Shown here: piece by piece, positions 1 to 35,860 of the stretch
Layout: each line of letters begins with the position of its first letter
Position numbering within the stretch: the first letter of the stretch is position 1
NCBI GenBank assembly: GCA_016218345.1
Contig: JACREH010000011.1
Coordinates: 1 to 35,860 of the forward strand
Direction of reading: 5' to 3'
DNA: 35,860 nt
DNA from: Gammaproteobacteria bacterium
Lineage (GTDB): Bacteria; Pseudomonadota; Gammaproteobacteria; Acidiferrobacterales; UBA6901
The notes under the pieces: model-generated
Seen by the model: only the letters and a program-made list of their open reading frames with translations
Told to the model about the DNA's origin: nothing
The model's database searches: none
Made by a program: the position numbers and the translations under genes

Positions 1-117
1 TACATCACTGTTTTATATAAAGTAATAAACAAAAAAAATAAGGGCGAATGGCTCGGCAGACTGGTGTTGGGTTATGAGAAAGAAAAGGTAAGAATTTTTG
101 GCGCCACGTTGTTTTAA
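1..117 (+). CDS. Possible 3' end of an unknown gene cut by the window edge
   Basis: A frame is open from the first base to a TAA at 115-117 and gives 38 codons ending in RLVLGYEKEKVRIFGATLF. It ends 15 bases before the start of the FKBP gene, which would fit a co-directional upstream gene. The composition looks like normal protein, but the stretch is too short and AT-rich to exclude chance. I do not recognise the family. Confidence 0.35.
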   Translation, partial: YITVLYKVINKKNKGEWLGRLVLGYEKEKVRIFGATLF

Positions 118-132
118 GAAAGGCTGCTCGAT

Positions 133-642
133 ATGTCAGATACGATTGAAGACAATAAATTCGTCGAATTAAATTACAAGGTCATCGATACCAAGACCGG
201 TAACGTCCTGGTTACTGTAGAGTATCCGTTGGGTTATGTGCATGGCGTCAATGATGTCATGTCAGATGCAGTGACCAAGCAACTGTATGGAAAAAAAGTC
301 GGTGACATCATCGAAGTGCCCGTTGACACGACACTGTTATACGGCGAGAGAGATGAATCGCTGGTATTTACCGATCGAATCGAAAATGTCCCGGAGGAAT
401 ACCGGGAGATTGGCATGACCATCACCATGGAAAACGATAAAGGTGAGATGAAGAGTTTTATCGTGACCCGGTTCGATGACAAGACCTTAACGGTTGACGG
501 GAATAACCCGCTTTGCGGAAGAGAAGTCACTTTCGTGCTGGAAGTGTTGTCGATACGTGACGCGACCGATGAAGAAATCGAACATGGTGGTGCGGTCGAT
601 GCAAATCCTGATTTGAATGAAATACTTGCGCGCGCGCAATGA
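133..642 (+). CDS. SlyD-like FKBP-type peptidyl-prolyl cis-trans isomerase
   Basis: This 169-residue cytoplasmic protein should catalyse proline cis-trans isomerisation and act as a folding chaperone. The FKBP core runs from about residue 10 to 150 with the SlyD arrangement: a first FKBP half ending in GKKVGD (about 54-59), an insert-in-flap region, then the second half with VDGNNPLCGREVTF and the typical SlyD end IRDATDEEIEHG. The histidine-rich metal-binding tail of E. coli SlyD is absent. An AAAGG-like ribosome site lies upstream of the ATG at 133. The stop overlaps the start of the next gene by four bases (ATGA), so the two are probably translationally coupled. Codon use is more AT-rich than in genes to the right of 3.7 kb. 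Fold assignment is firm; the substrate is unknown. Confidence 0.85.
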   Translation: MSDTIEDNKFVELNYKVIDTKTGNVLVTVEYPLGYVHGVNDVMSDAVTKQLYGKKVGDIIEVPVDTTLLYGERDESLVFTDRIENVPEEYREIGMTITMENDKGEMKSFIVTRFDDKTLTVDGNNPLCGREVTFVLEVLSIRDATDEEIEHGGAVDANPDLNEILARAQ

Positions 643-1661
643 AATACACAAACAATTACATTTTATACCCGGTCAACAGGGCACTAGAGCGCGCCATCGC
701 TGACTCGCTGCATTTTTTGAGCGATCAAGCGTCAGCAGCAGCAATGCCGGATACACAGGCAACAGTTTCGGATAAATTTCTTTACACACGGGGAAATTAT
801 GAATTGCATCATTTCAGTACGAATATACTGGAATCCGCACAAGCCGCGTTTGAATCGGCGTTAACAACAGAAAGCGATAGCCAGGTTCGTGCAACTCTCC
901 TGAATATCCTGGGCAATGTGCTGGCCGCACTCGCGCAACTTCGCAGGGATACCGATCTTTATGGCCAGTCTATTGCGTCATTCGAGAAAGCACTGGAACT
1001 TGTCAGCCAGGATACATCGCCGTCTGCATGGGCCGAGACACAAGCCAATTTAGGAACTGCATTGCAGGCATTGGGCCGACAAGAGTCGAATGCAAAATTA
1101 CTGAATACGGCCGTCGATGCCTACACTGCGGCGTTACTGGTGTATTCAAGAAATGAAACCCCGGAAGAATGGTTATTGGTCATGCATCAACTGGGTGCCG
1201 CGTTGCATTCGTACGGGCTCCTGCTCAAGGGTAACCGTACTTTACACAAGTCTGTTGTTGCCTATAAAAATGCGCTGGCACTGCTTGATGCGGATAATTA
1301 TGCATTCGAGTTAACCGCTACCCATAATAACCGTGGTGCCGTTTTACATCACCTCGGTGAGTCGGAAGATAACCCTGATCGCATCAAAGAGGCGATTCAT
1401 TCATATGAAAAGGCCTTAACGGTCAGCATGGAGCAGCAATTACCTTTTCACCTGGCGGTCATCATTCGCGTGAACAAGGCGACGGCACAAAATGTTCTGG
1501 TGGAGTTAACAAAGGATGCTGTGCTTGCACAGGATGTTGCCGATGAATTTGAATTGATCCTGGAGTGCTTCCCGCATGCATTGCAGCCACTTTGTGTAAA
1601 GCACTGTGAGGCGCAGCTGAATCAGGCACGCAAGCTGGCGGGAGCTTCGGCCGCCGCGTAG
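639..1661 (+). CDS. Tetratricopeptide-repeat protein
   Basis: This 340-residue protein has no signal peptide or membrane segment, so it is probably cytoplasmic. From about residue 75 to 285 it contains TPR-type helical repeats of the WAxTQxNLGxAL..LG type, for example AWAETQANLGTALQALG near 130-146 and later degenerate copies containing HNNRGAVLHHLGE, followed by YEKAL helices. Such repeats mediate protein-protein contact. The ATG overlaps the stop of the FKBP gene, so a chaperone/isomerase pair with a shared client is plausible but unproven. No catalytic domain is visible. The N-terminal 60 residues and C-terminal 50 residues are not recognised. Confidence 0.75.
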   Translation: MKYTNNYILYPVNRALERAIADSLHFLSDQASAAAMPDTQATVSDKFLYTRGNYELHHFSTNILESAQAAFESALTTESDSQVRATLLNILGNVLAALAQLRRDTDLYGQSIASFEKALELVSQDTSPSAWAETQANLGTALQALGRQESNAKLLNTAVDAYTAALLVYSRNETPEEWLLVMHQLGAALHSYGLLLKGNRTLHKSVVAYKNALALLDADNYAFELTATHNNRGAVLHHLGESEDNPDRIKEAIHSYEKALTVSMEQQLPFHLAVIIRVNKATAQNVLVELTKDAVLAQDVADEFELILECFPHALQPLCVKHCEAQLNQARKLAGASAAA

Positions 1662-1667
1662 CAATTC

Positions 1668-1687
1668 AAACGCGCCGCGGCGTTTTT
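1668..1687 (+). terminator. Weak terminator-like hairpin after the TPR gene
   Basis: AAACGC (1668-1673) can pair with GCGTTT (1680-1685) around a six-base GC-rich loop and runs into five T residues. The stem is short, so termination may be partial, with some readthrough into the HIT gene. Confidence 0.35.
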
Positions 1688-1739
1688 CGATAGCAGTGTT
1701 TGGCAAGATGAGCAAATTAGATCAAGGGTGTGAAGTTTA

Positions 1740-2150
1740 GTGACTGAAGTAAAGCCAGAAAAAAAGCGCGACCCCAACAACCCGTGCCTGTTTTGCAAAG
1801 ACCCACGAGGTGTGTCACTGGTGCATGAGCTCGCATACACTGCCCGTGACACCTATGCGGTCAGTCCGGGCCATATCTTGGTCATCCCGAAGCGGCATGT
1901 CGCGAGCTTTTTCGACCTGACGCAGGATGAGGTGGCGGCCTGTATAAAACTGATTAATGAGGAGAAAAAACGCATCGAGGGGGAATTTAACCCGGATGGC
2001 TACAATATCGGGGTTAACGTGGGGCTGGCCGCCGGGCAGAGTATTTTCCATGTCCATATCCACGTCATTCCCCGCTACAAGGGGGATGTCGAAAACCCCC
2101 AGGGGGGCGTGCGACATGTGCTTCCCAGGAATGCACATTACACGCGATAG
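1740..2150 (+). CDS. HIT-family nucleotide hydrolase/transferase
   Basis: This 136-residue protein belongs to the histidine-triad superfamily, which hydrolyses or transfers nucleoside monophosphates from substrates such as AppppA or AMP-lysine. The active-site triad is clear near the C-terminus: HVHIHVIPRYKGD (about residues 103-115). The N-terminal CLFC pair (about residues 16-19) resembles the zinc-site start of Hint/Fhit-like proteins, and VIPKRHVASFFDLT is the usual central segment. The frame begins with GTG at 1740, giving TEVKPEKK; no strong ribosome site is seen there. The exact substrate cannot be told from sequence. Confidence 0.88.
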   Translation: MTEVKPEKKRDPNNPCLFCKDPRGVSLVHELAYTARDTYAVSPGHILVIPKRHVASFFDLTQDEVAACIKLINEEKKRIEGEFNPDGYNIGVNVGLAAGQSIFHVHIHVIPRYKGDVENPQGGVRHVLPRNAHYTR

Positions 2151-2154
2151 AGAG

Positions 2155-2160
2155 TATAAT
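2155..2160 (+). promoter_or_regulatory. Candidate -10 element for the small gene at 2198
   Basis: A perfect TATAAT sits 38 bases upstream of the start at 2198. No good -35 hexamer is found at the right spacing, so this is a tentative promoter. Confidence 0.3.
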
Positions 2161-2197
2161 TTCGCCAGTTTTGTTTTAACCTTTGAGGAGCACTGTA

Positions 2198-2365
2198 ATG
2201 AGTGAAAAGCCAGTATTTACCAGACCCAAGGTGCCAGCCGGCAAAACCGAGTATGTAACAACGACCCAGAAAGAAATCACCCCGGGCAAGTTTTTTGTTG
2301 GCTATGAGACCACCTGGAAATCTTTCCAGAAAGAAGTACCGTACAAGACACCCAAGAAGCCCTGA
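2198..2365 (+). CDS. Small basic protein of unknown function
   Basis: A 55-residue protein starting MSEKPVFTRPKVPAGKTEYV and ending in PYKTPKKP. The ATG at 2198 is chosen because a strong GAGGAG ribosome site lies at 2185-2190; a TTG at 2183 in the same frame would place that site inside the gene. It has its own candidate -10 box upstream and a strong terminator downstream, so it looks like a separately expressed small gene. It is rich in Lys, Pro and Thr and has no membrane segment. I do not recognise it. Confidence 0.6.
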   Translation: MSEKPVFTRPKVPAGKTEYVTTTQKEITPGKFFVGYETTWKSFQKEVPYKTPKKP

Positions 2366-2426
2366 GATAGTCAGCCGCGCGGTTCTGCAAGGACGGGCGG
2401 CGACTCAAGGTAAAGTATTTAGTACC

Positions 2427-2455
2427 AAGCACGCTCGATGAGCGTGCTTTTTTTT
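2427..2455 (+). terminator. Rho-independent terminator
   Basis: A perfect 10-bp stem AAGCACGCTC / GAGCGTGCTT with a GAT loop is followed by a run of T residues to 2455. It closes the transcription unit of the small gene ending at 2365. Confidence 0.9.
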
Positions 2456-2545
2456 GAGATTTAAAAAACCAGGACACAACCAGACCAGGTAGACCCGTCC
2501 CGAGAAGTGGAGGACGGCAGCAGCTACAGATACTTGAATTAAAGC

Positions 2546-2962
2546 TTAAACACGCTGAGACAGCTGGTAGTCCACATTAATAAATGCACCGATGTCAGCC
2601 AGGAAGCGGACCGTTCTGGCCCCAAAGCCGACTTCGGGCGCTGATTCGGCTTTATCGATGGACAATACCAGAATCAGGCCGAGCCTCGGCGACAGATTAT
2701 GACTTTTACAGATTTGCAGAATCTTGTCTTTATGGGGCTCGAGTTTCTTGATCAGGGTGTCCGTCAACTTGTAAACGTCGATATCGGCGGTAACCGTCTC
2801 GGTCGATAACTCCCAAGAGCTCAGCACGGGCTTGTTCAAGTCGCTTCCGGCACCGGAAGCATCGACCGAAGTCGGTTGTATGCCGAGATGTTGTGTGACC
2901 TGGTCGGGATTGAAATGATAGCCCGCCAATGTGAAGTGGGCCCGCGCTTTATTACTTGCCAA
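2546..2962 (-). CDS. DUF4279 domain-containing protein
   Basis: A 138-residue soluble protein. The opening ARAHFTLAGYHFNPDQVTQHLGIQPT and the later SSWELST block, followed by a C-terminal GARTVRFLADIGAFINVDY, match the layout of DUF4279 proteins (short strand, LGI-x-PT turn, W-containing strand, then FLAxLGA..D). The biochemical role of the family is not established; members often occur near mobile or immunity-type loci. It faces the genes to its left and stands alone on the minus strand. The start at 2962 is the first ATG; no strong ribosome site is evident. Confidence 0.7.
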   Translation of the reverse strand: MASNKARAHFTLAGYHFNPDQVTQHLGIQPTSVDASGAGSDLNKPVLSSWELSTETVTADIDVYKLTDTLIKKLEPHKDKILQICKSHNLSPRLGLILVLSIDKAESAPEVGFGARTVRFLADIGAFINVDYQLSQRV

Positions 2963-3034
2963 AGTTATACCCTCAGTGCCGGTGGCTACCTATTTTCCGG
3001 GCCATCCAGTATTAAATAATTTGTGTGATAATTC

Positions 3035-3304
3035 TTAGCTTGTCCGATCAGGCGTAGTTGCGTTTGGAATAAGCAGCGTGGCATTCGAGCCGAAATCAGA
3101 CAGCCAGACGATGTCCTTGTTATCCACATACACAGCATACACCTGCGGACTGTCGCCCGGGGCTTTCCATTTGTTCATTTTTGGGTCGTACAACAACATC
3201 TTACCCGCGGCCATTATGACCCATATTTCCTGGCCAATGGCCACCATCTGGACCATTGTCCCGCTGAACGGGCTCGCCAAGGATGGCGAGCCCTGGACTT
3301 TCAA
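3035..3304 (-). pseudogene. Truncated Vgb-like (streptogramin-lyase-type) beta-propeller fragment
   Basis: The minus-strand frame encodes a short piece with the propeller-blade pattern of virginiamycin-B-lyase-like proteins: IGQEIWVIMAAGKMLLYDP, then PQVYAVYVDNKDIVWLSDFG and SNATLLIP. The true family is about 300 residues of repeated blades, so both the 5' part and the last blade are missing. Recognisable similarity fades upstream of about 3260, exactly where the plus-strand gene tail begins. I read this as a remnant, not a working gene. Confidence 0.55.
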
Positions 3305-3394
3305 GTGAAGCAGGATAGCGAAGCGCAGAAAGCCGGCCTCGACGGCAACATTGTGCGTGCCACCAAACTGGAAGAGCTCGCGGCCAAGAAATAG
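3263..3394 (+). pseudogene. 3' tail of an unidentified gene, 5' end lost
   Basis: One plus-strand frame gives a plausible C-terminus containing AQKAGLDGNIVRATKLEEL and ending AAKK at a TAG (3392-3394), 18 bases before a strong terminator. No start codon with a ribosome site precedes it, and upstream the frame runs into sequence belonging to the oppositely oriented Vgb-like fragment. It therefore looks like the end of a deleted gene that kept its terminator. I cannot name the parent. Confidence 0.45.
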
Positions 3395-3412
3395 GTCGCA
3401 ACCCGATTAGCA

Positions 3413-3443
3413 CAAAAAAAAGCCCGCGAAAGCGGGCTTTTTT
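3413..3443. terminator. Bidirectional rho-independent terminator
   Basis: AGCCCGC (3421-3427) pairs with GCGGGCT (3432-3438) across a GAAA loop. It is flanked by an A run (3413-3420) and a T run (3438-3443), so it can work in both directions. It most likely belonged to the lost gene whose tail ends at 3394. Confidence 0.9.
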
Positions 3444-3531
3444 ATGGGTCTGATTGGGTTGGGTAGTGGCGATTGACAGCCTCCGGTACCGCGCGCAAGC
3501 TTTCGGCGCCCTGGTATTTTGTGGAGGAACC

Positions 3532-3638
3532 ATGCCCGAATGTGCGAAGACAACCATCGCGGACTGCAAGGTCATTTCGAGACCCGCCACCTTGCCGATC
3601 GTCTGGGGTCGGGCCACGGGGCATTTCTGGGGGCGTAA
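3532..3638 (+). pseudogene. Frameshifted N-terminal copy of the PPOX-family gene at 4395
   Basis: The segment starts with the same GGAGGAACCATG as the intact gene at 4395. If one base is restored after the third codon, it reads EDNHRGLQGHFETRHLADR, against EDSHRELQDRFDTRRLADR in the intact protein: 13 of 19 residues are identical. After that the frame diverges and meets a TAA at 3636-3638. It is a decayed, 5'-only duplicate. Confidence 0.8.
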
Positions 3639-3736
3639 CCACCTGGCGAGGCATCGCGCACCGCGCATCGCGCGCAGTGCCTCCATCCAAGATCGCCGGC
3701 ATGACGTCCGGCATTTCGAAATCAAAGGAGACCTAA

Positions 3737-4306
3737 ATGCGTCAACTAATAAAAAATGTGTGCAATACAATGATCGTCTCATCGTTGTTGCTAACGATGA
3801 ATGTATATACCGCCGATAAGAATTCTCCGCCAAGCGACAAGGAGATGATCGCGAGCGCCGTGTCCGCGGCGCCGGCCAAGGTCAGCAAGAACGCGACCAT
3901 CGTCGCCATGGAGGCGGACGGCAAGATGCGCACGCTGCGCCAGGGCACAAACGGCTTTACCTGCATGCCGGACAATCCGGCGACCCCCGGTCCCGATCCC
4001 ATGTGCATGGACAAGAACGCCATGGAGTGGGTGCACGCCTGGGTCGCCCACAAACCCCCGGCGACCGGCAAGATCGGGTTCATGTATATGCTGGCAGGCG
4101 GAACCGACGCCAGCAACACCGATCCGTATGCGACCAAGCCCGCGCCCAATAATCACTGGGTCAAGACCGGACCGCACGTGATGATCGTCGGCGCCGATGC
4201 CGGCTTCTACGATTTGTATCCGAAGAGCGCCGATCCCGACACCTCGGTCCCGTACGTGATGTGGGCCGGTACGCCGTACCAGCACCTGATGGCGCCGGTG
4301 AAGTGA
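3737..4306 (+). CDS. Conserved secreted protein of unknown function
   Basis: A 189-residue protein with an N-terminal signal peptide (MRQLIKNVCNTMIVSSLLLT, mature part from about residue 26). A strong AAAGGAGA ribosome site precedes the ATG. The mature part carries distinctive blocks: NATIVAMEADGKMRTLRQGTN, the cysteine pair in FTCMPDNPATPGPDPMCMD, then AGGTDASNTDPYATKPAPNN and a C-terminal PYVMWAGTPYQHLM. I recall similar uncharacterised exported proteins in proteobacteria but know no function. The two cysteines (about residues 76 and 89) could form a disulfide. It lies between the broken and intact copies of the PPOX-family gene, which suggests a past local duplication. Confidence 0.75.
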   Translation: MRQLIKNVCNTMIVSSLLLTMNVYTADKNSPPSDKEMIASAVSAAPAKVSKNATIVAMEADGKMRTLRQGTNGFTCMPDNPATPGPDPMCMDKNAMEWVHAWVAHKPPATGKIGFMYMLAGGTDASNTDPYATKPAPNNHWVKTGPHVMIVGADAGFYDLYPKSADPDTSVPYVMWAGTPYQHLMAPVK

Positions 4307-4394
4307 CTCTCGAGACAGCGGCGAGTTGACCCGCGCGCACGGCCGGCGGAAACTATGGCCGGTCGTGCGTGTTTTTACCCATGACGGAGGAACC

Positions 4395-5006
4395 ATGTCC
4401 GAACTGTACGAAGACAGCCATCGCGAACTACAAGATCGCTTCGACACCCGTCGGCTTGCCGACCGCATGGATGAGGCGCTGGTGCACGATGTCATTCACG
4501 ATAGCGAGAAGGAATTTATCGAAAACCGCGACATGTTTTTTCTCGCCAGCGTGGACGCGCGCGGACATGCGAGCTGCTCGTACAAAGGCGGCGATCCGGG
4601 TTTCGTGCGGGTGGTGGACGAGCATACCATCGCCTTTCCGAACTACGACGGCAACGGCATGTATCAGTCCATGGGCAACGTGCTGAGCGCCGGCCAGGTG
4701 GGAATCCTGTTCATCGATTTCGAGAACCGCCGGCGCATGCGCTTCAACGGCGTCGCCAGCATCGACCTCGACGACCCGCTCAAGGCCGAATTCCCCGAGG
4801 CGCAGTTCGTGGTGCGGGTGCGGGCGCGCGAGATCTTCACCAATTGCCCGCGCTACATCCACAAGCTGCAACTCGTCGAGCGCTCGCGGTTCGTGCCCAA
4901 GAGCGGCAGCGTGACGCCGGTGCCGGGCTGGAAGACCGGTGAGTGGGTGGCCGACGCATTGCCCGAGAACGACCCGGCGCGCGACCCGAAACGCGAGGTG
5001 CTGTAG
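4395..5006 (+). CDS. Pyridoxamine 5'-phosphate oxidase (PPOX)-family flavin-binding protein
   Basis: A 203-residue protein of the PPOX-like split-barrel fold, which binds FMN, F420 or heme. Characteristic parts are MFFLASVDARGHASCSYKGGDPGFVRVVDEHTIAFPNYDGNGMYQSMGN (about 46-94), the strand VGILFIDFENRRRMRFNGVA, and a C-terminal FTNCPRYIHK that is typical of this subgroup. The ATG at 4395 follows GGAGGAACC; frames starting further upstream lack a ribosome site. Members are often oxidoreductases of small molecules, but the substrate is not predictable. Its N-terminus is duplicated in broken form at 3532. The next gene is an FNR-type regulator. Confidence 0.82.
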   Translation: MSELYEDSHRELQDRFDTRRLADRMDEALVHDVIHDSEKEFIENRDMFFLASVDARGHASCSYKGGDPGFVRVVDEHTIAFPNYDGNGMYQSMGNVLSAGQVGILFIDFENRRRMRFNGVASIDLDDPLKAEFPEAQFVVRVRAREIFTNCPRYIHKLQLVERSRFVPKSGSVTPVPGWKTGEWVADALPENDPARDPKREVL

Positions 5007-5111
5007 CCTCGCGGCGCCGCTGTTTCGCCCATGCCGCGGGCGGGCCGCGGGCAGTATCAGAGTCCAGCGCTCAGGTATTTTTTTCCGGTCGCTGCGCCCG
5101 GACCATACTCT

Positions 5112-5117
5112 TATAAT
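5112..5117 (+). promoter_or_regulatory. Candidate -10 element upstream of the FNR-type gene
   Basis: TATAAT stands 53 bases upstream of the ATG at 5170. The sequence 17 bases further upstream is a poor -35 match, which would fit an activated or weak promoter. Confidence 0.35.
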
Positions 5118-5169
5118 TTTTATGGATTTGGGCTAAGGTTAGCTACAGGCCCGATGTTTTTGACGCACC

Positions 5170-5913
5170 ATGCTTAAGACGGTAACCGCAAACCCCGTTA
5201 CTTCCGAGTTCAATGCCTGTCGCCGTTGCCGCGCCGCGCGCCTCTGCCGGCTGGCGCGCAAGCCGCCGGCCGGCACGGACGCGTCCACGAAGGTCGTGTT
5301 GCGTCACCGCCGGCTGCGGCGCGGCGATTACCTGTATCGCACCGGCGACCCGCTGCATTCGCTCGGCGTGGTGTGTTCCGGATCGGTGCAGACCTGCCTG
5401 CTCCACCCCGACGGCACGACCCAGATAACCGGATTCCATCTGGCCGGCGAGTTCACCGCCCTGGGCGACATGAACGCCAAGCAACACACCCGCGACGGCG
5501 TGGCGCTGGAGACCACCTGCGTGTGCGAGATTCTACTCAGCCAGCTGCTGGAACTGTGTCACGAGTCTCCCGACGTGCGTCGCGACGTGCTGCAATTGGT
5601 GTTCGATCAGCTCGCCCATAACGAGGCGCAGTTGTTGCCATTGGTGGGCAGGAAATCCGCGACCGAACAGCTCGCGGCGTTTTTGTTGAGCCTGTCGGAA
5701 CGCTTGGCGGAGCGCGGGTTTTCCGGCGAGGATTTCAGTTTGAGCATGTCGCGCCAGGACATCGGCAGCTACCTCGGCTTGGCCAAGGAAACCATCAGTC
5801 GCCTGTTCTCGCGCCTGGAGAACGAAGGCGTCATCTCACTCGACGCGCGGCGATTGCGCCTGACCGACCCGCGGCGTCTGGCCGGTTTGGCGGCGGGCGC
5901 CACCGGACTTTGA
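5170..5913 (+). CDS. fnr: FNR/ANR-type oxygen-responsive transcription factor
   Basis: A 247-residue Crp/Fnr-family regulator. The N-terminus has Cys17, Cys20 and Cys26 in the CX2CX5C spacing of FNR, and Cys119 (in CVCEILL) matches the fourth [4Fe-4S] ligand, so an oxygen-sensing cluster is expected. The cyclic-nucleotide-like barrel covers about 45-130 and a dimer helix about 135-170. The helix-turn-helix is MSRQDIGSYLGLAKETISRL (193-212), with Glu207, Ser210 and Arg211 at the positions that read TTGAT half-sites in FNR. It should activate or repress genes under low oxygen. A matching box lies about 170 bases downstream of the gene, in front of the DUF2244-ctaD operon. No strong ribosome site is visible at the start. 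Confidence 0.9.
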   Translation: MLKTVTANPVTSEFNACRRCRAARLCRLARKPPAGTDASTKVVLRHRRLRRGDYLYRTGDPLHSLGVVCSGSVQTCLLHPDGTTQITGFHLAGEFTALGDMNAKQHTRDGVALETTCVCEILLSQLLELCHESPDVRRDVLQLVFDQLAHNEAQLLPLVGRKSATEQLAAFLLSLSERLAERGFSGEDFSLSMSRQDIGSYLGLAKETISRLFSRLENEGVISLDARRLRLTDPRRLAGLAAGATGL

Positions 5914-5937
5914 AGAATCACTTAGTACCTGGCTCGG

Positions 5938-5970
5938 AATCCCCCCGGCCTTCGGCCGACCCCCTTTTCC
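5938..5970. repeat. Dispersed intergenic repeat, copy 1
   Basis: AATCCCCCCGGCCTTCGG followed by CCGACCCCCTTTTCC. Nearly the same sequence recurs at 9067-9098 with compensating changes in the small stem (GGCC/GGCC-type versus GACC/GGCT). Confidence 0.7.
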
Positions 5971-6085
5971 ACAGAGGCTAACCATTCAGCCCCGGTAGTC
6001 TCCGCGGGGCATGCGCGAATTTATTCCCTCGTCTTGACCGGCCCTCGCGATTAGTGACCGATGTCACCGTGACCTCTTACCTGAA

Positions 6086-6127
6086 TTGATTTTTGTCACG
6101 ATCCCGCTCGTCTACAGCGGCTATCAT
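6086..6127 (+). promoter_or_regulatory. Predicted class II FNR-type promoter of the DUF2244-ctaD operon
   Basis: TTGATTTTTGTCAC (6086-6099) resembles the TTGAT-N4-ATCAA box: the left half is perfect and the right half keeps TCA. A -10-like TATCAT lies at 6122-6127. If transcription starts near 6134, the box is centred at -41.5, the standard class II activation position. The regulator gene is immediately upstream. The rest of the gap 5914-6226 holds the repeat at 5938 and nothing else I recognise. Confidence 0.55.
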
Positions 6128-6226
6128 GCCGCTACTTATTAAGACCCGGATAGCCGGACAACAGTAAAACCCGTAGTCACCGTCGCGGTGATGCAGAGCG
6201 GGTCGATCCGCTGGAGAGGGAGAAAA

Positions 6227-6793
6227 ATGCACCCACATGGTCGGACGGTCGCGGACGCGCCGGTTAAGCAGCGACTGGAGCTTCGTCCCAATCGATCGTT
6301 GACGGGCCGGGGCCGAACCGCGGTGTTTCTGTCGTTCGCGGCCGCGACCGTGGTCCTGGGGTTTCTGTTCCTGGCGACCGGTGCCTGGCCGGTGGTGCTG
6401 TTCCTGTTCCTGGAGTTGGCCGGGATCGGCTATGTACTCACGCGCACCGCCCGCGATGCCGGCGATTGCGAGGAGATCGTGGTCGAGGACGATCGCATGA
6501 AAATCATCCAGCACGCCGCCGGGCGGGTCAGTCAGCATGAATTCCAGTGTTATTGGGCGAAGGTCGCGCTCGAGCCGGCCGGCCGCGGGCGGCGCTCGGC
6601 CAAGCTGCTGATCGGTTCGCACGGTCGCGCGCTCGAGATCGGCCGGGCGCTGCAAGAAAGCGAAAAATACCGGCTCGCGCAACGGCTGGGCCTGATGGTC
6701 GGGCCGGCGCATCGCGACGCGCCGCCGCTACGCGGCGAAATCATTTTCAATTCCTGTGAGGAGGACACACATGGCAACTTCGCACCACGCTGA
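6227..6793 (+). CDS. DUF2244-domain membrane protein
   Basis: A 188-residue protein with two membrane helices at about residues 30-48 and 52-70, and cytoplasmic ends. The family signature is present: LELRPNRSLTGRGR before the first helix and EEIVVEDDRMKI plus the W-containing strand YWAKVALEPAGRG after the second. DUF2244 proteins are common in proteobacteria, often near respiratory genes; their role is unknown. GGAGAGGGAG supports the ATG at 6227, and the GTG at 6188 lies upstream of that site. The 3' end overlaps the ctaD start by 23 bases, with the ctaD ribosome site inside this gene, so coupling and a role in oxidase assembly or stability are reasonable inferences. Confidence 0.82.
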   Translation: MHPHGRTVADAPVKQRLELRPNRSLTGRGRTAVFLSFAAATVVLGFLFLATGAWPVVLFLFLELAGIGYVLTRTARDAGDCEEIVVEDDRMKIIQHAAGRVSQHEFQCYWAKVALEPAGRGRRSAKLLIGSHGRALEIGRALQESEKYRLAQRLGLMVGPAHRDAPPLRGEIIFNSCEEDTHGNFAPR

Positions 6794-8330
6794 ACACCCG
6801 GCCGGATTGAGCCGCTGGTTATTTACTACCAACCATAAGGACATCGGCACGCTCTATCTGTGGTTCGCGTTCGCGATGTTTCTGGTCGGCGGGGCGATGT
6901 CACTCGTGATCCGCTCCGAGCTGTGGCAACCGGGTCTGCAAATCGTCGATCCGCATTTCTTCAATCAAATGACCACGGTGCACGCCCTGGTCATGGTGTT
7001 CGGCGCGGTCATGCCGGCGTTCACCGGGCTGGCCAATTGGCTGATCCCGATGATGATCGGCGCGCCCGACATGGCGCTGCCGCGGCTGAATAACTGGTCG
7101 TTCTGGCTGTTGCCGATGGCCGCCGCGCTGCTCGTGACCTCGCTGTTCGTGCCGGGCGGCGGTCCGGACGCCGGTTGGACGCTGTATCCGCCGCTCTCCG
7201 TTCAGACCGGCATGGGCATGGACTTCACCATTCTGTCGGTGCACCTGCTCGGCATGTCCTCGATCCTCGGCTCGATCAACGTCATCGTTACGATCCTCAA
7301 CATGCGCGCCCCGGGCATGACGCTCATGAAAATGCCGATGTTCGTGTGGACCTGGCTGGTGACGGCGTTCCTGCTGCTGGCCGCGATCCCGGTGCTGGCC
7401 GGCGCGGTGACCTTGCTGTTGACCGATCGCCATTTCGGCACGCATTTCTTCGACGCCGCCGGCGGCGGCGACCCGGTGCTGTGGCAGCACGTGTTCTGGT
7501 TCTTCGGCCACCCGGAGGTGTATATCCTGGTGTTGCCGGCGTTCGGCGTTATCTCGCAGATCATCCCGACGTTCGCGCGCAAGCCGCTGTTCGGCTACAC
7601 CTCCATGGTCTATGCCACCGCCACCATCGCGTTCCTGTCGTTCATCGTCTGGGCGCACCATATGTATACGGTCGGAATGCCGGCGGCGGGCGAGTTGTTC
7701 TTCATGTACGCCACCATGCTGATCGCGGTGCCGACCGGGGTGAAGGTATTCAACTGGGTCGCGACCATGTGGCGCGGCTCGATGACCTTCGAGACGCCGA
7801 TGCTGTACGCCATCGGCACGGTGTTCACCTTCACGATGGGCGGTCTGACCGGCCTGATGCTGTCGATCACCCCGGCCGACTTCCAGTACCATGACAGCTA
7901 TTTCGTGGTGGCCCATTTCCACTACACGATCTTCGGCGGCTCGGTGCTGGCGCTGATGGCGGCGACCTATTACTGGCTGCCGAAGTGGACCGGCCACATG
8001 TACAACGAGACCCTCGGGAAGTGGCACTTCTGGCTTACCATACTCTCGTTCAACCTCACCTTCTTCCCGCAGCACTTCCTGGGCCTGGCCGGCATGCCGC
8101 GGCGCATTCCCGACTACGCCCTGCAATTCACCGATTTCAACCAGTGGTCGACGATCGGCGCGTTCGTGCTCGGGTTCTCGCAGTTGCTGCTCCTCTACCT
8201 GGTCGTGAAGACCGTCAAGGGCGGGGAAAGAGCGACCGACCGGGTGTGGGAGGGCGCGCACGGGCTCGAATGGACGCTACCATCGCCGGCGCCGTATCAC
8301 AGCTTCGCCACGCCGCCCAAGGTCGCGTGA
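6771..8330 (+). CDS. ctaD: aa3-type cytochrome c oxidase subunit I
   Basis: A 519-residue, 12-helix catalytic subunit of a heme-copper oxidase, which reduces O2 to water at the inner membrane and pumps protons. The heme and copper ligands are present: His71 (MTTVHALVM), His247 in GHPEVY, His296/His297 in WAHHMY, and His382/His384 in VVAHFHYT. It has the A1-type Glu249 and Tyr251, the K-channel Lys325 (TGVKVFNW), and the D-channel Asp100 with PRLNN. The start at 6771 follows GAGGAGGACACAC. Subunits II and III, usually adjacent, are absent: the gene is followed directly by a terminator. It appears to be cotranscribed with the DUF2244 gene from the predicted FNR-type promoter. Confidence 0.96.
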   Translation: MATSHHAEHPAGLSRWLFTTNHKDIGTLYLWFAFAMFLVGGAMSLVIRSELWQPGLQIVDPHFFNQMTTVHALVMVFGAVMPAFTGLANWLIPMMIGAPDMALPRLNNWSFWLLPMAAALLVTSLFVPGGGPDAGWTLYPPLSVQTGMGMDFTILSVHLLGMSSILGSINVIVTILNMRAPGMTLMKMPMFVWTWLVTAFLLLAAIPVLAGAVTLLLTDRHFGTHFFDAAGGGDPVLWQHVFWFFGHPEVYILVLPAFGVISQIIPTFARKPLFGYTSMVYATATIAFLSFIVWAHHMYTVGMPAAGELFFMYATMLIAVPTGVKVFNWVATMWRGSMTFETPMLYAIGTVFTFTMGGLTGLMLSITPADFQYHDSYFVVAHFHYTIFGGSVLALMAATYYWLPKWTGHMYNETLGKWHFWLTILSFNLTFFPQHFLGLAGMPRRIPDYALQFTDFNQWSTIGAFVLGFSQLLLLYLVVKTVKGGERATDRVWEGAHGLEWTLPSPAPYHSFATPPKVA

Positions 8331-8372
8331 GGGGATAAGTCCAGCCGGTGCTATTCAAGAACCGGCTGACGG

Positions 8373-8403
8373 AAAAATGGCCCGCGTAGCGGGCCATTTT
8401 TTT
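8373..8403. terminator. Bidirectional rho-independent terminator between convergent genes
   Basis: AAAAATGGCCCGC (8373-8385) pairs with GCGGGCCATTTTT (8389-8401) around a GTA loop, with a T tail on either strand. It separates ctaD from the convergent gene ending at 8432. A second small stem, AGCCGGT / ACCGGCT (8343-8349 and 8361-8367), lies just upstream. Confidence 0.92.
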
Positions 8404-8431
8404 AACACGTATATAGGTCAACAGGGTTGGA

Positions 8432-8890
8432 TCAAGCCCCGGCGACCTTATACACCACGTCGTGCTCGCGCGCGTGTTCCACGACGCGCATGCCGAATTC
8501 CTGTTTGGCGCCGACCTGGGCGACGTGCACGTGATCGATCTCCATGGATTCGACCCGCTGGCGAAAATCGCTGGTGTGGCCCTTGATGTGCACGGTGTCG
8601 CCCTCGCGCAGGTTGCCGCGTTCCATGCGGATGATTGCGACCGCCAGGTGCGAGTAGTAATGGGTCACGATGCCGACGCGTTCTTCGCCGGCGATGGCCA
8701 CGGGCGGCGCGGCTGGGGCCTTGGGTGCCGCCGGCTTGGCGCGGACCGCCGCCTTCGGTTTGGCGGCGCGTGCCTTGGGCTTGGCCTTGGCGGCCGGTTT
8801 TTTCTTGCGGGCGGGCGCGGCGCGCGTCTTGACGGATTTCTTCTTGGTTTTGGCTTTGGTCTTGGGTTTAGCGCGTTTCTTGGTGGCCAT
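8432..8890 (-). CDS. Lysine-rich histone-H1-like tail fused to an EF-Tu domain II-like barrel
   Basis: A 152-residue protein. Residues 1-70 are almost entirely Lys, Ala, Pro and Arg (MATKKRAKPKTKAKTKKK and onward), like histone-H1-type bacterial nucleoid proteins. Residues 72-150 form a small barrel of the type annotated as translation elongation factor-like: VGIVTHYYSHLAVAIIRMER, GDTVHIKGHTSDFRQRVESM, and EHDVVYKVAGA. That domain resembles EF-Tu domain II without a GTPase. The ATG at 8890 follows GGGAGGA; a longer frame to 8974 has no ribosome site. A nucleic-acid- or ribosome-binding role is likely from composition. The function of the barrel alone is unknown. Confidence 0.8.
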   Translation of the reverse strand: MATKKRAKPKTKAKTKKKSVKTRAAPARKKKPAAKAKPKARAAKPKAAVRAKPAAPKAPAAPPVAIAGEERVGIVTHYYSHLAVAIIRMERGNLREGDTVHIKGHTSDFRQRVESMEIDHVHVAQVGAKQEFGMRVVEHAREHDVVYKVAGA

Positions 8891-9228
8891 GGTGCAATCC
8901 TCCCATTCAGATGAATAGAATTCAGGCGGTGCAAAACGGTCGTTTATGGTAGCCCCGGCAAAACGCCAACGCAATCACCCGGTTCCGCGCGGCCAGCGCG
9001 CGGAACCCCCCTCCAGAATTCTCGGGAGAAATACCGTTCCCGGTCTGGGCGCGACGCGATCGATAAAATCCCCCCGACCTTCGGCTGACCCCCTTTCCAA
9101 AGGAGGTGAGCTCCAGCCCGCAGGGAATTTCAGGTGCCCGGGACTCGGCTGATCGCCGCTCCCGGCCAAGCGGCCACCAGGACCACGGCGGTGCTTGTCG
9201 CCTTCCCGAGGGCGATTCGGAATAGGGG
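8891..9228. other. Gene-free stretch with a hairpin and a dispersed repeat
   Basis: A perfect stem GGTTCCGCGC / GCGCGGAACC (8981-8990 and 8998-9007) lies upstream of the 8890 start. The repeat at 9067-9098 is listed separately. No T run follows the hairpin, so it is not a typical terminator. I see no coding sequence. Confidence 0.6.
9067..9098. repeat. Dispersed intergenic repeat, copy 2
   Basis: AATCCCCCCGACCTTCGG followed by CTGACCCCCTTTCC, a near copy of 5938-5970 in the same orientation. Confidence 0.7.
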
Positions 9229-9762
9229 CTAACCGGGCGGTTTTCCGGATTCGTTCGCCTTTACCGCCTGCTGGTATTGCTCCCAGGAGGTCTCCTCGAC
9301 GCCGTAGCCGGCCTCGCCCACCGCCAAGGCCTGGCCTTGGGCCAGGTAACGATCCTCCGGTTCGTCGGCGGGCGCGTCGCCGACGGCGCGCCCCAGCGGA
9401 AAGCGCCAGTAGACCTTTTCGATCTGCCGGCCGGTGGCCTTGCGCACCTCGCGCACCAGCGATTGCTCGACGATGAACGAGTAGCGGAATTTCTTGATCG
9501 GTTCCGAATTGATCGCCACCACGAACCGCCGGCCCTCGAACTGGCTGTAGGTCTCGACGTCCACCTCGATGCCCATCGGCGCGAAATAGCGCATGACCGC
9601 CTCCGAGATTTGGCGGCAAACACGATCGGTGCGCCACTGGCGAAGCTTGTGGCGGACGATCAGCGCCACCATGCCGGCCACCACCAGCGCCACGAAGTAC
9701 AGGGCGGTGAGGTTGAATTCGACGCTGACCGTGGCGAGGCGCAGGGAGTTGAGCGGGTCCAT
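9229..9762 (-). CDS. Single-pass membrane protein of unknown function
   Basis: A 177-residue protein with one N-terminal membrane helix (LTALYFVALVVAGMVALIV, about 18-36) followed by a basic stop-transfer region and a soluble domain of about 135 residues. The soluble part begins with RQISEAVMRYFAPMGIEVDVETY, continues with GRRFVVAINSEPIKKFRYSF, and ends in a low-complexity acidic tail. I do not recognise a family. The helix and basic flank suggest the domain faces the cytoplasm. It is a single minus-strand gene with no obvious operon partner. Confidence 0.65.
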   Translation of the reverse strand: MDPLNSLRLATVSVEFNLTALYFVALVVAGMVALIVRHKLRQWRTDRVCRQISEAVMRYFAPMGIEVDVETYSQFEGRRFVVAINSEPIKKFRYSFIVEQSLVREVRKATGRQIEKVYWRFPLGRAVGDAPADEPEDRYLAQGQALAVGEAGYGVEETSWEQYQQAVKANESGKPPG

Positions 9763-9847
9763 ATGACTAGATCATAGTCTAAGTCTGGTCGGCGTGTACC
9801 GGCGATGCCGAGCCCGTGGTTCCTTAGAGCCCTAACAAATTGAAGCT

Positions 9848-9927
9848 AACCGCCAAGGTGCCAAGGACGCCATGACGGTAACCCTTTGCGAGTGGTCTTT
9901 CTTGGCGTTCTTGGCACCTTGGCGGTT
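9848..9927. repeat. Imperfect inverted repeat of the CGCCAAGGTGCCAAG type
   Basis: Left arm 9848-9873 and right arm 9902-9927 are complementary at 24 of 26 positions (core AACCGCCAAGGTGCCAAG against CTTGGCACCTTGGCGGTT), with a 28-base spacer. Such arms are typical of dispersed intergenic palindromes. The rest of 9763-9948 holds nothing I recognise. Confidence 0.8.
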
Positions 9928-9948
9928 CAAGAGGGTAGTTGAATGCCT

Positions 9949-10611
9949 TTATTCGTCGCCGGCCGGCACGTCCTGATTGCCGGCCTGGGACTCGCGTTCG
10001 CGCTTGCGGGCCAGGCGCTTGTCCAGGGCGTCCGGCCGCATGGCGATGGATTGTTCGCCGAACATCACCTGCCGCAGAAAACGGAACGCGAACAGCATGA
10101 GCTCGTTATCGTCGAGCAGGATTTTCTGCATTTCTTCGTCCGGTAGCTGGTAGGTCTCGCTAAATTGCTCGCTCGCCACGAACGGCCGGAAGCGGTCGAG
10201 GTCGTAGCAGGCCATGAAGAACAGTTGCAGGCTGCGCTTCGAGGGTTTGCCGATCGTCGGTCCCGAGGATTTCTTTTTCAGGACCAGCTGCCGCCAGCCG
10301 CGGCCGATCTCGTCGTATTCCACCAGGCCCTGTTCCCGGCGGTAGTCCTCGATGCTGAGTGCGCGCGGCTCGTTGTGGCCGTGGCAGTGCGGCTCCTTCA
10401 CCAGCGCGTAGGCGTTGCGGTCGGTATATTCGTCCGAACGGCGCATGCCGGGCAGCGCCACCGGGTAGTAGCGGTAGGCGGTCGGGCGGTCGGTGTAGAC
10501 CTCGCAACCTTCCGGGCGCATGAACTGGCAGGCGCTGTCGCCCTCGACCGGCTTGAACTTGACGCCGGCGATGCCGTTCGGCTCCAGTTCGTATTAAACT
10601 GCTGACTGCAT
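9949..10611 (-). pseudogene. Decayed YkgJ-family cysteine-cluster gene directly after sat
   Basis: The frame from an ATG at 10611 reads MQSAV and stops at TAA (10596-10594), then continues open as YELEPNGIAGVKFKPVEGDSACQF and MRPEGCEVYTDRPTAYRYYP through conserved blocks such as GRGWRQLVLKKKSSGP and LQLFFMACYDLDRFRPFV. That is the C-terminal part of YkgJ-type zinc/iron-binding proteins of about 300 residues. The N-terminal third with the CxxxxCC-type cluster is missing, and the usual RPTAC cysteine is tyrosine here (one G-to-A change). A shorter product from the ATG at 10521 is possible but would lack the metal-binding core. Confidence 0.65.
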
Positions 10612-10640
10612 ACTCCTGAAATACAAATCAATCCAAACCC

Positions 10641-11849
10641 TTACCTCGCCGAGTGGCCTTTCAGTTCCACCTTGACGTTCTGCTCGGCGCTGAGGCCGGC
10701 GTAATACTTCTGCAGCACCTTGGCCACTTCCGGGCGGCTGAACTCGACCGGCAGATCCTGGCCTTCCGAGAGCATGGAGCGCACCTTGGTGCCGGACAGC
10801 AGGATGCGGTCGTCCTTGCTGTGCGGGCAGGTACGCTGCGAAGCCATGCCGCCGCACTTCTTGCACCAGAAGGTCCAGTCGATGTTCATGTTCTTGGTTT
10901 CGAGCGCGTCCTTCGGGATTTCGTCGAAGATCTTCTGTGCGTCGAACGGGCCGTAGTAGTCGCCGACGCCGGCGTGGTCGCGGCCGACGATCAGGTGCGA
11001 GCAGCCGTAGTTCTGGCGGAACAGGGCGTGCAACAGCGCCTCGCGCGGTCCGGCATAGCGCATGTCGAGCGGGTAGCCGGCCTGGATGACGGTGTTGGGG
11101 GCGAAGTAGTTTTCAACCAGCACGCCGATGGCTTCGGACCGGACTTCGGCGGGGATGTCGCCCGGCTTCAGGGCGCCGAGCAGCGAGTGGATGAGCACGC
11201 CGTCCATGGTCTCGATGGCGATCTTGGCCAGGTATTCGTGCGAGCGGTGCATGGGATTGCGGGTCTGGAAGGCGGCGATCTTGGACCAGCCCAGCTTTTC
11301 GAACAGGGCGCGGGTTTCGGCCGGGGTCATGAACTGGTCGCCGTACTCTTCCTTGAAGGTGCCGGTCGACAGGACCTTGACCGGGCCGGCCAGGTTGTAC
11401 TTGCCCTGGGCCATGACCATCTTCACGCCCGGGTGCTCCAGATCGGTGGTCTTGTAGACCATCATGCACTCGTGAGCCTTGTCGATGCTGTACCGGTCGG
11501 TCACCTTCATGGTGCCCATGATCGCGCCGGTCTCGCCGTCCACGAGGGCGATGTCGGCACCTTCCTTGATGGACTCGTCGTCCGTGGACAGGGTGATGGG
11601 GATGGGCCAGAACAGGCCGTTGGCCATCTTCATGCCGTCGCACACGCCCTGCCAGTCGGCCTTGGTCATGAAGCCGGTGAGCGGGGTGAAGCCGCCGATG
11701 CCGAGCATGATGATATCGCCGACTTCGCGCGACGAGAGCTTCACCTTGGGCAGACCTTGGGCGCGCTTCATTTCCTCGGTCAGGGCTGCGCCCGTGAGCA
11801 GCAGCGGTTTCAGCGCATTGCCGCCATGTGGATTGACCAACTTCGACAT
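10641..11849 (-). CDS. sat: ATP sulfurylase (sulfate adenylyltransferase), dissimilatory type
   Basis: A 402-residue enzyme that interconverts APS plus pyrophosphate and ATP plus sulfate. In sulfur oxidisers it runs toward ATP, conserving energy from APS made by APS reductase. The catalytic motif QTRNPMH is at 195-201, and [17 protein letters not shown] is the second nucleotide-site block. A zinc-binding CKKCGG plus TCPHS set lies near 342-362, as in the homo-oligomeric Sat of sulfur oxidisers and sulfate reducers. There is no APS-kinase fusion. A GAGGAA site precedes the ATG. The leader to about 12060 includes a perfect hairpin. No aprBA or aprM lies in the window. Confidence 0.96.
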
Positions 11850-11905
11850 AATAATTTTTCCTCGTGAACGGACGTGTGCTACGGTTGAGAAACCAGCGAC
11901 AATAG

Positions 11906-11929
11906 TTGGGCGCCGCGGATGGCGCCCAA
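11906..11929. promoter_or_regulatory. Perfect hairpin in the sat leader
   Basis: TTGGGCGCC and GGCGCCCAA form a 9-bp stem around GCGGAT, 57 bases upstream of the sat start. There is no T run after it in the sat direction, so it is more likely an mRNA-stabilising or protein-binding element than a terminator. I found no convincing -35/-10 pair in 11930-12060. Confidence 0.5.
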
Positions 11930-12132
11930 AACGGGAACAAACCGGCCCTTTAAAGACGGGTAACTGTATAGGGTCGGACCGGTCAAAACTAATTAGTATT
12001 ACTGGAGAGGTATATAAGTGCCATTTATTTAGTGCGGGTTTGCGCTAATGCCGCTATAACCAGCGCTAAAATCAGGTGTTCCGGGGATTTTGTAGGAATT
12101 TTGTAGGTTATTCGTCAGTGCCGCACGCCATC

Positions 12133-12378
12133 ATGCCGACCGCCATGCCACGGGTCACGATTCGCTACTTCGCCAGTCTGCGCGAACGCCTCGGGCGCGC
12201 CGAGGAAGTGCTTGATTTGGAAGGTATTCGCACCGTGGCCGAGGTCTGGGCACGCGCCACCGGTGAACCCTTGCCGGCCAATACCCTGGTGGCGGTGAAC
12301 CTGGAGTATGCCGATTTCAGTCAGCCGCTGCGGGACGGCGACGAAGTCGCCTTCTTCCCGCCGGTCACGGGGGGGTAG
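12133..12378 (+). CDS. moaD: Molybdopterin synthase sulfur-carrier subunit MoaD
   Basis: An 81-residue ubiquitin-like protein that carries sulfur as a C-terminal thiocarboxylate to MoaE for molybdopterin formation. It has the usual start VTIRYFASLRERLGR, a middle VAVNLEYADFSQPLRDGDEVAFFPPVTGG, and the essential C-terminal Gly-Gly. The start is uncertain: ATG at 12133, ATG at 12145 and GTG at 12118 share the frame and none has a good ribosome site. 12133 gives the usual family length. moaE follows after a gap of 249 bases. No other molybdenum-cofactor gene is in the window. Confidence 0.88.
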   Translation: MPTAMPRVTIRYFASLRERLGRAEEVLDLEGIRTVAEVWARATGEPLPANTLVAVNLEYADFSQPLRDGDEVAFFPPVTGG

Positions 12379-12627
12379 CGGCATGAGCCGAGTCGCGGGG
12401 CCCCGCGCAGGCCACTTACGGCTTCCTGCCTTTCGTGGCACTTCCCACATCCCGGTGGGTCGCGGGCGCGACCGGCGACCGGCGCAGGCCGCCGACACGA
12501 CAACGTTATGATTCAGCACTCACTCACGGAGGCGGCGGGCAAGAGCCGCGGAGGTCGCTGCGGCCAGCCCTGGCCTTTCGCGACACTTGTGGGTGGCGTC
12601 GTTGTTTAGTGAGTTACGGAGGCGAGC
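12379..12627. other. Spacer between moaD and moaE with short direct repeats
   Basis: The spacer contains two near copies of GCCTTTCGYGRCACTT (around 12429 and 12573), and ACTCACGGAGGCG followed later by AGTTACGGAGGCG, the second of which is the moaE ribosome site. This looks like a small internal duplication. I see no gene here. Confidence 0.4.
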
Positions 12628-13071
12628 ATGACCGTCCTGGTACAGGAAACGGCCTTCGATCCCTGGGAGGCACTGGCCTCCTACGAGCGGAGCGCGCCCG
12701 AACGCTTCGCCGGCAAGACCGGTGGGGCGGCGGTGTTCGTCGGCAGCATGCGCGATTTCAACCAGGGCCAGACCGTCCGCGCCATGACCCTCGAGCACTA
12801 TCCGGGGATGACCGTTAAATACCTGGAGAAGGTCGAGGCCGAGGCGCGGGCGCGCTGGCCGCTGTTGGATTGCCTGGTGATCCACCGCTACGGGCCGCTC
12901 CAGCCCGGCGACCCGATCGTCTTGGTGGCGGCCTGGGCGGCGCATCGCGATGCCGCGTTCAGCGCCTGCCGCTATATTATCGACGAGTTGAAAACGCGTG
13001 CGCCGTTCTGGAAACAGGAACAGACCGCGGCCGGGCGGCGCTGGGTAACACCGGAAGGCAGTGGTAAGTGA
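12628..13071 (+). CDS. moaE: Molybdopterin synthase catalytic subunit MoaE
   Basis: A 147-residue protein that converts precursor Z (cPMP) to molybdopterin using sulfur from MoaD. The family blocks are GGAAVFVGSMRDFNQGQTVRAMTLEHYPGM, then VIHRYGPLQPGDPIVLVAAWAAHRDAAFSACRYIIDELK, and the active-site stretch KTRAPFWKQE with two conserved lysines. TACGGAGGCGAGC upstream of the ATG is a good ribosome site. The pair MoaD-MoaE forms the heterotetrameric synthase. Confidence 0.95.
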   Translation: MTVLVQETAFDPWEALASYERSAPERFAGKTGGAAVFVGSMRDFNQGQTVRAMTLEHYPGMTVKYLEKVEAEARARWPLLDCLVIHRYGPLQPGDPIVLVAAWAAHRDAAFSACRYIIDELKTRAPFWKQEQTAAGRRWVTPEGSGK

Positions 13072-13128
13072 AAAGTTGAAAGTGAGGAGTTGTGGAGGGA
13101 AGCGCTCTTATTCACATAGTTATATTGT

Positions 13129-13800
13129 TCACTGCTTTTCCGCCGGCTTGGTTTTGAGCTGCCGGTAGCGCTCGAGGTCGGCCTGGAACTGTTGCTTGAT
13201 GACCTCCTGCTCCTGCTGCTTGGTTTGAATGAACGTCTGTTGTTTGGCGATCACGGCCTCGGTCTTGGCGATACTGGCTAGGGTTGGTTCCGATCCCGGC
13301 TTGCCGTTGCCCTCGGTCTTGGCCTTGGCTTGCAGGCGCGCGAGCGCGTCCTGCTGGTTCTTCAGGGTCGCCTGGCTGCCGCGGATCTGAACGTCGATCT
13401 CGGACAGTTTGCGGTCGCGCATGGCGGTGATGTCGGCCTCGCTGGTGTAGGTACTGAGCAGGATCTTGTCCTTGCGCTTGCGTTCGGCGGCGAGCGCCGC
13501 CTCTTTTTCCTTCTCGGCCTGTTCGAGCTCCCTGGCCTGGCGTTCGTCCGCGGTGAGCGGCGCCGCGATTTCCTTGGTCTCGATACCGCGCTTGTTTATC
13601 TCGATGACCTTGGATTGGCTGCACTCCTCGTCGGCGGTGTCGCCGTAATGCCATTTGCCGGAAGCATCCTGGCATTTTTTTATCTTGACCTTATCTTTGG
13701 CGGTGGGAGGCGCAGCGGCAACAGGCGTGGTCAAGGCCGCGCCCACGAAACCAAGACCGACCAACAGGCTGCATACGAAAACGAAGCGTCGAACGAACAT
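13129..13800 (-). CDS. Exported DUF4124-like coiled-coil protein
   Basis: A 223-residue protein with a signal peptide (FVRRFVFVCSLLVGLGFVGAA, cleavage expected near the AAA region at 28-30). It is followed by KKCQDASGKWHYGD, a short strand-turn-strand segment like the start of DUF4124 periplasmic proteins. From about residue 85 to the end it is a long charged helix or coiled coil rich in Glu, Lys, Gln and Ala. The ATG at 13800 is chosen over an upstream TTG (13812) because it starts the signal peptide properly. A periplasmic structural or adaptor role is plausible; no enzyme motif is visible. Confidence 0.7.
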   Translation of the reverse strand: MFVRRFVFVCSLLVGLGFVGAALTTPVAAAPPTAKDKVKIKKCQDASGKWHYGDTADEECSQSKVIEINKRGIETKEIAAPLTADERQARELEQAEKEKEAALAAERKRKDKILLSTYTSEADITAMRDRKLSEIDVQIRGSQATLKNQQDALARLQAKAKTEGNGKPGSEPTLASIAKTEAVIAKQQTFIQTKQQEQEVIKQQFQADLERYRQLKTKPAEKQ

Positions 13801-14002
13801 GGCGGCATCCAATCAATAATCTATATTCAAGTTAGGACCCTGAACGGGGAAATGTCAATGTGCCGCCAAGGGCGACGTTCCGGTCAAGGGGGTCGGTTGT
13901 ATCGCCATGATTTTCGGCATACCCTGCCACCAGAACAAAATCTGAGGTAGCCCTACTCGCTGCGCTCATTCGTCTTTTCATAAGATTAACGGAGTCTGGG
14001 AC

Positions 14003-14479
14003 GTGAATTTTCGCGATTGGTTCCTCGCCAAGCGCCGCCAGCGGCGCTTCTCCGATCAAATCCCGCTGTGCGCCAACATTCTCGGCGACGGCGTGCAACT
14101 GCGCGGCACGCTCACCGGCAGCGGCGACTACCGGGTGAACGGACGGTTCGAGGGCGACGCCGACATCGAGGGCACGGTGGTGTTGCAACCCGGCGCCCAC
14201 TGGAAAGGCGATATCGCCGCCGACAACATCGTTATTGGCGGCGAAGTCCATGGCAACGTCACGGCCCGGAATAATCTCGAGCTCACCGCCAGCGCGCGCA
14301 TCCACGGCGATCTCGCCAGTCCGACCATCGCCATCGCCGAAGGCGCGCTCTACCAGGGCCAGGTGCGTACCGCCAAACGCAGCCCGGTGCGGCATTTTCA
14401 GGAGCGGCGCGGCATCGAACATGCGCCACCGCCCGGTTCGGCGCCGAATGGAACGAATAGCAAGGGCGGCCGCGGTTAG
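14003..14479 (+). CDS. Bactofilin (polymer-forming cytoskeletal protein)
   Basis: A 158-residue protein of the bactofilin family, which polymerises without nucleotide into filaments at the membrane and affects shape, polar positioning or cell-wall enzymes. The central right-handed beta-helix runs from about 25 to 120 with repeating G-x-I/V strands: [29 protein letters not shown], then [18 protein letters not shown] and [20 protein letters not shown]. The N-terminus is basic and the C-terminus disordered, as usual. The start is GTG at 14003 after CGGAGTCTGGG. Its stop codon overlaps that of the convergent pyrE. Confidence 0.9.
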
Positions 14480-15129
14480 CCGGCGATCCGGCCGCCGTAG
14501 GTCGCGCGGTAGTCGCGGATCTTGGCCAGGTGTTCGGGTGCGTCGGGCTTGCCGGTTAAATAGTCGATCACGGTGTCGAGGGTAACGATGCTCGCCACCG
14601 GCAGGCCGTGGCGGGCGGTCACTTCCTCCACGGCGGTCAGTTCGCCCCGGCCGCGCTCCTGGCGATCGAGCGCGATTACCACGCCGGCCGGTTCGGCGCC
14701 GGCGGCGCGGATGATGTCGACCGACTCCTGGACCGAAAGACCGGCAGAGATGACGTCGTCGACGATCAAGACCCTGGCGTGCAGCGGGCTGCCGATGATG
14801 ATTCCGCCCTCGGCGTATTTTTTGGCCTCCTTGCGATTGAACGCGTAGGGCACGTCGCGCGCGTGGTGCTCGGCCAGCGCGACGGCGGTCGCGGTCACCA
14901 GCGGGATGCCCTTGTAGGCCGGACCGTAGAGCATCTCGAAGCCGATGCCGGCATGCTGAATCGCCTGGGCGTAGAACTGCCCGAGGCGCGCCAGGCTCTG
15001 GCCGGTGTTGAACAGCCCGGTGTTGAAGAAATACGGACTCCGGCGGCCGGACTTGAGGGTGAATTCGCCGAACCGCAACGCATTCCGGCCGATCGCGAAG
15101 TCGAGAAACTGGCGCTGATAGTCTTTCAT
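14476..15129 (-). CDS. pyrE: Orotate phosphoribosyltransferase
   Basis: A 217-residue enzyme of pyrimidine synthesis that joins orotate to PRPP to make OMP. The PRPP-binding motif [13 protein letters not shown] is near 120-132. The catalytic-loop stretch [12 protein letters not shown] (about 97-108) and the N-terminal [16 protein letters not shown] are family hallmarks. The ATG at 15129 is the usual start. It is convergent with the bactofilin gene, with stops overlapping by three bases. It is divergent from xthA, an arrangement common near pyrE, with an inverted repeat between them. Confidence 0.96.
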
Positions 15130-15141
15130 ATCTAGAAGATA

Positions 15142-15220
15142 CAAGTAGCAAGCGGCAAGTTGCAAGTAAAACCCGGGACGTATCCGCCAACACCCCTTGC
15201 TACTTGCCGCTTGCTACTTG
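15142..15220. repeat. Inverted repeat between pyrE and xthA
   Basis: The 25-base arms at 15142-15166 and 15196-15220 are complementary at 24 positions (units CAAGTAGCAAGCGGCAAGT). Each arm is itself built of repeated CAAG-type units. The element sits in the divergent promoter region. Confidence 0.85.
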
Positions 15221-15233
15221 AAACTTCCGCTTT

Positions 15234-16004
15234 ATGCGCATCATCTCCCTCAATCTCAACGGCATCCGCTCCGCGGCCGGCAAGGGCGTGTTCCGCTGGC
15301 TGGCCCGCCAGCGGGCCGACGTGGTGTGCGTGCAGGAGGTCAAGGCCCAGGAGACCGACCTGACCGAGGCGATGCGGCCCAAGGGCTATCACGCCTTTTT
15401 CAATTGTGCCGAGAAGAAAGGTTATGCCGGTGTCGCACTCTATACCCGCCGGGAACCGGACCGGGTCCGTGTCGGTTTCGGCTCCAAGGAACATGACGAT
15501 GAAGGCCGCTACCTGCAAGCGGATTTCGGCAAGCTCAGCATCGTGTCGCTGTACCTGCCGTCCGGTTCCGCCGGTGCGCACCGCCAGGAATCCAAGTACC
15601 GGTTCATGGAGCACTTCCTGCCGATATTGAAGAAATTGCGCCGCGACGGCCGCGACTACATTCTGTGCGGCGACTGGAACATCGCCCACAAGGAGATCGA
15701 CCTGAAGAACTGGCGCTCGAACCGGAACAACTCCGGCTTCCTGCCGGAGGAACGCGCCTGGCTCACGAAGGTGTTCGACGAGCTCGGCTGGGTGGACGTG
15801 TTCCGTACCTTGAACGCCAAGCCCGATCAGTACACCTGGTGGTCGCACCGCGGCCAGGCGTACGCCAAGAACGTCGGTTGGCGCATCGATTACCAGATCG
15901 CCACCCCGGGCATCGCCAAGCGGGCGGAGAAGGAGCGCATCTACAAGGACAAAAAGTTCTCCGATCATGCGCCGCTTATTATTGATTACGACTTCGAACT
16001 TTGA
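15234..16004 (+). CDS. xthA: Exodeoxyribonuclease III (AP endonuclease)
   Basis: A 256-residue base-excision-repair nuclease that cuts at abasic sites and removes 3' blocks. Motifs in order: LNLNGIRSA (6-14), VVCVQEVKAQE with the metal-binding Glu (about 35), GDWNIAHKEIDLKNW (about 146-160), WRIDYQI and the catalytic SDHAP near the C-terminus. Length fits the family. No strong ribosome site is visible before the ATG; the inverted repeat lies just upstream. Confidence 0.95.
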   Translation: MRIISLNLNGIRSAAGKGVFRWLARQRADVVCVQEVKAQETDLTEAMRPKGYHAFFNCAEKKGYAGVALYTRREPDRVRVGFGSKEHDDEGRYLQADFGKLSIVSLYLPSGSAGAHRQESKYRFMEHFLPILKKLRRDGRDYILCGDWNIAHKEIDLKNWRSNRNNSGFLPEERAWLTKVFDELGWVDVFRTLNAKPDQYTWWSHRGQAYAKNVGWRIDYQIATPGIAKRAEKERIYKDKKFSDHAPLIIDYDFEL

Positions 16005-16306
16005 AGTCCGACACCTGTTCCCCGCGCGTGCGGGAGGAGGGGCGGGGTAGGCGCGAAGCGACGCAACGCCGCTTCGTACCGCCGAGCGGGCGCACGCGAA
16101 TCTTGTGCGCCCCGGCGGTAACAAGGAGGGGATGGCTACAATCCCCCTTGGTCGGGGAGGGCCCGCGCTCGGGGTTGGTGCAACCGGACCATTCGTCGGG
16201 ACGATGTTCGATTTCGTCGAAAATACCCCGGTTTCCCCGCAGGACCGCCGCGCCACGCCCTATAGTTTTAGGGATACCGCAGCGAAGAACTACAGGGGGT
16301 AGCGAC
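16005..16306. other. GC-rich spacer before the response-regulator gene
   Basis: 302 bases with several GC-rich self-complementary stretches, including GGCGCACGCGAATCTTGTGCGCC, and short runs such as CCCCCTTGGTCGGGGAGGG. I see no gene. ACAGGGGGT at 16292-16300 is the likely ribosome site of the next gene. Confidence 0.5.
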
Positions 16307-16822
16307 ATGGACAAGCTGGCGCTGAAAGACGTTTTTGTACGGATGTTGAAACACAAGGAAGACGAGCCGTCCCTGGCCCCGGCCGGCGCGGATGCCGCCG
16401 TGCTGATCGTCGACGATTCCCGCACCATCGTGCGCGCGCTTTCGTTGATGCTCGAACGCGCGGGTTATCTGACGCTGACCGCCGCCGACGGGTTGCAGGC
16501 GATCACGCTCGCCAAGTTCCACAAGCCGGATTTGATCCTGATGGATATCGTCATGCCGCGCATGAACGGCTTCGAGGCGACCCGTATCCTGACCAACGAC
16601 CCCGAGACCAGGAAGATTCCGATCATCATGGTCAGCGGCACCGACCAGCCCTCGGACCACATCTGGAGCATGCGGCTCGGCGCCAAGGGCTTCCTGTCCA
16701 AGCCGGTGTCGCGCGAGGCGCTGTTGGCGAGGGTGCGGGTCGTGCTGGCGCTGGCGCGCCGCGCCGAGACGCGCACGCTGCCGGAGGATTCCTCGATCAG
16801 CGTGACGGCGGTGAAATACTAA
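16307..16822 (+). CDS. CheY/PilH-like single-domain response regulator
   Basis: A 171-residue protein with a receiver domain from about 30 to 155 and no output domain. The acidic pocket is VLIVDDSRT, the phospho-acceptor aspartate lies in LILMDIVMPRMNGFEATR, and the conserved lysine is in KGFLSKPVS. The text IPIIMVSGTDQPSDHIWSMRLGAKGFLSKPVSREALL is close to PilH/PilG-type regulators of twitching motility, which would fit the pilT-pilU pair elsewhere in the window. The family cannot be fixed further without its kinase. The N-terminal 30 residues are an unusual extension. A start further upstream in the frame is unlikely because the GC-rich spacer lacks a ribosome site. Confidence 0.85.
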   Translation: MDKLALKDVFVRMLKHKEDEPSLAPAGADAAVLIVDDSRTIVRALSLMLERAGYLTLTAADGLQAITLAKFHKPDLILMDIVMPRMNGFEATRILTNDPETRKIPIIMVSGTDQPSDHIWSMRLGAKGFLSKPVSREALLARVRVVLALARRAETRTLPEDSSISVTAVKY

Positions 16823-16958
16823 GAATTCATCTTAAAACTCAACGCAAAGACGCCAAGGCTCGAAGGATTTCCCGGTTTTCAAATCATCGTTACGATTTTC
16901 GTTGCGACTTGGCGCAGAGTTTCTTTGAGACCGGTCGGAAAACCCGTCTCGCAACCCC

Positions 16959-18413
16959 TTACCCCTTCCCCCGCTCGGCGGTGCCGAGCATCTTCCGTAC
17001 CCACGGCAGTAATAGATAGGCCGGAAACGCCAGAAAAAACGTCAGCAGGAAATACGGCGCGTAGCCCAGGTAGTGCGCGCCATAACCGCTGGCGAAACCG
17101 GCCAGGTGGCGGGTCAGCGCGAACAGCGAGGACAGCAGCGCGTACTCGGCGGCGGCATAGCGTTGGCTTACGATGCTCATGAGGAACGCGAGAAACGCCG
17201 CGGTGCCGAGGCCGCCGGTGAACGACTCCAGGGCGCTGGCGCCGTACATCAGCAGTTGATGTTCGAATGCGACCGTCGCGCCCGGCGCGCCGAGCGGCAC
17301 CACCGATGCCGCCCAGACGTAGCCCAGGTTCGACACCGCCTGGAACAGCCCCAGTACCCACAGCGCCTTGAAGATGCCGACGCGATCGGTGAACCAGCCG
17401 CCGGCCAGGCCGCCGGCGATCGACAGCAGCAACCCGAGATTCACCGACACCAGGCCGATCTGGGTGGCGCTGAAACCCGAATCCACCCAGTAGGGCTTGA
17501 CCATGAAGCCCATGGCGGCGTCGCCGAGCTTGAAGGTCAGCACGAACAGGATCACCGGCAGGATATACGGGCGTTTCAGCATCTCCGCCAGCGCGCTGAA
17601 TAGCGGCGCGGAAACCAGCGGTGTCCGCGGTGCGCGCGCCGCGCGCCGGCGCAGCCACAGGCTGGCGGCCGCGGCCATGAACAGCACGGTGACGATCACC
17701 GCCACGCCGTTGGCCAGCGCGCTGTTTATCGTGACGACCAGCTCCAGCCCCTGGCGGACACCGAGCTGAAGCGCGTAACCGGCCAGCACCAGCGCCAGCG
17801 CCGCCAGCAGCAGGCGCAGCAGAAACAGCCGTTGCCGCGCGACCGCCACCGGGCGTTCGCGGGGCGCGTACCGGCAGACGACGCCCATCAGGGCGATGAT
17901 GGCGGCGGCCAGCAGATAGGCGCCGGGCCAGCCGATAATATCGCTCAGGATCAGCACCACCCCGGCGGTGAGAATGCCGACGCGCGCCATGCCGTTGCGC
18001 ACGCCGTTGGCCAGGCCCAGCTCGTTTTTTTCGAGCAGTTCGATGGTGTAGCCGTCGATGGCGATGTCGTTGGTCGCCGACAGCAGCGTGAACAGGCCGA
18101 TCGCCACCCACACCGGCGGGCCGAACCCGGCCTGCACGGACAGATACAGCAGGCAGGCGCCCATGGCGAGGTCGACGGCCAGCATCCAGCGGCGGTGATG
18201 GCGGTAATAATCGACCGCCGGCGCCCACAGGAATTTCACGGTCCAGGCCAGGCCGAGCAGGCTCAACAGGCCGATCTCGCGCAGGTCCACGCCCTGCTGA
18301 CGGAAATGCACCGGCAGCACATCGTAGAACACGCCGAACGGGAAGCCTTGGGCGAAATACAGGATTCCCACCCAGAACAGTTTGGATTTGAGCAGCGGCG
18401 GTCGGTCGGTCAC
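16959..18413 (-). CDS. ampG: AmpG-type major facilitator transporter
   Basis: A 484-residue inner-membrane protein with about 14 hydrophobic helices. It begins like AmpG permeases (LFWVGILYFAQGFPFGVFYDVLPVHFRQQGVDLREIGLLSLLGLAWTVKFLWAP) and has the helix-4 block LSATNDIAIDGYTIELL. AmpG imports GlcNAc-anhydromuropeptides for cell-wall recycling. The match is to the family; substrate specificity is inferred. The gene is alone on the minus strand downstream of the dynamin gene and separated from it by a terminator and a MITE-like element. Confidence 0.88.
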   Translation of the reverse strand: MTDRPPLLKSKLFWVGILYFAQGFPFGVFYDVLPVHFRQQGVDLREIGLLSLLGLAWTVKFLWAPAVDYYRHHRRWMLAVDLAMGACLLYLSVQAGFGPPVWVAIGLFTLLSATNDIAIDGYTIELLEKNELGLANGVRNGMARVGILTAGVVLILSDIIGWPGAYLLAAAIIALMGVVCRYAPRERPVAVARQRLFLLRLLLAALALVLAGYALQLGVRQGLELVVTINSALANGVAVIVTVLFMAAAASLWLRRRAARAPRTPLVSAPLFSALAEMLKRPYILPVILFVLTFKLGDAAMGFMVKPYWVDSGFSATQIGLVSVNLGLLLSIAGGLAGGWFTDRVGIFKALWVLGLFQAVSNLGYVWAASVVPLGAPGATVAFEHQLLMYGASALESFTGGLGTAAFLAFLMSIVSQRYAAAEYALLSSLFALTRHLAGFASGYGAHYLGYAPYFLLTFFLAFPAYLLLPWVRKMLGTAERGKG

Positions 18414-18485
18414 GATTCTTATTACTTGTCGGCTGGCGGTCCATCATACCCCAGGCACCTGGATTTGGCAGGTTCCGAAGTGCCA

Positions 18486-18521
18486 GAAAAACGGCCCCTG
18501 TTCCGGAGGAACAGGGGCCGT
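18486..18521 (-). terminator. Strong minus-strand terminator
   Basis: A perfect 14-bp stem (18491-18504 with 18508-18521, ACGGCCCCTGTTCC / GGAACAGGGGCCGT) has a three-base loop and is followed on the minus strand by a T run (A run at 18487-18491). It ends transcription coming from the dynamin gene before ampG. Confidence 0.9.
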
Positions 18522-18558
18522 GGGTAGGGCGCCGACGCGCTGCTTGGCGGAATCCGGT

Positions 18559-18728
18559 CTAGCAGGTTGTTGAAAAAGTCCCTCCTGGCCTTTTTCAACC
18601 CGAAAAGCAAAAAGTGTGATTTTTGCTTTTCTTCAGTATTCAAACACTTGCGTGTTTGAATACTGGCGGTACATCCCTATACCGCACCGCAGGTTGTTGA
18701 AAAAACGAGTTTTTCAACAACCTGCTAG
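18559..18728. mobile_element. 170-bp MITE-like element with nested hairpins
   Basis: Both ends are the 19-bp perfect inverted repeat CTAGCAGGTTGTTGAAAAA (18559-18577 and 18710-18728). Inside are perfect hairpins at 18602-18631 (12-bp stem) and 18634-18665 (14-bp stem CAGTATTCAAACAC), plus another copy of the end sequence at 18689-18704 that pairs with the right end. There is no coding capacity. The ends resemble those of insertion sequences, so a non-autonomous element moved by a transposase elsewhere is likely. The right end supplies the TAG stop of the dynamin gene. Confidence 0.75.
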
Positions 18729-20668
18729 GCCGCGGCCGGCAACGGCTGATTGATCTTTTGCAGCATGGTCTGGATGACATGTTGCTGCTTGAGCAGTTCC
18801 TCCCGCGCGACCTCCAGTTCGTTGACGCGCTCGCCCATGCTGCTCAGGTTTTCCTGGACCTTTTTGAGGTTGTCCAGGCGCTTCTCCAGCAGGTTCTTGT
18901 GCTCGCGGATCTGGGCGAGCACCGGCGTCATTATGGCCTTGCTCCAGGCGGTCGCGTCCTTGTTGCAGGCGGCGAAGATCTCCCGCGCCCGGCTCACCAG
19001 GGTGATGAAGAACTTGGAAATCAGTATGTGCTCCTCGGTCACCACCATGAGCATGCTTTTGCGATACGCCTCGGCCTCCTCGTATAGGCGCTGCAGCTCG
19101 ATGGTGTAGGAATCCAGCGAGAAATTCATCGGCTTGATCTTGCTGAGACCGTGCTCGGCGTGGAATTTCTGGTAAACCGCGTCCACCAGGCCCTTGATCT
19201 GGTGACCCTGCTTGTTGACCTTGTCCATGGTCTCGGTGGCGCCCTTGAAGAACGTCGCCATGCCGTCGCGCAGTCCGGCGGTGGTCCAGGCCCCCTTCAT
19301 GTCGCGGCGGGTCTGGTTGATGAGCCCGTCGAAGCTCTTTATGCTGAGGAGTTCGAGCATGATGTGGTTTTGCTCGTTCAATACCGCGCGCGTCGCCTGA
19401 AAGCTTTCGAGCTTCTTGTCGTAGGCGTCCTTTTCCTGACGCAGGCGCGTGGCCATCGCCTGAATGACGTCCAGGCTCTTGCCGCCCAGTTGCTTGATCT
19501 CGTTGAGCTGGGTATCGGTGGCGGACAGCCGGGCGTCGACCACCGCCTCGGTGTTCTCGATCATGCCGCCGATCTCGCGGATCACCTTCTCGCGCATCAG
19601 TTGCTGCTTGGACGGAATGATGTCGTCCGAGAGCTTGATCTCGAGCGCCAGCAAGCCGCTCTTTTCGAGCAGCGCGTGATCGGCCTTGATCTTGCCGACC
19701 AGGCCCTTCTGAGCCGACACCGGGAACACCATGTTCCGGCCGATGCCGAGCACGCGGGCGGTTTCCTGGGTTTGCTGGTTGATGCTTTGGGCGATGTCGG
19801 CGTCGCCGCGCAGCTCGTCCCAGAGCGTGTCGATCTTGTTCAGCACCGCCACATAGCCGTTTTGCTTGTTGGCCTCGGCGGCGCGCCGCACGTAAGTGTT
19901 CCAGACCTCGAGATCGGACTTGGTCACGCCGGTGTCGGCGGCCAGCACGAACAGCACCGCCTGCGCCTTGGGCAGCATGTTGATGGTGAGTTCCGGCTCG
20001 GTGCCGAGCGAGTTCAGGCCGGGTGTGTCGAGGATCACCAGCCCCTGCTTCAACAGGGCGTGCGGGTAGTTGATGACGGCGTGCCGCCAGGTCGGCACCT
20101 CGATCAGGTTGCGCTCGTTCGGGCGCGCGCCGTCCGGTGCCTCCGGCGAATACAGACCGAGCTCCACCGCTTCGTTGACGTCAACCTCCTTGGTCCTGAC
20201 GATCTCGCGAAACAGCTCGGTCATCTGCCGGGGGTCTTCGAGCGGCAGCTCGAGGGTCGTCCAGTGGAGCGGGGTGCGTTTGTATTCGCCGACGGTGAGC
20301 GAGGTCTTGCGGGTCTCGATCGGCAACAGCCGGATGCACGGCGGCAGTTTCTCGTCGTACTGCAATTCGGTCGGGCACATGGTGGTGCGCCCGGCCTCGG
20401 TCGGCAGCAGCCGCTGCTTGTAGTCGGCGAAGAAGATGGCGTTGATGAGTTCGGTCTTGCCGCGCGAAAACTCCGCGACCAGCGCGATCGTGAGTTTGTC
20501 GGATTTGAGGCTGTCGATCAGCTCGTAAATCCGCAGATCTTCCTCGCCGCTCACCAGGTTTTGCTGTTCCACCCACGCCTGGTAGTGGCTGATGGCCGCG
20601 GACAACTCCTCGCGCCATTTTTTATAGTGCGCCATGCCCCGCGAGAAACTGTTGATGCTCATGGCCAT
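18725..20668 (-). CDS. Bacterial dynamin-like GTPase
   Basis: A 647-residue dynamin-superfamily protein, expected to bind GTP and act on membranes. The GTPase domain shows G1 as VAEFSRGKTELINAI (about 63-77; Ala in place of the first Gly of the P-loop), a conserved G2 threonine in GRTTMCPTEL, G3 DTPGL, and G4 LNKID. From about 340 on it is mostly helical with coiled-coil segments, ending in a long helix near 590-640. There is no clear membrane helix. The start follows AGGGGTGAT. The stop TAG lies in the end of the adjacent MITE-like element, so the original C-terminus may have been slightly longer. No partner dynamin is adjacent. Confidence 0.88.
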   Translation of the reverse strand: MAMSINSFSRGMAHYKKWREELSAAISHYQAWVEQQNLVSGEEDLRIYELIDSLKSDKLTIALVAEFSRGKTELINAIFFADYKQRLLPTEAGRTTMCPTELQYDEKLPPCIRLLPIETRKTSLTVGEYKRTPLHWTTLELPLEDPRQMTELFREIVRTKEVDVNEAVELGLYSPEAPDGARPNERNLIEVPTWRHAVINYPHALLKQGLVILDTPGLNSLGTEPELTINMLPKAQAVLFVLAADTGVTKSDLEVWNTYVRRAAEANKQNGYVAVLNKIDTLWDELRGDADIAQSINQQTQETARVLGIGRNMVFPVSAQKGLVGKIKADHALLEKSGLLALEIKLSDDIIPSKQQLMREKVIREIGGMIENTEAVVDARLSATDTQLNEIKQLGGKSLDVIQAMATRLRQEKDAYDKKLESFQATRAVLNEQNHIMLELLSIKSFDGLINQTRRDMKGAWTTAGLRDGMATFFKGATETMDKVNKQGHQIKGLVDAVYQKFHAEHGLSKIKPMNFSLDSYTIELQRLYEEAEAYRKSMLMVVTEEHILISKFFITLVSRAREIFAACNKDATAWSKAIMTPVLAQIREHKNLLEKRLDNLKKVQENLSSMGERVNELEVAREELLKQQHVIQTMLQKINQPLPAAA

Positions 20669-20808
20669 TTATCACCCCTCACCCGAAATTGGCCGATATT
20701 CATAGGTTTAACACGCTTTGGCGGGTTTTCCAGGTCGGGGGGGACAATCGGTCGGATTGACGGGACGACCCGGGGGGCGGAAGGCCGTTTTGGGGGGATT
20801 TTCGGCCT

Positions 20809-21378
20809 TTAGAACCAGGCCCGGGCCAGGCCGAACAGCGGCTGGATCAGCAGGATCAGGGCCAATTGCAGCCCGATCAGCACCGCGATCGGCGACAGGT
20901 CGAGCCCGCCGATCGGCGGAATCAGCCGCCGTGCCGGGCGTAGCAGCGGTTCGGTCAGGCGCACCAGCAGGCCGACCAGCGGGTTGTGCGGGTTGGGGCT
21001 GACCCAGCCGATCAGCACCCGCACGATGACGGTAACGAGATAGAAATAAACCAGCAACTGCAAAAAGTCGGTCAGCGCCCAGAGCGCGAAACCGGCCGGT
21101 TGCGGCATGCGCCCCTGGAACAGGAACAGCAGATAGAACTTGAGCGCCTGGAGCATCGCCAACAGCACCACCGCCGCCCAGTCGATGCCCCACAGGCCCG
21201 GGATCAGCCGGCGCAGCGGCTTGAGCGGCGGGTTGGTGGCGGCCACCAGGAATTGCGCGATCGGGTTGTAAAAATCGGCGCGCACCAGTTGCAACAGCAG
21301 GCGCAGCAACACCACCAGGATGTACAACCCGAACAAGGTTTCGACCAGATAAACCCCGGCCTGCCCGAGATAGCCCAT
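20809..21378 (-). CDS. yggT: YggT-family membrane protein
   Basis: A 189-residue protein with two copies of the YggT domain, each with two helices and a conserved RxL/RxPxxRLIP loop (NPPLKPLRRLIPGLWGIDW near 49-67; PLLRPARRLIPPIGGLDLSP near 144-163). The family is found across bacteria, often in the proC/yggS or cell-division region, and is linked to osmotic tolerance and division-associated functions. proC lies upstream across a palindromic spacer. The start at 21378 is the first ATG; the ribosome site is weak. Confidence 0.88.
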   Translation of the reverse strand: MGYLGQAGVYLVETLFGLYILVVLLRLLLQLVRADFYNPIAQFLVAATNPPLKPLRRLIPGLWGIDWAAVVLLAMLQALKFYLLFLFQGRMPQPAGFALWALTDFLQLLVYFYLVTVIVRVLIGWVSPNPHNPLVGLLVRLTEPLLRPARRLIPPIGGLDLSPIAVLIGLQLALILLIQPLFGLARAWF

Positions 21379-21412
21379 TATTTAGAGAACCTTGAAAAAC
21401 AAAATAATTTTC

Positions 21413-21576
21413 GCCGCAGAGACGCAGAGGACGCAGAGAAAACCAAGAATAGCGGCGCTGCGCGCCGATGACCAATAAATCGAGCTGACCATGCTAAAGA
21501 CCCAAATTTATGTTTAATTTCCGGCGCGTAGCGCCGTTTGCGGCGAATTTCTCTGCGTCCTCTGCGTCTCTGCGGC
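21413..21576. repeat. Large palindromic spacer between yggT and proC
   Basis: The arms 21413-21441 and 21548-21576 are perfectly complementary over 29 bases (units CGCAGAGACGCAGAGG). An inner pair (GGCGCTGCGCGCCG against CGGCGCGTAGCGCC) extends the palindrome. This is the commonly dispersed CGCAGAGACGCAGAG-type intergenic element. Confidence 0.9.
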
Positions 21577-21600
21577 AAGAACTCATATATCAAAATTCCC

Positions 21601-22428
21601 TTAATCTTTTCCCAGCAACCGCGCCAATTCCTGGGAACGGGTGCGCGCCGCCTGCACGGCGCGGTCGACGATGGCGCGCAGCTGGGCGTGTTCCATGACC
21701 TTGACGGCCTGCTCGGTGGTGCCGCCCGGCGAGGTCACGCGGGCGCGCAACTGGGCCGGTTCCTCGCCGCCCTCGAGCGCCATCTTGGCCGCGCCGAACG
21801 CGGTTTCGAGCGTCAGCAGGCGGGCGGTGGCGCGATCCAGGCCGGCGCGCACCGCCGCCTCCTCGAGCGCCTCCATGAACAAAAAGAAATACGCCGGGCC
21901 GCTGCCGGACACGGCGGTGACGGCGTCCAGCAGTTCCTCGCGTTCCAGCCAGACGGTGACCCCGACGGCGCGCAACAGCGCCTCCGCCAGGTCGCGCTGC
22001 TCGGGACTGACCAGGGCGTTGGCGTACAACCCGGCGGCGCCGGAGCCGACCAGCGCCGGGGTGTTGGGCATGACCCGCACCACCGCGAGTTCGCCGCCCA
22101 GCCAGCGTTGCAGCGCCTCGGTCGGGATGCCGGCGGCGATCGAAATCACCAGCGGCTTGTTGGCCTGCACGACCGCGGCCAGTTCCTGGGCGACCGCTTT
22201 AAGAGCTTGGGGCTTGACCGCCAGTACCAGCACCTGGGCGCGCGCCGCGCAGTCGAGATTGCGTTCCTGGACGCTTACGCCGAGCGCCGTCTGGATGGCC
22301 TCGCGCTGCCCCCGGTCGGGGTCGGAGAACACCAGCCGGTCGCGTGCCCAGCCGTTGGCCAGCAGGCCGCCGGCCAGGCACCTGGCCATGTTGCCGGCGC
22401 CGATGAATCCGATGATTTGCTGGGTCAT
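21601..22428 (-). CDS. proC: Pyrroline-5-carboxylate reductase
   Basis: A 275-residue enzyme that makes proline from pyrroline-5-carboxylate with NAD(P)H. The nucleotide-binding start is IIGFIGAGNMARCLAGGLL (4-22). VRVMPNTPALVGSGAAGLYAN (about 118-138) and VSGSGPAYFFLFMEALEEAAV plus SPGGTTEQAV complete the family pattern. ATG at 22428 is chosen because the nucleotide fold begins there; the frame continues upstream to 22497 without a sensible N-terminus. In many gammaproteobacteria yggS lies between pilT and proC; it is missing here. Confidence 0.95.
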   Translation of the reverse strand: MTQQIIGFIGAGNMARCLAGGLLANGWARDRLVFSDPDRGQREAIQTALGVSVQERNLDCAARAQVLVLAVKPQALKAVAQELAAVVQANKPLVISIAAGIPTEALQRWLGGELAVVRVMPNTPALVGSGAAGLYANALVSPEQRDLAEALLRAVGVTVWLEREELLDAVTAVSGSGPAYFFLFMEALEEAAVRAGLDRATARLLTLETAFGAAKMALEGGEEPAQLRARVTSPGGTTEQAVKVMEHAQLRAIVDRAVQAARTRSQELARLLGKD

Positions 22429-22564
22429 GGCCTGCGCTTTTAGGGGGAAGTTAACGAAGTGTAGAACGACTCCGCGCCAAAACAAAAGCCGGCGCACCCG
22501 GGCGAGTGCCGGAAAACCCGCCGAACGGCGCGCCGGCAGCGGCCAAGCGCCGGGATTTTTAACC

Positions 22565-22592
22565 TTGTTTGTCGGGTTTGGGCCGTTATACT
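22565..22592 (+). promoter_or_regulatory. Predicted sigma-70 promoter of pilT-pilU
   Basis: TTGTTT (22565-22570) and TATACT (22587-22592) are separated by 16 bases, 58 bases upstream of the pilT start. Confidence 0.55.
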
Positions 22593-22610
22593 AGAAATAG
22601 CCGTAATTCA

Positions 22611-22637
22611 GGGCGAACGAGAATGTTCGCCCATTTT
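22611..22637 (+). promoter_or_regulatory. Hairpin in the pilT leader
   Basis: GGGCGAAC and GTTCGCCC pair perfectly around GAGAAT and are followed by ATTTTT, just before the ribosome site AGGAGA. It resembles a short terminator or attenuator in the transcribed leader. Confidence 0.5.
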
Positions 22638-22650
22638 TCAGGAGAAGGTC

Positions 22651-23721
22651 ATGGATATCGCTGAATTACTGGCGTTCGCCCACAAACAAAATGCGTCCGA
22701 CCTGCATCTGTCCTCGGGCCTGCCGCCGTTGATCCGCATCGACGGCGACATCAAGCGCATCAACGTGGATCCGCTGGACGACCGTACCGTCCACAACATG
22801 ATCTACGACATCATGACCGACAAGCAGCAGAAGGATTTCGAGGAATTTCTCGAGACCGACTTTTCCTTCGAGCTGCCGAACGTGGCGCGCTTCCGCGTCA
22901 ACGCCTACAACCAGGACCGCGGCCCGGCGGCGGCGTTCCGCACCATTCCCGCCAAGGTGCTGACGCTCGATCAGTTGAACGCGCCGGCGGTGTTCAAGCA
23001 GATCTCCGACCAGCCGCGCGGCATCGTGCTGGTGACCGGCCCGACCGGCTCCGGCAAGTCGACGACGCTCGCGGCCATGATCAACTACGTCAACGAGAGC
23101 CGCTACGAGCACATCCTCACCATCGAAGACCCGATCGAGTTTCTGCACACCAGCAAGAACTGCCTGATCAATCAGCGCGAGGTCGGGCGCGACACCCTGG
23201 GTTTTTCCAACGCGCTGCGCTCGTCGTTGCGCGAGGACCCGGACGTGATTCTGGTGGGCGAGATGCGCGATCTCGAGACCATCCGCCTGGCGCTGACCGC
23301 CGCCGAGACCGGCCACCTGGTGTTCGCCACCCTGCATACCAGCTCCGCGGCCAAGACCATCGACCGCATCGTGGATGTGTTTCCGGCCGCCGAGAAGGAC
23401 ATGGTGCGGGCGATGTTGTCGGAGAGCTTGCGCGCGATCATCGCCCAATCGCTGCTCAAGAAGATCGGCGGCGGCCGGGTGGCGGCCCACGAGATCATGC
23501 TCGGCACCCCGGCGATCCGCAACCTGATCCGCGAGAACAAGATCGCGCAGATGTATTCCACCATCCAGACCAGCCAGGCCCAGGGTATGCAGACGCTCGA
23601 TCAATGCCTGATCGAGATGGTGCGTTCGCGCGTGGTCACCGCGGACGAGGCGCGCGGCTACGCGGCCAACAAGGACAGCTTTGCCGGCGCGGTCGCGGCC
23701 GGCGCGGGCGGGAGGCACTGA
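22651..23721 (+). CDS. pilT: Type IV pilus retraction ATPase PilT
   Basis: A 356-residue hexameric ATPase that powers pilus retraction and twitching. Walker A is GPTGSGKSTT (about 130-139), the Asp box is LTIEDPIEFLH, Walker B is DPDVILVGEMRD, and the His box is TGHLVFATLHT. The N-terminal PAS-like part includes SDLHLSSGLPPLIRIDG. AGGAGAAGGTC precedes the ATG. Its stop overlaps the pilU start by one base (TGATG), so the two are cotranslated. Confidence 0.97.
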   Translation: MDIAELLAFAHKQNASDLHLSSGLPPLIRIDGDIKRINVDPLDDRTVHNMIYDIMTDKQQKDFEEFLETDFSFELPNVARFRVNAYNQDRGPAAAFRTIPAKVLTLDQLNAPAVFKQISDQPRGIVLVTGPTGSGKSTTLAAMINYVNESRYEHILTIEDPIEFLHTSKNCLINQREVGRDTLGFSNALRSSLREDPDVILVGEMRDLETIRLALTAAETGHLVFATLHTSSAAKTIDRIVDVFPAAEKDMVRAMLSESLRAIIAQSLLKKIGGGRVAAHEIMLGTPAIRNLIRENKIAQMYSTIQTSQAQGMQTLDQCLIEMVRSRVVTADEARGYAANKDSFAGAVAAGAGGRH

Positions 23722-24833
23722 TGGTATTCGCCGATCTGCTGAAGCTCATGGTCCACCGCAAGGCCTCGGACCTGTTCATCACCGCCGGTGTGCCGCCGTC
23801 GCTCAAGATCGACGGCAAGGTCACGCACGTCACCAAACAGGCGCTCAGCCCGGAACAGTCGCGCGCCTTCGCCTACGGTGTCATGACCGAGGAACAGCGC
23901 CGCCAGTTCGAGGCCAGCAACGAGTGCAATTTCTCGATCCATCCCCAGGAGATCGGGCGGTTCCGCGTCAACATCTTCATGCAGCGCGGCGAGGTCGGCA
24001 TGGTGCTGCGCACCATCGAGACCAAGATCCCGAAGTTCGACGAGCTGAACCTGCCCAAGGTGCTGGCCGACATCGCCTTGGCCAAGCGCGGCATGGTGAT
24101 CTTCGTCGGCGCCACCGGTTGCGGCAAGACCACCTCGCTCGCCGCCATGATCGGCTATCGCAACGAGTACACCTACGGCCACATCATTTCCATCGAAGAC
24201 CCGATCGAGTACGTGCACGAACACAAGAACTGCATCATCACCCAGCGCGAGGTCGGGGTGGACACCGAGTCGTTCGACATCGCCCTCAAGAACAGCCTGC
24301 GCCAGGCGCCGGACGTGATCCTGATCGGCGAGATCCGCTCGCGCGAGACCATGGACTACGCCGTGGTGTTCGCCGAGACCGGCCACCTGTGCCTGGCCAC
24401 GCTTCACGCCAACAACGCCAACCAGGCGCTCGATCGCATGATCAACTTCTTCCCCGAGGACCGGCGCGCGCAACTGCTCATGGACCTGTCGCTCAATCTC
24501 AAGGCGATCATCTCCCAGCGCCTGATCCCGCTGAAGAGCGGCAAGGGGCGGGTGCCGGCGGTCGAGGTGCTGATCAACTCGCCGCTGATCGCCGACCTGG
24601 TCCTGAAGGGCGACATCTCCGGCATCAAGGAGATCATGACCAAGTCCGGCGAGGCCGGCATGCAGACCTTCGACCAGTCGCTGTTCAACCTCTACGAGGC
24701 CGGCCTGATCAGCTACGACGACGCGCTGCGCAACGCCGACTCGCAGAACGACCTGCGGCTGCGCATCAAGCTCGAAAGCAAGGAGTCCCGCGGCCAGCAG
24801 TTGGGGGATTCGATGCGGAATATTACGTTCTAA
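23721..24833 (+). CDS. pilU: PilT-like retraction ATPase PilU
   Basis: A 370-residue paralogue of PilT that assists retraction. Walker A is GATGCGKTTS (about 132-141), with IEDPIEYVHEHKNCIITQREVG, APDVILIGEIRSRETMDYAVVFAETGHLCLATLHANNANQ and a C-terminal RIKLESKESRG. The YAVVFAETGHLCLATLHANN block is typical of PilU rather than PilT. The start is fixed by the overlap with the pilT stop. Confidence 0.95.
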   Translation: MVFADLLKLMVHRKASDLFITAGVPPSLKIDGKVTHVTKQALSPEQSRAFAYGVMTEEQRRQFEASNECNFSIHPQEIGRFRVNIFMQRGEVGMVLRTIETKIPKFDELNLPKVLADIALAKRGMVIFVGATGCGKTTSLAAMIGYRNEYTYGHIISIEDPIEYVHEHKNCIITQREVGVDTESFDIALKNSLRQAPDVILIGEIRSRETMDYAVVFAETGHLCLATLHANNANQALDRMINFFPEDRRAQLLMDLSLNLKAIISQRLIPLKSGKGRVPAVEVLINSPLIADLVLKGDISGIKEIMTKSGEAGMQTFDQSLFNLYEAGLISYDDALRNADSQNDLRLRIKLESKESRGQQLGDSMRNITF

Positions 24834-24850
24834 GGAACCTCTGATTAAGT

Positions 24851-24971
24851 CTTCCGTTCGTGTCGAGCCTGTCGAAGCACGAACGGAAGAAGGCACGAAA
24901 TCTCCGAGCTTGCATGAATCGCCCCCTTCGACTGCGCTCAGGATAGGCTTCGACAAGCTCAGGGCGAACGG
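24851..24971. repeat. Dispersed GTTCGTGTCGAGCCTGTCGAAG / CTTCGACAAGCTCAGG repeat
   Basis: CTTCCGTTCGTG (24851-24862) pairs with CACGAACGGAAG (24878-24889). A related segment CTTCGACTGCGCTCAGG, then CTTCGACAAGCTCAGGGCG lies at 24926-24971. The family is frequently seen between genes in high-GC bacterial chromosomes. Confidence 0.75.
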
Positions 24972-25152
24972 TATTTGTTCAGAGGCTCCCTAAAAAACGC
25001 ATCGCGCTTTTGACTCTCGCGAACGCCGCCCGGATAGTCTATCTAAGGAAGATTTGAACACTGTAGTAACGCCGTCTTGCCAGCGCGACCGCCAGGGATG
25101 GCGGAAGTACTGGAAACGCAGGAGCAGTTTCCAGTGCACGCTGATATCCAGA

Positions 25153-25178
25153 ATCGGCCTGACGGCCGATGCTTTTTT
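25153..25178 (+). terminator. Terminator candidate downstream of pilU
   Basis: ATCGGCC (25153-25159) pairs with GGCCGAT (25164-25170) across TGAC, followed by GC and six T residues. Confidence 0.55.
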
Positions 25179-25188
25179 CAATACCTGG

Positions 25189-25208
25189 ATTCCGGCTTTT
25201 GCCGGAAT
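25189..25208. repeat. ATTCCGGC-TTTT-GCCGGAAT palindrome
   Basis: A perfect 8-bp stem followed by ATGACG, matching the common dispersed ATTCCGGC...GCCGGAATGACG intergenic repeat. Confidence 0.7.
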
Positions 25209-25229
25209 GACGACGTAATAAGAGGTTCC

Positions 25230-25883
25230 TTAACGCGCCGTTGCGCCGGGGCTGGCGCGTCCGGCCGCGACCAGATCGGAAAGGAACCGGCCATAGACAT
25301 CGCCGACGGCCTGCTCGAACGCCTCCACCACCGCGGCGACCGAGCCGTCGCGGGCCGGCAGCTCGGCGCTGTAACGGCGCAACAACACCGGGCGCGCCGA
25401 CCCCTTGTGCTCCACTCCCAGTTCCAGCTCGACCGCCGCCAGCGCGCGCTCGGCGTTGTTGAGACGTTCGAAACGCACCAGCCGGCCGATCACCCGGTGC
25501 TCGGCCGGCAGGCGCGGGTCGTCGGGCAGCACCGTGGCGGCGGCGCGCGCCTGGCGCAGGTAGGCCACGAGCTGTTCCTGCAGTAGGCGCGGCGGGCTGT
25601 CGACCCAATGGTGGTAGTGGTAACGACGCAGTTCCCGCGGTTGCCCCTGATCGGCATACAACAGGGCGCGCTCGCTGTGCAGGCCGTCGCTCTGCAGCGG
25701 CGCGACCGCCAGCAATCCCGGCAGCGCCGGCGCGGACAACGCCGTGGGCGCGGCCACCCCGATGCGGTAGTAGCGCTCCACCGGCACCGGCGGCGCCGAC
25801 CCGCAGCCGGTCACGCCGAGCAGCACCATGCCCAGAATCGCCGCCGGCCAGGGCCTGCGAAAAATGGTCATTGTTGTCTTCAT
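25230..25883 (-). CDS. PqiC/MCE-associated outer-membrane lipoprotein
   Basis: A 217-residue lipoprotein of the ABC-type transport auxiliary family (PqiC-like) that partners with MCE transporters at the outer membrane. The signal peptide ends in a lipobox LLGVTGCGS with the acylated Cys at 27. The mature part begins PVERYYRIG and has the family core LPGLLAVAPLQSDGLHSERALLYAD, then YHYHHWVDSPPRLLQEQLVAYLR. The start ATG overlaps the stop of the MCE gene by four bases. It is the last gene of the seven-gene operon running from 30331. Confidence 0.85.
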   Translation of the reverse strand: MKTTMTIFRRPWPAAILGMVLLGVTGCGSAPPVPVERYYRIGVAAPTALSAPALPGLLAVAPLQSDGLHSERALLYADQGQPRELRRYHYHHWVDSPPRLLQEQLVAYLRQARAAATVLPDDPRLPAEHRVIGRLVRFERLNNAERALAAVELELGVEHKGSARPVLLRRYSAELPARDGSVAAVVEAFEQAVGDVYGRFLSDLVAAGRASPGATAR

Positions 25884-26692
25884 TTCGCTTCGCCCGGATC
25901 CTGCGGCGACGTGCTGTTGAGCAACAACCCCGGGTTCTCGCGCAGCGCGCGGCTCAGTTCCAGCAGGTTGCGCGAGGTGCCTTCCAGGTTGTAGGACACC
26001 GTGCCGGCATACTGGGCGATGACGGCGAGCGAGGCGCGCAGGTCGGCGACCGCGCGATCGATTTCCGGGCGGTTGCCCTTGAGCATGTCGTTGGACTCGC
26101 CGAGCAGCTCGTCGAGGCGCTGCTGCGTGCCGGTCAGTCCGGTGGTGAGCGTCTGGAAGTTGCGCGAGGTCTGCGCCAGATTCTCCAGCAGTTCGCCCAC
26201 GTTCTCGCGGTTGCGTCCGCCGAGCATCGCCTCCACGTCGCCGGCGGCGTTGTTCAGCCGGTTGGCGAGCGAGTCCACGGCCGCGAGCAGGTTGACGCTC
26301 TCGCGGCCGGCGATCGTCGCCCCGGGCGCGAGCAGTTCGGGCTCGACGCCCTCCTGGATGTCGATGCTGACCGACGACAGCAGGCCCGAAGAAACGACCT
26401 GCGCCACGCTGTCCTTGGGTATGCCCCAGCCGTGCTGCACGGCGAGCTCCAGGCGATAACGGATCTTGCCGCCGTCGCGCCGCGGCGCGATGTCCGCCAC
26501 GCGTCCCAGCGGATAGCCTTCGAACGACACCGGCGTGCCGCGCGCCAGCCCGGCGACATGGGCGTACTCGACATAGTAGCGGTCGGTGGCGCCGGTGCGG
26601 CCGGTGATGAGCGCCAGCGTGACCGCCAGCGCGATCAGCACCGCCAGCGTGAAGCCGCCGACCGCCAGATAGGGAATGTCGTCGTGCTTCAT
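25880..26692 (-). CDS. mlaD: MlaD/MCE-domain substrate-binding protein
   Basis: A 270-residue inner-membrane-anchored periplasmic protein. The membrane helix lies at about 9-30, followed by one MCE domain (about 38-115: YYVEYAHVAGLARGTPVSFEGYPLGRVADI, then IPKDSVAQVVSSGLLSSVSIDI). A long helical region (about 140-240) probably forms the hexamer tunnel. MCE proteins move phospholipids between membranes. ATGA overlaps link it to both neighbours. The family is certain; the direction of transport is not. Confidence 0.9.
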   Translation of the reverse strand: MKHDDIPYLAVGGFTLAVLIALAVTLALITGRTGATDRYYVEYAHVAGLARGTPVSFEGYPLGRVADIAPRRDGGKIRYRLELAVQHGWGIPKDSVAQVVSSGLLSSVSIDIQEGVEPELLAPGATIAGRESVNLLAAVDSLANRLNNAAGDVEAMLGGRNRENVGELLENLAQTSRNFQTLTTGLTGTQQRLDELLGESNDMLKGNRPEIDRAVADLRASLAVIAQYAGTVSYNLEGTSRNLLELSRALRENPGLLLNSTSPQDPGEAK

Positions 26693-27519
26693 GCCGAGGG
26701 TCTCGGCTCGCGGCCGGTGAGCCGGCGCAGGTATTCGTCGGGATCGCGCACGCGCGCCTCGGGGCGGCGGTTGAGCAGGTTCTGGATGCGCGGGTCGTCC
26801 GACGCGCGCACCTCGGCCACGCTGCCGGTCATGAGGATACGGCCGCGGTCCAGGAAGGTGATGCGGTCGGCGATCTTGAAGGCGCTGTCCAGTTCGTGGG
26901 TCACCACCACGATGGTCATGTGCATGGTGTCACGCAGTCTGAGTATGAGCTCGTCCAGTTCCGCGGACACCACCGGGTCCAGGCCCGCGGACGGTTCGTC
27001 GAAGAACAGCAGCCGCGGGTCCATGACGATGGCGCGCGCCAGCGCGGCGCGCTTCACCATGCCGCCGGACAGTTGCGCCGGCATCAGGTCTTCGGCGTGC
27101 GCCAGGTCGACCACCTCGAGCTTGAGGCGGCTCATGATGCGCATGGTGTTTTCGTCCAGGCGGGTGTGCTCGCGCAGCGGCAGGCGCACGTTCTCGCCCA
27201 CGCTCATGGAGTTGAACAGCGCCCCGCCCTGGAACGACATGCCGATCTTGCGGCGCAGTTCGTACAGCTCCTGCGACTTCAGGCGGGTGATGTCCCGACC
27301 CAGCAGTTTGATGCTGCCGCCCACCGGCCGGTGCAGCCCCAGCAGGTAGCGCAGAAAGGTGCTCTTGCCGGAGCCGCTGCCGCCCATGATCACCAGGATC
27401 TCGCCCTGATAGACCGTGAGATTGACGTCGCGCAGGATGTCGCGCGACCCGTAGCGCACATGCAGGTCCTCGACCTCGATCACCGGCGTGCGCTCGGCGT
27501 TGTCGGCGGCCGCGCTCAT
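26689..27519 (-). CDS. mlaF: MlaF-type ABC transporter ATPase
   Basis: A 276-residue ATPase energising the MCE transporter. Walker A GGSGSGKST (46-54), signature LSGGMVKRAALARAI, Walker B LLFFDEPSAGLDPV and the H-loop VVTHEL are all present. The LSGGMVKRAALARAI text is typical of the MlaF group. The ATG at 27519 overlaps the permease stop (TGATG). A longer open frame reaches 28206 but only by running across the permease gene in another frame, so it is rejected. Confidence 0.93.
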   Translation of the reverse strand: MSAAADNAERTPVIEVEDLHVRYGSRDILRDVNLTVYQGEILVIMGGSGSGKSTFLRYLLGLHRPVGGSIKLLGRDITRLKSQELYELRRKIGMSFQGGALFNSMSVGENVRLPLREHTRLDENTMRIMSRLKLEVVDLAHAEDLMPAQLSGGMVKRAALARAIVMDPRLLFFDEPSAGLDPVVSAELDELILRLRDTMHMTIVVVTHELDSAFKIADRITFLDRGRILMTGSVAEVRASDDPRIQNLLNRRPEARVRDPDEYLRRLTGREPRPSA

Positions 27520-28334
27520 CAGCGGCTCAGGAACCAGGTGAAGATCATATCGGCGATCACGATGGCGGTGATCGACAGCACCACCGAACGCGTGGTGGCG
27601 CGGCCCACGCCCTGGGCGCCGCCGCTGACCGCAAAGCCGTTGGCCGTGCCGATCAGGGTGATGAGCACGGCGAACACCAGGCTTTTCACCAGCCCTTGCA
27701 TCACGTCCTCCACGTCGAGCGCGTCGCGGGTGCGGTCGAGGTAGGTGCCGATGTCCAGGCCGAGATCGGCGGCGCTGTACAGGGCGCCGCCCATGATCCC
27801 CATGACATCGGCGCAGAACGTGAGCGCCGGCATCATGATCAGCATGGCGAGCAGCGCCGGCGCCACCAGGAACCGCACCGGGCTGACGCCGATCACGCGC
27901 AGCGCGTCGATCTCCTGGCCGATTTGCATGGTGCCGATGCGCGCGGCCAGCGCCGACCCCGAGCGGCCGGCCACCAGGATGGCGACGATCAGCGGCGCGA
28001 ACTCGCGCGTCACCGACAGCGCGATGCCCACCACCACCTGCGATTCGGCGCCGAAGGTCTTGAGGGTGTGGATGCCCTGGATGGCGAGCATCACGCCGAT
28101 GGCCAGCGACAGCACGGCGACGATGGGCAGCGCCCGGATGCCGACCTCCATCATCTCCAGGACCGTGTCCGCGAACCGCACCGACTGGCGGCGGCGCGCG
28201 CCCCACGCGATCCAGTACAGGCTCTCGGCCAACAGCGCCGCGTGGTAGCCCAGTTCCTCGACGGCGCGCACCGTGCCGCGCCCCAGGCGCTCGACCCAGC
28301 GCGCGATCGGGTTGGCCTGGGTGTCAGCCGCCAT
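27519..28334 (-). CDS. mlaE: MlaE-type permease
   Basis: A 271-residue inner-membrane permease with about five or six helices. The family block runs from about 80 to 175: AIQGIHTLKTFGAESQVVVGIALSVTREFAPLIVAILVAGRSGSALAARIGTMQIGQEIDALRVIGVSPVRFLVAPALLAMLIMMPALT. It pairs with the MlaF ATPase and binds the MCE ring. Its start lies 11 bases inside the 3' end of the STAS gene, linking the transporter to the regulatory module. Confidence 0.94.
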   Translation of the reverse strand: MAADTQANPIARWVERLGRGTVRAVEELGYHAALLAESLYWIAWGARRRQSVRFADTVLEMMEVGIRALPIVAVLSLAIGVMLAIQGIHTLKTFGAESQVVVGIALSVTREFAPLIVAILVAGRSGSALAARIGTMQIGQEIDALRVIGVSPVRFLVAPALLAMLIMMPALTFCADVMGIMGGALYSAADLGLDIGTYLDRTRDALDVEDVMQGLVKSLVFAVLITLIGTANGFAVSGGAQGVGRATTRSVVLSITAIVIADMIFTWFLSR

Positions 28335-28662
28335 CGGCCATGGCCTCGGCGATCGATGGATAGATGCGGAATACCTTATCGAGATGCGCGAGCTGCAGCA
28401 CCTTGACGGCGCCGGCGCTCACGCCGGCCAGCGCGAACTGCAGGCCGCGTTCCTTGGCGGTCTGGTAGCCCTCCACCAGGCTGGCCACGCCGGAGCTGTC
28501 GAGGTAGTGCACGCCGCCGAGGTCCACCACCACGTGGCGGCGCTCGGCGAGCGCACGCAGAATGGCGCCGCGCGCCGCGGGCGAGCTGGCCAGATCCACG
28601 TCGCCCTCCAGGCCGATCACGGCGTAGTCGCCGTCGTAGTGCACGTCACACTGCATCGCCAT
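28324..28662 (-). CDS. STAS-domain protein (MlaB / anti-anti-sigma type)
   Basis: A 112-residue STAS domain spanning nearly the whole protein. The phospho-site motif HYLDSSGVASLVEGY is complete (Asp55, Ser56, Ser57, Gly58), as in SpoIIAA and RsbV. In Mla systems the small STAS subunit MlaB binds MlaF and is needed for activity. The gene sits directly between an RsbW-type ATPase (1-base overlap) and the permease (11-base overlap), so it may serve both as a kinase target and as a transporter subunit. The two roles are inference from position. Start ATG at 28662. Confidence 0.85.
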   Translation of the reverse strand: MAMQCDVHYDGDYAVIGLEGDVDLASSPAARGAILRALAERRHVVVDLGGVHYLDSSGVASLVEGYQTAKERGLQFALAGVSAGAVKVLQLAHLDKVFRIYPSIAEAMADGG

Positions 28663-29078
28663 CACCCTATTTTCTTGCGCAGCTCCAGCAGGTTCCCCGT
28701 GCCCTGTGGCGGCGGCAGGTACCGGCAACTGTCCATGAGCGTTGTGATGAAATGGGTGCCGAGCCCCCCCGGCCGTAGCTCGTCGAGGTTGCGCGGCCGC
28801 AGGCACCCGGGATCGACGGGTGGTGCATAGTCGCGCAGCCGGACGATGATCTCCCGGGCATTATTTATGATTTCCAGCTCGATTGCACCTGCCGGGTCGC
28901 CGCGGTAACCGTGCCGGATGATGTTGGCGCAGGCCTCGTTCACGGCCATGATCACCGCATCGGTGGTATCCGCGGCGCAGCCGATCGCGCGCAGCGCCGC
29001 GCCCACCCGCTCGCGCACCTCGGCCAGCCGCTCGGGCCGGGCCGGTACCGACATGGCCAGCACCACCGGCGCGTTCAC
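28662..29078 (-). CDS. RsbW/SpoIIAB-type serine kinase/ATPase
   Basis: A 138-residue GHKL-fold ATPase of the anti-sigma-factor kinase type. The N-box is VNEACANIIRHGY (46-58, Glu48 and Asn52), the G1 region LRDYAPPVDP (81-90) and the G2 box PGGLGTHFI. This family phosphorylates STAS partners and lets go of, or binds, its other partner accordingly. It overlaps the upstream phosphatase gene by four bases and the downstream STAS gene by one. No sigma factor is adjacent, so a non-sigma client is possible. Confidence 0.9.
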   Translation of the reverse strand: MNAPVVLAMSVPARPERLAEVRERVGAALRAIGCAADTTDAVIMAVNEACANIIRHGYRGDPAGAIELEIINNAREIIVRLRDYAPPVDPGCLRPRNLDELRPGGLGTHFITTLMDSCRYLPPPQGTGNLLELRKKIG

Positions 29079-30331
29079 CGCGCCCCCTCGATCAGCAACA
29101 GCGTGATGTCGTCGTGCAGCGTTTGATCCTGGCCGAGGAACGGCTCTGCCATGACCTCCAAACGCTGCGCCGCCGGCAGGGCGGCACAGTGTTGCACCAG
29201 ATCGCGCACGCCGTCCTGGGCGAGTGTCGAACCGTCCGCCAGCGTCCCCTCGCTCAGCCCGTCGCTGTATATATAGAGAGCGCCGCCGTCCAGCCGCAGT
29301 TCGACCTCCGGAAACGCGATGCCGGCGAGCACGCCGAGCGGCGGCGCCGCGGCCGGAAACTCGCGCAGCGACCCGTCGGACGCGCGCAGCAGCGCCGGTG
29401 GATGACCGGCGTTGGCCAGGCGCACCGCGCCGCTACGCGGATCGTACACGCCGGCGATCAGGGTGACGAACAGACCGCGGGTCGCGGTCTCGCACAACTC
29501 GTCGTTGAGGCGCGCCGCCAGTTCGCCCGGGGCGGTCAGCGTCTTGCCCAGGCAGCGGAACAGACTGCAAGTCTTGGCCATGAGCAGCGCGGCATTCATA
29601 CCCTTGCCGGCCACGTCGCCCAGCGCGAAGGCGATACGCCCGTCGGCCAGCCGCAGGAAATCATAGAAATCGCCGGACACCCCGCGCGCCGGGAGGTTGA
29701 GGCCGTGCAGCGGGAAGTCGGCGGCCGGCTCCGGCGGCAGCAGACTGCGCTGGATGTCGCGCGCCAGCTCCAGTTCGCGGCGCAGGCGCTCCTGCTCGAC
29801 CAGCGCCGCGGCCATGCGCGCGTTGCGGATGGCGAGCGCCGCCGACGCGGCCAGTGCCGTGAGCAGGTGCAGGTCGCTGTCGTCGAACAGCCCGTCGCCG
29901 CCCTGTTTGTTGATGAGCTCGATGGCGCCGAGCGGCTCGCCGCGCACGCTCAGCGGCGCGCACAGGATGGAGCGGGTGACGAACGAGTGCGCCTCATCGA
30001 GGGCGGCGCTGAAGTCCTGGTGGGTGCGCGCATCGCGCACCATCTGCGCGCGGTTGTCGCTGACCACCCGGCCGACGATGCCGGTGCCGGCCGCGAGCCG
30101 CGCGCCGGTGATGTCCACCGGACCCGCGCAGGTACGGCACACCAGCTCGCGGCCGTCGCTGTCCAGCAGGAAGATCGAACCCGCCTGGGCGTGCAGCGCG
30201 CGCATGATCTCGACGATGGCGGTGCGCAGCGTGTCTTCGATGTCGAGCGAGGCGGCGAAGCCCTGGCTGATTTCGGCGAACTGCGCCAGGCCGGCGAATG
30301 GGTCAGCGGGCGGCTGTTTGGGTGCGGGCAT
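29075..30331 (-). CDS. GAF-domain SpoIIE-type PP2C serine phosphatase
   Basis: A 418-residue phosphatase: a GAF sensor at about 30-172 and a SpoIIE/PP2C domain at about 205-415, joined by a coiled linker (ALVEQERLRRELELARDIQRSLLPP). The PP2C metal-site aspartates are in GDFYDF (220-225), GDVAGKGMNAAL (238-249), YSDGLSEG and DDITLLLI. Such enzymes remove phosphate from STAS antagonists. Cysteines in the GAF domain (VCRTC, about 64-68) could serve a redox or ligand role. It is the first gene of the operon to 25230; a clear promoter was not found. Confidence 0.92.
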   Translation of the reverse strand: MPAPKQPPADPFAGLAQFAEISQGFAASLDIEDTLRTAIVEIMRALHAQAGSIFLLDSDGRELVCRTCAGPVDITGARLAAGTGIVGRVVSDNRAQMVRDARTHQDFSAALDEAHSFVTRSILCAPLSVRGEPLGAIELINKQGGDGLFDDSDLHLLTALAASAALAIRNARMAAALVEQERLRRELELARDIQRSLLPPEPAADFPLHGLNLPARGVSGDFYDFLRLADGRIAFALGDVAGKGMNAALLMAKTCSLFRCLGKTLTAPGELAARLNDELCETATRGLFVTLIAGVYDPRSGAVRLANAGHPPALLRASDGSLREFPAAAPPLGVLAGIAFPEVELRLDGGALYIYSDGLSEGTLADGSTLAQDGVRDLVQHCAALPAAQRLEVMAEPFLGQDQTLHDDITLLLIEGAR

Positions 30332-30373
30332 GGGGGAAGCGGGGCATCGCGGGCGCGATACAACAATCGTCCG

Positions 30374-31663
30374 CTACGTTTCTACGCCCAGTTCGAATAC
30401 CACTTCCCCGCCCACCAGGGTGTGCGTCACTTTCCCGCGGAATTCCCAGCCGAGGAACGGGGTGTTGTGGCCGCGGCTCTTGAGTTGGTCGGCGGTCAGC
30501 GTCCAGTGGGCCTTGGGGTCGATGATGCAGATGTCGGCGCTGGCGTCGATGCCGAGGTGGCCGGCGTCGACGCCGAGGATGGCGGCCGGTTTGTGGGTGA
30601 CGAGGGCGATGGCCTCGCTCAGGGTAAGGAGTTTTTCGTCGACCAGTTTGAGGGTGAGCGGCAGCAGGGTTTCAAGGCCGGAGATGCCCGGCTCGGAGTC
30701 GGCGAACGGCGCGAGCTTGGCGTCCGGTTCGTGCGGTTGATGGTCGGAGCAGATCGCGCCGAGCACGCCGGTCTTGAGCGCGCGCCGCAGCACCTCGCGG
30801 TCGCGCGTGCTCCGGAGCGGCGGCAGCACGTGGCATTGGGTGTTGAAAAAGCCGATGTCGTGTTCAGTGAGGTGCAGGTGGTGGGCGGTGACGTCGGCGC
30901 TCACCGGCAGGCCGCGCTTCTGGGCCTCGGCGACCATGGCCACGGCGCGGCTGCTGGAGAGCTGGCAGAAGTGCGCGCGCACTCCGGTCTGTTCGATGAG
31001 CGCCAGATCGCGCGCCACGCCCACGGTCTCGGCCGCCTCGGGGATGCCGGGCAATCCCAAGCGCGTGCCGATCTCGCCTTCGTGGACGCAGCCGCCGTTT
31101 TGCAGCCACGGGTCCTGGGCGTGCAGGAACACGGTGAGGTCGAAGCTCGCGGCGTACTCCATGGCGCGGCGCATCACCAGCGTGTCGGTCACCGGCTGGA
31201 GGGCGTTGCTGAAGCCGACGCAGCCAGCCTCGTCGAGCGCCGCCATGTCGGTGAGCTGCTGGCCCTCCAAGGCGCGCGTGAGCGCGCCGAGCGGATGCAC
31301 GAACGCCAGGCCGATGCGCCAGGCGCGTTGCTGGATCATCTGCGCCATCGCCGGGGTGTCGATCGGCGGCTGGGTGTCGGGCGGGCAGCAGAGCGTGGTG
31401 ATGCCGGCGCTGACCGCGGCGCGCGTCTCGCTCTCCATGGTGGCCTTGTATTCGAGGCCCGGCTCGCGCAGGCGCGCGCGCAGATCGACCAGTCCCGGGC
31501 AGACCAGCTTGCCCTTGGCGTCGAGCGTGCGCTCGGCCTTGAAGCCGCTCGGTGCGCTGCCGACGCCGACGATAAAGCCGTCGGCGGCGATATACACGTC
31601 GTGCGGCGAGTCGATGTTGTTGGCCGGGTCGATGACGTGCCCGCCCTTGATGACCAGGCTCAT
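30374..31663 (-). CDS. pyrC: Dihydroorotase-like PyrC' (predicted inactive)
   Basis: A 429-residue class I dihydroorotase homologue. The zinc motif that should read HxH is [11 protein letters not shown]: residues 62 and 64 are Arg, so metal binding and catalysis are expected to be lost. Other core blocks are kept ([57 protein letters not shown]). The non-catalytic PyrC' of Pseudomonas, needed to assemble aspartate transcarbamoylase, has the same kind of loss. It is coupled to pyrB by a four-base overlap. A catalytic dihydroorotase should exist elsewhere. Confidence 0.93.
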
Positions 31664-32643
31664 GGCGCGCGCCTCGCTTCGGCGGCCGGTGTGCCGCCCA
31701 TGATCAGCGCCATGATCGCCATGCGCACCGCGATACCATTGGTGACCTGCGGCAGGATCACCGAGTTCGGGCCGTCGGCGACCGCCGAGTCGATTTCCAG
31801 GCCGCGGTTCATCGGGCCGGGGTGCATGACGATCACGTCCGGCTTGGCATAGGCGCGTTTCTCGGCGGTCAGGCCGTAGAGATTGAAATATTCCTGTTCG
31901 CTCGGGATGAGCGCGCCGGTCATGCGCTCGCGTTGCAGGCGCAGCATCATGATCACGTCCACGTCGGCGAGGCCGGCGCGCATGTCGGTGAACGGATGCA
32001 CGCCGAGCTTCTCGACGGCGGTCGGCAACAGCGTCTTGGGCGCGATCACCCGCACCTCGGCGGCGCCGAGCGTGGTGAGCGCGTGGATCTCGGAGCGCGC
32101 CACGCGCGAGTGCAGCACGTCGCCGACGATCGCCACCCGCAGGTTCTCGAACGGCCCCTTGTGGCGGCGGATGGTGAACATGTCGAGCATCGCCTGGGTG
32201 GGATGGGCGTGGCGGCCGTCGCCGGCGTTGATGATGTGCACGTGCTCGGACACATGCCCGGCGATCAGATAGGCGGCGCCGCTGCTGGCATGGCGCACCA
32301 CGAACAGATCGGTGTGCATGGCCTCGAGGTTGCGCACCGTGTCGAGCAGGGTCTCGCCCTTGGCGGTCGAGGACAGGCTGGGGTTGATGTTGATGACGTC
32401 CGCCGACAGGCGCTTGGCGGCGATCTCGAAGGTGGTGCGGGTGCGGGTGCTGGATTCGAAGAACAGGTTGACTACGGTCTTGCCGCGCAGCAGCGGCACC
32501 TTCTTGATCTCGCGCTCGCCCATGGCGATGAACGATTCGGCGGTGTCGAGGATATCGAGAATGGTTTGACGGGGCAGGCCCTCAATAGTCAGAAAATGGC
32601 GGAGCCGCCCGTGACTATCGAATTGCCGGCCGTCTTGCTTCAA
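31660..32643 (-). CDS. pyrB: Aspartate carbamoyltransferase catalytic subunit
   Basis: A 327-residue enzyme that makes carbamoyl-aspartate in pyrimidine synthesis. The carbamoyl-phosphate motif [15 protein letters not shown] (about 59-73) and the aspartate-side [12 protein letters not shown], plus RLQRERM and [10 protein letters not shown], identify it. It follows pyrR by four-base overlap and precedes pyrC'. The pyrB-pyrC' pair forms the large holoenzyme typical of pseudomonads. Confidence 0.96.
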
Positions 32644-33146
32644 CCGCCGGCCTCCTGGATGGACAGGCTGAGCGTGCCGTGCGGATCGTGGGCGCGCATG
32701 AGCTTGATGTGCTGGTGTTTGTCGAGCGTCAGCGTCTCGCCGACGAAGTCGGCCTGGATCGGCAGCTCGCGGCCGTCGCGCGCGATCAGCACCGCGAGCG
32801 CCACCGACGCCGGCCGGCCGTAGTCGAAGATCTCGTTCATGGCGGCGCGGATGGTGCGGCCGGTGTGCAGCACGTCGTCGACCAGGATCACGTGCCGGTC
32901 CTCGACGTTGACCGGCAGGTTGGAGGTCTTGACCTGCGGGTTGATGCCGAGGCGGGTGAAGTCGTCGCGGTAGAAGGAGATATCGAGCGTGCCCAGCGGT
33001 TCGGACAGCGCCAGCGCCTTATGCAACCGCTCGGCCAGCCACGCGCCGCCGGTGTGGATGCCGATCATGATCGGCCGGGCGGCGAGCCGCGGGCGCAGCG
33101 CCTCGGCCATGCGCGCGAGCGCGGCCTCGATGTCAACCGCGGCCAT
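32640..33146 (-). CDS. pyrR: PyrR-type phosphoribosyltransferase/regulator
   Basis: A 168-residue PRTase-fold protein. The PRPP motif [18 protein letters not shown] (about 93-110) and the N-terminal [18 protein letters not shown] are clear. In Gram-positives PyrR attenuates the pyr operon and has weak uracil phosphoribosyltransferase activity; in gammaproteobacteria its regulatory role is less certain. The ATG at 33146 lies 14 bases inside ruvX. Confidence 0.93.
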
Positions 33147-33576
33147 GGCTGTCGGCCTGTTCGTCGAGGAACGCCTGCAAGATCGCCTGGGCGGCGAGCT
33201 TGTCGACCCGCGCCTTGCGGCGCGCGAAAGGCACGCCGGCCTCGACCAAGGCATTCTTGGCGGCCACCGATGTCAGTCGCTCGTCGACCATGTGCACAGG
33301 CAGATTGTAACGGCCCTGCAGGCGATTACCAAACTTCCGGGCCGCCGCGGTCATGGTGTTCTCGGAATCGTCCATATTGAGCGGCAGGCCGACCACCAGC
33401 GCGGCCGGCCGCCACTCGGCGATCAGCCGGGAAATATGCGCCCAGTCCGGCCCGCTCCGGCCGACCTGGACGTTGGCCAGGCTCTCGGCCAGGCCGGAAT
33501 GACTGCCGCCGACCGCCACGCCGATCTGTTTCGACCCGTAGTCGAAGGCCAGGTAGGTGGCGGTGCGTTCAGGCAT
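33133..33576 (-). CDS. ruvX: Holliday junction resolvase-like RuvX/YqgF
   Basis: A 147-residue RNase-H-fold nuclease involved in 16S rRNA maturation. The catalytic start is YLAFDYGSKQIGVAVGG (8-24), with VVGLPLNMDDSENTMT and VDERLTSVAAKN as the other conserved sites. ATG at 33576 fits the family length; a longer frame to 33648 adds unrelated sequence. The order yqgE-ruvX-pyrR-pyrB is a conserved gammaproteobacterial block. Confidence 0.94.
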   Translation of the reverse strand: MPERTATYLAFDYGSKQIGVAVGGSHSGLAESLANVQVGRSGPDWAHISRLIAEWRPAALVVGLPLNMDDSENTMTAAARKFGNRLQGRYNLPVHMVDERLTSVAAKNALVEAGVPFARRKARVDKLAAQAILQAFLDEQADSHGRG

Positions 33577-33634
33577 GGTGGATGGCTCGGGCGGCGACGC
33601 CCGGTGAATGATGATGGTTGCACCCCCATCCCGA

Positions 33635-33657
33635 CCTTCCCCCATCAAGGGGGAAGG
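33635..33657. repeat. Short perfect hairpin between yqgE and ruvX
   Basis: CCTTCCCCC (33635-33643) pairs with GGGGGAAGG (33649-33657) around ATCAA. It resembles the dispersed CCCCTTCCCC-type elements of high-GC genomes. There is no T run. Confidence 0.65.
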
Positions 33658-33671
33658 GGAAGAGCCCGGTC

Positions 33672-34235
33672 TCAGGCGTGGCCGGCGTCACCGGACATGA
33701 TGGAGAGGTCGACGCCCAAGAGCCGCGCCGCCGCGCTCCAGCGTGTCTCCGGCGGGGTGCGAAAGATGATGCCGCGGTCGGACGGACCGCTCAGCCAGGC
33801 GTTCTCGGCGATCTCGTGTTCGAGTTGCCCGGCCGCCCAGCCGGCGTAGCCGAGCGTGAGGATGTAATTCGCCGGCCCGCTATTGTGGGCGAGCGCCTCG
33901 AGGATGTCGCGCGACGTGGACACGCCCAGATCGTCGGCGACCGCCAGCGTCGACTCCCACTTTCCGAGCGGCTCGTGCAGCACGAAGCCGCGGTTGGCCT
34001 GCACCGGCCCGCCGATATGCACCGGCTCGCGCAGGTGCTGCGAGTCCTGGGCCTCGATGTTCATTTGCTGGAGCACGTCGGCCAGGCACAGGTCGGTGGT
34101 GCGGTTGATGACCAGCCCCATCGCGCCTTCGTTGGAATGCTCGCAGATGAGCGTAACGGTGCGCGAAAAATTCGGATCGCCGAGATTGGGCATGGCGATC
34201 AGGAAATGATTGATGAGGGAATCGAAGTTGGTCAT
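33672..34235 (-). CDS. yqgE: YqgE/AlgH family protein
   Basis: A 187-residue protein of the YqgE/AlgH fold. It begins NFDSLINHFLIAMPNLGDPNFSRTVTLICEHSNEGAMGLVINR, the family hallmark, then HIGGPVQANRGFVLHE and a C-terminal NYILTLGYAGWAAGQLEHEIAENAWL. The function is unclear; links to alginate regulation and cell-envelope stress have been suggested. It is followed by ruvX and preceded by the hairpin element. Confidence 0.94.
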   Translation of the reverse strand: MTNFDSLINHFLIAMPNLGDPNFSRTVTLICEHSNEGAMGLVINRTTDLCLADVLQQMNIEAQDSQHLREPVHIGGPVQANRGFVLHEPLGKWESTLAVADDLGVSTSRDILEALAHNSGPANYILTLGYAGWAAGQLEHEIAENAWLSGPSDRGIIFRTPPETRWSAAARLLGVDLSIMSGDAGHA

Positions 34236-34305
34236 ACCTTAAGTATCGGGTACCGAGGGGTGGCTTTCAAGTTGGTAGTTTGGCGGGGTATTTGCTGTTT
34301 TATCG

Positions 34306-34996
34306 TATCGCCTGCGGCGATGTTATTTTTGATGCGGTTCCCGCACCGCGGGCGGGGTACTTTCTTGTCGCGACAAGAAAGTACCCAAAGAAGCGCCACC
34401 CCTCCGGCGCGACATCCCCTGCGCTTCTCGGCCGAGGCGGGGGTTGGCCGACAGGACATCCTGTCCTGCGGCCAACGCGCGTATCCCATACGCGCCCCTA
34501 TCGGGCCTGATCCGCCTCGGCCTGCGATGCTCGGCGCGCCGGAAAGGGGGAACGTCAACACCCGCACGTCAAAGTCAAAATCTTTAAGGCCTTGGGCTGA
34601 AGGTTTGGAACTTCGGTTTTAGGTTTGGGTCTCGCCCCTTGAGTCGCACCGAGCACCGGAGGTCGGCGAGGACAAGGCCCGCATGGATTTACCATGCGGG
34701 GTGCGCCCGGGAGGCGCGCGTTTTTCGCAGTACACGGGTGAGCCGCGAAGCGGCGAACGGGCATACAGGGAGGTATGCCCTGGACTTTTCCGCGAAGCAG
34801 GACAGCGCAGCGGAAAAGTACTGTCGAAAAACCCCCTCGCCGACCGAGGAGCGCAGGGCACCCCTTACCAAAGCGCAACGCGCTTTGGTAAGGGGTGCGA
34901 CGACGGGGCAAAATGGCTTTGGTTACTTTCGCCGAAACGAAAGTAACCCGTGAGGCGTGGCGGAACGCGCATCAAAAACACTATCGCGGAGCGATA
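34306..34996. mobile_element. ~690-bp hairpin-rich element with imperfect terminal inverted repeats
   Basis: Its ends are inverted copies: TATCGCCTGCGGCGATG...TTTTTGATGCG (34306-34336) against CGCATCAAAAACACTATCG...GCGATA (34968-34996). Inside are a perfect 16+16 palindrome (34355-34386, GGGTACTTTCTTGTCG), further stems at 34443-34476, 34477-34495, 34678-34700 (CCCGCATGG), 34742-34754, 34759-34780, 34784-34819 and 34859-34897 (17-bp stem), and a closing 34921-34948 stem (GGTTACTTTCG). No long coding frame is convincing. It separates yqgE from the TonB-family gene. Confidence 0.6.
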
Positions 34997-35027
34997 CAAA
35001 TGAACTCATCGCCGCAGGCGCGAAAAC

Positions 35028-35860
35028 TTACTCCCCGCTGGTCAGCACCTGCTCGTTGAACTTCCAGGTGCGCACGATGTGCAGGATGTCGGTGTCGTGG
35101 CGAATCTCCGGCGGGAACGCCGGGAACGGCGCGGCCAGTTCGACGATGCGCACGGCGGCGTCGTCCAGCAGCTTGTGGCCGGACGAGCGCCGCACCGCCA
35201 CGGCGTTGATGCTGCCGTCGGCGTTGACCGCGACGTCCAGCATCAGGCTGCCGGCCAGGCGCTGGCGGCGGGCCTGTTCCGGATAGTTGAGATTGCCGAT
35301 GCGCTCGACCTTGGCGCGCCAGGCGTCCATGTAGGTCGCGTATTTGTATTCCTGGGTGCGGGCGTTGATGAATTTGCGTTTCGGGCGTAGTTGATATTCC
35401 TGCCAGGAGCGGCTGATCTCGGCGCTCAGGCGGGCGCGTTCCTGTTGCCGCTCGGTCGTGCCCGGTTGCGCCGGTTGCGGCTGGGCCGGCAGCTGGTCCT
35501 TGCGCGGGTCGCGCTTGGCGATTTTCTTGCGCGCCTCTTCGTCGGTCAGCATGTCGTTGACCTCGCGCACCGGCACGGCCTTGGGTTGCGGCTTGGGCTG
35601 GGCGCGCTGAAACGGGTTGGACTTCTCGCTCATCTCGAGCACCGGTAGCGGGCTGCGCGGGGTGAGTTTGAGATCGCTGTCGCCGCCGCCGTCCTGGTTG
35701 GCCTGCGCCAGGAATTGCGGGGCGTCCGGCGCCTTTTCGCTGCGCGTCTGGACCAGGGTGATTTCGAGCGTCGCCCAGCCGTCGGAATGAATTCTGGGGA
35801 TCGTGAAGGTGACGCCCAGGATCACGACCATGTGCGTCAGGATCGAACCGAACAGCGCCA
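35028..35860 (-). CDS. TonB-family energy transducer, 5' end outside the window
   Basis: A TonB-like protein of at least 277 residues. Its start lies beyond 35860: the frame is open to the edge (ALFGSILTH before the first internal Met), and that hydrophobic stretch is the N-terminal membrane anchor. A Pro/Gln/Lys-rich periplasmic linker follows (KPQPKAVPVREV, QPQPAQPG). The TonB C-terminal domain lies near the end: YMDAWRAKVERIGNLNYPEQARRQRLAGSLMLDVAVNADGSI. It should couple the proton motive force to outer-membrane receptors. Its place beside yqgE matches the Pseudomonas tonB-yqgE order. Confidence 0.9.
   Translation of the reverse strand, partial: ALFGSILTHMVVILGVTFTIPRIHSDGWATLEITLVQTRSEKAPDAPQFLAQANQDGGGDSDLKLTPRSPLPVLEMSEKSNPFQRAQPKPQPKAVPVREVNDMLTDEEARKKIAKRDPRKDQLPAQPQPAQPGTTERQQERARLSAEISRSWQEYQLRPKRKFINARTQEYKYATYMDAWRAKVERIGNLNYPEQARRQRLAGSLMLDVAVNADGSINAVAVRRSSGHKLLDDAAVRIVELAAPFPAFPPEIRHDTDILHIVRTWKFNEQVLTSGE

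Follow-up and report, generated by a model that had tools for sequence, protein, structure and literature searches.

A conserved phosphatase–kinase–STAS cassette tied to MlaF and its proposed control of an Mla/Mpc-type lipid transporter

In the Escherichia coli MlaFEDB complex, the ATPase MlaF, the permease MlaE, and the MCE protein MlaD are accompanied by the STAS subunit MlaB, which binds exactly to MlaF, with MlaF residues Tyr261 and Leu265 packing against it (PMC7367683). In MlaB, the substitution T52E reduces binding to MlaF and T52A leaves no ATPase activity. No kinase is known for MlaB, and the phosphorylation of MlaB and the agent behind it were stated as open questions in the E. coli papers (PMC7367683, PMC5016091). 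Many diderms operate MlaEFD without MlaB (PMC10665443). The Mpc system of Brucella has no MlaC and consists of MlaE, MlaF, a PqiC-like lipoprotein, and an MCE protein that exceeds E. coli MlaD in length; its STAS domain is fused to MlaE (PMC12436622). We found no description of a kinase–STAS–Mla operon in the open-access literature.

The window analyzed here (the whole DNA stretch of 35,860 nucleotides) was originally predicted to contain seven overlapping minus-strand genes at 25230–30331, and we found all seven reading frames open, each scoring above its Pfam family cut-off. From upstream to downstream on the minus strand, they encode a GAF-PP2C serine phosphatase of the SpoIIE/RsbU type (29075–30331, 418 aa; GAF, 2e-18; SpoIIE, 3e-39), an RsbW/SpoIIAB-type serine kinase with a GTG start (28662–29078, 138 aa; HATPase_c_2, 7e-30), an RsbV/SpoIIAA-type STAS protein (28324–28662, 112 aa; STAS, 8e-20; TIGR00377 above cut-off), an MlaE-family permease (27519–28334, 271 aa; PF02405, 1e-72; TIGR00056 above cut-off), an MlaF-type ATPase (26689–27519, 276 aa; ABC_tran, 2e-32), an MlaD/MCE protein with a long C-terminal part (25880–26692, 270 aa; PF02470, 7e-14, residues 36–115), and a PqiC-like (ABC_trans_aux) lipoprotein (25230–25883, 217 aa; PF03886, 7e-10). 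Consistent with the predicted junction overlaps of 1 to 11 bases, the measured values were 4 (PP2C/RsbW), 1 (RsbW/STAS), 11 (STAS/MlaE), 1 (MlaE/MlaF), 4 (MlaF/MlaD), and 4 bases (MlaD/PqiC-like). An alternative STAS start at a second ATG lies 6 bases downstream of the first, and its use would abolish the 1-base overlap with the upstream gene.

The transporter core of the operon, as identified by profile and PDB matches, comprises the MlaE-family permease, the MlaF-type ATPase, and the MCE protein. The PqiC-like lipoprotein is encoded with it, and the STAS protein has its own gene and is not fused to the permease. As the original prediction had stated, no separate mlaB, mlaC, or sigma-factor gene was recognized in the window, with only part of its other open reading frames scanned by Pfam. 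By kind, the window transporter is a Mla-Pqi chimeric (Mpc) system rather than a classical Mla, although classical Mla operons are served by relatives of the switch.

The complete DSSG phospho-site attributed to the STAS protein was present as YLDSSG, with Ser56 and Ser57 (28492–28497, minus strand) numbered from the first ATG. Ser56 aligned to the first serine of the SpoIIAA DSSG motif and was taken as the counterpart of MlaB Thr52. The motif occurred in 133 of 133 STAS copies read (some loci were fetched twice) and was invariant in alignment A2. The AlphaFold model of the window STAS (pLDDT 95) has a strand at residues 97–99 and a helix at 102–109; by this model, it does not share the short-STAS trait of MlaB, which has no fifth strand and no last helix. 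The closest solved folds were TM1442, RsbV, and SpoIIAA, and E. coli MlaB ranked only 47th with a TM score of 0.64, compared to up to 0.90 for SpoIIAA/RsbV types. The MlaB model NF033618 gave no match to the window STAS at E 1e-5, and MlaB from the canonical operon of the same genome reached 32 bits, also below the 90-bit cut-off. In both sequence and fold, the window STAS is of the RsbV/SpoIIAA type and not a member of the MlaB family. A natural STAS–MlaF fusion was not found.

The two putative enzymes of the cassette retain their signature residues. The metal-binding PP2C motifs GDFYD, DVAGKG, SDGLSE, and DDITLL were found in the window translation and kept in 104–112 of 112 relatives, and the GAF-PP2C protein is predicted to be both the sensor and the phosphatase of phosphorylated STAS (STAS-P). 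In the kinase, E48, N52, D83, and PGGLG (N-box/G-box) were invariant across 27 aligned sequences. The window RsbW is the only strong member of its kinase family in the 80.6%-complete assembly, the rest being weak matches. The best PDB relatives of the window MlaF were MlaF-type chains of Mla complexes. Its C-terminal extension (YLRRLTG; Tyr263...Leu267 at 26719–26733, minus strand) carries the equivalents of the MlaB-contacting E. coli Tyr261 and Leu265. This Y-x3-L motif was kept in nearly all MlaF sequences of the module, of type-B Mla operons (those without mlaB), and of MlaB-dependent systems. It was missing from a fused STAS-MlaE system that the window's genome encodes apart from the module, on contig C96. 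The mlaB and mlaC genes of this genome lie in a separate canonical operon on contig C38.

The arrangement was not restricted to the window. Of the kinase loci in named genomes, the 80 nearest came from Alphaproteobacteria, Gammaproteobacteria, and 'Deltaproteobacteria' MAGs; mla genes lay by the kinase and STAS genes in 69 of them, and the set was complete in 60. The order behind the kinase, STAS-MlaE-MlaF-MlaD-PqiC, was conserved, and the carriers included the genera Paramagnetospirillum, Magnetospirillum, and Terasakiella. An even sample of the class yielded 58 such kinases from 33 family codes, of which 52 adjoined mla genes; five of the remaining six genomes had an unlinked type-B Mla operon, with no mlaB seen there. 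The arrangement recurs across dozens of families, far more widely than chance would give, and the co-occurrence of PP2C, RsbW, and STAS genes with mla genes, proposed as a check in the original prediction, was strongly positive.

The gene content of variant loci connected the cassette to MlaF. Minimal PP2C-RsbW-STAS-MlaF cassettes without a permease were found at L209, L215, and L233, where a type-B mlaE-D-A operon, itself without mlaF, was located elsewhere. In eight loci (L134, L135, L136, L100, L203, L211, L212, L223), the switch preceded canonical mla genes (mlaA and/or mlaC) without mlaB. In four operons (L112, L157–L159), a pair of permeases shares a single MlaF and a single STAS. The STAS protein is thus encoded with mlaF or mlaE and available to that ATPase, as seen in the synteny census and in the canonical operons where it replaces mlaB. 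In two genomes (G425 and G429), it was the only STAS_2 protein found. Comparison of these loci showed a conserved cassette with intact catalytic and phospho-site residues, whose link is to MlaF and not to any one permease, and mlaB was absent from the canonical Mla operons that the cassette serves.

Co-occurrence pointed to the same association. The kinase accompanied type-B Mla in 24 of 26 genomes, compared to 35 of 343 (p 2e-19, Fisher test, 15 family codes); these counts are not phylogenetically independent, and the type-B threshold was chosen after the list was seen. Module and type-B proteins shared about 62% identity in MlaF (57–69%) and about 34% in MlaE (30–37%), and type-A (with mlaB) and type-B MlaF shared about 38%. 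The AU test rejected module and type-B MlaE as one group (p 0.011) and did not reject type-A and type-B MlaF as one clade (p 0.195). The discordance between MlaF and MlaE therefore rests on identities and branch lengths, and we claim no proven tree conflict.

There were exceptions. The complete genome G289 encodes a type-B Mla without the kinase; no stand-alone STAS was found in it, its one STAS_2 match being weak and lying within a 546-aa frame. Together with the diderms that lack MlaB, this means that STAS is not strictly required. At one site (L058/L080/L094/L107), the cassette stays and the adjoining transporter block is gone. Loci without an adjoining transporter were considered as proof of another target and rejected as such, given that four of them hold only canonical mlaFED without mlaB elsewhere; the exception is G367, where the cassette stands alone, type-B Mla was not found, and the case remains unexplained. 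Some cassettes lacking an adjoining transporter sit beside CHASE2-cyclase and FHA genes. Within the window's order, one locus (L072, genome G048) has the kinase and a convergent PP2C gene without an adjoining STAS gene and is uninformative.

We consider it likely that the PP2C-RsbW-STAS cassette controls the Mla/Mpc ATPase post-translationally, with STAS remaining on MlaF until phosphorylated at Ser56. Unphosphorylated STAS would occupy the MlaB site of MlaF, allowing the ATPase to assemble with MlaE and work. RsbW would bind STAS and phosphorylate Ser56, and STAS-P is expected to leave MlaF because Ser56 occupies the middle of the equivalent MlaB–MlaF interface, upon which transport would stop. 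Stimulation of the sensor domain of the PP2C protein would lead to removal of the phosphate and switch the transporter on again. STAS is thus most likely a phosphorylatable substitute for MlaB, inactivated by RsbW and restored by PP2C, and such a protein in the place of MlaB would probably give the cell rapid on/off control of lipid transport. The switch hypothesis of the original prediction is supported in this form; STAS–MlaF binding, Ser56 phosphorylation, and its effect on binding are inferred from homology and genomics, and the direction of the effect and the nature of the signal are likewise inferences.

Alternatively, RsbW itself could bind and inhibit MlaF, in the same mode as SpoIIAB/RsbW acts on sigma factors, and unphosphorylated STAS would draw it off without ever sitting on the transporter. 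The RsbV/SpoIIAA type of the STAS protein, the presence of both RsbW and MlaF in the minimal cassettes, and the possibility of a STAS-less transporter in G289 fit this reading. However, it is E. coli MlaB, a STAS protein, that binds MlaF (PMC7367683), the MlaB-touching C-terminal motif of MlaF is kept, and the switch-bearing operons have no mlaB, which makes direct inhibition by RsbW unlikely.

Still less probable is an ordinary anti-sigma/anti-anti-sigma switch that acts on a sigma factor at an unlinked site, or on some other transcriptional target, the transporter genes being merely co-transcribed. This is the usual job of known partner-switching systems, and the cassette does persist without an adjoining transporter in some genomes. 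A STAS protein that does not bind MlaF, together with a sigma-factor target encoded elsewhere, would have refuted the original prediction, but the switch stays with MlaF also where the permease genes lie elsewhere, which is not what such a target predicts. The switch and unlinked, mlaB-free type-B Mla operons co-occur, neighbouring genes vary between loci while the mla genes stay constant, and no sigma-factor gene was found among the flanking genes scanned. A chance neighbourhood or annotation artefact could be suspected because the kinase, and hence the arrangement, is missing from six further genomes of the family to which the window belongs. However, mla genes follow the kinase and STAS so often in the named loci and class-level genomes that practically no room is left for it, and the synteny census refutes the chance arrangement, absent from relatives, that would have counted against the prediction.

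Returning to the control of MlaF through STAS, the phospho-controlled STAS–MlaF core may be an exchangeable energy-supplying unit shared by two different lipid transporters of one cell, on the one hand an Mpc-like bridge and on the other a canonical MlaE-MlaD-MlaA-MlaC line that has no mlaB of its own. This extension is suggested by the two-permease operons with one mlaF and by the genomes with mlaF by the switch and the permease elsewhere, and we hold it tentatively, at slightly less than an even chance. If it is true, one kinase–phosphatase switch sets the whole lipid traffic between both membranes.

In this operon family, a single transcription unit encodes candidates for the kinase, the phosphatase, and the substrate, and named genera are among its carriers, so that the question of MlaB phosphorylation becomes directly testable. 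If the proposed mechanism is true, partner switching would reach beyond transcription and act on an ABC transporter directly. Our results also suggest that 'anti-sigma factor antagonist' annotations beside mla genes denote transporter subunits.

Compared to E. coli MlaFEDB, the window operon has the same ATPase, permease, MCE protein, and STAS subunit, with Ser56 corresponding to MlaB Thr52, but it encodes a kinase and a phosphatase with a full-length STAS of the RsbV/SpoIIAA type, and a PqiC-like lipoprotein instead of mlaC. The transporter part resembles Brucella Mpc, whose four-gene operon has no kinase or phosphatase gene. In Veillonella parvula, the Mla core likewise functions without MlaB, MlaC, and MlaA (PMC10665443); only mlaEFD was identified there, whereas the window core is accompanied by a regulated STAS. 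The switch part shares with RsbU/RsbW/RsbV and SpoIIE/SpoIIAB/SpoIIAA a PP2C phosphatase, a HATPase serine kinase, and a DSSG STAS protein of the same fold. Unlike in those systems, there is no sigma factor in the operon, and it is the ABC ATPase MlaF that is conserved as the fourth partner.

The seven minus-strand genes proposed from sequence alone at 25230-30331 were confirmed in position, and every one was supported by Pfam: GAF-PP2C phosphatase (29075-30331), RsbW-type kinase with a GTG start (28662-29078), STAS (28324-28662), MlaE (27519-28334), MlaF (26689-27519), MlaD (25880-26692), and PqiC-like lipoprotein (25230-25883). The junctions overlapped as claimed, by 4, 1, 11, 1, 4, and 4 bases from the PP2C gene through the PqiC-like gene. 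Directly upstream on the same strand (30374-34235) were pyrC-like, pyrB-like, phosphoribosyltransferase, and AlgH-like genes. The pyrC-like gene, named from its translation without a domain scan, was separated by 42 bases from the operon, which may be transcribed together with these pyrimidine genes. Elsewhere in the window, we observed a gene for a dynamin-family large GTPase (18725-20668) and a Crp/Fnr-type regulator adjoining a cytochrome/quinol oxidase subunit I gene (5170-8330).

The window's genome (1.85 Mb assembly, 80.6% complete) contained three MlaE systems, namely that of the window, a canonical mlaF-E-D-C-B operon on contig C38, and a STAS-MlaE fusion system on contig C96. The MlaF of the latter Mpc-like system (L023:6606-9006) had no Tyr-x3-Leu C-terminal motif. 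The window kinase was the sole strong RsbW-type HATPase in this incomplete assembly.

The original prediction had joined the phosphatase, kinase, and STAS genes (the switch) to an Mla transporter, and this co-occurrence held in relatives. The kinase was not found in the six other genomes of the window's family, and matches were present in 4 of 57 genomes of its order and in 75 of 369 genomes sampled evenly from the class. One locus of the order (L072, G048:C108) had the kinase and a convergent PP2C gene, with no STAS or mla genes adjoining. A scan of named genomes with the kinase alignment, from which the best 80 loci were retained, recovered Gammaproteobacteria, Rhodospirillales and other Alphaproteobacteria (including Paramagnetospirillum, Magnetospirillum, and Terasakiella), and MAGs labelled Deltaproteobacteria. 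The kinase was followed by same-strand STAS and mla genes at 69 of these best 80 loci, 60 of which had the complete STAS-MlaE-MlaF-MlaD-PqiC set. PP2C and kinase shared a single open frame at 37 loci; at L096:579-2495 kinase and STAS did so, which may reflect either a sequence error or an RsbW-STAS fusion that occurs in nature. In the class sample, kinases counted at E up to 1e-17 (58 genomes besides the window's, 33 family codes) adjoined mla genes in 52 genomes; of the remaining six, two were cut by contig ends and four were non-adjacent to mla.

Mla operons were termed type A if they had mlaB (C38, L150, L154, L162, L197-L200) and type B if their MlaE resembled that of locus L155. The type-B cut-off was chosen once the list had been seen, where the list showed a gap, giving 26 genomes (15 family codes). 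No mlaB was found beside any of the 26 type-B loci, of which G225, G239, and G251 could not be read safely beyond mlaA or mlaC. The kinase was present in 24 of these 26 genomes versus 35 of 343 others, and unlinked type-B Mla, with no mlaB seen, occurred in both contig-cut genomes and in three of the four non-adjacent ones, the exception being G367. Type-B operons, which are canonical Mla operons, form a large group (L155, L156, L160, L163-L165, L201, L204, L206, L210, L213) whose MlaF lineage is distinct from MlaB-dependent MlaF. The window MlaF shared 61–68% identity with type-B MlaF and about 40% with the type-A protein, while the window MlaE was 31–37% identical to its counterparts of both types. 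Consistent with these identities, the MlaE tree placed the module apart from A and B, and a long branch in the MlaF tree parted A from all else; the AU test backed the former split and left alternatives to the latter unexcluded.

Several gene arrangements tie the switch to MlaF. Permease-free PP2C-RsbW-STAS-MlaF occurred at L209, L215, and L233, in genomes whose type-B mlaE-mlaD-mlaA, without mlaF, was located elsewhere. At L134, L135, L136, L100, L203, L211, L212, and L223 the switch immediately preceded canonical mla genes that included mlaA and/or mlaC, and L112, L157, L158, and L159 had PP2C-RsbW-STAS-MlaE-MlaF-MlaD-PqiC-MlaE2-MlaD2-MlaA-MlaC with a single mlaF. At L135:5768-7381, L136, and L100 the phosphatase had an HDOD-type-looking N-terminus instead of GAF, indicating that the input domain was exchanged and the output unchanged.

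Each of the 133 STAS copies read (certain loci were fetched twice) had the DSSG site, the first Ser of which aligned with the SpoIIAA DSSG. We take this residue to be the equivalent of the phosphorylated Ser of SpoIIAA and of Thr52 in E. coli MlaB. The STAS structure model (pLDDT 95) had TM1442, RsbV, and SpoIIAA as nearest folds (TM up to 0.90), with MlaB farther away (TM 0.64). In E. coli, a C-terminal extension of MlaF packs on MlaB (Tyr261, Leu265), and nearly all MlaF proteins of the module and of type B retain it as Tyr-x3-Leu. Thr52 is the centre of the E. coli MlaB-MlaF interface; T52E lowers MlaF binding and T52A abolishes ATPase activity, and the authors left MlaB phosphorylation and its kinase open (PMC7367683, PMC5016091). 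Given the DSSG site, the Thr52 precedent, and the MlaF motif, dephosphorylated STAS likely substitutes for MlaB on MlaF; RsbW would phosphorylate STAS and thereby remove it, and PP2C would reset it. That the dephosphorylated state would be the active one is inferred from the E. coli precedent. In the chief alternative, it is RsbW that holds MlaF, with STAS as the RsbW antagonist.

STAS as the MlaB substitute may also extend to loci without an adjacent transporter. At one site shared by a group of gammaproteobacteria, with a DUF gene upstream and FHA and PP2C genes downstream, the transporter block lay between STAS and FHA in L063, L056, and L075 and was missing in L058, L080, L094, and L107. 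The latter four genomes had only canonical mlaFED left, with no mlaB seen (the L058 operon runs off the contig end), and the switch STAS was the sole STAS_2 match in the whole assemblies of L058 and L075. Most simply, the switch STAS would act in trans on the MlaF of the remaining mlaFED. Against this, the complete genome G289 (L201) has type-B Mla but lacks the kinase, and its one STAS_2 match is weak and lies in a 546-aa frame; no stand-alone STAS was found in it, which shows that STAS is dispensable. In some gammaproteobacteria the switch also adjoined a dense signalling cluster (L075:12035-16326; L063, L094, L107) of CHASE2-guanylate/adenylate cyclase, FHA protein, second PP2C, and apparent serine/threonine kinase.

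The combination of switch and Mla transporter rests on comparative genomics alone, which supports it well, and we found no description of it in the open-access literature. Phosphatase, kinase, and STAS form a standard partner-switching trio. Such trios usually have a sigma factor as fourth partner; none was found among the neighbour genes scanned. The transporter belongs to the Mpc type, with MlaE/MlaF, an MCE protein that exceeds E. coli MlaD in length, a PqiC-like lipoprotein, and no MlaC. In Mpc, however, the operon has no kinase gene and STAS is fused to MlaE (PMC12436622).
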